This document shows, in pieces, positions 1 to 64,000 of a stretch of 64,000 nucleotides of DNA. The stretch is taken from NCBI GenBank assembly GCA_025916135.1, contig CP104793.1, positions 3,286,001 through 3,350,000 on the forward strand, written 5' to 3'. Below the pieces are notes generated by a model. The model was not told where the DNA came from. It saw only the letters and a list, made by a program, of their open reading frames with translations, and made no database searches. Position 1 is the first letter of the stretch; every line of letters starts with the position of its first letter. This stretch comes from Rhodobacteraceae bacterium D3-12. Its GTDB lineage: Bacteria; Pseudomonadota; Alphaproteobacteria; Rhodobacterales; Rhodobacteraceae. A program made the translations under genes and the position numbers.

Positions 1-155
1 AAACCACGACAGGCCGCTTCGACCTGATCGCCACCCTGACCGCGCCCGACACCGTCACCCTCGACGCCACCCTCGACAGCATCGCCGAGGCGAAAGGCGT
101 GAAAAGTTCGGAAAGCCTGATCCATCTCACCAGCAAGATAGATCGCCGCGTTTAG
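1..155 (+). CDS. Lrp/AsnC-family transcriptional regulator, C-terminal part
   Basis: The window opens inside this gene; only the last 50 codons are present, read in frame 3 and ending in TAG at 153-155. The fragment begins near TTGRFDLIATL and ends with KSSESLIHLTSKIDRRV. This matches the end of the RAM effector-binding domain of Lrp/AsnC proteins, where a GRYDL-type motif is followed by a helix and a final strand with a V-x-S-S-E-S pattern. Such proteins bind DNA as oligomers and usually sense amino acids. The helix-turn-helix part lies outside the window, so target and ligand cannot be judged. Confidence 0.72.
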   Translation, partial: TTTGRFDLIATLTAPDTVTLDATLDSIAEAKGVKSSESLIHLTSKIDRRV

Positions 156-449
156 AGGGGGGCGCCTGCTGACGGCGTCGGCTGTTTGGAAGGGGTGCAC
201 CGCTTGACGACGTCGGCGGTTTTAAAGAGGTTGCGCCGCCTTACGGCGTCGCTGGGGGGGGGGCCTCGCTTCGCTCGGCCCCCTAAAAGCCGCCAATGCG
301 GCGCGACCACCCAATCGCGGCGTGTTTGGGTGGCGTCGGAATTTGGGTATTTTTGCCATTAAAGAGAGGGCAGAAGAATTTCTGCCCCCGCCTCTCACCC
401 AACCGCAAATACCAAATTCCCCGCCAACACCTTGGCCAAAGGTCAAAGC
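156..449. repeat. Intergenic region with three imperfect 36-bp tandem repeats and a GC hairpin
   Basis: Just after the Lrp stop lie three imperfect direct copies with a period of about 36 bp (about 163-197, 198-233 and 234-258), each containing a core like TGACGGCGTCGGC. A 7-bp GC stem follows: GGGGGCC at 259-265 pairs with GGCCCCC at 277-283, with no T-tract on the plus strand. The remainder to 449 shows no convincing gene. The repeats could be transcript-end structure or simple slippage; no function is claimed. Confidence 0.5.
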
Positions 450-1853
450 CTAGCGCGGCTCGATCGGCCCGAGATCAAACGCCAACTCGCGTTCGATCGC
501 CGCGGCCACATCCAGACAGACAAGGTCATCCATCCGGTCGCCCACGATCTGCACGCCAAGCGGCACCGGAGCGCGCTCGAGTGTGCGCACGGTGGCGCCG
601 GGCAGGCCCAGCAGGTTGAGGATGTAAAGGAACCGCTGCGCCTTCATGATCTCGGCCAGTGTTTCGGGCTCTTCGATATCCTGATCGGCGCGGAAGGGCG
701 GCTGCCCCGAGACCGGCAGGATCAGCGCATCGACCGTATCAAACATCCGCGCCCATTCGCGCAGGATCTGCATGCGCCGCGCTTGCGCCGTCATGAACCC
801 CTTCATGTCCGGCACACCGAACAGCTCGGCATAGCCGTCGATCACCCCCTGCACCGCATCCGAGCCGATCTCGCGGATCGTGTCGAGCATCATCACCGAG
901 GTCTCGCCGTTCAGCACCTCGCCCCATGTCTGCGCCGCCTCGTTTGCCATTGGCGGCATGATCTCGACCACCTCAAGCCCGGCTTGTTTTGCCGCGCCCA
1001 CTGCCGCCTCGACCGCGCGGGCGACATCCGGGTCAACCCCATCGCCAAACGGGTCAACACACCAGCCCACCTTGAGCACCCGCCCCTCGCGCAGACGCCC
1101 GCTATCGCTCGCGGCGTTCCACAGCGGATCATGGGCCGAGCGCACCCGCAGCGGATCATAGGCCAGCCGCACATCGCCAACCTCGCGTGCGATCACGCCT
1201 TGCACGCTCATCATATTGGTGCTCATCGGCCGCTCGGCCGGGGCCGACGGGTTGAACGCCGGCACCCGCCCCATCGACGGGCGCAGCGTCGCCAAGCCAC
1301 AGCAATACGCCGGATACCGCAGACTTCCGCCCAGATCATTGCCATGGCCCAGCACGCCCATTCCCGCCGCCAAAGCCGACGATGCCCCGCCCGAGGAGCC
1401 ACCCGATGTGATCCCGGCATCATAGGGGTTCAATGTGCGCCCATAAATCGGGTTCGACGTGAAGAACCGCAAGCTGAACTCAGGGGTCGAGGTGCGCCCG
1501 ATCACCACCGCCCCGGCGTCGCGGATATTCTTCACCACCGGCGCATCCTCGGCACAGGGCGTCTCGTTCAATGCGGGCACACCGTTGGAATTTGGCAGGC
1601 CCTTGAAATCGACATTGATCTTAATCGTTGTCGGCAGACCCCAGAGCGGCGGCTTGTTTGCCGGCGGGTTGGCGTCCATCGCGTCGGCCTGTGCCATGGC
1701 CGCATCATCCAGCGGTTCAACCACGGCGCGCAACCCCGGCTCGCACGCCGCCACCCGGTCAAGATGGGCGCGCGTCACCTCGCGCACGCTGACCTCGCCT
1801 TTGGCCAGCGCCCCGGCGGTTTTTGTTGCACTCCAACGGATGATTTCGTCCAT
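450..1853 (-). CDS. Amidase-signature family amidohydrolase
   Basis: This 467-residue protein belongs to the amidase signature family, which hydrolyses amide bonds through a Ser-cisSer-Lys triad. The pieces are visible: Lys78 in TTIKINVDF, the glycine/serine-rich stretch ITSGGSSGGASS at about 148-159, and the likely nucleophile Ser177 in DLGGSLRYPA. I start at the ATG whose first base is 1853 because a purine-rich ribosome site (GAGGGAGAG) sits just upstream; an upstream extension is possible but looks non-coding. It stands alone with no gat genes nearby, so a GatA role is unlikely. The substrate (aliphatic or aromatic amide, or carbamate) cannot be told from sequence. Confidence 0.85.
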   Translation of the reverse strand: MDEIIRWSATKTAGALAKGEVSVREVTRAHLDRVAACEPGLRAVVEPLDDAAMAQADAMDANPPANKPPLWGLPTTIKINVDFKGLPNSNGVPALNETPCAEDAPVVKNIRDAGAVVIGRTSTPEFSLRFFTSNPIYGRTLNPYDAGITSGGSSGGASSALAAGMGVLGHGNDLGGSLRYPAYCCGLATLRPSMGRVPAFNPSAPAERPMSTNMMSVQGVIAREVGDVRLAYDPLRVRSAHDPLWNAASDSGRLREGRVLKVGWCVDPFGDGVDPDVARAVEAAVGAAKQAGLEVVEIMPPMANEAAQTWGEVLNGETSVMMLDTIREIGSDAVQGVIDGYAELFGVPDMKGFMTAQARRMQILREWARMFDTVDALILPVSGQPPFRADQDIEEPETLAEIMKAQRFLYILNLLGLPGATVRTLERAPVPLGVQIVGDRMDDLVCLDVAAAIERELAFDLGPIEPR

Positions 1854-1949
1854 GGTCTCTCTCCCTCTCGCATGTCTGTTGCGCAAAACGCTACTACCGG
1901 GCGCGTAGGAAGGGAATGCGCATTCTGCGCCCGCCCGCCGCATCCGCCC

Positions 1950-2434
1950 TCATGCCGACCGCCACCCGATGATCGCAAGCGTCCGCCCAAGGAATACACC
2001 CGAAACGCCGCCCTCGATCACCGCAAACCCGACGCGAAAGCCCAAGCCCCCCGCCACATCCGGCGCCACCGCCTGCACTGTGCCAACCACGAAATTGGCC
2101 GCGAACACCGTCAGGATCGTCAGCAAGGTCAGCGTCTCACCGCGCAAGTGAACCCGCCCCCTTCGCGCCGCAAAATCCAGCGCGGTTGCACCCGCCATCC
2201 AATCACAGCCCCCATGGCATAGCTTGCACAAAACAAAGCCCACAGCGCCGCATCAGGCTTCATCCCGGCCACCGCCCGCACCGCAAAAACCGCCATGAAA
2301 GGGATCAGCCAATAGACCCAAACCGGGCTCACCCGACGGCGCATCGACAACAGGCCAACGCCGCTCAATCCCGCTAACAGCGGCCAAACCCAAAGCGGCG
2401 TGCCGCTTGCAATCCCGTTCAGTATCTCCATCAC
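1950..2434 (-). pseudogene. Small multi-spanning membrane protein (DUF6622-like), frameshifted
   Basis: Two overlapping minus-strand frames together give one protein of about 160 residues. The first part starts at 2434 (MMEILNGIASGTPLWVWPLL) with hydrophobic segments. The second continues with LTLLTILTVFAANFVVGTVQ and ends at 1950. Inserting one base in the C5 run at 2157-2161 joins them as RREGGRVHLRGET. The protein has about four membrane segments and resembles the DUF6622 type, a family of unknown function; that name is from memory. The ATG overlaps the stop of the upstream gene (ATGA), so the two are probably translationally coupled. The break is more likely a sequencing deletion than real decay, because both halves look well conserved. 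Confidence 0.6.
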
Positions 2435-2826
2435 GCTGTCTCCCCGTCATAAAACGCGACGAGAAAGAAAAACCCCGCCCCCAAAAGCGCGGCAACGCCA
2501 TGGCCGATCCAATCCCCAAGCCAGACATTGGCGGCGATCAACCCCGCCACCCCGATAAAGCGGCGCGTCTTGCGACGGGCGCGCAGGTTTGCGCCTTCAC
2601 CGGCCAGCGCGGTGACCAGCCGGTCGACCTGCTGTTGCAACCCGACAATCGCGTCACCAATCATGCCCGTAGGAGAGGTCATACGAGCGCCCATATGAGA
2701 ACCTCTATTCGAGCCACCACTTGCGCCTGTATTCGCCCCAGTATGCACCCCAGTATTTGCCCCAGCAATCAGGGCCGCCTTCACGCCAGTGGTCGCGCCC
2801 ATATCAGTGCCTGTCATGTTTTCCAT
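2431..2826 (-). CDS. Hypothetical small membrane protein with Gly/Asn/Thr repeats
   Basis: This product of about 131 residues has an unusual N-terminal half built of short repeats (GANTGVHTGANTGASGG, then SNRGSHMGARM). An amphipathic segment with LQQQVDRLVTALAG follows, and then two hydrophobic helices at the C terminus (FIGVAGLIAANVWLGDW and HGVAALLGAGFFFLVAF). I start at the ATG at 2826 because AAAGGACGG lies a good distance upstream; an earlier in-frame ATG exists but has no such site. It overlaps the next gene by four bases. I do not recognise a family. The LytTR regulator is transcribed divergently and begins about 100 bases away. Confidence 0.6.
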   Translation of the reverse strand: MENMTGTDMGATTGVKAALIAGANTGVHTGANTGASGGSNRGSHMGARMTSPTGMIGDAIVGLQQQVDRLVTALAGEGANLRARRKTRRFIGVAGLIAANVWLGDWIGHGVAALLGAGFFFLVAFYDGETA

Positions 2827-2925
2827 CGCGTGCCGTCCTTTCATTTCGCATTTGACTTGACGGTTGAGTGCGGCCAAAACCGCCATGAAAACAACGCTGT
2901 TTACGTGAACAACAGGCCCGCCTTC

Positions 2926-3720
2926 GTGAGTGACACCGACCGACACAGCAAACATCGTGAACGCCCCGCGCTTCATCTGCCCGAACAGGCGGCGGGCTTT
3001 GCGATCACCGTGGCCTTCCTCACCGTGCTGGGGCCCTTCGGCACGTCCGATCTGCCCGCGCTGATGCGGGCCGCCTATTGGTCGCTCAGCATCGGGCTAG
3101 GGTGGGCGCTCATCCTCGGGCTGATCGTGGGGCTGCGGCGCATGCCGTATTTTGCAACCCGCCCGCCCATTCTGCGCCCGCTCACGGCGATCGGCTTGGC
3201 GTTCCTGCCCATCGTTGCGATTGCGATACAGGTTGACCGGCTGTTCCACCCCGATGACACCGGCGTGCCGCTGCTCTTGATGCTGCTCAATGTCGGGGCG
3301 CTCTTTGTGCTGATCTGCGGCGTGTTGCTGGCGCGTATCCGGCCCCGGCTGGAGCCGCCCGCGCCGCTGCCTGCACGCAATGCGTTCCTTGACCGGTTGC
3401 CGCCGACGCTTGGCACCGCGCTCATTTCGCTGACCTCACAGGATCACTATGTCGAGGTGACAACCGCCAAGGGGCGCGAGCTGATCCATATGCGGCTTGC
3501 CGATGCGCTTGAAGAATTGGCCGACTATCCGGGGCGACAGATCCACCGCTCGCACTGGATATCCGCGCACGCCTTTACCGGGACCAGCCGCGACAACGGG
3601 CGGCTCGTGGCGCATCTGCTCGATGGGCGCACCCTGCCTGTCTCTCGCAGCTTCGCCGCCGATGTGCGCCGCATGGCACCGGTGCGCCCGGTGCATCCGG
3701 TGCCGGACATCCCGACCTAG
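2926..3720 (+). CDS. Membrane-bound LytTR-domain transcriptional regulator
   Basis: The protein has about four transmembrane segments (for example AGFAITVAFLTVLGPFG and LLLMLLNVGALFVLICGVLL) followed by a LytTR DNA-binding domain. The domain is recognised by ISLTSQDHYVEVTTAKG, the HMRLADALEEL helix, and IHRSHWISAHAF near the end. LytTR domains bind imperfect direct repeats and usually control membrane or secreted functions. There is no receiver domain, so the signal is probably read by the membrane part. The start is uncertain: no ATG fits, and GTG at 2926 is my choice, with GTG at 2905 possible. The two small membrane proteins on the other strand are plausible targets, by position only. Confidence 0.78.
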   Translation: MSDTDRHSKHRERPALHLPEQAAGFAITVAFLTVLGPFGTSDLPALMRAAYWSLSIGLGWALILGLIVGLRRMPYFATRPPILRPLTAIGLAFLPIVAIAIQVDRLFHPDDTGVPLLLMLLNVGALFVLICGVLLARIRPRLEPPAPLPARNAFLDRLPPTLGTALISLTSQDHYVEVTTAKGRELIHMRLADALEELADYPGRQIHRSHWISAHAFTGTSRDNGRLVAHLLDGRTLPVSRSFAADVRRMAPVRPVHPVPDIPT

Positions 3721-3766
3721 CGGCGTGTCCGCCAAAGGCCAAAGCCTCCGAAAACCGACCCGCAGA

Positions 3767-4756
3767 TCAGCGCCCGCCAAACAGGCCCATGCGCCGGAAC
3801 AGCCACATCTGAAACACCACACAGATCACCAACAGGCCGCAAACCGCCCAGAAGGCCCAGCCCACCCCCTCGCCCGGAATCCCGCCTACGTTGATCCCCA
3901 GTAATCCGGTGATAAGGCCCAGCGGCAGGAACAATGCCGCCACCACCGACAGAACCAGCATCTGACGGTTCATCTGCTCGGCGCGCACATCCATGATCTG
4001 ATCATGCACCACCTGTGCGCGGTCACGGATCGCATCCAGCTCCTCGGCCAGCCGCGTGACGCGCTCCGACGCCTCGCGCAGGCGCATGAATTCCATCGCC
4101 TGCCCGCTCTCCCCGCAGCTTTTCAACCACGCGGCTTCTTCGATCTCTAACGTGGTCAAGGCGTCGCGCTGCGGGAACATGTATCGGCGCAGCACAATCG
4201 CCACCCGCCGAACATCCGCCAGATCGCCGCGCTGTGGCGCGCCCATCTCGTCAATCACCTTGTCTTCCAGATCGTCAATCCGCTCGTTCAGCGCCGTTAC
4301 CACAGGCTCGGCCCGATCCGCCAAGCGCAGCGCGATCCGCGCCACCAACTCGCCGGGGTTCTGCGCCGCTGTCCCGCCAAGGCTCTCGTCGATCACATCG
4401 CTCACCGCATAAAGCTTGCGCCGCTGGAGCGAGACCACAAGACGCTCTGACAGATAAAGCCGAAGCGAAACCATGTCCTCAGGCTCTGCGCCGGGACTCA
4501 GGTTCACACCGCGCAAGTTCATCAAAATCGACGCGCCATGCACGGTGCAGCGCGGCCGCGTCTCCTCTGCCGTTAACGCCGCAACCGCCAGCGGGTCCAA
4601 ACCAGAGCCGCGCACCCAGCCGTCAACCTCCTCCGGCTTGCCCGACAGATGCACCCAGATCAGCCCGCCTTCGGGCAAATCGCTTACCCCGCCCGGCACC
4701 GCAATCTCTTGCGCCCCGCCCTGCCGATCCAGCCGATATGCCTTGATCTCCGTCAT
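3767..4756 (-). CDS. zntB: CorA/ZntB-type divalent metal transporter
   Basis: This 329-residue protein has the CorA-family layout: a large cytoplasmic N-terminal domain, a long helix (ERVTRLAEELDAIRDRAQVV, then HDQIMDVRAEQMNRQM) and two C-terminal membrane helices. The loop between them reads GINVGGIPG, the form typical of ZntB rather than the YGMNF-type loop of magnesium CorA. ZntB proteins move zinc across the inner membrane as pentamers. The start is the ATG at 4756, with GGAAGGGG upstream. It is divergent from valS with about 120 bases between start codons. Direction of zinc flux has been debated for the family, so I do not state it. Confidence 0.85.
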   Translation of the reverse strand: MTEIKAYRLDRQGGAQEIAVPGGVSDLPEGGLIWVHLSGKPEEVDGWVRGSGLDPLAVAALTAEETRPRCTVHGASILMNLRGVNLSPGAEPEDMVSLRLYLSERLVVSLQRRKLYAVSDVIDESLGGTAAQNPGELVARIALRLADRAEPVVTALNERIDDLEDKVIDEMGAPQRGDLADVRRVAIVLRRYMFPQRDALTTLEIEEAAWLKSCGESGQAMEFMRLREASERVTRLAEELDAIRDRAQVVHDQIMDVRAEQMNRQMLVLSVVAALFLPLGLITGLLGINVGGIPGEGVGWAFWAVCGLLVICVVFQMWLFRRMGLFGGR

Positions 4757-4875
4757 GCTTACCCCTTCCCGACAGCCATGCGGCCGCGCAAAAAAGCCGC
4801 TTCCCGCTTTCCCTTTGCGCCCCCATTGGGTAGAGGAACCCGAAACCGGATGACGATCAAGTGGGACGTAGCACA

Positions 4876-7770
4876 ATGGCGATGGACAAGACCTTTAACG
4901 CGGCCGAAGCCGAAGGCCGCATCTATACCGCATGGGAAACCTCGGGCGCCTTCCGCGCCGGGGCCAATGCCTCGCGCTCTGAAACCTTCACCATCATGAT
5001 CCCGCCGCCGAATGTGACCGGTGCCCTGCATGTCGGACATGCCTTTAACAACACCTTGCAGGACATCCTGATCCGCTGGCACCGGATGCGCGGCTATGAC
5101 ACGCTCTGGCAGCCCGGACAGGACCACGCCGGCATCGCCACCCAGCTTCAGGTCGAAAAGCAACTGAAGGCCGCGGGCGAACCCGGCCGCCGCGAGTTGG
5201 GCCGCGAAGCGTTTCTCGGCAAGGTCTGGGAATGGAAGGGGCAATACGGCGGCACCATCGTCGAGCAACTCAAACGCCTCGGCTGTTCGTGTGACTGGGA
5301 CCGCAACGCCTTTACCATGGCCGGCGCTCCCGGTGATCCGCGCACGGGCCACGAAAACTCGCCCAACTTCCACGACGCCGTCATCAAGGTCTTTGTCGAA
5401 ATGTATGACAAGGGGCTGATCTATCGCGGCAAGCGGCTGGTCAATTGGGACCCGCATTTTGAAACCGCGATTTCCGACCTTGAGGTCGAGAACATCGAGA
5501 CACCGGGCCACATGTGGCACTTCAAATACCCCCTCGCCGGTGGCGAGACTTATGAGTATCTGGAGAAAGATGAAGAGGGCAATGTGACCCTCCGCGAGAC
5601 CCGCGATTATATCTCCATTGCCACAACGCGCCCCGAAACCATGCTGGGTGATGGCGCGGTCGCGGTGCATCCGTCTGATGAGCGCTATGCGCCGATCGTG
5701 GGCAAGCTCTGCGAAATTCCGGTTGGCCCGAAAGAGCACCGCCGCCAGATCCCGATCATCACCGATGAATATCCCGATCCCACCTTTGGCTCCGGCGCGG
5801 TGAAAATCACCGGCGCGCATGACTTCAACGACTATGGCGTTGCCAAACGCGGCGGCATTCCATGCTATCGTTTGATGGACACGCGCGGCCACATGCGGGC
5901 CGATGGCGCGCCCTACGCCGAACAAGCGGCCAAAGCGCAAGCCAAAGCGCGCGGCGAAGCTTTTGACGAGGCCGAGATCGACGCGATCAACCTGATCCCC
6001 GACGACCTGCGCGGCCTCGACCGGTTCGAGGCGCGTGATCTGGTGGTTGAACAAATCACCCGCGAAGGCCTCGCCGTGATGACAACAGTGACCGAGGAGG
6101 TTGACGGCGAAGAGGTCACCAAGACGGTGCCCTACGTTGAGGCCAAGCCGATCATGCAGCCCTTTGGCGACCGCTCCCAAGTGGTCATCGAACCGATGCT
6201 CACCGATCAATGGTTTGTCGACGCCGAAAAGGTTGTTGAACCCGCGCTGGATGCTGTCCGCTCCGGGCGCACCAAAATCATCCCCGAGTCGGGCGAGAAA
6301 ACCTATTACCACTGGCTCGACAATATCGAGCCGTGGTGCATCTCGCGCCAGCTTTGGTGGGGGCATCAGATCCCGGTGTGGTTTGACGCCGATGGAAACG
6401 AATATTGCGCCCCGACCGAGGCCGAAGCCCAAGCCAAGGCAGGCGCAGGCGTCGCCCTCACCCGCGACCCCGACGTGCTCGACACGTGGTTCTCCTCCGG
6501 CCTCTGGCCGATCGGCACGCTCGGCTGGCCGGAGTGGGACGAGACCACGTCGAAGTATTTCCCGACCGATGTGCTGATCACCGGACAGGACATCCTGTTC
6601 TTCTGGGTTGCGCGGATGATGATGATGCAGCTCGCCGTGGTCGATGAGATCCCCTTCCACACCGTCTACCTGCATCAACTGGTGCGCGACGAGAAGGGGC
6701 AGAAAATGTCCAAAACGCGGGGCAACGTGATTGACCCGCTGGAGATCGTCGATGACTTCGGCGCCGACGCGTTGCGCTTTACCATGGCGCAAATGGCGGC
6801 GATCGGTGGTGTGCTGAAACTCTCGACCGACCGGATCAAGGGTTATCGCAACTTCGGCACCAAGCTCTGGAATGCGTTCAGCTTCGCCAACCATTACGAG
6901 ATTGCCTCAACCGGCGATCAAACCCCGCCGAAACCGGAACAGACGCTCAACAAATGGATCATCGGTGAGGTCGCCAAAACCCGTGCCGAGGTGGACGCCG
7001 CGCTCGAAAGCTATCGCTTCAACGACGCCGCCAATGCGCTCTATTCCTTTACATGGAACACGCTCTGCGACTGGTATCTGGAATTCTCCAAACCGATCCT
7101 TCAGGGCGATGATGCCGCCGCCAAATCCGAAACCGAAGCCACCCTCGCTTGGGTGCTTGATCAGGCGCTGATCCTGTTGCACCCGATCATGCCTTTCATC
7201 ACAGAAGAGCTTTGGGGCCAGACCGCAACCCGCGCCAAAATGCTGATCCACGCCGATTGGCCGAGTTACGGCGACGAGCTGATCGACGAGGGAGCCAGCC
7301 ATGAAATGAACTGGGTGATCTCGATGATCGAAGCCACCCGCTCCGCGCGTCAGCAAATGCACGTCCCCGCGGGGCTGAAGGTGCCGATGGTGCTGCGCAC
7401 GCTTGATGACGCGGGCCGCACCGCTTGGGCGAACAACGAGGTGATGATCAAACGTCTCGCCCGGATTGATAGCCTGACCGAGATGGACGAGTTTCCCAAA
7501 GGCACGATCACCATCGCGGTTGAGGGCGGTGAATTTGGCCTGCCGCTCGCCGATATTATCGACATCGACGAGGAAAAGGCGCGGCTTGAAAAAACCATTG
7601 GCAAACTCGCCAAGGAAATCGGCGGGCTCAAGGGCCGTTTGAACAACCCGAAATTCGCCGAAAACGCCCCCGAAGAGGTGGTCGCAGAAGCACGCGAAAA
7701 CTTGGCCGCCCGCGAAGAAGAGGACGCGACGCTGAAATCCGCATTGGCCCGATTGCAAGAAGTGGGGTAA
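4876..7770 (+). CDS. valS: Valyl-tRNA synthetase
   Basis: This class I aminoacyl-tRNA synthetase of about 964 residues charges tRNA-Val with valine. The HIGH motif appears as HVGH at residues 52-55 after PPPNVTGAL, and the KMSKS motif as KMSKT at 610-614. The editing (CP1) domain lies between them and includes [16 protein letters not shown], as in Val/Ile/Leu enzymes. The C terminus carries the coiled-coil arm typical of ValRS ([20 protein letters not shown]). The ATG at 4876 gives MAMDKTF; a second ATG two codons on is equally possible. Length is normal for the family. A cluster of palindromes follows the stop codon. Confidence 0.97.
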
Positions 7771-7772
7771 AT

Positions 7773-7892
7773 CGTTTTCCTTCGAGGAAAACGACCAAAA
7801 TTCCTCCAAGGAATTTTTCACCGCACCTCACGACGCCGCGCACCTAAAAAATCCTCGAAGGATTTTTGAGCGAATTCTTCAAAAGAATTCGC
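7773..7892. repeat. Four tandem palindromes downstream of valS
   Basis: Four near-perfect hairpins lie in 120 bases: 7773-7793 (CGTTTTCC-TTCGA-GGAAAACG), 7797-7817 (AAAATTCC-TCCAA-GGAATTTT), 7847-7867 (AAAAATCC-TCGAA-GGATTTTT) and 7870-7892 (GCGAATTCTT-CAA-AAGAATTCGC). Three share a TCC-5nt-GGA core flanked by A and T runs, so they look like copies of one palindromic element. The second and third can act as terminators on either strand, because a T run follows the stem. They probably end the valS transcript and the opposing 8019-8810 transcript. Whether they form a genome-wide family cannot be seen here. Confidence 0.7.
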
Positions 7893-8018
7893 CCCACCGC
7901 GCGCGGCGTTAACTTAATTTGGCGTAAACATATTCAGGATTCGGATGTCATACGCATTGCAGCCGGATGTCAGCCGGGAGTCACCCCCGCAAAACCGGCT
8001 CAATCCACCCGTTAACCT

Positions 8019-8810
8019 TTAGTCGAACTTCGGCGCGCGCTTGCCCATATTGGCAGCGATCACCTCCATCTGATGTGGTTTCCCCACCAGATCCGCCTGC
8101 TCGCGGCTCTCCGCCATCAAAACCGCGTCCTCACCCGCACCGCTCTCGGCAACGGCAATCAGCCGCTTCGCCGCGCGGATCGCACTCGGACTTTTCCCTG
8201 CAATTTCAGTCGCTAACCCCTGCGCCACCGCCAGCGGATCCTCGGCCAGCTCGGTCACGAACCCCCACTCCAACCCCTGCTTTGCGCTCACCGGTTTCGC
8301 CGTATACGTCATCCGCCGGATCACATCCGAGCGCATCACCTCAGGCATCAAGGCCATGCCGCCCATATCCGGCACCAACCCCCACTTCATCTCCATCACC
8401 GCCATCTCGGTCTCCGGATGCGCCACCCGAATGTCCGCCCCCAAAGCGATCTGGAAACCGGCCCCGAACACCACCCCGTGCAGGCTGGCAATCACCGGCA
8501 CCGGCACCCGCCGCCAGACCATTGCAACCTCTTGATAAAGATTGGAATTCTTCCCCTCCAACCGCGGCATGATCACCGCCTCAGGGTCGTTTCCGGCCAA
8601 CATGGCAAAGCTCGCAACATCCAGCCCCGCGCAAAACGCCCGCCCCTCACCTGAGAGCACAACCGCCCGCACCTCGCCGTTGTCACAGAGCGCCTCACCG
8701 GCCTCCACGATCCCCTCGGCCATGGCCTGATCGACCCCGTTCATTTTGTCGCCACGGCTTAACGTGACATGGGCAACGTGATCGCGAATTTCGGTTGTAA
8801 CGCGGGCCAT
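8019..8810 (-). CDS. Enoyl-CoA hydratase/isomerase (crotonase) family protein
   Basis: This 263-residue protein has the crotonase fold. The oxyanion-hole regions are visible as GRAFCAGLDVASF and, further on, LHGVVFGAGFQIALGADIR followed by MEMKWGLVPDMGG. Crotonases act on acyl-CoA thioesters by hydration, isomerisation or related chemistry. The canonical second catalytic glutamate position (usually PE or PD in the GLVPD strand) reads Asp, as in several isomerases. The start at 8810 has a strong GAGGAGG ribosome site. It is a single gene between the palindromes and a small gene of the same orientation. Naming a specific reaction would be guesswork. Confidence 0.85.
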   Translation of the reverse strand: MARVTTEIRDHVAHVTLSRGDKMNGVDQAMAEGIVEAGEALCDNGEVRAVVLSGEGRAFCAGLDVASFAMLAGNDPEAVIMPRLEGKNSNLYQEVAMVWRRVPVPVIASLHGVVFGAGFQIALGADIRVAHPETEMAVMEMKWGLVPDMGGMALMPEVMRSDVIRRMTYTAKPVSAKQGLEWGFVTELAEDPLAVAQGLATEIAGKSPSAIRAAKRLIAVAESGAGEDAVLMAESREQADLVGKPHQMEVIAANMGKRAPKFD

Positions 8811-8876
8811 GGGCAATCCTCCTCGATGTTCAGGACACAACTTGCCTGCATTACCCGCCCCGAGGAAACCCTGACC

Positions 8877-9044
8877 TTACGGCACAAGCTTCTCAACCGC
8901 CCGCATTGCGCCCAGAGCCTTGTCATAAACCAGCGTTAGAATGCGCCGCCCGCCCCCAGACTTGGCTGCAATCTGTGGCAAGCTGCGCACCGTGCCGGCG
9001 GCCAATGCTGCGGCCATGAAACCGCGCCGTGAAAGTTTCGCCAT
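8877..9044 (-). CDS. Small hypothetical protein with a Tat-like N terminus
   Basis: A short product of about 55 residues begins MAKLSRRGFMAAALAAGTV, which looks like a twin-arginine signal (SRRGFM followed by a short hydrophobic stretch). The rest is basic, with GGGRRILTLVYDKALGAM. The ATG at 9044 is supported by CTGGAGGGG upstream. It is divergent from the aminotransferase at 9143 and lies 66 bases upstream of the crotonase gene, so the two may be co-transcribed. I recognise no family. Confidence 0.5.
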   Translation of the reverse strand: MAKLSRRGFMAAALAAGTVRSLPQIAAKSGGGRRILTLVYDKALGAMRAVEKLVP

Positions 9045-9142
9045 GGATAACCCCTCCAGTTGCGAATAACTCTCATCTAAGCACGAAGCCCTTCGCATTC
9101 AACACCTTGCCCGCCCTGCCCTCGTCGGGTTAACTCGCAGCC

Positions 9143-10270
9143 ATGACACAAAACCGCGCCCCCGGCCCCCGCCTCACTCCGCTTGCTCAAAGCCTTCCGG
9201 CCACCGTCCCCTTCGTCGGCCCGGAAACGCAGGAACGCCTGCAAGGCAGCACCTTCCGGGCACGTCTCGGCGCAAACGAAAACATTTTCGGCCCCTCCCC
9301 CAAGGCGATAGAGGCGCTTCAAAAAGCGGCCTCCGACATCTGGATGTATGGCGACCCCGAAAACCACGACCTGCGCCATGCCTTGGCTGCGCATCACGGG
9401 ATCGGTGCGGAAAATATCGTTGTAGGCGAAGGGATTGACGGGCTTTTGGGCTATCTCGTGCGGCTCACGGTTGGCCCCGGCGATACCGTCGTTACCTCGG
9501 ACGGCGCCTATCCGACGTTCAACTTTCACGTTGCCGGTTATGGCGGTGATCTGGTGAAACTCCCTTATTTGGATGATCGCGAAAACCTGCCCGCCCTCAT
9601 TGCCAAAGCGGGTGAAACCGATGCCAAGCTGATCTATTTCGCCAACCCCGACAACCCGATGGCCAGCTGTCTAACGGCAGCCGAAATCGAAGCCGCTCTG
9701 GATGCGATCCCCGATGGCACCCTGCTTGTGCTCGACGAAGCTTATGTCGAATTTGCTCCCGCCGATGCGGTGCCTAACATCGCGATTGATGACCCCCGCG
9801 TGATCCGAATGCGCACGTTTTCCAAGGCTTACGGCATGGCTGGCGCGCGGGTGGGCTATGCCATGGGCCACCCTGACACCATTTTGGCCTTCAATAAAAT
9901 CCGCAACCATTTCGGAATGAACCGCGCCGCACAGGCCGGCGCTCTGGCGGCCCTCAACGATCAGGATTGGCTCGCCCAAACCGTTGAAAACGTCGCCGCC
10001 GCCCGCGTTGCCATTACGCGCATCGCTGCGGACAATGGCCTGAGCGCGCTGCCCTCTGCGACCAATTTCGTGGCGATTGATTGCGGTGCCGATGCCGGTT
10101 TTGCCAAAGCGGTGCTTGACGGTCTTGTCGCGCGTGGGTTTTTCGTGCGCATGCCCTTTGCGGCCCCCGGCAACCGCTGTATCCGCCTCTCATGCGGTCG
10201 CCCCCAAGACCTCGCGCTGTTCGAAACCCTGCTGCCAGAGGCTCTTGTGGCCGCGCGCAACGCCGGATAA
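9143..10270 (+). CDS. PLP-dependent aminotransferase, histidinol-phosphate aminotransferase type
   Basis: This 375-residue fold-type I aminotransferase has the expected order of motifs: LGANENIFGPSP near the N terminus, the GEGIDGLL cofactor loop, YFANPDNPM, LVLDEAYVEF, and the PLP lysine at about residue 228 in RTFSKAYGMAGARVGY. The pattern fits the HisC-like subgroup that converts imidazole acetol phosphate and glutamate in histidine biosynthesis. Relatives also act on aromatic amino acids. There are no his genes next to it, so the hisC symbol is withheld. Confidence 0.8.
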   Translation: MTQNRAPGPRLTPLAQSLPATVPFVGPETQERLQGSTFRARLGANENIFGPSPKAIEALQKAASDIWMYGDPENHDLRHALAAHHGIGAENIVVGEGIDGLLGYLVRLTVGPGDTVVTSDGAYPTFNFHVAGYGGDLVKLPYLDDRENLPALIAKAGETDAKLIYFANPDNPMASCLTAAEIEAALDAIPDGTLLVLDEAYVEFAPADAVPNIAIDDPRVIRMRTFSKAYGMAGARVGYAMGHPDTILAFNKIRNHFGMNRAAQAGALAALNDQDWLAQTVENVAAARVAITRIAADNGLSALPSATNFVAIDCGADAGFAKAVLDGLVARGFFVRMPFAAPGNRCIRLSCGRPQDLALFETLLPEALVAARNAG

Positions 10271-10335
10271 TCGCGCGGCGTTTACCAATTATTGGTGTTT
10301 CCTTTGCTATTTTCCATTGGCGAAAGGAATCACAC

Positions 10336-10581
10336 ATGCGCACCCCGGCTCACGGTTCAACCTCACTTTACGCCAATGCCGCCTGGATTATCGGGGCAAT
10401 AAACCTGTTCTGGTCGCTTCTGCTGATCTACACCAGTTTCGGTATGCACGTGGTGTTGGTCCTCGCGGTTGCCTTCAACTTTGCGATCACGCGATTGGCC
10501 CGGCACCAAGCCGCAAGTCGATTTCACGCCACAGACGACCTGAATTTAACGCTTCATAAAGAAAATAAGCGGCTGAATTAA
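10336..10581 (+). CDS. Small two-helix membrane protein
   Basis: This product of about 81 residues contains two hydrophobic segments (ANAAWIIGAINLFWSLLLIY, then MHVVLVLAVAFNFAIT) and a polar, charged tail. The ATG at 10336 has AAAGGAAT upstream. It follows the aminotransferase by 65 bases on the same strand. No family recognised. Confidence 0.55.
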   Translation: MRTPAHGSTSLYANAAWIIGAINLFWSLLLIYTSFGMHVVLVLAVAFNFAITRLARHQAASRFHATDDLNLTLHKENKRLN

Positions 10582-10607
10582 CCAACCGCTAACGTTTCAC
10601 GGCGCAG

Positions 10608-11804
10608 TCAGCCTTCGGCCAACACCTGCGCCGCCGCCGTCAAGGCCCCTGCGCTATGGGGAATCTTCTCGGCAATGAACGCCGCTTCGACCCCGCCCAA
10701 AAGGCCAAGGATCATCTGCGCATTCACATGCCCCATATGCCCCAACCGAAAGAACCCCGCGCCGGATGGGTCGCCCTCTTCCGACATGCCCAGCCCGATC
10801 CCAAGCGTCAGCCCGGCGTGCGTCTCAACCCAGCGACGCAATCTCGGACCATGTGGCATCCCGATCCTCAGCGCCGTCACCGCCCGCGCCCGATGCGCCC
10901 GCTCTGCTATGTTCAGGGTCAGCGGACCACCCTCGCCCCAAGCCTCACAGGCGGACCAAACCGCGCTGGCAAGCCGCTCGTGCCGCGCCCAGATGTTTTC
11001 AATCCCTTCGGCGCGGATCATGTCCAACGCCGCCCGCAATCCAAACAGATGATGCGTCGGGGCCGTTCCGCCAAAATGCTGGTAAAACACCTCAGGATCA
11101 AGCCGCGGCTTCCAATCCCAATACCGGCTCACCCGCGCCACATTCTCGCGCGCGGCTTCGGCTTTTTCTCCAACGAAAACAAATCCTAAACCCGGCGGAG
11201 TCATCAACCCCTTCTGGCTCGCCGTGACCGCGACATCGACGCCCCATGCGTCCATTTCGAACCGGTCACAGCCCATCGACGCAATGCAATCAGCCATCAA
11301 AAGCGCCGGATGCCCCGCCGCGTCCATCGCTCCGCGCAGCGCCTGAATGTCGTTCACCACGCCGCTGGCCGTGTCGACATGGGTGGCCAGAACCGCCTTG
11401 ATCTCGCCCGCTGTGTCAGCCTTCAACGCCGCTTCGACCGCAGACACGTCAAACGGACCACTCCGCCCGAAATCCAGCAGTTCGATCTCAACACCAAGCC
11501 CAACCGCCATTTCCGCCCAACCATGGCCAAACCGCCCCGTCGCGGGCACCAGAACCTTGTCGCCGGGGTTCAAAACATTGGACAGCGCCGCTTCCCACGC
11601 GCCATGCCCGTTGGAAATATAGATCGCCACCTTGCCCTTGGTGCCCGCAACATAGGCAAGATCCGGGATCAGAGACGCGGTCATATCCACAAGCGGGCCG
11701 GTATAGATATTGGGCGACGCACGATGCATGGCCCGCAAAACCTCATCCGGCATGACAGATGGCCCCGGAATGGCCAGATACTCGCGCCCACCTGCTCCCG
11801 ACAT
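10608..11804 (-). CDS. Alanine/serine-glyoxylate aminotransferase family protein
   Basis: This 398-residue fold-type I PLP enzyme begins with AIPGPSVMPDEVLRAM. The phosphate-binding loop is around ISNGHGAWEAAL, and the cofactor lysine is K198 in VTASQKGLMTPPG, the usual arrangement in the class V group that includes serine-glyoxylate aminotransferase. These enzymes transfer an amino group to glyoxylate, for example in the serine cycle or photorespiratory-like salvage. The tail has a typical small-domain end (RLGHMGHVNAQMILGLLG). The gene is convergent with the small membrane protein upstream in coordinates and divergent from the ABC exporter. Substrate preference cannot be settled here. Confidence 0.85.
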   Translation of the reverse strand: MSGAGGREYLAIPGPSVMPDEVLRAMHRASPNIYTGPLVDMTASLIPDLAYVAGTKGKVAIYISNGHGAWEAALSNVLNPGDKVLVPATGRFGHGWAEMAVGLGVEIELLDFGRSGPFDVSAVEAALKADTAGEIKAVLATHVDTASGVVNDIQALRGAMDAAGHPALLMADCIASMGCDRFEMDAWGVDVAVTASQKGLMTPPGLGFVFVGEKAEAARENVARVSRYWDWKPRLDPEVFYQHFGGTAPTHHLFGLRAALDMIRAEGIENIWARHERLASAVWSACEAWGEGGPLTLNIAERAHRARAVTALRIGMPHGPRLRRWVETHAGLTLGIGLGMSEEGDPSGAGFFRLGHMGHVNAQMILGLLGGVEAAFIAEKIPHSAGALTAAAQVLAEG

Positions 11805-11969
11805 TTGCGATTCTCCTATCCGCTAATCCGGGCGACCCTACGCCCGCCCACGCCAGCGTCAATCCCACTATGCTTGCCCTCTCGCGCTGGCTTCTCTACA
11901 TGTGAAAGACCCGCCCGGGACAGTTCCGGGCCAACCACGGCCCTTTGCCCAAGCTGAGTCTGTTCACGC

Positions 11970-13886
11970 ATGACGCAAGTCACATCGTCAAACCCCTCTC
12001 CCGACACCGGTGAAACCGCTTCCAACAAAGAGCTGATGGGCTGGCTTTGGAGCGGTTATCTCAAGCGCTACATTGGCATTTTTTCTCTCGCCGTCCTGCT
12101 GCTTGCGATCGAAGGCAGCATGCAAGGCGCGCTTGCGCTGATGATGCGCCCGATGTTCGATCAGGTGTTCCTCGCCGGTGATCGAAGCGCTTTGCTTTGG
12201 GTCGGGCTGGCCGTGTTCGGTATTTTCGTGATCCGTGCGATTGCCGCAATCGGTCAGAAAACCGCGATGGCCTACTTGTCCCAAAACGTGTCGGCCAATA
12301 TGCGCACCTCCCTGCTCGACCGGATGATGGTGCAGGACGGTAGCTTTCACCAAACCCATCCGCCCGGCTTCCTGATCCAGCGGGTGCAGACGGACGTGAC
12401 CCAGATCAATCAGGTCTGGCCCAACATCCTCACCGGCGTGGGCCGTGACGTGATCTCGCTTGTCGTCCTCATCGGTGTTGCCATTTCGGTCGATTGGCGC
12501 TGGACCCTCGTGGCCCTGATCGGCGCGCCCCTGCTCGTCGCACCCAGCCAGGTGGTGCAGCGGTTCGTGCGCGCCCGTGCGCGCGAGGCCCGCGACCTTG
12601 GCGCCCGCCTTGCCACCCGCCTCGATGAAGTTTTCCACGGCATCATCCCGGTCAAGCTCAACCGGCTTGAGAAATACCAATCCAAGCGCTATCGCGACCT
12701 CACCGGCGAGTTGGTCCGTGCCGAGGTCCGCGCCACCGCTGGCATGGCCACCATCCCCGGCCTTGTTGACGTGATGGCCGGTGTCGGCTTTTTCGGCGTG
12801 CTCTGGTTTGGCGGCGGGGAAATCATCTCGGGCGAGAAAACAGTGGGGCAATTCATGTCCTTCTTCACTGCCATCGGTTTCGCTTTTGAACCCCTGCGCC
12901 GTATGGGCACCATGGCAGGCCTGTGGCAGGTCGCCGCCTCCGGTCTTGAGCGTGTCAAGGCGCTGATGGATAGCGAACCCACTCTTCTTTCACCGAAAAA
13001 TCCCGTTGCCGCCCCCTCCGGCGTGCCCGGCGTTGCCCTTAATGATGTGTCGCTGTCCTATGGCGACACCCATGTGCTGAACGGCGCCACGCTCGTGGCC
13101 GAACCGGGCAAAACCACCGCGCTCGTCGGCCCGTCCGGCGCGGGCAAATCGACCATCTTTAACTTGCTCACCCGCCTGATTGACCCCCAATCCGGTCGCG
13201 TTTCGATCGGCGATGTGGCGATCCGCAAGATGGCGCTCGAAGACCTGCGCGATCTGTTTTCCGTGGTCAGCCAAGACGCCGCTTTGTTCGATGAAACCCT
13301 GCGCGAGAATATCCTCTTGGGTCGTACTGATGTCAGCGACGAGGCGCTCCAATCCGCGCTTCAGGCCGCCCATGTCACCGACTTCCTTCCCAAGCTGGAA
13401 AAGGGGCTCGACAGCCCGGTCGGCCCGCGCGGTTCAAGCCTCTCTGGCGGCCAGAGACAGCGCGTCGCCATCGCCCGCGCGCTCCTGCGTGATACGCCTA
13501 TCCTGCTCCTCGACGAGGCGACCTCGGCGCTTGATGCCGAATCCGAAGCCGTGGTGCAAAAGGCGCTCGATCAACTGTCCAAGGGGCGCACGACACTTGT
13601 CATCGCGCATCGCCTCTCAACCGTGCGCAGCGCCGACAAGATCATCGTCATGGATCGCGGTCAGGTGGTCGATCAAGGCACCCACGATGAGCTGCTCGCC
13701 CGTGGCGGCCTTTATGCGCGGTTGCATACGCTGCAATTCCGCACCGATGGCCCTACTGCCGATAGCGTCGCGATAGCCGCTCAGGGGAAGCGCCTGCGAA
13801 AAAGCGGAGCTGGAGCCAGAGGTTCCGCCACCCCCGGCGAAGCCAGCCTTCTTGGGCGTATTTTCGGGCGCTGGTTCTCGCAATAG
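11970..13886 (+). CDS. MsbA-like ABC exporter, fused permease and ATPase
   Basis: This half-transporter of 638 residues has an N-terminal six-helix exporter domain (about 40-330). The ATPase domain has Walker A GPSGAGKS at about 387-394, the Q-loop region VVSQDAALFD, the signature LSGGQRQR at about 490, Walker B ILLLDEATSALD and the H-loop IAHRLSTV. Homologues dimerise in the inner membrane and flip lipids, including lipid A precursors, or other hydrophobic compounds. The last 40 or so residues after LHTLQF are low in complexity, and their DNA overlaps the convergent glycosyltransferase by 134 bases. That tail may be an overrun rather than a functional extension. Confidence 0.88.
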   Translation: MTQVTSSNPSPDTGETASNKELMGWLWSGYLKRYIGIFSLAVLLLAIEGSMQGALALMMRPMFDQVFLAGDRSALLWVGLAVFGIFVIRAIAAIGQKTAMAYLSQNVSANMRTSLLDRMMVQDGSFHQTHPPGFLIQRVQTDVTQINQVWPNILTGVGRDVISLVVLIGVAISVDWRWTLVALIGAPLLVAPSQVVQRFVRARAREARDLGARLATRLDEVFHGIIPVKLNRLEKYQSKRYRDLTGELVRAEVRATAGMATIPGLVDVMAGVGFFGVLWFGGGEIISGEKTVGQFMSFFTAIGFAFEPLRRMGTMAGLWQVAASGLERVKALMDSEPTLLSPKNPVAAPSGVPGVALNDVSLSYGDTHVLNGATLVAEPGKTTALVGPSGAGKSTIFNLLTRLIDPQSGRVSIGDVAIRKMALEDLRDLFSVVSQDAALFDETLRENILLGRTDVSDEALQSALQAAHVTDFLPKLEKGLDSPVGPRGSSLSGGQRQRVAIARALLRDTPILLLDEATSALDAESEAVVQKALDQLSKGRTTLVIAHRLSTVRSADKIIVMDRGQVVDQGTHDELLARGGLYARLHTLQFRTDGPTADSVAIAAQGKRLRKSGAGARGSATPGEASLLGRIFGRWFSQ

Positions 13887-14438
13887 CGGGCAATCGGCGC
13901 ATCCGGGCGCGCCCAAGCGCCCGCGCCATGGCAACGTCTTCCATCAAAGGGATGTCCTGAAACCCGTCCACAGCGTCATAAAGCGCGCGCGGGATCAAAA
14001 GCCCCTGATCGCCAAAGGGCAGCCCAAGCGCCCCAGCCCGCAGATTTGCCCAGCCAGCAACCCATCGCGCCGCGCCCCGCGCCGGTCAAACTCAAGCGCG
14101 AACCAGCCGGCCTTGTCACTCTGCTGCTCGATATGGTCGCGCACCGCATCGCTCCAGCCCGGCGCAAGCTGCGTATCGGCGTGTATAAACAACAGCCACC
14201 CGCCCTTGGCCGCCTTGGCACCGCGCCGCAACTGCCCCCCACGAGAGGCGGCGCCAGCGACCAATTCCGCACCGGCCGCGTCCGCAATCTCAAGCGTCCG
14301 ATCCGTTGATCCGCCGTCTGAAATCACCAGATCGCGGATTAGCCCGGTTTGAACGCCTTCCATCAAGGCATGAAGACAGCCGGGCAAGCTTTCTTCAACA
14401 TTCAATGTAGGGATAACTATGGAAAGGGGCGCGCGCAT
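13753..14438 (-). pseudogene. Glycosyltransferase family 2 protein (TIGR04283-like), frameshifted
   Basis: The N-terminal frame gives a GT-A glycosyltransferase: LSIVIPTLNVEESLPGC, the nucleotide-sugar site LVISDGGSTDRTLEIA and the DxD-type HADT in LLFIHADTQL. It runs into a stop after CPLAIRGF. The expected continuation (LGLPFGDQGLLIPRALY, then QDIPLMEDVAMARAL) is in another frame and ends at 13753. Adding one base in the GC-rich stretch 14064-14085 restores one protein of about 228 residues. The GDQG and MEDV motifs are typical of the TIGR04283 group, sometimes linked to arsenosugar synthesis; that link is from memory. The ATG at 14438 follows a GTG. Confidence 0.72.
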
Positions 14439-14516
14439 CACTTCTCTCGTCTGTGGCTCTGTTCATTGGCCTCTCGCCGTCTATATTACACTCTGGCACA
14501 GGACGGGAGAGGCTTC

Positions 14517-15263
14517 ATGGCGCGCAAAATCTATCGTATCACCGGCTCGGATCGCGAGAGCTTCCTGCAAGGGCTGGTCACAAACGACGTGTCGCGCCTC
14601 AAGGACGGGTTGGTCTATGCTGCCTTACTGACGCCCCAGGGCAAATACCTTGCCGATTTTTTCCTCGCCCCTGCACCTGATGCGATCCTGCTCGACATTG
14701 ATGCCGACATCGCGCCCGCAACCATGCAACGGCTCACGATGTACAAGCTGCGCGCCGATGTGATGATCGAAGAAACTGCGCTCCATCTCCATCGCGGAAC
14801 TGACACCCCACCCGACGACGGGTTTGCAGACCCGCGCCACCCCGCCATGGGCTGGCGTGCCTACCGCGAAACCGCCCCAATCGCCACCACAGAGCAACCC
14901 GATTGGGAGGCCTTGCGTGTCGCGCATATGATCCCCGCAACCGGGCGCGAACTGACCGCGGACAGCTTCATTCTTGAGGTTGGATTTGAACGGCTCAACG
15001 GCGTCGATTTCCGCAAAGGTTGCTATGTCGGTCAAGAGGTGACCGCCCGCATGAAGCACAAGACCGAGCTTCGCAAAGGTCTGGCTCGGCTTCGCCTGTC
15101 TGGTCCCGTGACTCCCGAAACACCGCTTACCAACAATGGCAAAGCCGCCGGAACCGTGCATACGGTCGCTGGCGAGCAGGCCCTTGCTTTCTTGCGGTTC
15201 GATCGTGCCGGTGAGGGGCTGGAAGCCGATGGAGTCGCCGTCACCCGCGACGACACCCTCTAA
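14517..15263 (+). CDS. ygfZ: YgfZ/GcvT-domain protein, tRNA-modifying/Fe-S maintenance type
   Basis: This 248-residue protein carries the folate-binding YgfZ hallmark KGCYVGQE around residues 170-177 in FRKGCYVGQEVTARMKHK. It also has the N-terminal GSDRESFLQGLVTND pattern shared with GcvT. In other bacteria YgfZ uses tetrahydrofolate to support repair or assembly of certain iron-sulfur enzymes, including tRNA thiolation enzymes. The ATG at 14517 follows GAGAGG. The gene is divergent from the glycosyltransferase, with about 80 bases between starts. Confidence 0.88.
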   Translation: MARKIYRITGSDRESFLQGLVTNDVSRLKDGLVYAALLTPQGKYLADFFLAPAPDAILLDIDADIAPATMQRLTMYKLRADVMIEETALHLHRGTDTPPDDGFADPRHPAMGWRAYRETAPIATTEQPDWEALRVAHMIPATGRELTADSFILEVGFERLNGVDFRKGCYVGQEVTARMKHKTELRKGLARLRLSGPVTPETPLTNNGKAAGTVHTVAGEQALAFLRFDRAGEGLEADGVAVTRDDTL

Positions 15264-15551
15264 GCCTGCACCAACCGCGCCCACGCACCCCATAAAAAAG
15301 GAAGCGAGGTCAGCTTGAACCAACCTCGCCCTTCGTGGCGCACCGGAACCGAAGGTAATTGTTATTCTATCTCCCACGAAGTCCAGATGCTGCAATCCGG
15401 GGCGTCGACCGTTTTACAAAAATACTCGTTAACATCCCCAAGCACTCGATCGTCGGGATTGCGCATCCGGTAACATCTTATGCCGCACCACGCCGGCCCG
15501 GCGTCAGGGGAAAACGGGCGTTAACTTCCCATGTTGATTCCATTGGGCACT
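15264..15551. other. Intergenic region without a supported gene
   Basis: Between ygfZ and the efp terminator I see no frame with coding character. It holds a short palindrome (CGCCGG-C-CCGGCG, about 15488-15500) and several AT-rich stretches. Confidence 0.5.
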
Positions 15552-15577
15552 AAAAAAGGCCCTGCCAGAGCAGAGCC
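15552..15577 (-). terminator. Rho-independent terminator of efp
   Basis: Read on the minus strand, GGCTCTGC pairs with GCAGGGCC (one G-U) over a four-base loop, followed at once by six Ts. The stem is at 15558-15565 and 15570-15577 on the plus strand. It sits 28 bases after the efp stop codon. Confidence 0.85.
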
Positions 15578-15604
15578 TTTCTCACTTTTCAATCTTACGT
15601 CACG

Positions 15605-16168
15605 TCACGCGCGTTCGGAATATTCCATGGTTTCGGTGTTGACCACGATGTCTTCATCCTGCCCAACAAACGGCGGCACCATCACTTTGATACCGTTATC
15701 AAGGATCGCTGGCTTGAAGCTGTTCGCAGCGGTCTGGCCTTTGACGACCGGCTCGGTTTCCGCGATCTTGCACACCACTTTTTGCGGCAGAGACGCGCTC
15801 AGCGCCTCAGCCTCGTGAAACTCGACGACGATGGTCATGCCGTCCTGCAAGAACGGACGCCGCTCACCCAAGATGTCCGCAGGCAGCTCGATCTGCTCAT
15901 AGGACTCCGAGTCCATGAAAACCAGCATACCATCGTTTTCATAGAGAAATTGCTGGTCTTTCTGTTCCAGCCGCACGCGCTCGACCTTATCCGCGCTTCT
16001 GAATCGCTCGTTCAACTTGGAGCCATTGCGCAGGTTTTTCATCTCCACCTGGGCAAACGCTCCCCCCTTGCCGGGCTTCACGTGGTCCACTTTCACGGCC
16101 ACCCAAAGGCCGTCATTATGCTCCAGAATATTTCCGGGGCGGATCTCGTTTCCATTAATTTTTGGCAT
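15605..16168 (-). CDS. efp: Translation elongation factor P
   Basis: This 187-residue protein has the three-domain EF-P structure. It relieves ribosome stalling on polyproline runs. The tip loop reads KPGKGGAF with Lys34 at the position modified (beta-lysylated) in enterobacteria. No epmA or epmB is visible nearby, so the modification state is unknown. The C-terminal OB-domain signature ([19 protein letters not shown]) is present. The gene has its own terminator and is divergent from the small DUF6280-like gene. Confidence 0.97.
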
Positions 16169-16273
16169 TTGGCTAAACCTAGGCAGAAGGTTGATCGGAG
16201 TTTGGTCGCACCTATATATTGCGCAAGGGTAGAGGGCAAGAAGACGAGATATCGGGCCCTTTCTTCAAAAGCT

Positions 16274-16288
16274 ATGCAAAATTTGCAT
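16274..16288. promoter_or_regulatory. Perfect 15-bp dyad between efp and the DUF6280-like gene
   Basis: ATGCAAA-A-TTTGCAT is a perfect dyad about 105 bases upstream of both divergent start codons, followed directly by another TGCATGCA and a nearby GATATGCA. The position in a divergent promoter region makes an operator plausible. The binding protein is unknown. Confidence 0.4.
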
Positions 16289-16380
16289 GCAAGATATGCA
16301 CTCCGGGGCTACCCGAATCGTTGGAAAGACGTCATAAGAGGCTTCACGCCGGAAAATACAAGAGCAAAAAAGGACGAAAC

Positions 16381-16701
16381 ATGAAAGATTTCGTTGACGG
16401 CACGGCCTTCAATAATGAGCAAGGCAACCGTGCACGTAAACTGTTTGCAGCCGTCGTACTGGCTGCGCTCGACGATGCAATCGCCGATGACAAGAAGTAT
16501 GGCAACGGGCCAGAGCAAATCGCTCGCTGGGCGCGCTCGCGCGATGGGCGCGAAGTGCTGTCCTGCGCCGGGATCGACCCGAATGAGCGCGTTGTTCAGG
16601 GCTTGATGGAATTTGTCGGCAAAGGTGTGCGCACCTCGGTCGCGCTGTCGCGCGAAGAGAGCGAGCGCCGCAATGCCGCACAACAGGCCGAAGCGGCCTA
16701 A
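16381..16701 (+). CDS. Small conserved protein, DUF6280-like
   Basis: This 106-residue soluble, helical protein begins MKDFVDGTAFNNEQGNRARK and contains GNGPEQIARWARSRDGREVL. I believe this is the DUF6280 family, which is common next to efp in Rhodobacteraceae; both points are from memory. A clear ribosome site (AAAGGACG) precedes the ATG at 16381, and a terminator follows. No function is known to me. The separate promoter and terminator suggest a stand-alone, perhaps regulated, gene. Confidence 0.7.
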   Translation: MKDFVDGTAFNNEQGNRARKLFAAVVLAALDDAIADDKKYGNGPEQIARWARSRDGREVLSCAGIDPNERVVQGLMEFVGKGVRTSVALSREESERRNAAQQAEAA

Positions 16702-16742
16702 CCGGCGAAGACAACAAAACATCTCCAACGGATCACGTTGTG

Positions 16743-16773
16743 AAACCGGCTCCTTTCTCTCAGGGGCCGGTTT
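16743..16773 (+). terminator. Terminator hairpin after the DUF6280-like gene
   Basis: An 11-bp stem pairs AAACCGGCTCC (16743-16753) with GGGGCCGGTTT (16763-16773), one G-T pair, over a nine-base loop. It is followed by a short T/C-rich stretch and lies 42 bases after the stop. Confidence 0.8.
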
Positions 16774-16854
16774 CCATTTGTCCGGCTTGAAGGTCCTTCT
16801 TGCCTTCCCCTGCCCGCCCCTGTTTCGTATGCAAGCAAAAGGCATTTTGCGGGG

Positions 16855-18324
16855 GTGAGCGTGGCTAAGTCCATCATGATTCAGGGCACCGGTTCGAACG
16901 TGGGGAAATCCATGCTCGTCGCCGGAATCGCCCGTGCGTTGGTCAATCGTGGGCTGTCTGTCGCCCCCTTCAAACCGCAAAACATGTCGAACAACGCGGC
17001 CGTAACGGTCGACGGAGGGGAGATCGGCCGCGCTCAGGCACTTCAGGCCCTCGCTGCCCGCCGCGCGCCAACTGCCGATATGAACCCGGTTTTGCTCAAA
17101 CCCGAAACCGACATAGGCGCGCAAGTGATCGTTCAAGGCAAACGCCAGACAACTCTCAAGGCCCGCGATTATGCCAAGGCCAAGCCTGAGCTCCTCTTGG
17201 CCACGTTGGAAAGCTTCCGGCGGTTAGCCGAAACGGCTGACATTGTGCTGATCGAAGGCGCAGGCAGCCCCGCGGAAACCAACCTTCGCAAGGGCGACAT
17301 TGCCAATATGGGTTTCGCCGAAGCGGCAAACGTGCCGGTGATCCTTGTTGGTGATATTGATCGCGGTGGTGTCATCGCCCAGATCGTCGGCACCAAAGCC
17401 GTGCTTGCTCCCGCTGATGCCGACCGGATCAAAGGCTTTGCGATCAACAAGTTTCGCGGTGATGTGAGCCTGTTTGACGACGGCCTCACCGACATTTCCA
17501 ATCACACCGGCTGGCCCTCGCTCGGTGTGTTGCCATGGTTCCCTGATGCATGGCGCCTGCCAGCCGAAGACGTTCTCGACCTCCAAAGCGGCCCCGGTTC
17601 TGCAACTGGCACCGACACCTTCAAAATCGCCGTGCCGCGCCTCGCCAGAATCGCGAATTTCGACGATCTCGATCCGCTCAGCACCGAACCCGGGCTCAGT
17701 GTTGACATCATCGAAGACGGTCGCCCGCTTCCGGTTGACGCCGATCTTGTGCTAATCCCCGGCTCGAAATCCACCATTGCCGACCTCGCCCATTTCCGCG
17801 CTCAGGGGTGGGACATCGACCTCGCCGCCCACCTGCGCCGTGGCGGGCATGTTTTGGGTATTTGTGGCGGTTATCAGATGCTTGGCCAAACCATTGCTGA
17901 CCCCGAAGGGATCGAAGGCGCGCCCGGCTCTGTGCCGGGTCTTGGCCTGTTAGAGATCAACACGGTCATGCGCCCCGAAAAACACCTCAACCTGCGCGAC
18001 GCCACCTATCTCCCCACCGGCGCTGCGGTGCAGGGGTATGAGATTCACATCGGTGAAACTACCGGCGCTGATTGCGCGCGTACATGGCTCTCTATCGCTG
18101 GCACGCCGCACGGGGCTGCCTCAAAAGACGGTAAGGTGATGGGCTGCTATCTTCACGGTCTGTTCTCTGCCGATGCGTTCCGTGCGGATTTCCTGCGCAC
18201 CATGGGCGGCTCGGCCTCAGCCTCCTACGAGGCTGATACCGATCGCGTCCTTGATGCGCTGGCCGCACATCTGGAAACGCATTTCGACCTTGATTTGTTG
18301 CTTGATCTCGCGACCGAGGCCTAA
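16855..18324 (+). CDS. cobQ: Cobyric acid synthase
   Basis: This 489-residue amidotransferase amidates four carboxylates of adenosylcobyrinic acid a,c-diamide in cobalamin synthesis. The N-terminal P-loop synthetase domain shows [14 protein letters not shown] and [12 protein letters not shown]. The class I glutaminase domain has the nucleophile Cys337 in [11 protein letters not shown] and the catalytic His434 in GCYLHGLF. The start is GTG (16855 or two codons on at 16861). No other cob genes are in the window and no cobalamin riboswitch is visible upstream, so it appears to be a dispersed pathway gene. Confidence 0.95.
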
Positions 18325-18326
18325 CC

Positions 18327-19373
18327 TCAATCCAGCTCGCGAGCCGCCAGCGCGCGGTGAATCTCACGGCGGACCAGTTTACGCACGTTTCTGGTGATCC
18401 GCTCGCCCAAGGAGCCTTGAAGCTCGCGGCGAACGATTTCGGACACCATATCGCGCAGCATTTCCTCGTCGATGACCGTATCTTCAGTGACAAACAGATC
18501 GGCGGCGGCGCCTGCGTCATCGCCCTGCTCTGCCTCATTCAACGACGTCCGCTCTTCGCCCGCGGAGGCCGTTTTTGCATCGTCCTGCATCGCGGCTTTG
18601 CCCCGTTCCGGGGTCTTTTCCGCATCGGCCAGAGACGTTGCAAAAGACGCCAAATCAATTGCCGGTTCGGGCGTGTTATCCACCAGCACTTCGGCCTCTT
18701 CCACATTCAGTGGCGCATCTTGTTCCCACCCCTTGAGGGGCATCGCGCTATCTTCCCAACGCAACGCATCCACTGGCGCACCGGCGTTGTCATCATCGCC
18801 AAGCCCGTCGGGATCCCAATTGTCATCGCGTTCGGCCACAGCGGCTTCCAGCCCGGCAATCCGATGCTCCAAAGTGGACAGCTCCCCGCTGTCCCCTTCA
18901 TTCTCAACATGCGAGAATGACGGCACCGCACCGGCCGCATCACCCTTGTCCTGCGTTCCCGCGGCGGCTTCATCGCTTACCGCGGCTTCAACAGCGTCGT
19001 GTACGGCATCTTCAATCGCAAGCTCCAAGGCTGCCTTGTCAACGGCGTCGTCGACCGCTTCCTCCAAAGCTTCATGGGCTGCCTGACCGTCTTCGATCGG
19101 CGCGGAACTCTCTTCGCTGGCGCTCGGGGCATCATCACTTGCGTCCTCACCCACACGCAGCGCAGGCGTCAGAACCAACAATTGTGCTTCCTGCCGGGGT
19201 TGTGCTTTGGGCGCATCCCCGGCCACACCACCATCCGCCGCATCAGCATTATCGTCAGATACATCCTCCGCCCCTTGCTCCGACGGGCGCTCACCGCGCG
19301 CGTTTTCCGAAACAAGTCGACGGATAGAGGACAGAACGTCCTCAATTTCCAAATTGGTCACGGGATCAGTCAT
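18327..19373 (-). CDS. Acidic PopZ-like protein
   Basis: This 348-residue protein has short conserved ends around a long acidic, Ala-rich, probably disordered middle. The N terminus reads NLEIEDVLSSIRRLVSEN, close to the EILASIRRI helix of PopZ-type proteins. The C terminus is basic-amphipathic (MLRDMVSEIVRRELQG, then ITRNVRKLVRREIHRAL), like the PopZ oligomerisation helices. PopZ forms polymeric networks at cell poles and anchors the chromosome origin in Caulobacter. The assignment rests on architecture and the two end motifs; a generic low-complexity protein remains possible. It is convergent with cobQ, stop codons two bases apart. Confidence 0.5.
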   Translation of the reverse strand: MTDPVTNLEIEDVLSSIRRLVSENARGERPSEQGAEDVSDDNADAADGGVAGDAPKAQPRQEAQLLVLTPALRVGEDASDDAPSASEESSAPIEDGQAAHEALEEAVDDAVDKAALELAIEDAVHDAVEAAVSDEAAAGTQDKGDAAGAVPSFSHVENEGDSGELSTLEHRIAGLEAAVAERDDNWDPDGLGDDDNAGAPVDALRWEDSAMPLKGWEQDAPLNVEEAEVLVDNTPEPAIDLASFATSLADAEKTPERGKAAMQDDAKTASAGEERTSLNEAEQGDDAGAAADLFVTEDTVIDEEMLRDMVSEIVRRELQGSLGERITRNVRKLVRREIHRALAARELD

Positions 19374-19446
19374 TCGATTATACCACTACTCGCCTCGCCC
19401 CGATTGTAGCGCGGGGTCAGGATTCTCACAACAGATAGGGCGAAAT

Positions 19447-20886
19447 TTAGTCTTTACCCAGTTTCCGCAGCACTTTGTCCAGCTTTTGACCCTGCTTACT
19501 ATAGAGCGCCGGGGCAGTCTTAACCAAGTTATAGTATGCTGCAGGGTCATATTTCGGCACGTTAAGCTTCATCCGGTCAGCCGTCAGCCAACCCATTGCC
19601 GCAAGCAAAGCATAGGCGGCAGCATGCTCATCAATCGTGGCAGAAATCAGATTCGCCCGCGCGTCCAGCAGCTCCTGTTCGGCATCCAGCACATCCAGCG
19701 TCGTGCGCGCGCCCAACGTGGCTTCTTCGCGCACACCGCGGAATGCAATTGTGCTGGCCCGCACTTGACGTTCGCTCGACAAACGGGTCGCGCGCGCCAC
19801 CTGAAGCTGCGCCCAGGCATTGCCAACGTTCAGCGCCAAAGCGTGGCGGGTCTGGTGCAGCCCTGCCCGCACGGCATCACGTTGCGCCACGGCTTTGCGC
19901 GACAAAGCAGCGAGTTGCCCGCCATAATAAACCGGACCGCCGACTGTCACACCGACCGAGCCGCCGTTGGAATAGTTTGGACTGTTGAACCGCTGCGTCA
20001 AACCATACTCACCCGTCAGCTTCACGGTCGGCTTCATCGAGCCTCGCGCCGCAAGAATCCCAAGCTCAGCGGCGGTAACCTCGTGTTGAATCTTGATCAT
20101 TTCCGGATGAAACCGCAGCGCCGCCGCCTTGGCGCTCTCCACCGATTTCGCTGTGGTTGGCACACGCGGTGGCTGACTAAGCCGGCCGGGTTTACGCCCA
20201 ACTGCGGCGCGGAACTCTTCCACAGCCTGCGCCAGCCCGCCTTGTGCAGCGGCAAGAGCAGCCCGCCCGCCAGCTAGCCGCGCCTCGGCGATCGACACAT
20301 CGGTGCGGGTCACTTCACCCACTTCAAACCTGTCGCGTGCCGCCCGCAACTCCACCGTAATCACCCGCACGTTGTTTTCACGCAGGCGCACAAATTCATT
20401 GTTGCGCAGCACTTCAAGATACGCGATTGCAGCGCGCAACAGGACCTGCTGTTCTGCCGCCAAAAGCGCTTGGCGCGTGGCAAGCACCGTCTCTTTGGCA
20501 ATGTCGATGCCAAATTTGCTTGTCCCGAAATCCCAAAGCAGCATTTCGGCAGACAGCCCGAGCGACGTGGTCGTTCCGCTGGAACGGGACACATTCAAAT
20601 AGCCGGGTGTCGTGATGGTGGGGCTAACAAATGTGCCGGACTTTGACCTGCTGTAGACCACGCTGCCTGACCAACTGATAATCGGTTTCAACGCGGCATA
20701 GGCCACTGCCACGTCCTCGTCCGCGGCGCGCAACAACGCGCGGTTCTGATCAATCAGTCCGTTGTGCTCATAGGCCGATGCCATCGCATCAGCCAGCGAT
20801 TCAGCAACCACCTTGACCGGCCCAAGCGTCATCGCCACAGCGATCCCAACGACCGCCAGCCTCGCTTTCAAACCGAACACAGCCAT
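19447..20886 (-). CDS. tolC: TolC-family outer membrane efflux protein
   Basis: This 479-residue protein has a signal peptide (LAVVGIAVAMTLG, then KVVAES) and two repeated halves of long heptad-rich helices, as in TolC trimers that form a channel-tunnel for type I secretion and drug efflux. Typical segments are AYLEVLRNNEFVRLRENN and, in the second half, VGNAWAQLQVARATRLSSER and TTLDVLDAEQELLDARANL. The C-terminal tail (KQGQKLDKVLRKLGKD) is longer than minimal and basic. The pcm-like gene lies 105 bases upstream on the same strand, so co-transcription is likely. Confidence 0.9.
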   Translation of the reverse strand: MAVFGLKARLAVVGIAVAMTLGPVKVVAESLADAMASAYEHNGLIDQNRALLRAADEDVAVAYAALKPIISWSGSVVYSRSKSGTFVSPTITTPGYLNVSRSSGTTTSLGLSAEMLLWDFGTSKFGIDIAKETVLATRQALLAAEQQVLLRAAIAYLEVLRNNEFVRLRENNVRVITVELRAARDRFEVGEVTRTDVSIAEARLAGGRAALAAAQGGLAQAVEEFRAAVGRKPGRLSQPPRVPTTAKSVESAKAAALRFHPEMIKIQHEVTAAELGILAARGSMKPTVKLTGEYGLTQRFNSPNYSNGGSVGVTVGGPVYYGGQLAALSRKAVAQRDAVRAGLHQTRHALALNVGNAWAQLQVARATRLSSERQVRASTIAFRGVREEATLGARTTLDVLDAEQELLDARANLISATIDEHAAAYALLAAMGWLTADRMKLNVPKYDPAAYYNLVKTAPALYSKQGQKLDKVLRKLGKD

Positions 20887-20991
20887 GCCTCTACCTCGTC
20901 TTTTGTTGCTTCGCCCGTGAGAGCCTTGCCTGTCATAGTCCTGCCGGTCACTGTGCCGAATTAGTCGTCACTCGGCTCGGCACACCTGCAG

Positions 20992-21645
20992 TTAAAGTGT
21001 GAATGCCGCATGGCGCTCAAAGCCCGGCAAAACCGGAGCGCCCGCATTGAATGCAAAACGCCAGCTCATTTTTCCATCAATCTTGTATCCAATGCGAACG
21101 ATTCCCAGCGCACCTTGGGCAAAAAGAACCGCCATTCGACCACCATCCTTGAGCTGGTCACTCAAGGCCTCGGGCAAATGCTCAACCGCGCCCTCGACGC
21201 AAATCACGTCATAGGGCCCGTGCTCGGCTGCCCCTTCTGCTAGGGCACCCACATGGCTGATCACATTATCCGCACCCTGGTCGGACAAAACGGATTGCGC
21301 CTCTCCGGCCCAGGCTTCGTTTTCTTCCAACGCAACAACCGCCGCCGCCATCCGCGCAATAACCGCCGATGAATACCCAAGAACCGACCCCACATCCAAG
21401 ACCAGCTCGTCACTCTGAATATCGAGCGCGTCCAACATCTTGGCCAAAGTTCGCGCTTCTAAGATGACCCGACCATTTCCAAGGTCGATGTTCTCACCCA
21501 CATACGCCGCTTCGCGCTTGTCATCCGGCACGAAGGCTTCTCGCGGGATAGCCAACATCGCGTCGATTACAGGGAATTTGGTCACATCGGATGGGCGAAC
21601 CTGAGTGTCCACCATCATCGTCCGGCGCTCGGAAAAATCTGTCAT
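20992..21645 (-). CDS. Protein-L-isoaspartate O-methyltransferase-like protein
   Basis: This 217-residue protein belongs to the PCMT group of SAM-dependent methyltransferases. The start [12 protein letters not shown] and [15 protein letters not shown] match the Pcm-type N terminus, and motif I appears as [18 protein letters not shown] (GSVLGY where most enzymes have GxGxGY). Classical PCMT repairs isoaspartyl residues. Many alphaproteobacterial homologues next to tolC are uncharacterised and lack the usual active-site loop, so repair activity is not assured. The start at 21645 gives MTDFSERR. Confidence 0.75.
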
Positions 21646-21891
21646 GCTATCAGGCCTGTCCGGTTGAGCAGAATCTTATCAGCGGTTCTTGCATATATAC
21701 CTGGGCGCGGCAATGTCTGACGACAAGAGCATCTGCGCTATCCTCGCTGCATTCGACCGATTTTCGGATTAAGCCGCTTCCTTGTGCATCGCTGAGGCGA
21801 TCGAATGTTCAATAACGCGGTGAAAACCCTCACTTTGCGGGCTGGACAAGCCTCAAGAAACCAGCAATAACGCGGCCCTGATACCACGGAC

Positions 21892-21965
21892 GGCGAGTTG
21901 GCGGAGTGGTGACGCAGCGGATTGCAAATCCGTGTACACCGGTTCGATTCCGGTACTCGCCTCCA
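21892..21965 (+). tRNA. tRNA-Cys (GCA anticodon)
   Basis: The 74-base gene folds as a standard cloverleaf: acceptor stem GGCGAGT pairs with ACTCGCC, the anticodon loop reads ATTGCAAAT, and the T-loop is GGTTCGATTCC. The 3' CCA is encoded. Anticodon GCA reads cysteine codons. The 3' half is duplicated at 29520-29564, marking it as the integration site of the neighbouring island. Confidence 0.96.
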
Positions 21966-21966
21966 A
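21922..21966 (+). repeat. Attachment site att (left) inside tRNA-Cys
   Basis: A 45-bp segment, from just before the anticodon to one base past the CCA end, recurs exactly at 29520-29564 in the same orientation. This is the usual mark of tyrosine-recombinase integration into a tRNA 3' end. Confidence 0.9.
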
Positions 21967-22148
21967 TAAAATCAATAGCTTAGACAGGAAACAAGGTGAC
22001 GCCAACGCCTGAATTCCGCTATGTGTAACCACATTGTATCCACACCGGTTACAAATTCTTAGGTTCAATTGGTTGTAGTTAGGTAGCGCTGGCAGCACTC
22101 GCTCCAATCCGATCGCACGGTCACGACGGTGCTGATCGCTGCAAAAAC

Positions 22149-22388
22149 CTAAAAATATGGCTCACCATCAGTCTCATCATCAGCCTCAGCTTCATCCAGA
22201 CCAGTGAGCGCATCACGAATTTCCGCCAGAAGAACAAGTCCTTTATCGAGTGCCAGGAACAGGATGCCCGTCACAATGGCAGAGAAGCCCGTCGCTGACC
22301 AAAGTACTTCACTTTCGTTTAACCCCATCCAAACCGCGAGACCTCCTGCAACGATTGCCAACCATCCCATTAAGTTCAAAATAATCAC
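22149..22388 (-). CDS. Small hypothetical membrane protein
   Basis: This product of about 79 residues has two hydrophobic segments (LNLMGWLAIVAGGLAVWMGL, then FSAIVTGILFLALDKG) and an acidic tail (EAEADDETDGEPYF). GTG at 22388 is preferred because AAAGGG lies seven bases upstream; TTG at 22403 is an alternative. It lies inside the island next to the tRNA. No family is recognised. Confidence 0.5.
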   Translation of the reverse strand: MIILNLMGWLAIVAGGLAVWMGLNESEVLWSATGFSAIVTGILFLALDKGLVLLAEIRDALTGLDEAEADDETDGEPYF

Positions 22389-22499
22389 ATTGCGCCCTTT
22401 CAAGAAAATTCGATTTCTGCCTTTCTCTGAAGCTAAGTTAGTACAGGCTACTGTGCACTCAAGAACAATGAAACTCTTTCTGCGCAGTCGCTTCGGTGT

Positions 22500-22967
22500 T
22501 CAATGGTCCAGATGAACCGACCCTGAAAACATGTTGGCGGGCCTGACGTATTTCTGACCATCCCGAATGGAAAGCTGTTCGATTACATGCTCCACCCAGC
22601 CATAGAACGCATGAAGGTCATTTTGATCAGCGAAAGTTTTGCGTCCCTCATCAACGCTGAAGCGCCACATTGTATTGAAAAAGCAGTGCAGAAAGAAAGG
22701 ATGATGAAAAAGATTAAGGCCATCGCGACCCAGGCCATCGGTAATGGTACAATCTTCGTCACTTGGGCAGAACCGCAAGTGGTCGAATTTTAGCGCGACC
22801 TTACGAGCACCCTTCAAAGCAGCGCGGCCATAGTGATCCCGAAAGCCAACATCAGTGAGCAAGCCATGTTGGGTTACCCAAAGATGTTGATGTAGTATCC
22901 AAGCTACATCTTTGAGTTCATCAGACTTAATCAATTTATAACCGCGAATGGATCTTCTGTTTTCCAT
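22500..22967 (-). CDS. Hypothetical protein of the island
   Basis: A soluble product of about 155 residues starts MENRRSIRGYKLIKSDELKD, with GAAAGG upstream of the ATG at 22967. It is rich in His, Phe and Trp (FHHPFFLHCFFNTMWRF) and has two cysteines in FCPSDEDC. I do not recognise it. It lies about 110 bases from the left end of the IS3 element on the same strand, where the missing integrase end might have been. Confidence 0.5.
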   Translation of the reverse strand: MENRRSIRGYKLIKSDELKDVAWILHQHLWVTQHGLLTDVGFRDHYGRAALKGARKVALKFDHLRFCPSDEDCTITDGLGRDGLNLFHHPFFLHCFFNTMWRFSVDEGRKTFADQNDLHAFYGWVEHVIEQLSIRDGQKYVRPANMFSGSVHLDH

Positions 22968-23153
22968 AGCAATACCTTTCAAAGTCCGCCCCGCTGAACA
23001 TTCCAAAGGGAGCCAGACTGTTCTTCATTCATATCTTGCGTGACCATTGGGACGGAAAGCCATTCGAAGGGCGTCCAATGTGTCAGTCGTCATATAAAAT
23101 GGGACATCAGAGCGGCTTGAACATTGGAGGCTCTGGTTCGGTTGCGTGATTGA

Positions 23154-24134
23154 TTATGCGGCTTGTTTTTGATGTTGCAAGCGGCGTTGTCGGATCGTCA
23201 GTTTCTTGATCTTCTCCCTTTCTCTCAGAATGGCTTTGTCCCGTCCAAAGTAGACGTCGGCGGGTGTGACGTTATTCAGGCTCTCGTGGTAGCGCTGGTT
23301 GTTGTAGTAGTCGACGAAGGCCCCGATCTGTCGCTCGAGATCACCGGGCAGGTAGTAATTCTCCAGCAGAACACGGTTCTTCATGGTCTGATGCCATCGT
23401 TCTATTTTGCCTTGGGTTTGCGGGTGGAATGGCGCTCCGCGAACGTGGTCCATCTTCTGATCCTCCAGCCATTTGGCCAGATCGCCAGAGATGTAACAGG
23501 ATCCGTTGTCGCTGAGCAGACGGGGTTTGTGTCGGACCACGGCCTGGTCGCAGCCCGATGCCTGAAGCGCCAGCTCGATCGTGCTGGTCACATCCTCGGC
23601 CCGCATGTTCGTGCAGAGCTTCCAGGCGATGATGTAGCGGCTGTAGTCGTCGAGGATGGTGGACAGGTAATACCAGCCCCAGCCAATGATCTTGAAGTAG
23701 GTGAAGTCAGTCTGCCACATCTGGTTGATGGCGGTGGTCTTGTCCGTGAACTCATCGGCGGCCTTGATCACCACGTAGTCCGGCGCAGTAATCAGATCAG
23801 CGGCTTTCAGGATGCGGTAAACCGATGATTCAGAGACAAAATATCGCTTCTCATCGGTATATTTAACGGCCAGCTCGCGTGTGGTCAGTGCCTCATGCTC
23901 CAACGCAAACTCGATCAGATCGTCACGGCGGATATCAGGGATGCGGTTCCAGACCGACTTTGGACGTGGCGAACGATCTGCCAAGGCATCCAAGCCACCT
24001 TCGACATATCGGTCATACCATCGGTAAAATGTGGTGCGCGGGATGCCCAGCATATCAAGGGTCTTCTTGGTTGGCAGATGCGACCCTTCAACTGTGCGAA
24101 TGATCTCCAACTTCTCGGTTGCTGGATACCTCAT
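23154..24134 (-). CDS. IS3-family transposase OrfB (DDE integrase domain)
   Basis: This 326-residue protein has an N-terminal helix-turn-helix-like part (LDMLGIPRTTFYRWYDRY) and an rve/DDE core. The triad is visible: Asp in QMWQTDFTYF, Asp in LLSDNGSCYIS, Glu in QGKIERWHQTM. The ATG at 24134 overlaps the orfA stop by four bases (ATGA). In IS3 elements the active transposase is usually an OrfAB fusion made by programmed -1 frameshifting; a separate OrfB is also made from such a coupled start. Confidence 0.92.
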   Translation of the reverse strand: MRYPATEKLEIIRTVEGSHLPTKKTLDMLGIPRTTFYRWYDRYVEGGLDALADRSPRPKSVWNRIPDIRRDDLIEFALEHEALTTRELAVKYTDEKRYFVSESSVYRILKAADLITAPDYVVIKAADEFTDKTTAINQMWQTDFTYFKIIGWGWYYLSTILDDYSRYIIAWKLCTNMRAEDVTSTIELALQASGCDQAVVRHKPRLLSDNGSCYISGDLAKWLEDQKMDHVRGAPFHPQTQGKIERWHQTMKNRVLLENYYLPGDLERQIGAFVDYYNNQRYHESLNNVTPADVYFGRDKAILREREKIKKLTIRQRRLQHQKQAA

Positions 24135-24505
24135 TCCTCGAACTCCCCAGCCCCTGTCATGCTTTTTTTGAGCAGACGGTTTTCCAAGGTGAGGTCGGCC
24201 ACGCATTCCTTCAGGGCCATGGCCTCAGATCTCAACTCCTTCACCTCAGGCGATGTCGCTTGACGCGCCGTGTCGCCGGAAAGACGACGCTTTCCAGCCT
24301 CAAGGAATTCCTTCGACCAAGTGTAATACAGGCTGTCAGAAATACCCTCGCGGCGACATAACGCCGAGATGCTTTCCTCCCCGCGCAATCCGGCCAAAAC
24401 AATGCGGATCTTCTCCTCCGCCGAGTAGGTCTGGCGGGTCTTGCGGCGGATGTTTTTGACCAGCTTGTCAGCTGCGCCTTTCGATGTTCCGGGCTTCTTG
24501 TTCAT
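24131..24505 (-). CDS. IS3-family transposase OrfA (DNA-binding)
   Basis: This 124-residue protein contains the helix-turn-helix SISALCRREGISDSLYYTW, followed by a leucine-zipper-like helix (VKELRSEAMALKECVADLTL). It recognises the inverted repeats and oligomerises. The frame ends at the OrfB start. Its N terminus is basic (RRKTRQTYSAEEKIRIVL). Confidence 0.92.
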   Translation of the reverse strand: MNKKPGTSKGAADKLVKNIRRKTRQTYSAEEKIRIVLAGLRGEESISALCRREGISDSLYYTWSKEFLEAGKRRLSGDTARQATSPEVKELRSEAMALKECVADLTLENRLLKKSMTGAGEFEE

Positions 24506-24590
24506 CTTCGCTCCTTAAAGGCTACGATGAACCAGAAACCCTCCGTTATTCAAATCCTCATATCTGTCCCATAGGTGCTGACGTCAGACA

Positions 24591-25032
24591 CGCGCCGGGT
24601 TTGTCTCGCGCCAACCCAAGTCAACACAATGCTCCATGAGAACACGAAGCACACGCAGGGAGTAATTCGCGAAATATGCTCGACTGGCGTTCGCATCGCG
24701 CAACCGGATCACGTCCTTTCGCTTCATATTAGCGGGGTTTGCGCCCCCATTATGGAGCGAAAGAAATCCAGATATTTGTCATAGTCCAGCGCCGTGCGAG
24801 GCTTTAGCCTGCGGTAACGCGGCGAAGCCCTATAGTCATCAATAAGAGCGCCAAAATTGCGAATATTGACGCGCGAAGGCTCCGCCCTTCCCGCTAGAAT
24901 ATCAGCGTATTCCTTCCAGAATTCAGGTGTCCCAAATTCGTTGGCAAACTTCTTTGTGGGCCAACCCCGCCGCTGAAAGTAAAGCCCGTTCCGTTGTTTG
25001 TAGACGTGCTTTGGAAGTTCACGTTTTGCCAT
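24591..25032 (-). pseudogene. Tyrosine recombinase (island integrase), truncated and frameshifted
   Basis: The N-terminal half of a phage-type integrase starts at the ATG at 25032 (MAKRELPKHVYKQRNGLYFQ) and runs through the SAM-like core-binding region (LKPRTALDYDKYLDFFRSIM). Adding a base to the C5 run at 24744-24748 continues it as NMKRKDVIRLRDANASRAYF and then VLRVLMEHCVDLGWRETNPA. There the IS3 right end cuts it off. The catalytic domain with the R-H-R-Y residues is not found on the far side of the IS. The gene cannot encode an active recombinase, so excision would need help from another element. Confidence 0.8.
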
Positions 25033-25192
25033 GGCGCATATCTATCCTCTCAAATTCATCACTCTCTTTTTCCTCAACGAGAAACAGTTCGATTTTCCGA
25101 CCATCGACAGATACGCGGCTGACCGACTTCCCCGCACGCTCAAACGTGCGAAGAAGCTCCAGTGCTTTTTGTTCTATCCCTGCCCTTGCCAT
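25019..25192 (-). CDS. Small protein encoded upstream of the integrase
   Basis: This product of about 57 residues (MARAGIEQKALELLRTFERA, ending FERIDMRHGKT) overlaps the integrase start by 14 bases, so it is likely translationally coupled to it. It has a helix followed by VSVDGRKIELFLVEE, a pattern seen in small partner genes next to integrases in this bacterial group (from memory). It could be an excisionase-like or accessory factor, but there is no clear wHTH. Confidence is moderate because of the tight coupling. Confidence 0.5.
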   Translation of the reverse strand: MARAGIEQKALELLRTFERAGKSVSRVSVDGRKIELFLVEEKESDEFERIDMRHGKT

Positions 25193-25350
25193 CGGCTTCG
25201 CCTTGAGGTCCTCAAATTTCCAACTGTTTGCGCATCCAAACTGGCTGAATGTGCGACTGACGCCCATGCAAACGAGCGTTGTTGAAAATTTAGGCCGGAC
25301 CTGATTCGCGGGCAACAATGCCAAAAAAGTTTTCTGCGACCGTCCAAAAA

Positions 25351-25510
25351 TTCTGTCGCTAAGTGCATACAGGGAACCGCGACATTTGCGCAACAAATGG
25401 GGCAAAAACGCGCTGAATTCTTCTCGGTGCGTGAAAATTTTTCTTGACGCTATTTTGGCGCAAAATCGGTCATCTCAAGATACGCGTTTCTGTCGCTAAG
25501 TGCATACAGG
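25351..25510. repeat. Pair of identical 23-bp direct repeats upstream of the integrase gene
   Basis: The same 23-bp sequence, starting TTCTGTCGCTAAG and ending GCATACAGG, occurs at 25351-25373 and 25488-25510. The core has a weak dyad (CTGT...ACAG). Spacing is 137 bp. The location upstream of the integrase pair suggests recombinase arm-type sites or an operator. Confidence 0.65.
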
Positions 25511-25969
25511 AACAAGGGGGGAGTATGCTTCCCGCCTCCTGACCCTTCGATATTTTGATTCTCCGGGATCAGGAGGCTCGCGTCAACGCTTCAAGCAACG
25601 GCGCTGGCGCTCAAATCAAGGAGCAGTCACAGCGCGCGACAGAAGGCACCGCGCACCTTTCGGCACCTTCACCTACCCAAACTAGCCCGAGAGGCGATCT
25701 AAACGCACCTCAGGCCGCCTACGACGCCTTTCGCGGCAGGGCCGACGATCTACTGTTGGCAATTAGGGGCGGGAAGCCGACTTTCGCTGCGGTCTGCTAC
25801 AAGGTCTGCTATGTGCAGCAAGAGAGGTTTGGAAAGTCGGGAGGTACAGCTTGGACCAAAGGTCGTGGACAGCCCAAATCAGACCGTTGTCGACAGTCTG
25901 GATTGCTACGGTGCTGCGCGTCATTTCGGACGTTCGCTGCAGACGTACTGCTAAATCCGAGATATGAAA
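25511..25969. other. Intergenic stretch between integrase region and reverse transcriptase
   Basis: No minus-strand frame of useful length exists here. One plus-strand frame of 142 codons (TTG at 25555 to 25983) has GC content closer to the chromosome than to the retron, but no recognised motif, no ribosome site and cysteine-rich, irregular composition towards its end. It may be a gene remnant. Confidence 0.4.
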
Positions 25970-27025
25970 CTAAACTCTGGTAGGACCATACTTAATACGA
26001 AGGCTTTTTACGCGTTGCTGCGTTTTCAGCATCTGAAGATTGCCTGGCTCAACCGTTGCCCAAAACTGCACTCTACCCTCCAAATGATCTATATAGTTTG
26101 GAAAGAACAGTTTACGCCTCGATATGTGAGCGGAAAGACCTGCAGACCAGACGAAATACACGTCTTTCTGTATCTCTCGTCTGAAACGACGGGTGACCCG
26201 AACTGAACCCGATGTAATATCTAAGCCCGTGACAATTTTCCTCTCGCCTTCACGTAGGAAACGAACTTTCTTTTCATTTACTTCAAAGCCCTCAGATTCA
26301 ATGATTTCGAATAAAAGTCGACGCACTCCAATTGGAATTTTCTTTCCAGATATAGCTATATCGTCTGCATATCTTGTATAGCGCAATCTGTTTGCTTTAC
26401 ACAGACGGTAAAAACGAGTGTCCATACTTTGACACACTATATTGCTCAATGACGGGCTCGAAGCTGCACCTTGAGGTAATTTATCGTCAAGTGTACAAAG
26501 TTTGCTCAACATATACGCAACATTCTGAGGATAGCCTAATTTTACAAAGACATACATGATCCGCCGAAAACTGATCGAAGGAAAAAAATCCTTGATATCT
26601 ATTTTTAGCAACTCATCCCTACCGCAGTGCATTCTTGCATTATCCAAAATTGAATAGTTTGGCCGGAAACCTGTTACACAATTTGGCAATTTTATCGAAG
26701 CCAGAACATTGTCGGCAATCCAGCGCTGCGCTTCGAGCAGTGACGGATAAGGAGCACGAATCTCTCGACTTCCTCCGGACCTCTTCTTGATTCTGAAACT
26801 CCGATAGAAACTATCTGTTCCCTCCATCATTGCAGTCATCGTTTGGAGGTCTCTTCCCAACAGAAGTGCAAGATGTTCACGTTCAAAAATTGGGGGGATA
26901 TCTTGTTTGATACAGTCGCCAACAAACGGCAAGTAAGAATTCACCAGATCTTCGCGAAGTCCGACATCCCGAAAATAGCGCTCCCATTGGCCTACCTTCG
27001 ATGTATGTAATGGAACGATCGACAC
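25970..27025 (-). CDS. Retron reverse transcriptase
   Basis: This bacterial reverse transcriptase of about 351 residues carries the features used to tell retron enzymes from others: NARMH (NAxxH motif, residues 129-133) in the X region and VTG (265-267) in the Y region. The palm motifs are all present: DIKDFFPSI (143-151), PQGAASSPSLSN (184-195) and RYADDIA with YADD at 219-222. Retron enzymes copy part of a neighbouring RNA into branched DNA-RNA (msDNA). The start is uncertain: GTG at 27025 gives a natural-looking N terminus, while GTG at 27115 has a better ribosome site (GAAGG) but adds 30 odd residues encoded by a hairpin. It is the last gene of the operon and strongly AT-rich compared with the flanks. 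Confidence 0.88.
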   Translation of the reverse strand: MSIVPLHTSKVGQWERYFRDVGLREDLVNSYLPFVGDCIKQDIPPIFEREHLALLLGRDLQTMTAMMEGTDSFYRSFRIKKRSGGSREIRAPYPSLLEAQRWIADNVLASIKLPNCVTGFRPNYSILDNARMHCGRDELLKIDIKDFFPSISFRRIMYVFVKLGYPQNVAYMLSKLCTLDDKLPQGAASSPSLSNIVCQSMDTRFYRLCKANRLRYTRYADDIAISGKKIPIGVRRLLFEIIESEGFEVNEKKVRFLREGERKIVTGLDITSGSVRVTRRFRREIQKDVYFVWSAGLSAHISRRKLFFPNYIDHLEGRVQFWATVEPGNLQMLKTQQRVKSLRIKYGPTRV

Positions 27026-27270
27026 TACTTGATCAATTCGATGCTTGCATCGCTGCCATATGAGAAGCGAAGTGGCTTTGTTTTCGAATAGAAAACAAAG
27101 ACATCTTCGAATCACATATGGAGCCTTCGGAAGAAGAGCTCACGGGAACTTGGCTTTTCGAGTAACTCGAAAAACGAGTTCCCGCCAGGTTATCGCGGAC
27201 CTTAACCGTAGAAGCGACTACACTTCTAAACGCTAGTGCCGACCGTCCTTGTGCCTTCATACCAACTAGA
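27026..27270 (-). ncRNA. Putative retron msr-msd RNA
   Basis: The gap between the winged-helix gene and the reverse transcriptase is packed with stems. At 27143-27184 an 8-bp outer stem (CGGGAACT with AGTTCCCG) encloses a perfect inner stem TTTTCGAG-TAA-CTCGAAAA (27155-27173). At 27076-27100 CTTTGTTTTC-gaata-GAAAACAAAG forms a perfect 10-bp stem. A third, TAGAAGCG-ACTA-CACTTCTA, lies near 27209-27228. Placement just upstream of the RT gene on the same strand and long stem-loops are as expected for msr-msd. I could not identify the branching guanosine or the a1/a2 end repeats, so exact ends are unknown. Confidence 0.65.
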
Positions 27271-27633
27271 TCACTCATCGCCAACTCCAAATTTTGCCTT
27301 TGATAGTTTAGATATTTTTGGAGCGTAAGGTTCAAATGGAGCGACAGTATTTGCAAGAAAGTGCTCTGGCACATCCCGCCAGCTTCGTTTGCCATCAAAA
27401 GCAAATAAATGTTGATTCTCCATGATCCAACCCCTTCCCCTTGACGTAAGGATTAGTGTTGAAGCTCGCTGCTTAAGGAAACCATGCTTTCTGAGCCTTC
27501 GAAACGCACTGACAGTGGCGCCCATAGACAGGCCGAGCTTTGCTGTGATACCGGCTACAAAAATTCCATCAGGCGCGCGTAAGGCTTGCCTAAGAAGAAG
27601 AAGGTCGATCTTGGCCAACTGAACATCAGTCAA
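27271..27633 (-). CDS. Winged-helix DNA-binding protein of the retron operon
   Basis: This protein of about 120 residues has a MarR-like winged helix: GIFVAGITAKLGLSMGATVS then AFRRLRKHGFLKQRAST and a wing (LILTSRGRGWIM). The tail is basic (KISKLSKAKFGV). The start is TTG at 27633, which overlaps the stop of the upstream gene (TTGA), so the two are translationally coupled. In tripartite retrons a DNA-binding partner often controls or docks the effector. That role is inferred from context. Confidence 0.72.
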   Translation of the reverse strand: MTDVQLAKIDLLLLRQALRAPDGIFVAGITAKLGLSMGATVSAFRRLRKHGFLKQRASTLILTSRGRGWIMENQHLFAFDGKRSWRDVPEHFLANTVAPFEPYAPKISKLSKAKFGVGDE

Positions 27634-28565
27634 AGTTCAGCCCTCTCCATGATAGTGTGCCTATCTTTATTGGCCACATCAATCGGCCACCAAAAGATAG
27701 GGAAATTTGAGTTTGGGGCGTTGTTCCCCTTAATGAAAAACAGAGCTTCGGATTCGCCGTGTCCGAAGGATGGAAGATTGACTTCACCAATAACGGGAGC
27801 GAGCTCCTCTTCTAAGCGTTTCATATTTGCAATTGTCTCAGCTAATTTCTCACCGTCAAAGTGCCCACTAATCCCAGCTTTTATTTTATTGCAAAAGTGA
27901 GTGTTTGGCCATGTTTCGACCACTCTCTCATGGGCCTTGTCCATGCCAAACATAAGACAGATGTGAGGTATCGCTTCGACGCCCTTGCTTTTTGCGCCGT
28001 TCATGATTGATTTCATCCGAATTTCGATTGTGCCGCCTGTTCCGGAGAAATCATCAACCAATACAAACCTCGGATATTCCTGAATGTATGTTTTTTTAAG
28101 ATACTCCGGAACGCTATTGAATAGTTTGACATTTGAGTGTTTTCGAAATTTGAGCTTCAACGATTGGACCACTGCTTGGGAGCTATCAGGACTTTCGCCC
28201 CAAGCCATACCCACAATCGCAAGAGGTGATCCATCGTCCACATTCTCCTTTATATGTTTAGCCATCAAAGCAAGGTTTCCAGATAGTTGATTTGAAGTCA
28301 GAACAATTAGGTGCTCCATAGTGTGTGCGATAACTTCAAACTCATTTGAGTTTCGACATAGGCGAACGAGTTCACGAATTGGCTCCTCGAAGTCTTCAAG
28401 AACTTCCCGCCTTAACATGAGGTTGAATAACCACTCATCAACAAAGTTGTCGTCTAACAATTTTAGTATTTCCCCTGTCTCACGAATACTCTTTCGGGAC
28501 CTCGAAAACTGTGCCCATAGCCTGACGGTTGCACAACCATAGGCCGGTCCTTTAGTGTCGAGCAA
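27630..28565 (-). CDS. Phosphoribosyltransferase-like retron effector
   Basis: This product of about 311 residues has a helical N-terminal part and then a type I phosphoribosyltransferase-like domain. The PRPP-binding loop is clear as FVLVDDFSGTGGTIEIRM (about 167-184), preceded by PLAIVGMAWGES. The end (NFPIFWWPID) recalls the PRTase-CE type found in conflict systems (from memory). It is the first gene of the operon, coupled to the winged-helix gene. In the published retron classification, PRTase-like proteins accompany one class, which I recall as type III; the label should be checked. It is probably the toxic effector that the RT-msDNA complex keeps silent. The start TTG at 28565 is the only reasonable one. 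Confidence 0.75.
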   Translation of the reverse strand: MLDTKGPAYGCATVRLWAQFSRSRKSIRETGEILKLLDDNFVDEWLFNLMLRREVLEDFEEPIRELVRLCRNSNEFEVIAHTMEHLIVLTSNQLSGNLALMAKHIKENVDDGSPLAIVGMAWGESPDSSQAVVQSLKLKFRKHSNVKLFNSVPEYLKKTYIQEYPRFVLVDDFSGTGGTIEIRMKSIMNGAKSKGVEAIPHICLMFGMDKAHERVVETWPNTHFCNKIKAGISGHFDGEKLAETIANMKRLEEELAPVIGEVNLPSFGHGESEALFFIKGNNAPNSNFPIFWWPIDVANKDRHTIMERAEL

Positions 28566-28713
28566 TCAATTTCGATGAAAAATATTGGGCGGTGGCAATA
28601 TTTCCGCCCCGACCTACGTGAGCAACCGTCGCGCTCTGACGGCAGACAGCATGTCGGCTATAGGCTGGGAGCGGTCGTTAGAGGTCTTGTGCACCAAGGT
28701 CCGGAATGGGCCG

Positions 28714-29328
28714 TTATTTATGAAAAACGCCCATATGCCCGCGCTGCCTCGCGGCAGCTTTCCAATGCTTTGTTCTGGCACCCTGAGGCTCTAAATGCCT
28801 ATATTTGCCACCAGAGAACTTGGGCCAATCCAAGGCATAGCCTCGTTTCACCATTTCCGCACTGAGGTCTCGCCCATCGGGAAGATAACAGGTGGCAACC
28901 AATCTATCGTATGAAATATCCGGCTCAATCTCCGCCGTGATCGTTTGACCTTTACACAAGTGCACCAATTCCCACTTAGCCTTCTTGCCCCAAGGGTGAT
29001 CCAGCTCAGGCGCGTCAATACCGGCAAGCCTGATGCTTACTTTTCCAATTCTAATCGTATCACCATCCACGACATAACATTTGCCAGTAAGCGTTGTTTC
29101 GAGAGGAGGATCACTTTGAGGAACTACTTTCGGGACGGGCTTAGGAGGTGACCTATATGGGTTTGGCCGCGTGGCCAGTTGACGAGCCTTGTTGTCGGGC
29201 GTGTACGGGCCTCTCTGCACTGATTTCGTAACGCGAGAGTTTCCCCTGAAAAAAAGTCGAATGAATAATTTAAACACAACTTTGCCTATTAGCTGCTTTG
29301 CATAGTCACGAACGAGCCTATCGCCCAA
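28714..29328 (-). CDS. Thermonuclease-family (SNase-like) protein
   Basis: This product of about 204 residues carries a staphylococcal-nuclease domain at 83-170: CYVVDGDTIRIG, IRLAGIDAPELDHPWGKKA, and YDRLVATCYLPDGRDLSAEM with the catalytic-type Arg at about 142. The N terminus has a basic, hydrophobic segment (AKQLIGKVVFKLFIRLFF) that could anchor it, followed by a proline-rich linker (PNPYRSPPKPVPKVVP). These enzymes cut single-stranded DNA or RNA with calcium. The start is TTG at 29328 or further in. It lies upstream of and in line with the retron operon, 148 bases away, and may be a separate cargo gene. Confidence 0.75.
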   Translation of the reverse strand: MGDRLVRDYAKQLIGKVVFKLFIRLFFRGNSRVTKSVQRGPYTPDNKARQLATRPNPYRSPPKPVPKVVPQSDPPLETTLTGKCYVVDGDTIRIGKVSIRLAGIDAPELDHPWGKKAKWELVHLCKGQTITAEIEPDISYDRLVATCYLPDGRDLSAEMVKRGYALDWPKFSGGKYRHLEPQGARTKHWKAAARQRGHMGVFHK

Positions 29329-29519
29329 TCCAAAATATTTAAAGAGTTCCAGAAACGGCCGCTTCCTGTGCCAGATTTGTTCGCAAGCTGCCCCTTGTCA
29401 GACCCGCAAACATAATACCTATCAAGTCTTTTTAGCCTCTAAACATTCACGCTTTGTCTCGCGGAAAATCGCCCTATGTCTAAACAAATATGCGATTAAA
29501 ATCAGGCGCATACCTAGTC

Positions 29520-29564
29520 TTGCAAATCCGTGTACACCGGTTCGATTCCGGTACTCGCCTCCAA
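29520..29564 (+). repeat. Attachment site att (right), copy of the tRNA-Cys 3' end
   Basis: An exact 45-bp copy of 21922-21966, including anticodon loop, T-arm, acceptor 3' strand and CCA. It has no 5' half, so it is not a functional tRNA. It marks the right boundary of the island. Confidence 0.9.
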
Positions 29565-29887
29565 AATCAAGCGGCTAAGCCAAAGCCCTCAACATACAAA
29601 CTGGCGCACCCAAAAATCCTGCTATGCGGTCTGATCGCAATTGTTGCGACTGGTTGGCTCTCTCAACCCAGAGGTCGGCCCCAATGACGCCTGCTATGCT
29701 CAAGCCAAGCACCTAGGTGTAACACTAAGATGTAGGCGTCATCTTTACCATCAAACCCTCGAAAAGCTCGGATGGCCCACAGGTTGAAGTGGTGCCATAA
29801 TAGACAACTTAAAAATTGTAGTCTTCGTTCGCATCCTCTGCATGGTAACACTGTTTGAGTTAGCCTGTGCAGGACTCCCACCAACCC
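29565..29887. other. Region between island end and hybrid kinase
   Basis: No well-supported gene. A plus-strand frame of 48 codons (TTG 29641 to TGA 29787) contains a protein-like stretch ending QTLEKLGWPTG but has no ribosome site; it may be the tail of a gene disrupted by the island. The rest is AT-rich promoter-like DNA ahead of the kinase gene. Confidence 0.35.
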
Positions 29888-32851
29888 ATGTTTTATTCTA
29901 TTTTTCAAAGCTTAAGTAGTGTCACGCTGGCCGGCCTGGGTTGCTTTTTGATTTTCGTTTCGCCGCGTCTTCAGGGGCGCCTGCGGTTGCAACAAGCCCT
30001 CATCGGCTTCGTTTTTGGCGTTTTAACCATCGTTCTGACCTCGAATGCATATGTGATGCAAGACGTCGGCGGCCCCATTGATGCCAATGCCGGTCCGTTG
30101 ATCTTTGCTGGCTACTTGGGCGGGCCGATCGGGGCCGCCATTGCGGCGTCTCTCGTTACAATTGCTCGTGTTCAATTTGGCGGCCCTTTCGTTGCAATGG
30201 GGCTCTATGTCCTTTTCGGCTTTATCCTGTCGGGGCTGCTCGTGGCACGCCTGCGGCCGCCGCGCCCATGGCCGATGCCGCCTAGTAATGCCATTGGCTT
30301 TCTCGTTTTGGGCTTCGTTTTCTTTTAGTATTCGCCGCTGCTTTATCTTGTCCCGCGCGGCATTGTTCCCCCGACCCTTACCGCCGCCTTTGTTCGAACC
30401 GCCGCCATAGCTGTGGCTGGCATTTGCTCTATCCTGATAATGTGGTGGCTGCTGCGGGTCGCCCACAATGCCGCCCGCGAAATCCGGCAAAACACGGATC
30501 TTGCCCAACGCCTTGAACTCGCTATGCGCCATTCCGGCATGGGCATGTTTGAACACATCAACGGCGCGGAAAACGCGCATTACGACGCCGGGATGATCGC
30601 GATCTATCAACTCGATCACCAACCGGGAATGGTGCCCGTGGCCGATTGGTTAGAGCGCGTTCACCCCGATGACAAACCGCAACTACTACAGGCATTACGG
30701 CAAACCTGGTCGAGCGAAAAAATCTATGATCAGGTGGATTTCCGCGCGATCCGTCCGAATGGAGAGGTGCGCCATGTGCGCGCCCAGTGGGTTACAGAAA
30801 TGGACGCCACTGGCAAACCTGTCCGCTTCATCGGCACTCATGCGGACCTGACAGAAATCCGCAACGCGGAACAGCAACGCCTCGTTGCGACCAACCAACT
30901 GGCCTCTATCGCCGAAAACCTGCCCGGCGCAATGGTGAGCTTCGACGCCAAAGGCGCACAGCTGGGTCTGCCGACATTTGTCAGCCGCGGGTGCGCGGAC
31001 ATCTGGGGATATAGTCAGGAAGAAGCCTCTGCCAATCCCTCGCTGCTATCCAGCGCGTTGGCCCCGGAGCACCGCCAAGAACTGGACGATTTGCTGATTG
31101 ATTGCGTTACCTCCGGCAAAACAATCACCCATCGCCATCAAATCACCCATCGCGATGGACGCCGCCGCTGGCTTGACCTGCACGGCAGCGCGACCCCGAT
31201 AAGCAAGGGCAAAAAGCGTTTGGATGTGATCGTGCTCGACGTGACCTACGAGGTTGAACACGAACAAGCCCGTGCCGAAACTGACTCCCGGCTTGCCTAT
31301 ATTCTGGCCCACCTGAAAGGGGCGGCCAACTCATACACCATTCCGGCAGGACACGAGATGCCGGGCCCCGACGACAAGATCCAATTTTTCAACCGGGACG
31401 CTTGCTTCAGGATTTTTGGCATCGAGGCCGACGAGGCCGAAGCTGACGCCATGAAGCTCTGGAGCTTGATACGAGATAAAGACACCGTGGACGAGATGAT
31501 GCTGAGCCTCGCAAAAGCCACCCGCAATCTCGAACAATGGCACGCGATCATGCCAATCGTGACTCCACAAGGCAAACATCTCTGGATCGAATTGCGCAGC
31601 CAGCCAAACCGGCGTGACGATGGATCAACCCAATATTTCAGCCTCATCCTTGATGTCACAGAACAGGTCGAGCGAGAGCAAGAGCTTGAGCACCAAAAAG
31701 AGCTTAACCACCGCGCACAAAAGCAGCAAAGCATTGGCCAGCTGACCGGCGGCGTCGCGCATGACTTCAACAACCTGCTTGCGGTGATCATGGGCAATCT
31801 AGAGCTTCTGCGCCTTGACGAAAACGACCCGGACAAGATCCAAAAGATTGATGCAGGCATCGGTGCAACCCGGCGCGGCGCCGACCTGACCAGCAGCATG
31901 TTGGCCTTTGCCAAGGAAGCGCGGCTGGAACCGCGACCCGTCAACCTAAACGAGCTTGTAAGAGAAACGCGCAATTGGGCGGGGCGCGCTTTGCCCGAGA
32001 CCATCGAAATCGAAACCTCGCTCTTGGGCGGGCTGTGGACCATTGAAGCCGACCCCGCCTCAACCGAAGCGGCGCTGCTGAACCTGATATTGAACGCGCG
32101 TGACGCCATGCCTGATGGTGGCAAGCTCACAATCGAGACGGCGAATATCCGAATTGATCAATCCTACATGGATTCCCGCACGGTTGAAGTGCCCTCGGGC
32201 CGATACACGATGCTTGCCGTGTCCGATACGGGTTGCGGCATTTCTGGCGAGCTGATGGCGCGGATATTTGAACCTTTCTACACGACCAAGGGGCTCGACG
32301 CCGGGTCCGGGCTCGGCCTGTCAATGGTTCAAGGCTTCGTCGAACAGTCCGGCGGCACGGTTCAGGTCTACTCCGAGCCCGGCAAGGGAACGACCTTCAA
32401 ACTCTACTTTCCAGCAGTCAAAACGACCGCAAGAGAGATCGCCGCCTCTGAGCCCCCTGCCCTGTCCCCGCCCTCAGGGACACACCGCGTCTTGCTTGTC
32501 GAAGACGAAGAGGCCGTTCGCACAGTTCTGGCCACAATGCTGGAAATGGAAGGCTATCGCGTGTCCCAAGCCATGAACGGTGACGAGGCTTTGGCCATTT
32601 TCAAAGCCGACCCCGGTTTCAATCTGTTGGTGACTGACATCGTCATGCCCGGCAGTTTGCAAGGCCCCGGACTGAGCAAATCTTTGCGGGCGCTCAAGCC
32701 AGAGCTTCCGGTTGTCTTCATATCTGGTTACGCGAGCGAAGCGACGGTTCACGGCAATGGGTTACGCCCCGAAGACGTCCGCTTGATGAAGCCGGTGCAA
32801 CGCCGCGATTTTCTCGCAGGCGTCAGTCAGGCCCTAAGCACGCTCGGTTAA
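29888..32851 (+). pseudogene. Hybrid sensor histidine kinase interrupted by an amber codon
   Basis: One reading frame of 988 codons is broken only by TAG at 30326-30328 (codon 147). Before it lies a five-helix LytS-type (5TMR) sensor with GGPIDANAGPLIFAGYLGGP. After it the frame continues without a shift as YSPLLYLVPRG and one more helix, then two or three PAS domains. These are followed by a HisKA box (GGVAHDFNNLL, His about 625), an ATPase domain (LNARDAMPDGG, GSGLGLSM) and a receiver domain (VLLVEDEEAVR; Asp917 in TDIVMPG; KP at the end). As written the protein cannot be made in full; read-through, a real nonsense mutation or a base error are the options. Confidence 0.8.
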
Positions 32852-32940
32852 AACGGGTCGCGACATGGGTGCAGATGGCGCGCTGCACTGGTGACGGATC
32901 ACTGGTGTCGCGCACGTATCAAACGATGCGTCGGTTGCAC

Positions 32941-34437
32941 CTAGGTTTCACAGACTTCGCGTTTAAGCAGGTGGATTATGGCTCTGGCCCTATCTCCGGC
33001 CCGAAGCGTCGGTATCCCGATCGCCGCTCGGCCAGCCGTCAGATCCTTTTGGCGAAACGCGCTCTCTTCCTTATTCAGCGCTTTCAACTCGATAAAGAAT
33101 GTAGAGCCCTTACCGTATTCACTTTCATAATCAATGATGCCGTCGTGGTGCTCTACAATCTCCTGCGAGATGTTCATGCCAAGCCCGCTGCCCGCAGCGC
33201 GCCGTTGATCGGATGAATCAAGCTGGCTAAAGCGGCCGAAAACCTTGTCCTTCGACCCTTCCGGAATGCCAACTCCTGTATCCCTGACGTAAATCCGGAT
33301 TTTGTCGTCGATACGCTCACAACCTACCGTTACCACGCCTTCCGCGTCCGAAAACTTGGCGGCGTTGGAAATCATGTTGGCCAGAACTTGCAACAGGCGC
33401 GTCTCGTCCCCGTCGATAAGCAACGCAACATCACCCGCCGGACACTCTTCCACCAGATTCACGTTATGCGCGGTCGCATAGCCCATGTTGCTGGCCACAG
33501 CCTCGCTCACAAGGTCCTGAACACTCAGAACCTCTTTGTGATAGTACATTTCACCGGCCTCGATCTTTTGCAGATCAAGCACATCATCAATCAGGTTGGA
33601 CAGGCGCGCGCTGTTCTTGTCGGCCATTTTCAAGAGGCTTTTCATTTTCTCTGGAACCGGGCCAACCGCGCCGGAATTCAACAGATCAAGCGACCCCTTA
33701 ATGGACGTAAGTGGCGTGCGCAACTCGTGGCTCACCGTCGACAGAAACTGGGTTTTGACGATATAGGCCGCCTTTGTCCGCTCATGCTCAATCCGCAGCT
33801 CCTCCAACTGTTGCACGTTCCTGCGGTAAAGCCTCAGGAACACGATCGAACAATCGATCAGAAAGTACATCACAAACACAACCGTGAAGAATTGGAGCCA
33901 AAGATCGGAATCCATCGGCGGGCGCACCATCCAGATATCCTTGACCACGATGACAAGGAAAGAAACGGCATACATCGCCAGACGAATGGCCAAAGCCAAA
34001 ACGATCTGGTGGTTATTCATCGCCGCGAAAAGAGCCGCCGCAAACAGAAAGAAGAGTGGTGTAAAATGCCCGCCGGTCTGCTGTTTGAATGCCACCGAAA
34101 TCGCATACAGACAGATCGCCCCCGAGCTCAGAACCGTGTTGAGAAGAATCCAGATTAAACAGGACCGGATCTCGCGTTTCTGGTTCACCTGAAGCTTGCG
34201 GACGCGCCGGGCAATCATCACATCCTGCAGCTCGCAGAACAGGATCGTGCAATAAAACACCGCCGCGTTGAACGCATCAAAGTAATACGCCGTCAGCAAA
34301 GCCGTGGTCAGGTAGATCGCCTGCCGCTGCCAAATCAAGGCAAAAGCCGACCAAGTATAATTTTTCATATACTGAAGCCGCCGAGCGTCTGGCGCACGGG
34401 TCGTATCGTCCAATTTCAACGCTTCAAAAAGCGGCAT
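32941..34437 (-). CDS. Membrane sensor histidine kinase
   Basis: This 498-residue kinase has six or so membrane helices in the first 205 residues, without a recognisable periplasmic domain. A HisKA domain follows with the phospho-acceptor His237 in STVSHELRTPLTSIKGSL, then an ATPase domain with NMISNAAKFSD, DTGVGIP and GSGLGMNISQEIV. It autophosphorylates and passes phosphate to a response regulator. The ATG at 34437 is chosen over a TTG two codons upstream. The REC protein at 36308-37435, read in the same direction two genes away, is a plausible partner. The tail after the ATPase domain (about 35 residues) is basic. Confidence 0.88.
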   Translation of the reverse strand: MPLFEALKLDDTTRAPDARRLQYMKNYTWSAFALIWQRQAIYLTTALLTAYYFDAFNAAVFYCTILFCELQDVMIARRVRKLQVNQKREIRSCLIWILLNTVLSSGAICLYAISVAFKQQTGGHFTPLFFLFAAALFAAMNNHQIVLALAIRLAMYAVSFLVIVVKDIWMVRPPMDSDLWLQFFTVVFVMYFLIDCSIVFLRLYRRNVQQLEELRIEHERTKAAYIVKTQFLSTVSHELRTPLTSIKGSLDLLNSGAVGPVPEKMKSLLKMADKNSARLSNLIDDVLDLQKIEAGEMYYHKEVLSVQDLVSEAVASNMGYATAHNVNLVEECPAGDVALLIDGDETRLLQVLANMISNAAKFSDAEGVVTVGCERIDDKIRIYVRDTGVGIPEGSKDKVFGRFSQLDSSDQRRAAGSGLGMNISQEIVEHHDGIIDYESEYGKGSTFFIELKALNKEESAFRQKDLTAGRAAIGIPTLRAGDRARAIIHLLKREVCET

Positions 34438-34606
34438 GGTCAAACCTGTTCAGCTTTATTATCGACTGCTCGTTTATCGTTGTTACTCAGTCTTAAGGGC
34501 GAACTTATGGGCGAACTTAGTCTGCATTCAGACAAAAATCTGTCATCGGATGAAAAGTTACGCCACAACCGCCACAACCGCCCCGATTGCTCTCGCGGCC
34601 AATGGA

Positions 34607-35971
34607 TCAAACCGGCGTCGCGTTCAGAATCATCGGCCCTTCCGGCCGCATTGTGAAGGTCAAAACCGGCCGCGGAATTGGCGCATCGGTTAGCGAAAAT
34701 TCAATCTTACGCAGCACGCTGGCAATCAGAACCATAATCTCGGTCTCCGCATATTGCGCCCCGATACAGATCCTCGGTCCGTCCCCAAAAGGAATGTACT
34801 GGCCGCGCGGAATTTTGCCTTCCATAAACCTCTCCGGGCGATAATGCTCCGGCGCGTCCCAAAGCTTGCTGTTGCGATGCAGCGAATACACCGGAAAAAA
34901 CAGCGCATCGCCCTTCTCATAACGCACGCCCTTGATCGTCAGGCTCTCTGCGCAATCGCGCGCAAAAAAGGCCGCCGAAGGGTATAGGCGCAGCGTCTCT
35001 TTGATATGCGCACGCAATAGCGGCATGTTCTGCACGTCTTCAAAACCGACTGGCCCATCAGGACAGACCGAGCGGATCTCCTCGCGAATGGCGGCCTGCG
35101 CCTCCGGGTACATCGCCAAAAGATAATACCCCCAGGCCAACGCATTGGCCGAGGTTTCGTGCCCTGCGACCACGAATGTCAGCAGGTTGTCTATCGTCGT
35201 TTCCGCGTCCTCAAAATCTTCTTCCAACGCAAGGATCATCAGGTCGAGAAAGTCTTGCGGCTCACTTCGCTTCTGGCTGTTGCGCTCGTCGATCACCTGC
35301 CGCGCAAGCTCGCGCATGGACGTAACAGGAGCCTTACTTTTCAACCAGTTACGCCGCGGTATCCACTTGGGAAGCTGCATAAGATCGAACAGGGATATGT
35401 CAGAGATATACTCAAAATACCGCTTTAACCCGGCGCGAATTTCCGCTGCGGACACCTCTTCATTTCCCGAAAATATCACTCGGGAAATGTTGGTCATCGT
35501 TGATGCCGGCGCCATCTGCGCCACGTCAACAAGCCCGTGCCCTTCGGCCAAACTGTCGGCCACTTCGATGCCGGTATTCGCAAAATGCTGCGCCAGAAGC
35601 GGCAGGTTGCGCGCTGCAAAAAGTGGTGAATACCGCTGCCGTTGCGCGCGCCACTTCTTGCCTTCCGACAGGATCAGCCCGTTGCCAACAGCCGACCCAA
35701 TGATGTCCTTGGTAAACTTGGCTTTCGGGTTGCGCCGCCCCGCCCCGACAAGCAGTTCGGTAATCGTTTCCGGGTCGCAGATGTAATGAATCTTCAGCGG
35801 CCCGCGCACATAGGTCTCGCTCAGCGTTTCCGCAGGGATCACCTCAAGCATGTTCCGCCCGGCCAGCTTTGCGAATTCAATCAGCCCAACAGGCTCGGTC
35901 GCCAGTTTCGCAGCGATCGGCACGGCGTCTGTCGTCTTTGGAATCGTTATCGCCACCGCGTTACTTCCCAC
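34607..35971 (-). CDS. Cytochrome P450
   Basis: This 454-residue P450 has the oxygen-activating I-helix motif AGHETSAN, the K-helix ExxR as KETLRLYP, the PERF-type RPERFMEG and the heme loop PFGDGPRICIGAQ with Cys402 as thiolate ligand. Such enzymes insert oxygen into C-H bonds using electrons from partner proteins. No ferredoxin or reductase is next to it. The layout resembles the CYP4/CYP102-like lipid hydroxylases more than the shorter bacterial class, but the substrate cannot be told. The start is GTG at 35971 with GAAGGG upstream. Its neighbours are signalling genes and an AHL-type synthase. Confidence 0.9.
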   Translation of the reverse strand: MGSNAVAITIPKTTDAVPIAAKLATEPVGLIEFAKLAGRNMLEVIPAETLSETYVRGPLKIHYICDPETITELLVGAGRRNPKAKFTKDIIGSAVGNGLILSEGKKWRAQRQRYSPLFAARNLPLLAQHFANTGIEVADSLAEGHGLVDVAQMAPASTMTNISRVIFSGNEEVSAAEIRAGLKRYFEYISDISLFDLMQLPKWIPRRNWLKSKAPVTSMRELARQVIDERNSQKRSEPQDFLDLMILALEEDFEDAETTIDNLLTFVVAGHETSANALAWGYYLLAMYPEAQAAIREEIRSVCPDGPVGFEDVQNMPLLRAHIKETLRLYPSAAFFARDCAESLTIKGVRYEKGDALFFPVYSLHRNSKLWDAPEHYRPERFMEGKIPRGQYIPFGDGPRICIGAQYAETEIMVLIASVLRKIEFSLTDAPIPRPVLTFTMRPEGPMILNATPV

Positions 35972-36203
35972 TTAGCCCTTCGGCGATTTCACGGAGGTCT
36001 GAACGGCGCGCCAATGCACTGAAATAGAGTCAGAAACTGTCATCAGCCGGAGAGACTTCCAAAAAACATCTGAAACTCGTCCAAATCAATCCAAGCCGCA
36101 GACACACGCCGCAAGGAGCATAGACAAAACGCCCTAAATAAGGCGATTGTCCGCGAATTGATTGTTAACCATTTGAAAGAGCCTCAGCAACACAAACACA
36201 ACG

Positions 36204-36228
36204 CTTCGTTGAAATTCATTCAACGAAG
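36204..36228. terminator. Hairpin in the gap between the P450 and REC genes
   Basis: A perfect 10-bp stem CTTCGTTGAA (36204-36213) and TTCAACGAAG (36219-36228) with a five-base loop lies about 80 bases past the REC gene stop. It probably ends that transcript on the minus strand, though the T-tract is weak. The rest of the 336-base gap 35972-36307 shows no gene and should hold the P450 promoter. Confidence 0.55.
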
Positions 36229-36307
36229 TCGCGTTTTAGCATTCATATTGGGAGAGCTCAGGTGGCGGCGCAAATCCCATTCACGCAGCCACCCAAACTG
36301 TGATGGC

Positions 36308-37435
36308 TCAGAGCCGCTTGCGATAACTTTCTTCGCCAAACAGTTCGTGCAACACATGTTCATACATGCGTTTGGTGTTCGTGTGTTCCGTGTCATCGAC
36401 ATCGGCATGCACTTTGTGATGCCCCGCGTCATGTTGCCTGCGCAAATCGCGCTCAAGCCGCTGCACGTTGGCAAGCGATTTCTGCAAAGCCCCATTGGCG
36501 CCGCGCGGCAAAAGAGGACTCATCGCAACCGGTTCGCCCACCAAAACCGAAACACGCGGATCGGTGACATGGCGCATCGTCTGCTTCTTGAACACATCGC
36601 TCAGTTTCGCCGTCCCATGCAGCGCGGCCACGTCCTTGGGATTGTGCAAAATCACCATAAACACGCCGTTCCCACGATAGGAGAAAATTCCGTGCAAGTC
36701 GTTCAACGCGTCCTGAATGACGGCGGCGACATCTTCGATTGCGTCGCGGAAACTGTCACAACCCGCGCTCTCAAAGAAGATATCGGCGTCTTGAAGCATG
36801 ACCGACATCGCCTGCGTCCCGATCATCTTGCCTCGGGCCAACTGATTGACGTAGTTGTCAAATTCCACATAGCGCAGGATCTGCTTGTAGCCTTTGATCG
36901 AAATCGGTTCCTCAAGCGAGAATTCCTGCACCGACTTGAGCTTGCGGCGGATTTCATTCGCGCATTCCATGTTGCGCTCTGATGCGCGGCGAAGCTCAAC
37001 CATGCTGTTCGCACATTGGATACGGCTGTGAAGCTCAAGAAAGTCGAACGGCTTGTTCACATAATCCGTCGCGCCTTCAAGGAACGCCTCGTCGATATAC
37101 TTACGGTCGCTCATCGCCGTCAGCATAAGGATCGGGGTCTCATAGTATTCCGGGATTTCTCGCAGCTCACACAAAAGCTCGATACCATCGACATCCGGCA
37201 TCTGGATATCAAGCAGAAAGCAATCGAACGGTGTCTGCTCTTTTTCCACTATATCAAGAGCATCAGTCGCATTTCCTGCGCAAAAGACCTCATAGCCTTC
37301 AAGCGTTTCCAATGCGGTTTTCACCAACTCCAAGATGCTCGGTTCGTCATCAACGATGAGAATCCTAAAGCCGTCGGTCTTTCTTGCACGAAGTTCAAGT
37401 TTTCGCTGAAACTTGTCTTTGCCTTGGTATGTCAT
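36308..37435 (-). CDS. Response regulator with receiver and degenerate GGDEF-like domain
   Basis: The N-terminal receiver domain of this 375-residue protein is intact: ILIVDDEPS, phospho-acceptor Asp76 in FLLDIQMPDVDG, and Lys128 in YVNKPF. After a linker helix the C-terminal half resembles a diguanylate cyclase fold, but the active site is lost: where GGDEF should be the sequence reads FSYRGNGVFMVIL. It therefore probably signals by binding, not by making cyclic-di-GMP. The ATG at 37435 has GGGGCC upstream. It sits between the P450 and the AHL synthase, all on the minus strand, and may serve the kinase at 32941 or 29888. Confidence 0.75.
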   Translation of the reverse strand: MTYQGKDKFQRKLELRARKTDGFRILIVDDEPSILELVKTALETLEGYEVFCAGNATDALDIVEKEQTPFDCFLLDIQMPDVDGIELLCELREIPEYYETPILMLTAMSDRKYIDEAFLEGATDYVNKPFDFLELHSRIQCANSMVELRRASERNMECANEIRRKLKSVQEFSLEEPISIKGYKQILRYVEFDNYVNQLARGKMIGTQAMSVMLQDADIFFESAGCDSFRDAIEDVAAVIQDALNDLHGIFSYRGNGVFMVILHNPKDVAALHGTAKLSDVFKKQTMRHVTDPRVSVLVGEPVAMSPLLPRGANGALQKSLANVQRLERDLRRQHDAGHHKVHADVDDTEHTNTKRMYEHVLHELFGEESYRKRL

Positions 37436-37701
37436 TTGCTTGGCCCCTATCCGAAAGCTTCGGGTTACGGAGCCGTTGTCGCAAATCATTATGCTCAATT
37501 TGAGACGATAACCTGCTGAATTCGCCGCAAACTTGTTTTAATACAGCCAGCATAAAGGCATTGATGCCAATCCAGACACATTGGCGCTTAAGCACTCTTA
37601 TTGTTCACAGAATGCACAGCCTAAAGACGAATCAAACCCGTCAAAACGCCAACAGTATGCGGGAAAAGGCCGCTTTGTGGCCCAAAACGCGGTATTTTGC
37701 C

Positions 37702-38448
37702 TTACGAGAAGTAATCGCTGGTTCGAAACAGAACCGCTTGGCTGGTTGTTGTGTCGATTGTGAACTTGCTTCCAATCGGGGTCGCCTTGGCCCCAAGCCT
37801 ACGTCCCCACCGTGACCAAAGCTCAGGAACGATACCAAGGATATAATTCGCCCCGTTTTCCACAGCCGTTTTGCTCATGGCATGAAAAAGCATACTCTGG
37901 ACCCGAAGCCGAAGCCGCGCGGGAACCGCATCGGTCACGAAAAACCGCGTCGCCTCCCAGACATTGTCCTCGACCGGGGCCTCAAAAAACAAAATGTCGG
38001 TGGGGAGATCGTCAAGCAGCCCCTGCTGCGCGTCACGAATCATATAACTATAGATACCGCAGCTGGATTTTGTCGGCATCACCCTGACACCGCCAAGCAC
38101 TTCGCCATGTTGGTGGAGCACGATCCAGCGGCAAAATGGCGTGTCGTATTGATCAAACTCCATGCCATCGGCGGTTGATACAGTCCAATGCAGCTGGTCC
38201 AGAAAGATTTCCTTCCTGACTTCAAGGTATCGCACCAGCAGATCGCCATATTTACTCATATTGCGAAAGGAAATGCTTGCGGTCTGGATATGGTCAAGTG
38301 TTCGAACCGGATCCGGGTCACGCTTCTCGACAGATGGCGTTACCTTGGCACGCAAGCGGCTTTGCCAATCGCCGGGCATTTGCCCCTTGATCGCGGGACC
38401 GACTAAGGCATCTGGCAAAGTCATTGATGGCATCCAAGAGCGGTTCAT
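37702..38448 (-). CDS. LuxI-type acyl-homoserine lactone synthase
   Basis: The catalytic core is conserved: VRKEIFLDQLHW holds the invariant Arg, Phe and Trp, MEFDQYD gives the Glu/Asp/Asp cluster, GGVRVMPT the Arg, and WEATRFFV the Glu and Arg of the LuxI family. These enzymes join SAM and an acyl carrier or CoA to make a diffusible quorum signal. At 248 residues it is longer than usual because of about 60 extra N-terminal residues; ATG codons at residues 6, 9 and 64 could be the true start. No LuxR-type receptor is within the window, so it is an orphan synthase here. Confidence 0.82.
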   Translation of the reverse strand: MNRSWMPSMTLPDALVGPAIKGQMPGDWQSRLRAKVTPSVEKRDPDPVRTLDHIQTASISFRNMSKYGDLLVRYLEVRKEIFLDQLHWTVSTADGMEFDQYDTPFCRWIVLHQHGEVLGGVRVMPTKSSCGIYSYMIRDAQQGLLDDLPTDILFFEAPVEDNVWEATRFFVTDAVPARLRLRVQSMLFHAMSKTAVENGANYILGIVPELWSRWGRRLGAKATPIGSKFTIDTTTSQAVLFRTSDYFS

Positions 38449-38683
38449 ATTAACTTCTCATTAAACTGCATTAACGACATTTGTCCAAATTGTGGCGGGA
38501 ATGTCCATCAATTTTTCTATCTAAAGGAGAATAGCCATAAAAAGACCACACTTATGGTTGTGGGCTCTGATTGTTGGCTGAGAACAGGATACGCACACAG
38601 CCCAAGCTTGAACAAACTTGCCGCTGTTCCGAATCCAGAGCCCCACTGTGGACCCGATCAGATGCCTTTTGACAGGCCTAAAT

Positions 38684-39481
38684 CTATGAATTGGAATAGA
38701 TAAACTGCCAAGTGCTCAAAACAGAGGCACAATCCGCGGCGCCAATCGCCGCCAGCAAGCGCTCGTCGCCATCGGTCGCAATCACCATCTGATGACCCGC
38801 ACCAAGCGTCTGCACGATACAGGTGGGCTCTGCCCGCCCCAAGGTTTTCAACCCCTTACGCGTAGCATGTTGAGTCTCAGCAATCCGGTCAAGCAGATCG
38901 AGTCGTTGCAAAAGGTCTTTTTGCCCACCCTGCCGCACGCCTTTATCTGCCCCCTGATGAAGGACACAGGCCTTCGCACAGCCTCTCACCGATTGAAAGA
39001 ACGCCAACAAGCGGTTGCCCCGTTGCAACCGCGCGCTCGCCTGCTCAAGTGTCGCCGCCGAACAGGAGGCGCTGCTTGTGGTTGGCGCAACCGCACGCCC
39101 GAGCCGCTTCAGGGAAACCCCGGGCGTCACTTCTCCAATCTTGCGCAAAACCTGAGCATAGGTGAGCGACGCCAAGCGCCCGTCGCTGTCGCCGTCGGGT
39201 TCAATCTCCGCTCCGGTTGACCCAAGCTCAAGCATGCGCCGGTTTGCCAAGACCATCGCGGCCTCGACCCCGTTAGGTGACACAACGGCAATCTTGCGCG
39301 GCAAAATAGCACCGTCGATTTCTTCAATGACACTGCGCAAAAGCGCATCACCATCGGTGATCGGTTTGTGAGCCTCTGCCAGAACCGCATCACGTTCCAT
39401 GGCGGTCCGCTGCAATGTCTCGCGCAAACGGCGGCTAAACGCGCCGCGATCTTCGCTAAGAACTTTGGCCGGGGTGCCCAT
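38684..39481 (-). CDS. Roadblock/LC7-like protein, last gene of the GTPase operon
   Basis: This 265-residue protein has an unrecognised N-terminal half (helical start SRRLRETLQRTAMERDA, then AILPRKIAVVSPNGVEAAM). The C-terminal half has the strand-helix pattern of roadblock/LC7 domains: KACVLHQGADKG, the helix LLQRLDLLDRIA, and ACTIVQTLG-like strand CIVQTLGAGHQMVIATDG. It begins at ATG 39481, overlapping the stop of the previous gene (TGATG), so it is translationally coupled. Roadblock proteins typically bind small GTPases as activators or scaffolds, as MglB does for MglA. The family call is tentative. Confidence 0.45.
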   Translation of the reverse strand: MGTPAKVLSEDRGAFSRRLRETLQRTAMERDAVLAEAHKPITDGDALLRSVIEEIDGAILPRKIAVVSPNGVEAAMVLANRRMLELGSTGAEIEPDGDSDGRLASLTYAQVLRKIGEVTPGVSLKRLGRAVAPTTSSASCSAATLEQASARLQRGNRLLAFFQSVRGCAKACVLHQGADKGVRQGGQKDLLQRLDLLDRIAETQHATRKGLKTLGRAEPTCIVQTLGAGHQMVIATDGDERLLAAIGAADCASVLSTWQFIYSNS

Positions 39482-39854
39482 CACGCAGCCTCCGCCATTT
39501 CGTGAAAAATTCCTTGCGCGAAAGCTCTGATCTCGCTCAGCGCATCGGCATTTTCACACACGCAAACAACCACATCGGTTTTGCTGTCTTGAGAGCGGAT
39601 AAACACCCGCAATTCACCCGGCGTGGCGATCAAAACCTCGTTTTGGCAAACCCCCTCCTCCGCGACAGAGGCAACCGCATCGGACGCGTCAAAGCGTAAC
39701 GCTGCCTGTTGCAGGATTTGATCCAGATAATCCTGCTTGGCGCCCGCGCCGCGCTTGTGCGCAACACAAGCCCGCTGGACAGGTCGCCAAAAGACACCAG
39801 CACACAGTCGGCAACGCCACGGCGCATGTCTTCAAGGCGTTCGGTCAGGCTCAT
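39481..39854 (-). pseudogene. Roadblock/LC7-like small protein, frameshifted
   Basis: The ATG at 39854 has GGGGGACGG upstream and starts MSLTERLEDMRRGVADCVLV, then SFGDLSSGLVLRTSA. Adding one base near 39738-39756 continues the frame as GAKQDYLDQILQQAALRFDA, EEGVCQNEVLIATPGELRVF and ends IFHEMAEAA with a stop that overlaps the next start (TGATG). The repaired protein has about 124 residues and a roadblock-like order of strands and helix. The exact coupling to both neighbours indicates a real gene broken by a base error. Confidence 0.6.
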
Positions 39855-39894
39855 CACCGTCCCCCACCGGCTTGCATATGCAGAACCGCGCGCG

Positions 39895-40821
39895 TCATAG
39901 CCCCATACCGGCAAGCGAACTGGGTCGCATCGTCTGCCCACGCATCTCGGTCAGCACGCGCACGCGCTTGGGCACGACGCTGCTCTCGTTGTAAATCACC
40001 GGTTCGGGCGCCGCCTCCGGTGCGGCTGTTTGGCTCGCCACATCGGCAATCTCCGCATCCTCCGCCAGCACCGCATGTTGCGCCTGCGTTTTGCCCTGAA
40101 CCTGAACCTGCCCCGATGGCTGCAACAGCAACTCCACCACGTGATCGACAAACTCGGCCGCACCGCTGGCTTGCCACTTGGCGAAATCATCACCGGCATT
40201 GATCGCCTCAAGTATCGAAATCGGGTAAACCGCCTTGAAAAGCCCTTTGGTTTCTTTACCCACGCGCGCCATCACACGCTCCACATCCCGCTCAGAGCGA
40301 AGCTTGTCCACTTGGGTCACCAACAGAATGTTGTCCCCATTGGTCCGCTCTTTGATCATCTCCCACGCCGCCGCTTCCGACTGGCGCCAAGCCTGCGTTG
40401 CAAGGGTGCACCAGACCACGCTATCGACCTCGTCCAGCACGGATTTCCACACATCCGGCGACATGCTCGGATCGGAAATGCCCGGCATGTCGATCAAATC
40501 ACAAATTTCCAGCGTTTCGGATCGGCTGAACAGCCGGATCAACCGCGTCTCTTCCAATCGCACGTCTTCCAACGCGTTGACGTCAATCGCGGTCTCCACT
40601 CCATCATGCCCAACCGCAAACGCCGCCTCGTCGCCATAGCTCATCCAAACCGGCGGCAGACGCGTTGCCGTGATCTGCACTGGCAATGGCGCATTGCCAA
40701 GAAACAGCTTCGACAAAGTGCTTTTTCCCGCGCTGAATTCGCCCATGAAAGCCAGCCGGGGTTTGTCCGCTGCTGCGGCGTTGAGTGTGTCGGTGTGGGT
40801 CACTGTCGTCTCCTTGTTCAT
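39895..40821 (-). CDS. Dynamin-family-like GTPase
   Basis: This 308-residue GTPase has G1 GEFSAGKST at 27-35, G3 DMPG at 111-114 with ISDPSMSPDVW after it, and G4 as TQVDK at 169-173. The GEFSAGKS form is typical of dynamin-like and related large GTPases. Unlike its neighbour it lacks a long helical stalk; after the G domain comes a low-complexity tail (QVQVQGKTQAQHAVL, AAPEAAPEP). It may work together with the 687-residue dynamin encoded 29 bases upstream, as bacterial dynamins often occur in pairs. Confidence 0.82.
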   Translation of the reverse strand: MNKETTVTHTDTLNAAAADKPRLAFMGEFSAGKSTLSKLFLGNAPLPVQITATRLPPVWMSYGDEAAFAVGHDGVETAIDVNALEDVRLEETRLIRLFSRSETLEICDLIDMPGISDPSMSPDVWKSVLDEVDSVVWCTLATQAWRQSEAAAWEMIKERTNGDNILLVTQVDKLRSERDVERVMARVGKETKGLFKAVYPISILEAINAGDDFAKWQASGAAEFVDHVVELLLQPSGQVQVQGKTQAQHAVLAEDAEIADVASQTAAPEAAPEPVIYNESSVVPKRVRVLTEMRGQTMRPSSLAGMGL

Positions 40822-40850
40822 TCAACCTCTATCCAGCCATCGCGCGGTTC

Positions 40851-42914
40851 TCATGCGGCATAGCCGCGAAGCTCATCCAGCGTGCTTTCAAGCGCCGCTC
40901 GACCGCCCTGCGCATTCATGGAAAGAAGCCGGTCTTCAACGTCACCGTCGCCTTGCCCTTGTGATATCAGGTCAAACAGAATGGCTTTCTGCTCGGCCAG
41001 AAACCGGACAAGCTCGGCCTCAAGGGCATCGCGAATCTGACTGGTCTGAACGACCTTCATCTGGGTCATGAAATCTTCGGTTTCGGCGCGGATCAGATCC
41101 TGAAACTGCTTGGCAAACGCCTTGTAACCGCGCCGCCGCCGCCACCACGACACCCACCAGCTATCATTGAAATCAAGCGCGATCGTCTGTCCAAGGGCAA
41201 CTGGTGACGGGATGGCCGGAGCTTCTGGAACCCCGATCTGCACGCCCTCAACCACCGGACCAAACCCGCGATAAAGAAGCAGCGCCACCTCTGAAACTGT
41301 CGCCTCATATTGCGCCATGGCCTCCTTGCGCATCCGCGCCCCCATGGTCGAATAGGTCGAGCGCAACAAGATACGAAGCCCCGCCGGATCATACTCCCAA
41401 ACCTCAAGCTCACCATAGCGCTCAAGGTGCTCCAACAGCGAATGGGTGGCCCGCTCAATGAACGTATTATGCACCCGATCCGCGCGCTCACAATACGCAG
41501 CCAGTATCGCGCTCATCGCCCGGTCAAACCGCGCCCGGCTCGCCGTTTCCAGCTTTTCAAACGCGCCCGCCATATCCGCCAAAGCCACCTCAGGCTCAAA
41601 GTCATCGCTCTCAACCATAACCGAGCGCGCCGCGGTTTGTGACGACGCAATCGCCACCGCAGAAGAGGCAACCTTCTTGAGGCAAGGCACGCCAAGGCTT
41701 GTCACGATTTGCGAGGACAAGGCCTGCATCAACATCGGCAAGCCTGAGATTTCCCAAACCAGAGAGGCCGGCGATTGGTCGAGCTCGGTCGAGCCGAGCA
41801 CCGCCTTGGTCAGTTTGAGCAGCGCATCGGCGCTGGCCTCATGCATGTCGCCCAATTCGTCGTTCAACACCTTGCCCGCCCAATAGGCGCTGCCAAAAAT
41901 GATCTCTGCATCTTTTGGGCCATCGTGATTGGCCAAGGTGTTGCGAATGCTGTCTTCGATCTCGGTCATCTGGTTGGCCGGGTCCGACAGCTCATCAATG
42001 CGGTTCACAAAAATGATCACCTCACGCGACTTAAGGTTCGAGATCATACGGATCAGCGCCATATCAACCGAGGTCAGAGCCTGACTGGCAGACAGAACAA
42101 CCACGCAAATCCGGCTGTCTCGAAGCGCGCGGATCGTCACCATTTCGCGCATCATGAACGTATCGTTTACCCCCGGAGTGTCGCGCAAACACATGCGGAA
42201 CGGCACTGACCGGCAATTCAGATAAAGCTCGGCCGACCGGGTGATATCCGCGAACCGGCCCTGCTCATCCTCCGGCGCGCCCGCCTCTTCCTCGTCGAAA
42301 TCGTCGCCAAGACAGATATAGCGTTCAAGCAGGTTCTTGTCGAAGTAACCGAACTCATGCTGCTGCCCCATCAACAGCTCGAAATTCCGCCCCAACCGCG
42401 CGCGGGACTTGTCGCGCATCGTTTCGATCTGGTCCTGAATGCGGCTCAACTCGCTCTCCGAGCCGGCGCGCCCGGCCAATTCACCGATCCGCCCGCCCTT
42501 GTCCGTCAGCCGATCCCATTCCTCTTCGGTCATGAACTGGAAACTCGCGCCCGTTTCGGCCCGCTCCTCCGCCGGGGTCAAATGCAGCGAGGTCACAACC
42601 GAGGTCCAAGGGTTAACATCCGAAGGCAAAAGATCGGTCCAACCCGCCATCGCATTGATCAAAGAGGTCTTGCCCGATTTCACCTGCCCAAGCACCGTAA
42701 CGCTCGGCTCAAACGCAGCAAGCTGCTGCTTGAGACGCGTCACCGTGCGACGGCTCTGCTCACCGGCCAACTGCCCAAGCCTGTCCAAGGCACCCTCAAG
42801 CGCAAGCGCCTCACTTGCGAAGGTCTCAAGCTCTTCCATACCCGTTCTGAGCTTGGCCGAACCGCCCGACGGCCGGATTTCAGTGGCTGCTTCGAATGTC
42901 TCGTTGATCTTCAT
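40851..42914 (-). CDS. Bacterial dynamin-like protein
   Basis: This 687-residue protein has a GTPase domain with G1 GQVKSGKTS (76-84), G3 DTPG (245-248) and G4 NRID (304-307), followed by a long helical region of about 350 residues, as in bacterial dynamin-like proteins that remodel membranes. A tryptophan- and arginine-rich patch (DSWWVSWWRRRRGYKAF) in the last quarter is a good candidate for a membrane-binding paddle. I start at ATG 42914 (MKINETFEAATE). A 97-base gap separates it from the upstream gene, the longest in the operon. Confidence 0.85.
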   Translation of the reverse strand: MKINETFEAATEIRPSGGSAKLRTGMEELETFASEALALEGALDRLGQLAGEQSRRTVTRLKQQLAAFEPSVTVLGQVKSGKTSLINAMAGWTDLLPSDVNPWTSVVTSLHLTPAEERAETGASFQFMTEEEWDRLTDKGGRIGELAGRAGSESELSRIQDQIETMRDKSRARLGRNFELLMGQQHEFGYFDKNLLERYICLGDDFDEEEAGAPEDEQGRFADITRSAELYLNCRSVPFRMCLRDTPGVNDTFMMREMVTIRALRDSRICVVVLSASQALTSVDMALIRMISNLKSREVIIFVNRIDELSDPANQMTEIEDSIRNTLANHDGPKDAEIIFGSAYWAGKVLNDELGDMHEASADALLKLTKAVLGSTELDQSPASLVWEISGLPMLMQALSSQIVTSLGVPCLKKVASSAVAIASSQTAARSVMVESDDFEPEVALADMAGAFEKLETASRARFDRAMSAILAAYCERADRVHNTFIERATHSLLEHLERYGELEVWEYDPAGLRILLRSTYSTMGARMRKEAMAQYEATVSEVALLLYRGFGPVVEGVQIGVPEAPAIPSPVALGQTIALDFNDSWWVSWWRRRRGYKAFAKQFQDLIRAETEDFMTQMKVVQTSQIRDALEAELVRFLAEQKAILFDLISQGQGDGDVEDRLLSMNAQGGRAALESTLDELRGYAA

Positions 42915-43011
42915 TCTATACCCGGTTTCAGTTTGCGCTTGAGTGTTAAACACCCGTTTCGACTTCTCAGATCGGCCCGTCTGGGCTCTAGGCTGCGGTG
43001 AAGAAAACCCA

Positions 43012-43575
43012 TCACACCGCCGTTTTCTCGATAAGTTCTTTTCTGATCTGCAACAAAAGAGTCGCCGCATCCAATGCCGCTTCATCCCCGCGCTCAAGCT
43101 GGAACAACATCAACATTTCCTCCCCCTCCTGCACATCATCACGTAACTCCCGCAGAGCAGGATCGTCCGATTTCGCGGTGTTCAGCAGATCAAACAGGCT
43201 CGCCATCGCGTCGGTGCAACTGCGCAAAACCGCGTCGGCCTCCAGCCCCCCGCTCTGGTCAAGATCGTCCAACATTCGGATGGCTTGATCCTGCAACAGG
43301 TCCACAGCATCAGACAGCAAATCAGCCGTCGCATCATCGCCCGCACCCTCCTTTGCCCGCTCAATTTTCTCGCTCACATCCGACAGCAACGCATCGGCAT
43401 CTTCTGGGGTTTGCGGCGCTTGCTTTGGCGTCGCATCGGGCTGTGTCTCGGCTTGGGGCGCTTCGCTATCGTCTTCGGCGTCAATCGACCAAAGCGCCAA
43501 ACGGTCAAGGAAAACCACCGCCTGATCTATGTCGGCGGCGCGCCCTGATTTGATTTGCTGGCGCAGCGGTGCCAT
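43012..43575 (-). CDS. Acidic helical protein of the GTPase operon
   Basis: This protein of about 187 residues starts at ATG 43575, which overlaps the upstream stop (TGATG). It contains no recognised motif; composition is acidic and strongly helical (ADLLSDAVDLLQDQAIRMLD, REKLDDVQ-like turns, LDAATLLLQIRKELIEK). A proline- and glutamine-rich linker lies at about residues 40-60. It may be an adaptor for the neighbouring GTPases. Function unknown. Confidence 0.65.
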   Translation of the reverse strand: MAPLRQQIKSGRAADIDQAVVFLDRLALWSIDAEDDSEAPQAETQPDATPKQAPQTPEDADALLSDVSEKIERAKEGAGDDATADLLSDAVDLLQDQAIRMLDDLDQSGGLEADAVLRSCTDAMASLFDLLNTAKSDDPALRELRDDVQEGEEMLMLFQLERGDEAALDAATLLLQIRKELIEKTAV

Positions 43576-44309
43576 CAACTGCGCCCCCCGCTCGAGCGCC
43601 ACAACGCGTCGTCCAACGACTCGCCCGCAGTTTGCGCCACAATGCCTTGGATCGTGGCGATGGGGAAAAGCCCCATGAACTCTTCGGCCACAATCGGCGC
43701 CAGCCGCTCAATATTGCTCGTCAATGACCCGCGCATCACCTGCCGGTCCGCCATGGCCAAAACCAAGAAGCTGTGATCCTTGATCTGGTCGGGCACCTCG
43801 GCCCAAAGGGCTTGCTCCTCCGGACCGAATGTCTCGCTGCACCAGATAACGACATCACCCCGCGCAATGACCGCCTCAAGCGCCGCATATTTCTGCTCCG
43901 GGCTACCGCGCAAACCGATCTCGACAAAGTTATGACTGCGCAGCCCATCGTCGGGCAATTCCTGCCGCGCCAACACCGCATCAACCGGGCATGTGCAATC
44001 CTTCAACACCCCGCCCTCGGTGATCACGGACCCATCGCTTTTCTCAAACAGCGCCCGTTCGCTCTCGCCAAAGGCAAGCTCGGTAACCGGCACATCAAGC
44101 TGATGCCCGATGACCGGACGCCCCGACATCATTTCAATCAACGCCGATTTACCGCTGCTTCTGAACCCGGTCACAACCACCTGAACCGGCTTGTTCAAAT
44201 GCGACAAAAGCCGTGCACCCCAACGGTCATAAGGCGCAGGAACAACCTTGTTCTCCAGAACAAATTCCAGCCGATCAATCACCGGGCTAAGTCCATGTGC
44301 AAGGGTCAT
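43575..44309 (-). CDS. P-loop GTPase-like protein
   Basis: This product of about 244 residues has a Walker A/G1 motif GFRSSGKS at 48-55 in VVVTGFRSSGKSALIEMMSG, followed by TELAFGE and a strand with VVIWCSET. A canonical NKxD motif is not obvious (LAMADRQ occupies the likely G4 place), so nucleotide specificity is uncertain. The ATG at 44309 is supported by AAAGG upstream. It is the first of three P-loop proteins in the operon and is coupled to the next gene. Confidence 0.7.
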   Translation of the reverse strand: MTLAHGLSPVIDRLEFVLENKVVPAPYDRWGARLLSHLNKPVQVVVTGFRSSGKSALIEMMSGRPVIGHQLDVPVTELAFGESERALFEKSDGSVITEGGVLKDCTCPVDAVLARQELPDDGLRSHNFVEIGLRGSPEQKYAALEAVIARGDVVIWCSETFGPEEQALWAEVPDQIKDHSFLVLAMADRQVMRGSLTSNIERLAPIVAEEFMGLFPIATIQGIVAQTAGESLDDALWRSSGGRS

Positions 44310-44331
44310 AAGCGGCCTTTCATGAGCAGCG

Positions 44332-45273
44332 TCATCCAACAACTTTCTTGGGTCGCTTAATCTTGGCGATGATGGTGATCGACGTATCCGCATAGGTGCT
44401 CGAGCGCGTGAGCGACCTGTCGATCTGATCCTCTTGCGCCTGCGCGCCCTGTTCCATGGACTGCCCCATGGATTGGCCCATCTCCCGCCCCACAGCCTTG
44501 ATAATACACAAGGAAACATTGTCCTGCTGCGGATCGTTCAGCTTGCTCAACGCCCCCAAAAGCGCGCCACCAATGTCATCGGCACTGCGCTTTTGCGCAA
44601 ACCGCAACACGCGCTCGATCTCTTCTTCGTTCAGAAACTGAAGCCCATCACTGGCCGCAATCAGAATATCACCCGCTTCGATACGAACAGGCAGGCTCCG
44701 GCAATCGACCTGAGCAATCTTCTTGCCAATCAAGACCGAGGTCAGACAGGTCTGATCGGGATAGCTCAGCGCCTCTTCGCGCGCCATAATGCCGCTCTCA
44801 ACTATGTATTCTATCTGCGATTCAAGCGCGTGGTTCTCGTTCAACCGCTCAAGCTTGTTGTTGCGAAACAGGTAGAGCGGGCTGTCCCCGACAGACACCC
44901 AATAGAGCCGGTCCCCAAACAGAACCGGCGCCAACAAGGTCGCCCCCATTCCGCCCGCTTCGACGCGCTCATTTGCATAAAGCCCGACACATTCATTGGC
45001 GTTCGCTGTCGCGTTTCTCAGCACATCGCAAATCTTGGGCTCCAACACCTTGGGATCCCCCGACGCCAGCTTTAGCGCGCTGAACACTTCGGTCACCACA
45101 ATTTTGCTCGCCACGTCGCCTGCCGCATGACCGCCCATACCATCGGCCAGCACGACAAACCCAAACGCTTCCCCAGCCGAAAAATCAGACGCCACAGCAT
45201 CTTCCTGGCGCTCGCGTTGTCCCAGGATCGACGCCATCGACGTATCGTATTTCAACTCAGCTGTTGACGGCAT
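44332..45273 (-). CDS. PP2C-family protein phosphatase
   Basis: This 313-residue metal-dependent Ser/Thr phosphatase has the family motifs in order: GQRERQEDAV (18-27), VVLADGMGGHAAGD (40-53), MGATLLA, VSVGDSPLYLF, LIAASDGL and QDNVSL. It would remove phosphates added by the kinase encoded first in this operon. The ATG at 45273 overlaps the end of the FHA gene by 17 bases. The C-terminal tail after the domain (AKIKRPKKVVG) is basic and may contact membrane. Confidence 0.92.
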   Translation of the reverse strand: MPSTAELKYDTSMASILGQRERQEDAVASDFSAGEAFGFVVLADGMGGHAAGDVASKIVVTEVFSALKLASGDPKVLEPKICDVLRNATANANECVGLYANERVEAGGMGATLLAPVLFGDRLYWVSVGDSPLYLFRNNKLERLNENHALESQIEYIVESGIMAREEALSYPDQTCLTSVLIGKKIAQVDCRSLPVRIEAGDILIAASDGLQFLNEEEIERVLRFAQKRSADDIGGALLGALSKLNDPQQDNVSLCIIKAVGREMGQSMGQSMEQGAQAQEDQIDRSLTRSSTYADTSITIIAKIKRPKKVVG

Positions 45274-46525
45274 GAGACCAGTCACCTTCGTCCGTGTCGT
45301 CCCAAACAAAATCCGGGCCACACAGCGGCACAAACCGCAAAACTGTTTCGCCGATGGTGATCTTGTCACCCGCCGCAAGCTCCTCTGTGCTCAGCACCGG
45401 GCGATCATTGCGCCGCACAAGGTTCGCTTTGCCGCCATGACCGATAAAGAAGCACTTTTGCGCCGCGTCAAAGGCAATGGCCGCGTGATTGTCGCGCGAA
45501 ATGCTATTGTCCCCGAAATCGAGCGCAACAGTCTGATCCTTGCCGCGCCCGATCTTGCTGACACCGCTAAAAATCGTAAAGGCCGCACCGCGCCCCGGCC
45601 CCTCCGTAACAATAAGCCAGCCAAGCGGGAATTTGGAAAAGCTCGCAACACTGGCCTCCGAACTGCTTGCAATCGGGTCGGCCTCGTTCTCTGGGCCCGC
45701 ATTGAACCCCAAAAGCCGCGTTTTCACCCGCCCTTGCCGGTTTGCACCGCGTCCAATGGCTAGGTTTGGCACCTCGACGGGTTGCGTTTCGGGGGTGGCG
45801 GGCGCGGCGCTCTGGCGGGGCGCTTCGGTCACCGGCTTTGGGGCCTCCGCGCGCGGCTGTGGCGTTGGCATTGCGCGTGTCTGCTCTGCTGTTGGCTGAG
45901 CGGTCGGCGACGGGGCGGGCTGAGGCGCAGGCCGCGGAGTGGGCCGCGGAGTGGGCGCAACAAACGCCGCAGCCTCCTCAACAGCCTCCTCCACAGTCGG
46001 CACAACAGGCGCGGCCTCTTCGAACACCGGCTCCTGCGCCTGCTTCATCGAGGCGGCCAAACCTCGCATCGCCGCCACGGCGTCCTCGGGCGAGCGTTGG
46101 CTCGCGCCACCCGGCTCGCTATCGCGGGCATCAATTTCTTCCTGCTCCGAGAACCCGGCAAGAATATCGGCAAAATCGTCGTCGTCCTCCTGCACAGGAT
46201 CGGCTTGCCCCAAACCGTCGGGCATCGCCCCGTCCTGTGCCAACTCATAGTCCGCCAGATCAAGCTCTGACACGGCCGGCTCCGGATCGTCCATGAAATC
46301 GCTCAAGCGAGTCTCGGGCTCAAGGGTGAAAGGGTCCGCTGCCCCCGTCGCATTCCGTGCGGTGCGCAAGCCAGAGGTCGGCTCCGCCTCAGACCCGATT
46401 TCAGGCTCCATTTCGGGCGCAAAATCATCCGCAAACAAACTGCTCGATCCGTTGGCGGCGGCGACCTCGCTGGTCTGCTCGTTCATCTGGCGTTTTTCGC
46501 CAATGATATCCCGAATAAATTTCAT
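45257..46525 (-). CDS. FHA-domain protein with long acidic, proline-rich linker
   Basis: This 422-residue protein ends in a forkhead-associated domain at about 320-405: GVSKIGRGKDQTVAL, then NSISRDNHAAIAFD, which gives the GR, S and H phosphothreonine-binding pattern. The first 300 residues are acidic then proline-rich (TPRPTPRPAPQPAPSP), probably unstructured, with threonines that the upstream kinase could phosphorylate. FHA domains dock phosphothreonine peptides, so it likely serves as the scaffold between the kinase, phosphatase and GTPases. The ATG at 46525 has AAAGGACG upstream. Confidence 0.88.
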   Translation of the reverse strand: MKFIRDIIGEKRQMNEQTSEVAAANGSSSLFADDFAPEMEPEIGSEAEPTSGLRTARNATGAADPFTLEPETRLSDFMDDPEPAVSELDLADYELAQDGAMPDGLGQADPVQEDDDDFADILAGFSEQEEIDARDSEPGGASQRSPEDAVAAMRGLAASMKQAQEPVFEEAAPVVPTVEEAVEEAAAFVAPTPRPTPRPAPQPAPSPTAQPTAEQTRAMPTPQPRAEAPKPVTEAPRQSAAPATPETQPVEVPNLAIGRGANRQGRVKTRLLGFNAGPENEADPIASSSEASVASFSKFPLGWLIVTEGPGRGAAFTIFSGVSKIGRGKDQTVALDFGDNSISRDNHAAIAFDAAQKCFFIGHGGKANLVRRNDRPVLSTEELAAGDKITIGETVLRFVPLCGPDFVWDDTDEGDWSHAVNS

Positions 46526-46536
46526 GGGTCGTCCTT

Positions 46537-47931
46537 TCAGGTTTCGATCAATTCTTCTGGATTGCGCTTGCGACCAACAAAGGAGCCAATCGCGCGTGCC
46601 AGAGCACTGCCAACGCTGGTTTGCCCGCCTTGCGCGAACGCCTCGCTGGCTTTTGTATTCGGCCCAGACCAACTCTTGGTCTGGCCTCCTGACGCGTGCT
46701 GGTGTCCGGATGTGTCGTGTTTTGTCTCTTTGTCTTGCTCCGCAAGCCATGCGTCGACATCGTCAACCGGGCTGCCAAACAGATCCACCAATCGCACGGG
46801 CGGCTCCTCGGCCTCCTCATCGGCGGACTGCGCTGCACCGCCTTCGCTCTCTTTCGCCTGGACAGATTCAAGCCGGCTGTTGGTGTCCTGAACCAACGAC
46901 GAAATCGCCTGAACAAGGTCCGGCTCCAGCTCGCGCGCCGGTGCATCCGGATCAACGACATCATTTACACCGCTGTTCTGTGGCGCGGCTTGCAGCCCCG
47001 CAGCACTGAGTGCTGACACCCCTTCAAGCGCGTCCAACCACTCGCCAACCGATTGGAAGCGGTCTTTTTGCGAAACCGACAACGCTTTGTCGATCGCCGC
47101 AAGAAACCCGGCGCAAAAACCCCAGTTCCCCTCGACAAGGGGCTTATAAGGGTCCGGCTCGCCCGAACTCAGCGTCAACAAACGCTTCTGGCAATCAAAC
47201 GGCGCGCGGCCGGTGATCACATGATAAAACGTTGCCCCCACCGAATAGAGATCGCTCGCCGGTTCCTGTTCGGTGTCAGAATAATAAAACTCATGCGGCG
47301 AATACCCGTCCTTCACCGCAAGCAGCGCCGACAGGACCCGCGTCTTGCGCCGCGCATCCTCACGCGCGGCCCCGAAATCGATCAACGTCAGCTTGTTATT
47401 GGCATCCAACAACAGATTGTCGGGCGAAATATCACGGTGCAACATGCCATAGGAATGCACATGATCCAGCGCATAGAGCGTGTCGCGCAGAAGCGATTCA
47501 AGCAGTTCATCCGTCAATCGCCCCGGATCCATGTCCATCATCGTCAACAGGTCCATCCCATCAACGAAATCCATCGCGAAATAGGCGGTGTTGTTCTCCT
47601 GAAATACCTGATGAACCTTTACGATGTTCGGGTGCTCAAACTTGGCCAACCGCAAGGCTTCGCGCAGAAAATTACGGATGACGCCTTGAAACTGTTCCTG
47701 ATACGCGGGCTTGCGCGGGCGCACCTCACCGTTGATCCGCCGACAGATCGTGCTCGGAAAGCACTCCTTGATCACAACGCGCCGCTCAAGGCTGTCGCGC
47801 GCCAGATAAGTCATGCCAAATCCACCATCAAGCAGGTGCCGCTCAATGGTGTATTGCCCATAAAGCAGCGTGCCCCCGGATGGCAGTTCATCGGTTTCAC
47901 TATCGTCAATCTGGTTCGTATTGTTCTGCAC
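46537..47931 (-). CDS. Serine/threonine protein kinase
   Basis: This 464-residue Hanks-type kinase has the glycine loop LLDGGFGMTYLA, catalytic Lys55 in VVIKE, HRDISPDN at 165-172 and DFGAAR at 185-190. A regulatory C-terminal half of about 180 residues is acidic and without a membrane helix, so the kinase is cytoplasmic. The start appears to be GTG at 47931 (MQNNTNQ). It is the first gene of a nine-gene operon and is followed after 11 bases by the FHA protein. Kinase, FHA and PP2C also occur together in type VI secretion control, but no secretion genes are present here. Confidence 0.92.
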   Translation of the reverse strand: MQNNTNQIDDSETDELPSGGTLLYGQYTIERHLLDGGFGMTYLARDSLERRVVIKECFPSTICRRINGEVRPRKPAYQEQFQGVIRNFLREALRLAKFEHPNIVKVHQVFQENNTAYFAMDFVDGMDLLTMMDMDPGRLTDELLESLLRDTLYALDHVHSYGMLHRDISPDNLLLDANNKLTLIDFGAAREDARRKTRVLSALLAVKDGYSPHEFYYSDTEQEPASDLYSVGATFYHVITGRAPFDCQKRLLTLSSGEPDPYKPLVEGNWGFCAGFLAAIDKALSVSQKDRFQSVGEWLDALEGVSALSAAGLQAAPQNSGVNDVVDPDAPARELEPDLVQAISSLVQDTNSRLESVQAKESEGGAAQSADEEAEEPPVRLVDLFGSPVDDVDAWLAEQDKETKHDTSGHQHASGGQTKSWSGPNTKASEAFAQGGQTSVGSALARAIGSFVGRKRNPEELIET

Positions 47932-48170
47932 GTCGAGTTCTTCCCCAAAACTGGTCTGCGAGATACAAATTACTCAATACACACAATCAGACCGTGTAAT
48001 CGTGCAGGCGAATTGTGATGTTAACGTGGCAAGAATTGGTCCTAGGCCCGACATTCACTTCATCATTCTCGACATCATTTCGACAATGCTCACCCGGCGA
48101 GCGCGCGCGCGGAACGGCCCTTTTCGCACCCCTGCGAAACGGCTGATTTAACTCAAATGCTTTGGACAAG
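47932..48170. other. Upstream region of the kinase-GTPase operon
   Basis: No gene is seen here. The segment next to the kinase start should hold the operon promoter; it contains AT-rich DNA (about 47960-48050) but no motif I can name. Confidence 0.45.
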
Positions 48171-48203
48171 AAAAAGCCGGGGCGACCTACATCGCCCCGG
48201 CTT
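48171..48203 (-). terminator. Rho-independent terminator of the TRAP gene
   Basis: A perfect 12-bp stem (AAGCCGGGGCGA at 48174-48185 with TCGCCCCGGCTT at 48192-48203) and a six-base loop. On the minus strand the stem is followed by a T run, 40 bases after the stop of the TRAP gene. Confidence 0.9.
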
Positions 48204-48243
48204 CATTTCGCATCATTCAAGCGGACTGGTGCCGCCAGACACC

Positions 48244-49279
48244 CTAGCCGCCGTGCTTCTTGATCAGCCCTTTAGCTTGGTTAATCAATGATTTACCATC
48301 AATGCCACGGGCCTCCATTTCGCTCATCCAGCGGTCGATCACCGGGCCGGACTTTTCTTTCCAACGGGCCACTTCAGCCGCATCCAGACGCACAATATTG
48401 TTGCCCCCATCTTCGGCAATCTTGCGTCCCGGCGCATCGCGATCAAACATCACCTGCGCCGCAAACCGCGACAGCTTCTGCCCCGACTCCGCGTCCAAAA
48501 TCGCCTTGAGATCATCTGGAAGCGCCTCATATTTGGCCTTGTTCATCACCAAAACGATGGTCGCGGTGTAAAGCGCCTCCTTGCCGGAAAACTCGGTATG
48601 GTTGCCGGCAAGCTCGGTCAATTTGATCGCCGGGGTCACTTCCCGGGAATCACCGTGCCGTCGATAACCCCCTTGGACAGCGCCTCGGGAATCGCCGGAA
48701 GCGGCATCCCCACCGGCGTCGCCCCCAGCTCTCTGAGCAGATCGGTGATCACCCGCGTCGGGCCGCGCAGCTTCTTGCCTTTCATATCTTCCAGCTTGGC
48801 CACCCCATCTTTGGTGTGGATAACGCCCGGCCCATGCACCCATGCGCCCAGAACCTTGAGATCGGCGTATTCCCCGGCCTGAAGATCGGTCTCGACCAAC
48901 TCCATGAACGCCGCAGACGTGGCAATCGGATCAGTCATCATAAAGGGCAGCTCGAACACTTCGGTTTTTGGGAACCGACCGGGCGTATACCCCACCACGG
49001 TCATCACCATATCCGCCGTGCCATCAATCGCCTGATCCATCAATTCCGGTGGCCGCCCTCCCAGCGCCATGGCGTCGAAATGGTCAATCTTGATACGGCC
49101 CCCCGATGCCTCCTCAACGGTTTTGGCCCATGGCTTCAGGATCAGCTTGGGCACGGTCGCGGGGGTGGCAAAAACTGATGCAGTCTAAGCGTCACGTCCT
49201 GCGCGCTGGCAAATGTCGGTGACAACGACAGGGCAAACGCCGCGGCTGCAACCCCTCTCAAAAATGTACGTTTCTCCAA
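48244..49279 (-). pseudogene. TRAP transporter substrate-binding protein (DctP type), two frameshifts
   Basis: Three successive frames spell one periplasmic binding protein of about 345 residues. TTG at 49279 with GGAGG upstream starts LEKRTFLRGVAAAAFALSLS, a signal peptide, then VTLRLHQFLPP. A base missing in the G5 run at 49161-49165 shifts to PKLILKPWAKTVEEASGG. A second missing base near 48641-48647 shifts to EVTPAIKLTELAGNHTEF and the end at 48244. DctP proteins deliver acids to the DctQM permease in an ion-driven system. No dctQ or dctM is visible. The gene follows the P450 by 42 bases and is probably co-transcribed. Confidence 0.8.
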
Positions 49280-49321
49280 TGTTTTCCTCCCAATTGGATT
49301 GTGATCCCGCCGTCCGACGTC

Positions 49322-50518
49322 TCAGTTCAGCGTGACAGGCAAATTCCGTGGCCCTCGAAAGCCAAAGCCCCAGAACACAACGCCCCCCGGATCAGGAAGC
49401 GACATGTTGGGAAAGCGATCGAACAGCATCGGCAGCATGATATTGGCCAACATCCGCCGGGCGATATGCGTGCCCTGACAAAAATGCGGCCCATTGCCGA
49501 ACGCCTGATGCGGCGCCTTGGGCCGGAAGATGTTATAGACCTCCGGGTCCTCATACAGATCCTCGTCATGACAGGCCGAGGCTTGCGATGTCATCACCGT
49601 ATCGCCCTTGGGGATAAAGAATCCGCCAATCTCGGTGTCTTGCGTCACCAACCGCGAGCTGGCCTGAATCGGCGCAACCCACCGCACGCCCTCTTCAAAC
49701 GCTTGCCCCCACAGGGCGTCGCGCTTGGCCGCTTCCATCTGGTCGGGGTTGGTCATCAACCCGTAAAGAATGGTCAGCAACGCATCGCGCGGCTCGTTGA
49801 TACCGCCGCCAATGGCGATCTTGATGTTGGAATGTATCTGGCTCGTCTCGATCGGGTCCTCGGCATTCACCATCACCGACAGAACACTCTGGTTCGGCTC
49901 GGCACGATGCCGCTTCGCCGCCGCTTCAAACAAGCGGTCCATCTCGACATTGGCCTTGTCGCTGACTTCGAACATGCTCTCCTCAAGGGCAAAGTTCCCC
50001 GCCCCGTCGATCAGAACCTGACTCCAGCGTTGCATGTCGTCGTCGCTCGCTTCCTCAATGCCCAACAGATGCTTGAGACAGCGCGCCGCGTATGGTCCGG
50101 CCAGCGCAGGAAACAAATCAACCGTCTCGCCGCGCGGTAATGAGGCCACAAAATCCTCTGCGATCTTGGTATAGATCGGCTCCCAGCACGCCTTGATCGT
50201 GCGCCCCGCGAACGATGGCGCCATCGCGTTGCGCTCACGAAGATGCGCCGCGCCGTCCTTGCGCATCAGAGTCTGCGCCTGAAACGCCCGCTTCATCGGC
50301 GTCTGCGGATCGTCCGAACTGAACAATTCGGCGTTTTCCTTGACGTATTTGGTGTGCTCAGCCTTGGTCAGCAACGTCCGGCCAAGCGCCTTGACCTGCA
50401 AAACCGGCGATTGCGCCCGCAATCGTTTGAAAATCGGATAGGGATCACGGGTCAGCTCAGCAAGGGTGATCTGATCGTCTACCGGCGCAAACGGCGCTTG
50501 GCTCTGTTGAGCATGCAT
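49322..50518 (-). CDS. Cytochrome P450 (short bacterial type)
   Basis: This 398-residue P450 has the heme loop FGNGPHFCQGTHIAR with Cys347, the K-helix EExxR as FEEGVRWVAP, and an I-helix that is unusual: IAIGGGINEPRD, where the acid/alcohol pair (normally D/E-T) is replaced by N-E. That can accompany altered oxygen chemistry. The length suits soluble ferredoxin-dependent bacterial P450s. It heads a transcript with the TRAP binding gene and is divergent from a LysR regulator, a typical arrangement for uptake and oxidation of one carboxylate compound. The substrate is unknown. Confidence 0.88.
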   Translation of the reverse strand: MHAQQSQAPFAPVDDQITLAELTRDPYPIFKRLRAQSPVLQVKALGRTLLTKAEHTKYVKENAELFSSDDPQTPMKRAFQAQTLMRKDGAAHLRERNAMAPSFAGRTIKACWEPIYTKIAEDFVASLPRGETVDLFPALAGPYAARCLKHLLGIEEASDDDMQRWSQVLIDGAGNFALEESMFEVSDKANVEMDRLFEAAAKRHRAEPNQSVLSVMVNAEDPIETSQIHSNIKIAIGGGINEPRDALLTILYGLMTNPDQMEAAKRDALWGQAFEEGVRWVAPIQASSRLVTQDTEIGGFFIPKGDTVMTSQASACHDEDLYEDPEVYNIFRPKAPHQAFGNGPHFCQGTHIARRMLANIMLPMLFDRFPNMSLPDPGGVVFWGFGFRGPRNLPVTLN

Positions 50519-50605
50519 GCCTTGTCTCCTCCCAGAACGCAGCTATGGACATTCTGAGTAGCGAAGCGATTTCCATCACACAATCCGATCAAGCCGATGG
50601 ACCTA

Positions 50606-50620
50606 ATCGAATAATTCGAT
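50606..50620. promoter_or_regulatory. Perfect dyad between P450 and LysR genes
   Basis: ATCGAAT-A-ATTCGAT is a perfect 15-bp dyad containing the T-N11-A arrangement expected of LysR operators, 12 bases before the LysR start codon in the 113-base divergent promoter. Autoregulation together with control of the P450-TRAP transcript is likely. Confidence 0.55.
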
Positions 50621-50631
50621 AGTATCGCGGC

Positions 50632-51540
50632 ATGACAACGCCCGACCCCCTCGCCATCGACTTCGCCGCACTGCGCACCCTTCACATGCTGCACGCGCTG
50701 AATTCGTTTTCGCGCACGGCCGAACATCTGGGCGTTACCCAGTCCACAATCTCCTACACCGTCGACAAAATGCGCCGCGCCTTTGCGGACCCGCTGTTCG
50801 TGCGCCAAGGCGCCAGCGTCGTGCCAACCGACCGCTGCACTGAAATCGTCGATGCGACTGTCAAAATGGTCGATGACTATCTGCAACTGACCGAACCGCG
50901 TGATTTTGACCCCGCAGAAACCCGGGCCGAGGTGACGATCTCTTGCAACTATTACGAACGCGCGGCCATCCTGCCCGACCTGATGCAGCGCCTGCGCCGT
51001 CGCGCCCCTGGTCTCATCGTGAAAATCCTCACCTCAACCGTGCGCGGCAAAGAACAGCTCGACCGCGGCGAAAGCGATGCCCTGCTTGGTCCGGTCATCA
51101 TCGACAACACCAACTTTTATCGCCGTCATCTCGTCACCGATCACTACGTCTGCATCATGTCCCGCGACACGGCGCGCGCCACCGCCACTCTTGATGAAAC
51201 AACCTATCTCGCTGCGCCACATGCGGTTGTGAACTACGGTGGCGGCTGGGAATCCAGCTTCATTACCGCCCTTCACGCCCGCAACCAGAAACTGAACGCT
51301 ATTGTCGAAGTGCCCAGCCCGGCAGGCCTGCCCGCCCTGCTGAACGGCACCGATTTGATCGCGACCGTGCCCTTTGCCATCGCGCATAACTTCGGAGCCG
51401 AGGTTGTTATCCGCCCCTGCCCCTTCAATGCTCCGCTTGAGATCGACCTCTATTGGACGGCGCGCACCCACCGCTCGCCCATGCACCGCTGGCTCAGAGC
51501 CGAAATCGCCGATGCGGCCTCAAAAGTTGTGCTCAGCTAA
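50632..51540 (+). CDS. LysR-family transcriptional regulator
   Basis: This 302-residue regulator has the N-terminal winged helix (LRTLHMLHALNSFSRTAEHL, then GVTQSTISYTVDKMR) and a periplasmic-binding-protein-like effector domain (DPLFVRQGASVVPT, LLGPVIIDNTNFY). The divergent P450-TRAP pair is the natural target, with a dyad in between. LysR proteins normally need a small co-inducer, here perhaps the compound imported or oxidised by the pair. The stop codon is immediately followed by the convergent ureG end. Confidence 0.9.
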   Translation: MTTPDPLAIDFAALRTLHMLHALNSFSRTAEHLGVTQSTISYTVDKMRRAFADPLFVRQGASVVPTDRCTEIVDATVKMVDDYLQLTEPRDFDPAETRAEVTISCNYYERAAILPDLMQRLRRRAPGLIVKILTSTVRGKEQLDRGESDALLGPVIIDNTNFYRRHLVTDHYVCIMSRDTARATATLDETTYLAAPHAVVNYGGGWESSFITALHARNQKLNAIVEVPSPAGLPALLNGTDLIATVPFAIAHNFGAEVVIRPCPFNAPLEIDLYWTARTHRSPMHRWLRAEIADAASKVVLS

Positions 51541-51542
51541 CC

Positions 51543-52187
51543 CTACTCCGCCGCGGCAACCGCGCCCGGCGTCAGGGCCAACCCGCCAATCTCTTGCAGC
51601 AAGGTCACAATCTGCTCCACCCCCTGCCGCGCCCGCAGGTTGGTAAACACAAATGGTCTTCCCGCCCGCATCCGCGCCGCGTCCCGCTCCATCACATCCA
51701 GCGAAGCGCCGACATGCGGCGCAAGGTCGGTCTTGTTGATAATCAAAACATCCGAACGGGTGATCGCGGGCCCGCCCTTGCGCGGTATCTCCTCGCCCGC
51801 CGCCACGTCGATCACATAAAGCGTCACATCCGCCAATTCCGGGCTGAACGTCGCCGACAGGTTGTCACCGCCGCTTTCGATCAACACCAGATCAACCTCC
51901 GGGTGGCGCGTCTGCATCTCGGCCACGGCGGCAAGGTTGATCGACGCATCCTCACGGATCGCCGTATGCGGACAGCCGCCAGTTTCCACCCCGATAATCC
52001 GGTCCTGTGGCAGCACCTGAAGCCGCATCAGCGCCTCGGCATCTTCCTGCGTGTAGATGTCATTTGTAATCACCCCCAGCGAGCAGCGATCGCGCAGCAC
52101 CTCTGACAGGGCCGCTGTCAAAGTCGTCTTGCCTGCGCCCACCGGGCCACCGATTCCTACGCGCAACGGGCCATTCATCCGGGTCAT
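51543..52187 (-). CDS. ureG: Urease accessory GTPase UreG
   Basis: UreG (about 214 residues) uses GTP to load nickel into urease. The P-loop is [11 protein letters not shown], the Cys-Pro-His metal site is [11 protein letters not shown], and G4 is NKTDLAP. The ATG at 52187 overlaps the ureF stop (ATGA). The C terminus has an Ala-rich tail. It is the last gene of the urease operon. Confidence 0.96.
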
Positions 52188-52831
52188 GTGCGGAACATCC
52201 TTGAATACTGGGTTTCGTGTTTCATTGACGCAATATCGGCGTGGAAGGCCGTCGACGACAGCGCCCCCAACCCCGCGCCCTGCGCCGCTATGGCAATTTC
52301 GCTGGCCACGGGTGTCAGCGCCCGGATCATCTCCTGCCCGCGCGTCTGCCCGATGGGCAAAAGCCGCTGCGCCGCCGCCACCAGATTGCTCAGAAATGCC
52401 TGTAAAAACATCTGGGTGCATAACCGCACCGGCAAGGACTCAAGCCGCGCCGCCCGCCCGACAGCCACCGGATAGCACAAGCCATCCAGCTCCGTCGCCC
52501 ACACCGCCGCGACCGTGTCGCAAAATGCGCGCCCCTGAAGGTCGCTCTCCTTCAACCGCTCGCCCGATGCTGCAAAGGCCCGACACATGCCGTCAACCTC
52601 GCGCGCGCCAAGCGCCGTGTCGGCCTCAAACCCGGCGGCAACAAACAACGCATCGTTCCAACCCGCGCCATGCCGCAACACATCCGCGATCCATTGCTCC
52701 ACACCGCTTGCATCCTGCACAGCACCGCTCTCCACCGCCCATTCCAAGCCGTGGGAATAGGCAAAGGCCCCCACCGGAAAACCCGGCGAGAACCACTGTG
52801 CCAACGTCAGGATTTGCGCCTCAGTGGGCAT
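52184..52831 (-). CDS. ureF: Urease accessory protein UreF
   Basis: UreF (about 215 residues) is an all-helical protein of the UreDFG activation complex that controls UreG nucleotide state. Typical motifs are [18 protein letters not shown] and the conserved end with [13 protein letters not shown]. The ATG at 52831 fits the family N terminus ([10 protein letters not shown]). A second ATG at 52855 with GGAAGG upstream would add eight residues. It overlaps ureE upstream and ureG downstream. Confidence 0.93.
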
Positions 52832-53273
52832 GGCTATGTGTGCGCCCGTGGCCATAGGCCCCGCCTTCCGGCGTGAACGGTTCCACGACCTCGCGCACCT
52901 CTGCGCCGATTTTGCCCAGCATATCGCGGATCACATGATCCGGCTGGATCAACAGGCGCGCGCCTTCGATCTGACAGGGCGTGTGGCGGTTGCCGACATG
53001 CCACGCGATCCGCGGCAGGTCCGCACCGGTGACTTCCAGCAACGCTTCCGGCGCGGCGCAAATCTCGATCTCGCGCCCGTCCTCCAGCACCAGAACCCCG
53101 CCATGATCCAGCGATGTCGTCTTACCCAGATCGACAAGAAACCCCTGCCCGTCATCCGTGCTCAAAACCCTGCGCCGCAAAAACCGCCCCTCGTAATCGA
53201 GCGATATTTTCGCAAACGGCACACCGTGGGCGTGGCTGTGATAGCTATGCGCAACTGCAAGTGTCTCGGTCAT
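52821..53273 (-). CDS. ureE: Urease nickel chaperone UreE
   Basis: This 150-residue UreE has the peptide-binding N-terminal domain (FAKISLDYEGRFLRRRVL) and a metal-binding C-terminal domain with WHVGNRHTPCQIE. The tail is His-rich ([11 protein letters not shown]) for nickel binding. The ATG at 53273 lies 10 bases after the ureC stop. It delivers nickel to UreG. Confidence 0.95.
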   Translation of the reverse strand: MTETLAVAHSYHSHAHGVPFAKISLDYEGRFLRRRVLSTDDGQGFLVDLGKTTSLDHGGVLVLEDGREIEICAAPEALLEVTGADLPRIAWHVGNRHTPCQIEGARLLIQPDHVIRDMLGKIGAEVREVVEPFTPEGGAYGHGRTHSHAH

Positions 53274-53283
53274 CGCCGCCTCC

Positions 53284-54993
53284 TCAAAACATGAAATAGC
53301 GTTGCGCCATCGGCAACACCTCGGCCGGTTCACAGGTCAGCAACTCGCCGTTCGCGCGCACCTCATAGGTTTCGGGATGCACCTCGATCTCGGGCAAGGC
53401 ATCGTTCATCACCATCGACGATTTGCCGATATTGCGCGTGTTCTTCACCGCGACCGTCTGCTTGGCCAATCCCAGCGCCGCGCCAATGCCATCGGCCTGC
53501 GCCGCCTCTGAAACAAACGTGACCGAAGACGCCGCCCGCGCCCCGCCCATCGCCCCGAACATCGGGCGCGAATAGACCGGCTGCGGCGTTGGGATCGACG
53601 CATTCGGATCGCCCATCTGCGCCACGGCAATCGACCCGCCCACCAAAACCATCTCGGGCTTCACCCCAAAAAACGCCGGATCCCAAAGCACCAGATCGGC
53701 GCGTTTGCCTTCCTCGATGCTGCCGATCTCATGCGCGATCCCATGGGCAATCGCCGGGTTGATCGTGACCTTGGCAATGTAACGCCGCACGCGGAAATTG
53801 TCGTTCTCGCCGGTCTCTTCGGCCAGCCGCCCGCGCTGTTTTTTCATCTTGTCGGCGGTCTGCCATGTGCGGATCAACACCTCGCCCACGCGCCCCATCG
53901 CCTGACTGTCTGACGCGATGATGCTGAACGCGCCCATATCATGCAGGATATCCTCGGCGGCAATCGTCTCGCGCCGGATGCGGCTCTCGGCAAAGGCCAC
54001 GTCTTCGGGGATCGACTTATCAAGGTGGTGACACACCATCAGCATATCCAGATGCTCTTCCAACGTGTTCACCGTGAAGGGCCGCGTCGGGTTGGTTGAG
54101 GACGGGATCACATGCTCCTCCCCACACACCTTGATGATGTCGGGCGCATGGCCCCCGCCCGCGCCTTCGGTATGAAACGCGTGAATGGTGCGGCCTTTGA
54201 TGGCGGCCACCGTGTTCTCAACAAACCCGCTTTCATTTAGCGTATCGGTGTGGATCATCACCTGCACGTCCATGTCATCGGCCACGCTCAGACAGCAATC
54301 AATCGCGCCGGGCGTGGTGCCCCAATCCTCATGCAGCTTCATGGCACAGGCGCCGCCCTTGACCATCTCCACCAAAGCGCCGGGGAGCGAGGCATTGCCC
54401 TTCCCCGACAGCCCAAGGTTCACCGGCAGCGCGTCAAAGCTCTGCAGCATCCGCCCGATATGCCACGGCCCCGGCGTGCAGGTCGTCGCCAAGGTGCCAT
54501 GCGCCGGGCCGGTGCCGCCGCCCAGCATGGTGGTGATGCCGGAATGGATCGCATCGTCAATCTGCTGCGGACAGATGAAATGGATATGGCTGTCAAACCC
54601 GCCCGCGGTCAGGATACGCCCCTCGCCCGCAATCACTTCGGTGCCGGGGCCGACGATGATATCAACACCGCTCTGCGTGTCCGGGTTGCCCGCTTTGCCA
54701 ATCTTGTGGATGCGCCCATCGCGCAACCCGACATCGGCCTTATAGATACCGCTATGATCCACGATCAGCGCGTTGGTGATCACCGTATCCACCGCCCCTT
54801 TGGCGCGCGTGGCTTGGCTTTGGCCCATGCCATCGCGGATCACCTTGCCACCGCCGAACTTCACCTCTTCGCCATAGGTGGTCAGATCGCGCTCGACCTC
54901 GATAATCAGATCGGTATCGGCAAGACGCAGACGGTCGCCCGTGGTCGGGCCAAACATGGCGGCATAATCGCGGCGGGAGATTGTGGCTGGCAT
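53284..54993 (-). CDS. ureC: Urease alpha subunit UreC
   Basis: The catalytic subunit (569 residues) hydrolyses urea to ammonia and carbamate at a dinuclear nickel site. Visible ligands and motifs are [11 protein letters not shown], the carbamylated lysine in [23 protein letters not shown], the flap MVCHHLDKS and [14 protein letters not shown]. Length is normal for the family. It is separated from ureB by 384 bases, wider than in most urease clusters. Confidence 0.98.
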
Positions 54994-55377
54994 GGCTATG
55001 ACTTTCGGTTGCTTACAGCAGGCGCATTGCGCGTCTCTATGCTGCGGATGTCTCTTGAAACTGACACGACCCTCCGGTGCCGGGGGAGAGCACGACGCGC
55101 TGATCGCCGGCGCACGAACTTGTCGTCTCCAACGATAACCTCCGAAAGGAACCGATGGTCATGCCTCGGATTGCCGCTCGGCGCACGGGCGTTAACGCTT
55201 TGCTGATAATCGAACTGGCCGTTGCTCAATGGAAAGTTGGTCAATGGAAAAGTGACTGTGACATAGCACACCCCCGGGGCGTCAGCCCCGGTTCGCCCCC
55301 GACCCGCCCCCAGGGCGGGGGCGAATTCGCCCCCACCCTCGGGCCGGGGGCGACCCTCTGTTGCATACACGGTATGA
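54994..55377. other. Spacer between ureB and ureC with GC-rich palindromes
   Basis: No convincing gene is present. The left half is ordinary composition, while 55268-55350 is very GC-rich and holds a hairpin CCGGGGC-gtca-GCCCCGG and a perfect 18-bp palindrome GGGGGCGAATTCGCCCCC at 55317-55334. These could pause or end transcription between ureB and ureC, or act as RNA processing sites that set subunit ratios. Confidence 0.45.
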
Positions 55378-55683
55378 TCACAACGCCCCCATCACCTTTT
55401 GATTAAACCCGTAAACCTTGCGCGCCCCGCCCAGCGGGATCAACTGAACCTCGCGCCGCTGTCCCGGCTCGAACCGCACCGCCGTGCCTGACGCGATATC
55501 AAGCCGCATCCCCCGCGCCGCATCGCGATCAAATCCGAGCGCCGAATTGGTCTCGGCAAAATGGTAGTGGCTGCCCACCTGCACCGGCCTGTCACCGGTA
55601 TTGGCCACCATCAGCGTCACCACCTCGGCCCCGTCGTTCAGGGTCAAATCCCCGTCAGCAGGAAACAGCTCTCCGGGGATCAT
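55378..55683 (-). CDS. ureB: Urease beta subunit UreB
   Basis: This 101-residue subunit starts [18 protein letters not shown] and carries the family core [20 protein letters not shown] and [15 protein letters not shown]. It assembles with UreA and UreC. The start overlaps the stop of the small upstream gene (ATGA). Confidence 0.97.
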
Positions 55684-55858
55684 TTGCGCCGCCTCTTCAG
55701 CACGGCCACAGCCCCCGCCGCAGCAATGCTCAGCGCCCCGACCAACAGGGGGAGCCATACCGGATCATCGCCATGCGGGTGCATATGCAAATGCCCCCCT
55801 CATGCGCCAGCGCGGGCGTTGACGCCAAAACAAGAAGCAACGTCGTTCCATATCTCAT
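55680..55858 (-). pseudogene. Small His-rich membrane protein between ureA and ureB, frameshifted
   Basis: The ATG at 55858 has GGAGAG upstream and starts MRYGTTLLLVLASTPALAHE, a signal peptide. Adding one base to the C6 run at 55794-55799 gives [20 protein letters not shown] then [18 protein letters not shown], one membrane helix and a stop that overlaps the ureB start by four bases. The His-rich segment could bind nickel in the periplasm. Small genes of this kind occur inside some alphaproteobacterial urease operons (memory). Confidence 0.6.
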
Positions 55859-55870
55859 CTTTACTCTCCT

Positions 55871-56172
55871 TTAACGGATCGGATTGTGAACAGTGACAAG
55901 CTTGGTTCCATCGGGGAACGTCGCTTCGACCTGCACGTCGTGGATCATCTCCGCGATCCCCTCCATGCATTGATCTGCGGTGATAACCCCCGCCCCGGCC
56001 TCCATCAGGTCAGCCACCGAGCGCCCGTCGCGTGCCCCCTCAACCACCGCATCGGTGATCAAGGCAATCGCCTCGGGATGGTTCAACTTCACACCACGCG
56101 CCAACCGCTTGCGGGCCACTTCGGCGGCCATGGCGATCAACAGCTTGTCTTTTTCTCGGGGGTCAGGTTCAT
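55871..56172 (-). pseudogene. ureA: Urease gamma subunit UreA, frameshifted near the start
   Basis: The body of UreA is complete ([20 protein letters not shown] then [20 protein letters not shown]) and ends VTVHNPIR. The real start is ATG 56172 (MNLTP...). A base missing in the G5 run at 56158-56162 puts the first 11 codons out of frame, so the frame as written would start only at an internal codon. Restoring one base gives [15 protein letters not shown] and a normal 100-residue protein. UreA is the structural gamma subunit. The remainder is perfect, which supports a consensus error. Confidence 0.88.
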
Positions 56173-56173
56173 G

Positions 56174-56926
56174 TCATATCATCCAGCATCGAGGAAGCGT
56201 GCCGCCACTCAACCGGCGCAACACAGGGATCAAAGTCTTGCGAAGCTCGAAACTGTCCGCCGCCAACAGGCGGGCGACCAGCATGTCCTCGCCAATCAGG
56301 CTCACTCCGGCGGCACCCGCCAACAGCCCGCGCAACGGCTCCAGATGCGCCTCCGCGTCGCGGTTCACATAAACGACCGAAGCCATAGCCCCCGCGCCAG
56401 CGCCCGTCACCGGCCCGGCCATCTGGCGCTCGGCGTCACCGTTTAACGTCATCGCATCAAGGTACAGCGGCGCACCATCGCGCCAAATCTCGATCCGGTC
56501 ACGGAACCGGATGTCGTGCAACCGCTCGCCCATCGCCGCGCGGCCCAAGACAATCGGCTCAACCATCAACAGTGCCGCATCCGCCGCCATCTCGACATGC
56601 AACCGCCGGTCCAGCGCCGATCCTTCAAACAGAATGGTCTCCTGCGGCAGCCAACTTACCCGCGCGCCCTCGCCAACCGTCAGCCGGTTGCGCATCGTGC
56701 CCGTCAACCCCGGCTGGGCGCGATACGCCCGCTCACAGGCCTGCGTCGTCAGAGCCAGAGCCGTGCCCTGCCCCGCCCGCGCCGTCATGGCAAAGCGGTC
56801 CCCGCCGGTCACACCACCCGCCGTATTCAGGATAACCGCCTCAAGCGCATCACCCCCGGTTCTGGGGAACAGAAACTTCGACGATCCCGATTGCCGCATC
56901 TCGTCCAATCGGGACGCCCCGCGCAC
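56174..56926 (-). CDS. ureD: Urease accessory protein UreD
   Basis: UreD is the scaffold of the UreDFG complex that binds apo-urease. The conserved features are MRQSGSSKFLFPR, NTAGGVTGGDRF, QACERAYRA and SWLPQETILFEG. Homology continues upstream of the GTG at 56926 (SLQPRAEGALKLSSKHVRGA) to about 57000, but that stretch has no ATG, GTG or TTG before a TAG. The N terminus may therefore be affected by a base error, or the protein may be shorter than usual. It lies first in the operon, one base before ureA. Confidence 0.85.
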   Translation of the reverse strand: MRGASRLDEMRQSGSSKFLFPRTGGDALEAVILNTAGGVTGGDRFAMTARAGQGTALALTTQACERAYRAQPGLTGTMRNRLTVGEGARVSWLPQETILFEGSALDRRLHVEMAADAALLMVEPIVLGRAAMGERLHDIRFRDRIEIWRDGAPLYLDAMTLNGDAERQMAGPVTGAGAGAMASVVYVNRDAEAHLEPLRGLLAGAAGVSLIGEDMLVARLLAADSFELRKTLIPVLRRLSGGTLPRCWMI

Positions 56927-57394
56927 ATGTTTCGACGAAAGTTTGAGCGCCCCCTCGGCCCGGGGCTGAAGCGATGCCTCTGTAACAGGCGTTATCCGGC
57001 CAAGCTGTGTGATCGTCGCACCCTCGCGTGTCTAAATCTCGACACTGGTTGTTGCGGGCCACAGGCGACTGCACCACGGGATTCGCTGAAAATGCGGAAA
57101 TCGACACGTTTGCATGCTCAATTATTGGGCGGTCGCCCCGCTAATCGCCCAATAAGCGGGCGTTTGAGGCAAGCGCTCGGGATTGCCCCCCGCCGAATTT
57201 GCCAAAATCGCTGCGTTGCAGAAACGCTAACGCACCTTCGGGGGATCCGGATGTCTGGAATCGGGGGTGTGTGGCGACCATACGAATTGGAGCTCGGCCG
57301 GCCGCCACACGTATTGCAACACAAAGTTGCAGGGACAGCTAAGGGGACACCAAGCGCATGCGCAAGCCCCCCGCCGCCCTGTGAGGAGATGAAA
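56927..57394. promoter_or_regulatory. Divergent promoter region between urease and urea transporter operons
   Basis: About 390 bases separate the ureD reading frame from urtA. They hold an inverted repeat ATTGGGCG/CGCCCAAT (57124-57131 and 57146-57153), a TGCAAC/GTTGCA pair (57315-57331) and the GAGGAG ribosome site of urtA. Both operons must start here. I could not place a sigma-54 or NtrC site with confidence. Confidence 0.5.
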
Positions 57395-58675
57395 ATGACA
57401 TTAACAAAAAGCATTCTTGCCGGCACATTGGCCGTTGCCGGTTTCGCCGCACCTCTCGCGGCCGCCGAAGACACGATCAAGATCGGCGTGCTGCACTCGC
57501 TGTCCGGGACAATGGCGATTTCCGAAACCACGCTCAAAGACACCATGCTGATGCTGATCGACGAGCAGAACGCCAAAGGCGGGTTGCTCGGCAAAAAACT
57601 CGAAGCGGTCGTGGTCGACCCCGCCTCCGACTGGCCGCTCTTTGCCGAAAAAGCGCGCGAACTTCTGACCGTTCACAAGGTCGACGTGATCTATGGCAAC
57701 TGGACAAGCGTCAGCCGTAAATCCGTGCTGCCCGTGATCGAAGAACTCAACGGCCTGCTCTTCTACCCCGTTCAATACGAGGGCGAGGAAAGCTCGAAAA
57801 ACGTGTTCTACACCGGCGCCGCGCCCAACCAACAGGCGATCCCGGCCACCGATTACTTCCTCGAAGAACTCGGTGTCGAAAAATTCGCGCTTCTGGGCAC
57901 CGACTATGTCTATCCGCGCACCACGAACAACATCCTTGAAAGCTACCTGCAGCAAAAAGGCATCGCCAAGGAAGACATCTTTGTTAACTACACGCCCTTC
58001 GGCCATTCCGACTGGTCCAAGATCGTCGCCGATGTCGTGGCGCTCGGGGCCGATGGTAAAAAGGTCGGCGTGATCTCGACCATCAATGGCGACGCCAACA
58101 TTGGCTTCTACAAGGAACTCGCCGCCGCTGGTGTCTCTGCCGATGACATCCCCGTCGTTGCCTTCTCGGTCGGCGAAGAAGAGCTTTCGGGCCTCGACAC
58201 CGCCAACCTCGTTGGCCACCTCGCGGCATGGAACTACTTCCAGTCCGCCGAAGGCGATGCCAACACCGCCTTCATCAAAGCGTGGAAAGCCAAGATGGGC
58301 GAAGAACGCGTGACCAACGACCCGATGGAAGCCCATTACATCGGCTTCAACATGTGGGTGCAGGCGGTCGAAAAAGCCGGCACCACCGATGTCGATGCCG
58401 TGCGCACCGCGATGTATGGTCAAGAATTCCCCAACCTGACCGGCGGCACCGCCGTGATGCTGCCCAACCATCACCTCGCCAAACCGGTTCTGATTGGCGA
58501 GATCAAAGCCGACGGTCAATTTGACATCATCAGCCAAACCTCAGAAGTCCCCGGCGACGCTTGGACCGACTTCCTGCCTGAATCGGCTGTGCTCAAATCC
58601 GATTGGAAAGACCTCGGTTGCGGTATGTACAACACCGACACCAAGTCCTGCGTGCAGATCAAGTCGAACTACTGA
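57395..58675 (+). CDS. urtA: Urea ABC transporter substrate-binding protein UrtA
   Basis: This 426-residue periplasmic binding protein has a signal peptide (SILAGTLAVAGFAAPLAAAE) and the family start DTIKIGVLHSLSGTMAISE. Further conserved parts are YGNWTSVSRKSVLPVIEE, FYPVQYEGEESSKNVFYTG and TNDPMEAHYIGFNMWVQA. It binds urea and delivers it to UrtBC. The ATG at 57395 is chosen because GAGGAG lies six bases upstream; an ATG six bases earlier abuts that site. Confidence 0.95.
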   Translation: MTLTKSILAGTLAVAGFAAPLAAAEDTIKIGVLHSLSGTMAISETTLKDTMLMLIDEQNAKGGLLGKKLEAVVVDPASDWPLFAEKARELLTVHKVDVIYGNWTSVSRKSVLPVIEELNGLLFYPVQYEGEESSKNVFYTGAAPNQQAIPATDYFLEELGVEKFALLGTDYVYPRTTNNILESYLQQKGIAKEDIFVNYTPFGHSDWSKIVADVVALGADGKKVGVISTINGDANIGFYKELAAAGVSADDIPVVAFSVGEEELSGLDTANLVGHLAAWNYFQSAEGDANTAFIKAWKAKMGEERVTNDPMEAHYIGFNMWVQAVEKAGTTDVDAVRTAMYGQEFPNLTGGTAVMLPNHHLAKPVLIGEIKADGQFDIISQTSEVPGDAWTDFLPESAVLKSDWKDLGCGMYNTDTKSCVQIKSNY

Positions 58676-58738
58676 TCTTTGAAACCCGGAGGGGGCCATC
58701 CCGGCCCTCTCCATCTTCCCGCACGGGGCCCCACACAC

Positions 58739-60730
58739 ATGAAAACGCTCTTCACAGCGGTCTTCACGCTCTTTCTGACGTGCGTTGCGGCCTCCGCCCA
58801 AGTTTCTCAGGCCCAAGTTTCTCAGGACATCGCTCAAAACGCCGCGATCCAGCCGCTCTTGCAGGAACACGGCGCGCTCATCGCCAAAAGCTCGCGCCGC
58901 ACCATCGGCCCCGCGATCGACGCGATTGCCGCCAGCGACCTGCCACAGGCCAAAACCGTGCTTCAGGCTTGGGTCGAAAGAAACATGTGGATGCGCAAAT
59001 CCGACGGGCTTTTCTTTACCGCTCAAGAGGGTGACGCCAAAAGCTATACGCTGATCGACTTTGACACCGGCGCGCCCGTTGGCACAGCCGCCAAATCCGA
59101 TCTGAAACAGCTCAAACCCAACAGCGGCGTGCGCGCGATGATCTCGACCGCGCTGGTGAAATTCCAACTCACCGACCCGGACCCGGCCCGCCGCTGGGAC
59201 GCGCTCACCTCGATCAAACGTGACCCCGACGCCGCCCTGCTCGCGCCGCTGCGCGCCTCGCTCGCAATGGAAACTGACGCCGCACTTCTGGCTCAGAAAC
59301 AGCGCCTCGAACGCTTGCTCACCATCGCATTTGACGCTGACACCACGGCCCGCGTGACGGCCATTTCGGACATGTCCGGCGATCTCGGCGTTGATTTCCG
59401 CGCCACGCTCAACCCGCTGGTCGCCACCACCCGCCGCGTGGTCAAAGGCGACCCGCCACAAGACCTCAACATCGCCGCCCGCCTCACTCCGGGAGAGGAC
59501 GGCTTCTCGGAAACCGAAGCCTACGACTTGCTGGTTGCCAAAAACCTCGCCCTGCCGCGCATCACCCCTGATGCGATCCGCGCGGCCCTGTCCGAGAACA
59601 TAACAAACGGGCGCGTCGGCGGCGTTCCCCTTGCCCAGCTTGACGATGATGCCAACCGGCACAAAGCCTATGTTGCTCTGGTCAACGCCGGTCAGGCCCA
59701 AGCCTTCGCCACCGAACCCGAAGTCCGCGCCACCCTCGCCGCGCACAGCTTCTTTGACAGCTACGCCGAATCCTCGCGCACGGTCACAACCGCCGCGACC
59801 AAGGCGCTCGCCGATATTGACGTGAAGCTGGCCCTGAACCAGACCCTCGATTTGACGCTTGATGCGCTCTCGCTCGCGTCGATCTATTTCCTCGCTGCGA
59901 TTGGCCTCGCCATCACTTTTGGCGTCATGGGGGTTATCAACATGGCGCATGGCGAATTCATCATGATGGGGGCCTATACCGGCTATGTGGTGCAGCAAAT
60001 CATCCCGGATCACACCATTTCGATCCTTGTCGCTATCCCTCTGGCCTTTGCGGTGACCTTTGCCGCCGGTGTCGCGATGGAGCGGCTGGTGATCCGCTAT
60101 CTCTATGCCCGTCCGCTGGAAACGCTGCTGGCCACCTTCGGCATCTCCATCGCGCTGCAACAACTGGCCAAGAACATCTTTGGCACACAGGCCCGCCCGT
60201 TGACATCGCCGGGCTGGCTCGATGGGGCGCTGGTGATGAATGACGTGGTCTCGATCAGCTATATTCGCATCGCGATCTTCTTCCTCGCGCTGATTTTCCT
60301 TGGCGTTTACCTCTTCATCATCAAGCGCACGCGCCTCGGGCTCGAAACCCGCGCCGTCACGCAAAACCCGCATATGGCGGCGTCCATGGGTATCAATCCG
60401 GGGCGCGTCAACATGCTCACCTTCGGGCTCGGCTCGGGGATTGCGGGTGTCGCGGGCGTGGCGATTGGCCTCTTTGCCAAGGTCACCTCCGAACTCGGCT
60501 CCGACTACATCGTCCAGAGCTTTATGACCGTGGTGGTCGGCGGTGTCGGCAATATCTGGGGCACTCTGGCGGGGGCCGCAATGATCGGCTTCCTGCAAAA
60601 AGGGATCGAATGGCTGAACCCCTCCAACACACTGGCGGCCCAGACCTATATGATCATCTTCATCATCATTTTCATCCAATTCCGGCCACGGGGCATCATC
60701 GCCCTCAAAGGCCGCGCAGCGGGGGATTGA
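58739..60730 (+). CDS. urtB: Urea ABC transporter permease UrtB
   Basis: This 663-residue protein has a signal peptide and a periplasmic-facing N-terminal domain of about 370 residues, typical of the long form of UrtB, then a LivH-like permease domain (YFLAAIGLAITFGVMGVINM, AHGEFIMMGAYTGYVV, GVGNIWGTLAGAAMIG). A tandem AQVSQ repeat, two 15-base copies at about 58796-58825, follows the signal peptide. Stop and next start are 232 bases apart. Confidence 0.94.
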   Translation: MKTLFTAVFTLFLTCVAASAQVSQAQVSQDIAQNAAIQPLLQEHGALIAKSSRRTIGPAIDAIAASDLPQAKTVLQAWVERNMWMRKSDGLFFTAQEGDAKSYTLIDFDTGAPVGTAAKSDLKQLKPNSGVRAMISTALVKFQLTDPDPARRWDALTSIKRDPDAALLAPLRASLAMETDAALLAQKQRLERLLTIAFDADTTARVTAISDMSGDLGVDFRATLNPLVATTRRVVKGDPPQDLNIAARLTPGEDGFSETEAYDLLVAKNLALPRITPDAIRAALSENITNGRVGGVPLAQLDDDANRHKAYVALVNAGQAQAFATEPEVRATLAAHSFFDSYAESSRTVTTAATKALADIDVKLALNQTLDLTLDALSLASIYFLAAIGLAITFGVMGVINMAHGEFIMMGAYTGYVVQQIIPDHTISILVAIPLAFAVTFAAGVAMERLVIRYLYARPLETLLATFGISIALQQLAKNIFGTQARPLTSPGWLDGALVMNDVVSISYIRIAIFFLALIFLGVYLFIIKRTRLGLETRAVTQNPHMAASMGINPGRVNMLTFGLGSGIAGVAGVAIGLFAKVTSELGSDYIVQSFMTVVVGGVGNIWGTLAGAAMIGFLQKGIEWLNPSNTLAAQTYMIIFIIIFIQFRPRGIIALKGRAAGD

Positions 60731-60962
60731 GGACCATGCAACACGCAACCCACCCCTGCAACGCGCCCCAAACCAATCAGAGCACCCGGCCGCCAACGGC
60801 GGCCAGCGCCCGCACCGCCCCCCCACGGGGCGGGCGCTTGGCAAAGGCTCCGCAATCCGTTGACGACGCGCACACCCTCACGACCAAGGCATCCTTGAAC
60901 GCGCCCCGTGCGGCGCGGGCGCTGGCCTCGCTCTGCCATTCAAACCATCGGAGGGCCGCCCA
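60731..60962. other. Spacer between urtB and urtC
   Basis: The spacer holds a perfect hairpin GGCCGCC-AAC-GGCGGCC at 60788-60804 and a 76-codon frame from ATG 60736 whose stop overlaps the urtC start (ATGA). Its composition is Ala/Arg/Pro-rich without motifs. I rate the frame as a possible but unproven small gene. Confidence 0.35.
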
Positions 60963-62191
60963 ATGAACCGCTCCTTCATCGCCAAGAACCCCTCGATCCT
61001 CGTGTTCCTCGCCCTACTCGCGGTGTTCACCATCGTCGTCACGGCCCTGTCCGAAGGCGCGGGCGCGGGCTTTATCTCGACCAGCTTCATCAAGACGCTG
61101 GGCAAGACGCTCTGCCTCTGCCTCGTTGCCGTCGCGATGGACCTGATCTGGGGCTTCACCGGCATTCTCAGCCTCGGGCATTTCGCCTTCTTCGGCCTTG
61201 GCGGCTATATGATCGGCATGTGGCTGATGTACGAGCGCACGCGCCTGATCGTGGTCGACTCTCTGGCCCAATCCGACATCCCCGCAACCCCGACCGAAAT
61301 CACAGACGCCATCGGCAACCAGATCTTCGGCGTCGTCGGGGCAAGCGACTTTCCCTTGGTCTGGGCCTTCGCCGACAGCCTGTTTTTGCAACTCCTGCTC
61401 GTCGTTCTGGTGCCCGGCCTGCTCGCGCTCATCTTCGGCTGGCTCGCCTTTCGCAGCCGCGTGACAGGCGTCTACCTCTCGATCCTGACCCAAGCCATGA
61501 CCCTCGCTCTCGCGCTCTTTCTCTTTCAGAACGACAGCGGGCTGCGCGGCAACAACGGCCTCTCGGGCCTGCAAAACCTGCCCGGCGTCACGGCGTCACA
61601 GGATGCGGTCTCGCTCTGGTTCTTCTGGGCCTCGGCCCTCGCGCTGGCGCTCGGCTACATCCTCTCGGCATGGGTCGTGTCGGGCAAATTCGGCTCGGTC
61701 ATCCGCGGCATCCGCGATAACGAGGCACGCGTGCGTTTCTTGGGCTACTCGGTCGAAACCTATAAACTCGCGGTCTTCACGCTGACCGCCTGTATCGCCG
61801 CCATCGCAGGCGCGCTCTACTACCCGCAGGCGGGCATCATCAACCCGGCGGAAATCGCGCCGATCGCCTCGATCTACCTCGCGGTCTGGGTCGCGATTGG
61901 CGGGCGCGGGCGGCTCTATGGCGCGGTCATCGGCGCGGCCTTGGTCAGCTTGCTCTCGACATGGTTCACCGGCGGACAGGCCCCCGACATCAACCTCGGT
62001 TTTTACACCATCAAATGGGTCGATTGGTGGCTGGTGCTGCTCGGGCTGACCTTCGTCGCCTCCACGCTGTTCGCCCCCAAGGGGATCGGCGGGCTGATCG
62101 ACCATTTCTCCGACCGCCGCACCCCCAACCGCCATGGCGCCAACCTCGGCCCCGATGACGGTCCCTGCGCGAAAAGGAGGCCACTGAATGA
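60963..62191 (+). CDS. urtC: Urea ABC transporter permease UrtC, frameshift at the end
   Basis: LivM-like permease with KTLCLCLVAVAMDLIWGFTG, LSLGHFAFFGLGGYMIGM, GVYLSILTQAMTLALALF and WVAIGGRGRLYGAVIGA. As written the frame runs on to 62231 into urtD. Adding one C at 62163-62165 gives the end LREKEATE and a TGA that overlaps the urtD ATG by four bases, the usual spacing in this operon. The coordinates reflect this repaired end. Confidence 0.93.
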
Positions 62192-62928
62192 GCACGCTCC
62201 TCGAAGTCTCCGGCGTTTCCGTATCCTTTGACGGCTTCCACGCCATCAACAACCTCAGCTTCCAGATCGGCACCGCCGAAATGCGCGCCGTGATCGGCCC
62301 CAACGGCGCGGGCAAAACCACCTTTATGGACATCGTCACCGGTAAAACCCGCCCTGACGAAGGCCGCGTCATCTGGGGCGAAAAATCGGTCTCCCTGCTC
62401 AAGATGAGCGAAGCCAAAATCGCTCAGGCCGGGGTCGGTCGCAAATTCCAAAAACCCACCGTGTTCGAGGACCAGTCCGTCGAGGAAAACCTCCTCATGG
62501 CACTCAAAAAACCGCGCGGCTGGCTCTCGGTGCTCACCTTCCGGCCTGACAGCGACGATCTCGATCGCACCGCCGAACTCGCCTCCGAAATCGGCCTCTC
62601 CGACCAGCTCAAACGCAAATCGGGAGAGCTTAGCCATGGCCAGAAACAATGGCTCGAAATCGGTATGTTGCTGGCACAGGAACCGCGCCTCTTGCTGGTT
62701 GATGAACCCGCCGCCGGCATGACCCCGGCCGAGCGTGAACACACCACCGACATCCTTGTCGAGGCCGCCAAAACCCGCGCCGTCGTCGTGGTCGAACATG
62801 ATATGGAGTTCGTCCGCCGCCTGAATTGCAAGGTCACGGTGCTGCACGAAGGCTCGGTTCTCGCCGAAGGCAGCCTCGATCACGTGACCGCCAACCAAGA
62901 CGTCATCGACGTCTATCTGGGGCGCTAA
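62188..62928 (+). CDS. urtD: Urea ABC transporter ATPase UrtD
   Basis: LivG-like ATPase of 246 residues: Walker A GPNGAGKTT, Q-loop KFQKPTVFEDQSV, signature LSHGQKQWLEIGM (the SHGQ form typical of UrtD/LivG), Walker B LLLVDEPAAGMT and H-loop VEHDMEF. It powers uptake with UrtE. Confidence 0.96.
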   Translation: MSTLLEVSGVSVSFDGFHAINNLSFQIGTAEMRAVIGPNGAGKTTFMDIVTGKTRPDEGRVIWGEKSVSLLKMSEAKIAQAGVGRKFQKPTVFEDQSVEENLLMALKKPRGWLSVLTFRPDSDDLDRTAELASEIGLSDQLKRKSGELSHGQKQWLEIGMLLAQEPRLLLVDEPAAGMTPAEREHTTDILVEAAKTRAVVVVEHDMEFVRRLNCKVTVLHEGSVLAEGSLDHVTANQDVIDVYLGR

Positions 62929-62931
62929 GCC

Positions 62932-63627
62932 ATGCTGAAACTCGACAATCTCACCCTGCATTACGGCCATTCGCAAATCCTGCACGGCATCTCGATGGAG
63001 GCCGCGACGGGCGAGGTCACCTGCGTCATGGGCACCAATGGCGTGGGCAAGACCAGCCTGATCAAGGCGATCTCGGGCACCCATCCGCGCACCTCGGGCG
63101 AGGTCGCGCTTGACGGGCAATCGCTCGGCATCCTGCCCGCCAACAAGCTCGCCCATCTCGGCATCGCCTACGTCCCCCAAGGGCGCGAGGTTTTCCCCCT
63201 GATGACCGTGCGCGAGAACCTCGAAACCGGCTTCGTCTGCCTGCCCAAATCGGAACATTTCGTGCCCGACCATATATTCGAGCTGTTCCCTGTGCTGAAA
63301 GAAATGCAATCGCGTCGCGGCGGTGACCTTTCGGGTGGCCAGCAACAGCAACTCGCCATCGCCCGCGCCCTGATCACCAAGCCCAAGCTCTTGCTGCTTG
63401 ATGAGCCGACCGAAGGCATTCAGCCCAACATCATCCAACAGATCGGCAACGTCATCCGCCTGCTGCGCGACCAAGGCGAAATGGCCATCGTGCTGGTCGA
63501 ACAATACTTTGAATTCGCCTATGACCTTGCCGACCGTTTCGTCGTCTTGCGTCGCGGCGAGGTGATGCTCGAAGGCACCAAGGGGTCGCTCGACAAGGCA
63601 GAGGTGCTGAAATCCGTCTCGGTATGA
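62932..63627 (+). CDS. urtE: Urea ABC transporter ATPase UrtE
   Basis: LivF-like ATPase of 231 residues: Walker A GTNGVGKTS, YVPQGREVFP, signature LSGGQQQQLAIARAL, Walker B LLLLDEPTEGIQP and VEQYFEF as the H-loop region. The start ATG 62932 lies three bases after the urtD stop. It is the last gene of the operon in view. Confidence 0.96.
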   Translation: MLKLDNLTLHYGHSQILHGISMEAATGEVTCVMGTNGVGKTSLIKAISGTHPRTSGEVALDGQSLGILPANKLAHLGIAYVPQGREVFPLMTVRENLETGFVCLPKSEHFVPDHIFELFPVLKEMQSRRGGDLSGGQQQQLAIARALITKPKLLLLDEPTEGIQPNIIQQIGNVIRLLRDQGEMAIVLVEQYFEFAYDLADRFVVLRRGEVMLEGTKGSLDKAEVLKSVSV

Positions 63628-63665
63628 CCATAAGCGTCACCCGATGACCGACTGACCCTCTAACC

Positions 63666-64000
63666 CTACACCGCGACCAAATGGTTGTCCCATTGCACCT
63701 CATGGCTGGCGGTGCGTTGCAGAACGCCTCCGGAAATCACCCCGAAATCGCCTGTCCCGGCGGATACGCAAAACCCGCCCCGCGCCGGACCCAAGCCACA
63801 GACATCGGCCATCTCGACCACGCCGCTCAGCGCGCCGCTGCCAATGGCAAACACATGCACCAGCCCGCCGCGCGGCGATGAAATCGCCACCTCGCCGCCA
63901 TCGCCCGAAATCGCCACGCTTCCGGCATAGCCCTTCATCCGCGCCTGCTCGTCCGCACCCGCTGTCAGCAGGCGGATGCTCTCGCCCCGCCGGTGCAGCC
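63666..64000 (-). CDS. DUF1513-type protein, C-terminal part
   Basis: The gene enters the window from the right; 111 codons are visible up to the stop at 63666. The sequence (YAGSVAISGDGGEVAISSPR, GGLVHVFAIGSGALSGV, DVCGLGPARGGFCVSAG) matches the last beta-propeller-like repeats of DUF1513 proteins, usually periplasmic or Tat-exported proteins encoded near iron-uptake genes. The N terminus and partners lie outside. The assignment is from pattern recognition. Confidence 0.6.
   Translation of the reverse strand, partial: LHRRGESIRLLTAGADEQARMKGYAGSVAISGDGGEVAISSPRGGLVHVFAIGSGALSGVVEMADVCGLGPARGGFCVSAGTGDFGVISGGVLQRTASHEVQWDNHLVAV

Follow-up and report, generated by a model that had tools for sequence, protein, structure and literature searches.

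Our analysis showed that a 64,000-nucleotide stretch of DNA from Rhodobacteraceae bacterium D3-12, a marine member of the Roseobacter group (hereafter the window), carries a compact operon in which genes for a Ser/Thr kinase, an FHA protein and a PP2C-type phosphatase are followed by genes for dynamin-type GTPases and roadblock/longin-fold proteins, and that this set is inherited together in about a third of the Rhodobacterales genomes sampled. The reading that we regard as somewhat probable is that of a self-contained Rhodobacteraceae module, in which a phosphorylation switch, sometimes fed by envelope sensing, would act via roadblock regulators to gate a dynamin-like pair that remodels or repairs membranes. 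Composition, gene order, co-inheritance, folds, and the conservation of catalytic and candidate phospho-acceptor residues are shown for the module; the membrane-remodelling role would follow from the protein families to which its members belong.

Gene content and organization of the operon

All genes of the operon are called on the minus strand of the window, from 47931 to 38684, in the order kinase, FHA protein, PP2C, degenerate P-loop protein, dynamin, second dynamin-type GTPase and two roadblock/longin-fold proteins. As described in an earlier, sequence-only reading of this DNA, they share one strand and are tightly packed; our own calls give gaps of 11, 22, 97, 29 and 40 bases and overlaps elsewhere. 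A terminator-like hairpin after the upstream gene (48173..48204, minus strand; a stem of 14 pairs with a T-rich tail after it), found by consensus scan only, separates the operon from a TRAP substrate-binding (DctP) gene. A sigma-70 promoter scan gave fewer sites than in shuffled sequence, and PHROGs gave nothing useful.

The kinase, FHA, PP2C and dynamin identifications made in that reading were all borne out by Pfam. The Hanks-type kinase (46537..47931; 464 aa, GTG start; Pkinase, E 7e-31) retains its catalytic K, HRD and DFG in every aligned homologue covering these positions, and no hydrophobic or transmembrane segment was detected in the window's copy. In the FHA protein (45257..46525; 422 aa; FHA, E 1e-4), an acidic/proline-rich linker is followed by Thr269, within GRVKTRLLGF, and then by the FHA domain, whose nearest solved relative is GarA (E 1.8e-5). 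Thr269 is invariant in the 44 aligned FHA proteins (44/44), making it a candidate phospho-acceptor, and the phospho-threonine-binding residues G326, R327, S343, R344 and H347 are likewise kept in 44/44. An amphipathic membrane-targeting helix considered at the N terminus of this protein (MKFIRDIIGEKR) is kept in close relatives, but was rejected as its hydrophobic moment is no better than that of shuffles. The phosphatase (44332..45273; 313 aa; PP2C_2, E 8e-13) has an Stp1-like match (E 4e-38) and retains the metal-ligand Asp wherever the alignment covers this position.

The count of nine genes given earlier has to be revised, since the small P-loop ORF (43575..44309) and the 'acidic' ORF (43012..43575) form a single gene, here called 'gtpA', in those relatives that were read, and are split in the window by a 1-base deletion near 43590, beside a G run. 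Judged from these relatives, the ancestral unit has eight genes. The first half of 'gtpA' has a G1 and a G4-like motif but no recognizable G3, and its P-loop Lys is present in 38/46 aligned sequences. The dynamin-like GTPase (40851..42914; 687 aa; Dynamin_N, E 2e-14) has all four G motifs, with the key residues of G1-G4 kept in 47/47 aligned sequences, and matches Cj-DLP1 (5owv, E 5e-7) and Nostoc BDLP (2j68, E 1e-6). The second GTPase (39895..40821; 308 aa; Dynamin_N, E 2e-7), whose catalytic motifs are also kept in the alignment, is essentially a GTPase domain alone and matches Cj-DLP2 (5owv_C, E 1e-10) over residues 21-205; it is longer, about 530-670 aa, in Ruegeria-type loci. The two adjacent dynamin-type genes with G1-G4 motifs thus resemble a Cj-DLP1/2-type pair, but the second GTPase lacks a helical stalk or trunk, the match of this 308-aa protein ending near residue 205, and it therefore cannot be a full Cj-DLP2 equivalent.

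Two roadblock-like proteins had been recognized in the operon. By fold this is confirmed for gene 8 and more tentative for gene 9, where it concerns the C-terminal half. Gene 8 (39481..39854; about 125 aa in relatives) is intact in relatives and is broken here near 39743 by a 1-base deletion into two halves in different frames, both of which were found in genome G000. The predicted model of its L032 homologue (pLDDT 88.7) superimposes on MglB (3t12_B) with a Z score of 15.2 and an rmsd of 2.2 Å over 117 residues, and nearly all of its top structural matches are roadblock or longin domains, so that gene 8 is predicted to have an MglB-like roadblock fold. This relationship is seen by fold only: a sequence search of the PDB gave no relative, and none of 37 family members matches Pfam Robl_LC7 (PF03259) at E 1. 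For gene 9 (38684..39481; 265 aa; model pLDDT 88.5), residues 159-265 gave a best Z of 7.5, below the tool's safe level, with an rmsd of 4.0 Å to Rag/FLCN complexes, and the top Foldseek matches include Mon1-Ccz1; its C-terminal half may thus be longin/roadblock-like. A further roadblock-like gene (c8) is present at other dynamin loci of the family; 2/10 c8 members reach Robl_LC7 at E 0.001, and profile comparison of c8 with gene 8 gives a probability of 11%, too low to establish homology.

Co-inheritance and variants among Rhodobacterales

The sequence-only reading had proposed that the kinase-FHA-PP2C genes, the dynamins and the roadblock genes form a single module, a proposal that would fall if the GTPase and roadblock homologues did not co-occur with the kinase, FHA and phosphatase genes in other genomes. 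They do co-occur: in a sample of 293 genomes of the order, the dynamin type was present in 91, and these contained the FHA gene in 89/91 cases and the roadblock gene in 89/91. At 88/95 loci (70/75 and 18/20), both genes are present within 20 kb. Roseovarius, Leisingera and Alexandriicola all share the gene order, as do most of 21 additional loci from diverse Rhodobacteraceae; the conservation of this order across so many genomes rules out a chance arrangement. The genes also stay linked where the unit has been rearranged. A Leisingera plasmid carries them as two adjacent operons that face each other, and in Ruegeria-type loci the parts follow a different order. Conserved synteny, co-occurrence and the roadblock fold thus strongly support a single module, although co-inheritance does not prove physical interaction among its proteins.

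One set of relatives has a kinase with a transmembrane segment, and at some of these loci two or three exported LysM-SBP_bac_3 proteins are encoded alongside it, making envelope signals the likely input there. PBP-OmpA proteins occur beside some copies. Kinase-FHA-PP2C-type genes without this dynamin were seen in four genomes, and the triad can therefore serve other outputs.

Proposed mechanism and alternative explanations

In the mechanism that we propose, the kinase, perhaps responding to envelope signals where it is membrane-bound, would phosphorylate the invariant Thr of the FHA protein, and the phospho-Thr would then fill the protein's own FHA pocket or that of a partner, in the manner of GarA/OdhI, with PP2C resetting the switch. 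This phosphorylation state may reach the dynamin-like pair through the FHA protein together with the degenerate P-loop protein, and the two roadblock/longin-fold proteins could set the GTP cycle of the pair as GAP-, GEF- or scaffold-type regulators, like MglB on MglA. The output expected of the dynamin family would be recruitment to the cell membrane and its GTP-driven reshaping, tethering or repair. More tentatively, as a possibility that we hold a little short of probable, this would be an undescribed signalling machine in which Ser/Thr phosphorylation, via an FHA switch, governs how dynamins remodel the membrane. The roadblock/longin regulators in between would act on dynamins instead of Ras-like GTPases, and in some lineages the switch would receive its input from periplasmic binding proteins anchored to the wall. 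The module offers candidate regulators for the on/off switching of a bacterial dynamin, namely a kinase, a phosphatase, an FHA switch bearing one invariant threonine and two roadblock/longin proteins. In dozens of genomes, for example in Leisingera, Roseovarius and Ruegeria, they are inherited along with the dynamin. If confirmed, the module would be the first example we could find of a bacterial dynamin controlled by phosphorylation and by roadblock proteins, reminiscent of the roadblock/longin regulators that act on membrane GTPases in eukaryotes.

Dynamins and kinases have both been implicated in responses to phage: DynA postpones lysis by phage in B. subtilis (PMC8844932), and a kinase-kinase-phosphatase module is reported to act in phage defence (PMC11341870). 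The operon could by analogy be an anti-phage or prophage-control system, in which detection of an infection would trigger the kinase and the dynamin would then hold back lysis or bring about cell death. Its patchy distribution, with some copies plasmid-borne, is in keeping with this idea, as are matches of the kinase to PADLOC PD-T4-6 models (E 3e-43) and, weakly, of the dynamins to LeoA/LeoBC (E about 2e-6). The kinase matches, however, reflect the generic kinase domain; no listed PADLOC system had its component set strongly matched, with 6 of the 9 ORFs scanned having no match, and the annotated neighbours at the four plasmid loci read and in the window flanks scanned are metabolic, transport or regulatory genes with no known defence gene among them. 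The partners moreover stay together in about 30% of the sampled genomes of the order, which would be unexpected of a rapidly turning-over defence gene, and we consider this explanation unlikely. A dedicated vesicle-release role, with the dynamin pair helping to form outer-membrane vesicles or to discharge cargo, seems similarly improbable. Such a function has been proposed for the LeoABC dynamins, which are linked to vesicle-associated release (PMC4159319); the LysM-SBP and PBP-OmpA proteins near some copies suggest periplasmic sensing, but such proteins are found at a subset of loci only, with none in the window, and the unit includes no secretion gene.

The two 1-base deletions relative to relatives raise the question of whether the D3-12 copy is a decaying pseudogene cluster, with two of its eight genes frameshifted. 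The chances of this are slim, given that six genes are intact and catalytic motifs are retained. The adjacent DctP gene and a TssC gene 909 kb away are also frameshifted, the pattern expected of assembly indels rather than operon decay, and assembly indels are the most likely origin of both operon frameshifts. If both indels are real, the D3-12 copy may be defective; the system would still be intact in relatives. A role in type VI secretion control like that of PpkA-Fha-PppA, a link hinted at earlier, with the dynamins serving as accessory components, is highly improbable and largely refuted by genome distribution and distance, since despite the three shared enzyme types and a weak genome-level association with TssC (27/69 module-bearing genomes vs 33/147 genomes, P 0.014), TssC is absent from 42/69 module-bearing genomes and, where on the same contig, lies at least 63 kb and up to 1.2 Mb away (909 kb in D3-12). 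Three dynamin-free FHA-PP2C loci (L098, L103 and L107) had been taken for type VI loci from their gene sizes, but this was abandoned when Pfam identified an M19 peptidase, MTTB and a second FHA protein at L107.

Comparison with known systems

For the favoured reading, a phosphorylation-gated dynamin module, we found no described system with the full gene set in the open-access PMC literature, in agreement with what had been remarked from the sequence. We know of no phosphorylation circuit or roadblock gene reported for the LeoABC ('Eleos') dynamins. The likeness of these dynamins (PMC4159319) to the module lies in the dynamin group, with weak profile similarity. The type VI PpkA-Fha-PppA pathway (see PMC5995506) shares the kinase, FHA protein and PP2C, but the module is not in or near any T6SS cluster. 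The Campylobacter jejuni pair Cj-DLP1/Cj-DLP2 (5owv; PMC6104087), which tethers membranes, is likewise encoded by two adjacent dynamin-type genes, and the large GTPase of the module resembles Cj-DLP1 and the second Cj-DLP2 by sequence; the second is, however, a short GTPase-domain protein (308 aa, compared with 614 aa for Cj-DLP2), and the paper describing the pair names neither a kinase nor a roadblock gene alongside it, the Campylobacter operon putatively including an HcpA-like gene. The MglA-MglB/RomY polarity module of Myxococcus (PMC9481161; MglB 6hjm, 3t12) also pairs GTPases with a small protein of roadblock fold (Z 15.2 to MglB for gene 8), but the GTPases here are dynamin-type rather than Ras-like MglA, and there is no sequence-level family match. 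In the GlnH-GlnX-PknG-OdhI/GarA chain of Actinobacteria (PMC9769921), as in some variants of the module, a periplasmic binding protein is combined with a Ser/Thr kinase and an FHA protein that has a conserved threonine outside its FHA domain, and the module's FHA domain is nearest to that of GarA. The threonine here lies in KTRLLGF, ahead of the FHA domain, and whereas the output of the actinobacterial chain is 2-oxoglutarate dehydrogenase, the genes linked here are dynamins.

Gene content and inheritance of the module

The operon in the window (47931 to 38684, all on the minus strand) comprises genes for a kinase (47931-46537), an FHA protein (46525-45257) and a PP2C (45273-44332), each identified by Pfam, a small P-loop ORF (44309-43575), an acidic ORF (43575-43012), a dynamin (42914-40851) and a second GTPase (40821-39895), both matching Pfam Dynamin_N, a broken roadblock gene (gene 8, 39854-39481) and a last gene (gene 9, 39481-38684). 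The sequence-only reading was essentially right about the strand and, by Pfam, about the kinase, FHA, PP2C and GTPase parts, but not about the count of nine genes: the ancestral unit has eight. The P-loop and acidic ORFs form a single protein in relatives (about 375-430 aa in most), and DNA alignment with them showed that the window lacks one base beside a G run in the P-loop gene. Compared with three relatives, gene 8 is one base short, and its halves fell in different frames when the window's genome was searched with a profile. Frameshifts also affect the adjoining DctP gene (48244-49154) and, at a distance of 909 kb in the same genome, a TssC gene (L109, G000:C1:4236105-4237011), indicating indel errors in the assembly. 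Assembly indels are the simplest cause of the frameshifts, though these may be real mutations; the D3-12 copy may be defective, but this would leave the system in relatives unaffected. Immediately downstream, and in the same orientation as the operon, comes a LuxI-type autoinducer synthase gene (37702-38448), with genes for a response regulator and a P450 beyond it, a neighbourhood that is not conserved with the module.

The proposed association of the GTPases and roadblock proteins with the kinase-FHA-PP2C triad is borne out in other genomes. The eight genes are nearly always found in one order, given a long enough contig, across 22 loci from a genome scan (Roseovarius, Leisingera, Alexandriicola and others), and 21 more distant loci of the family retain this order with few losses. 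The module's type of dynamin is present in 91 of 293 genomes of the order, 89 of which have the FHA gene and 89 gene 8; both genes lie within 20 kb of the dynamin at 88 of 95 loci, the exceptions including some on short contigs or in genomes with their parts scattered over several contigs. Among the 293 genomes, gene 8 never occurs without the dynamin, and the FHA gene does so in four (formal P about 1e-67, which overstates the evidence, the genomes being related). Roadblock matches alone cover 36 genera. In a third group, of 13 more distantly related dynamin loci, the module's FHA and roadblock genes are both absent, and samples of the class (weak partial matches only) and phylum yielded no dynamin of this type outside the family.

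Rearranged forms strengthen the linkage. On a Leisingera S132 plasmid the module forms two adjacent blocks on opposite strands, dynamin-GTPase-gene 8-gene 9 and kinase-SBPs-FHA-PP2C-P-loop protein, while the Ruegeria-type order is dynamin, second GTPase, gene 8, gene 9-like ORF, second dynamin, P-loop protein, kinase, FHA and PP2C. Flanking genes vary from genome to genome, so the boundaries seen belong to the module. We have very little doubt that a functional module exists. In one genome (G057), L104 and L105 carry kinase-FHA, P-loop protein and roadblock genes, with the PP2C in L105 and the dynamin elsewhere in the genome, an arrangement that could reveal which parts bind each other directly.

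Residues, folds and a possible mechanism

Alignments of 44-47 sequences show the diagnostic residues retained in the dynamin and second GTPase as well as in the kinase, the FHA protein and PP2C. The P-loop protein seems to be a degenerate GTPase, since several of its aligned sequences have lost the P-loop lysine and no G3 motif is evident. Sequence matches pair the dynamin with Cj-DLP1 and the second GTPase with Cj-DLP2, two Campylobacter jejuni proteins that are partners within one crystal structure (PMC6104087). The FHA domain has GarA as its nearest relative, and the threonine of the FHA protein's GRVKTRLLGF motif is strictly invariant (44/44); a regular-expression search for this motif among the loci's 6594 ORFs matched 40, every one an FHA protein of the module. 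The predicted model of gene 8 (L032 copy, pLDDT 88.7; helix-strand-strand-helix-three strands-helix) matches MglB with a Z of 15.2. For gene 9 (pLDDT 88.5), the C-terminal half resembles roadblock/longin domains more weakly (Z 7.5), and the first Foldseek matches include the longin complexes Mon1-Ccz1 and CPLANE.

The analysis establishes composition, order, co-inheritance, folds and residues; in the mechanism that we infer, the kinase would phosphorylate the invariant threonine, PP2C would remove the phosphate, the FHA state would reach the dynamin pair through the P-loop protein, and GTP turnover would be tuned by the roadblock proteins. This whole chain, from phosphorylation switch to roadblock-tuned dynamin pair, we consider moderately probable. 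Dynamin biology suggests membrane tethering, fusion and protection as the output; phage defence and vesicle release are less probable candidates for its specific form. Control of type VI secretion by the module is largely excluded.

Variant inputs, related loci and known systems

The kinase is soluble in the window and has one transmembrane segment at other loci (L058, L063, L065, L074, L077 and L078, among others). Two or three exported proteins with LysM-like and SBP_bac_3-like parts lie beside the triad at L061, L074, L095 and L097 (eight members; LysM in six, best E 2.7e-7; SBP_bac_3 in five), and at L102 and L104 their place is taken by a PBP_like_2 domain fused to OmpA. That two different fusions of binding protein and wall-binding domain adjoin the same triad suggests that periplasmic sensing may be the input in these variants, a logic like that of the known GlnH-GlnX-PknG-OdhI chain (PMC9769921).

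Roadblock and dynamin pairing recurs independently of the triad. A c8 gene (of a second roadblock-like family) lies upstream of dynamin-GTPase-dynamin-GTPase at L079, L080, L082, L084 and L089, five loci with no kinase, FHA or PP2C. A different dynamin-pair operon (L085, L086, L087 and L088; e.g. L087:8243-13429) runs unknown gene, dynamin, second GTPase, c8 and a PAS protein whose LOV-type motif (NCRFLQ or NCRFMQ) suggests that this pair may be under light- or flavin-linked control. L098, L103 and L107 are examples of a related phospho-signalling locus, where an FHA gene precedes one for a protein of 800-900 aa that begins with a PP2C domain; L107 also has a 669 aa FHA-domain protein, with MTTB and M19 peptidase genes alongside.

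The module's combination of parts was not found in the open-access literature, an absence that carries little weight given that coverage. Each part is of a known kind, and we regard the module as a form of bacterial dynamin operon, with a real chance that it represents a control system of a new kind.
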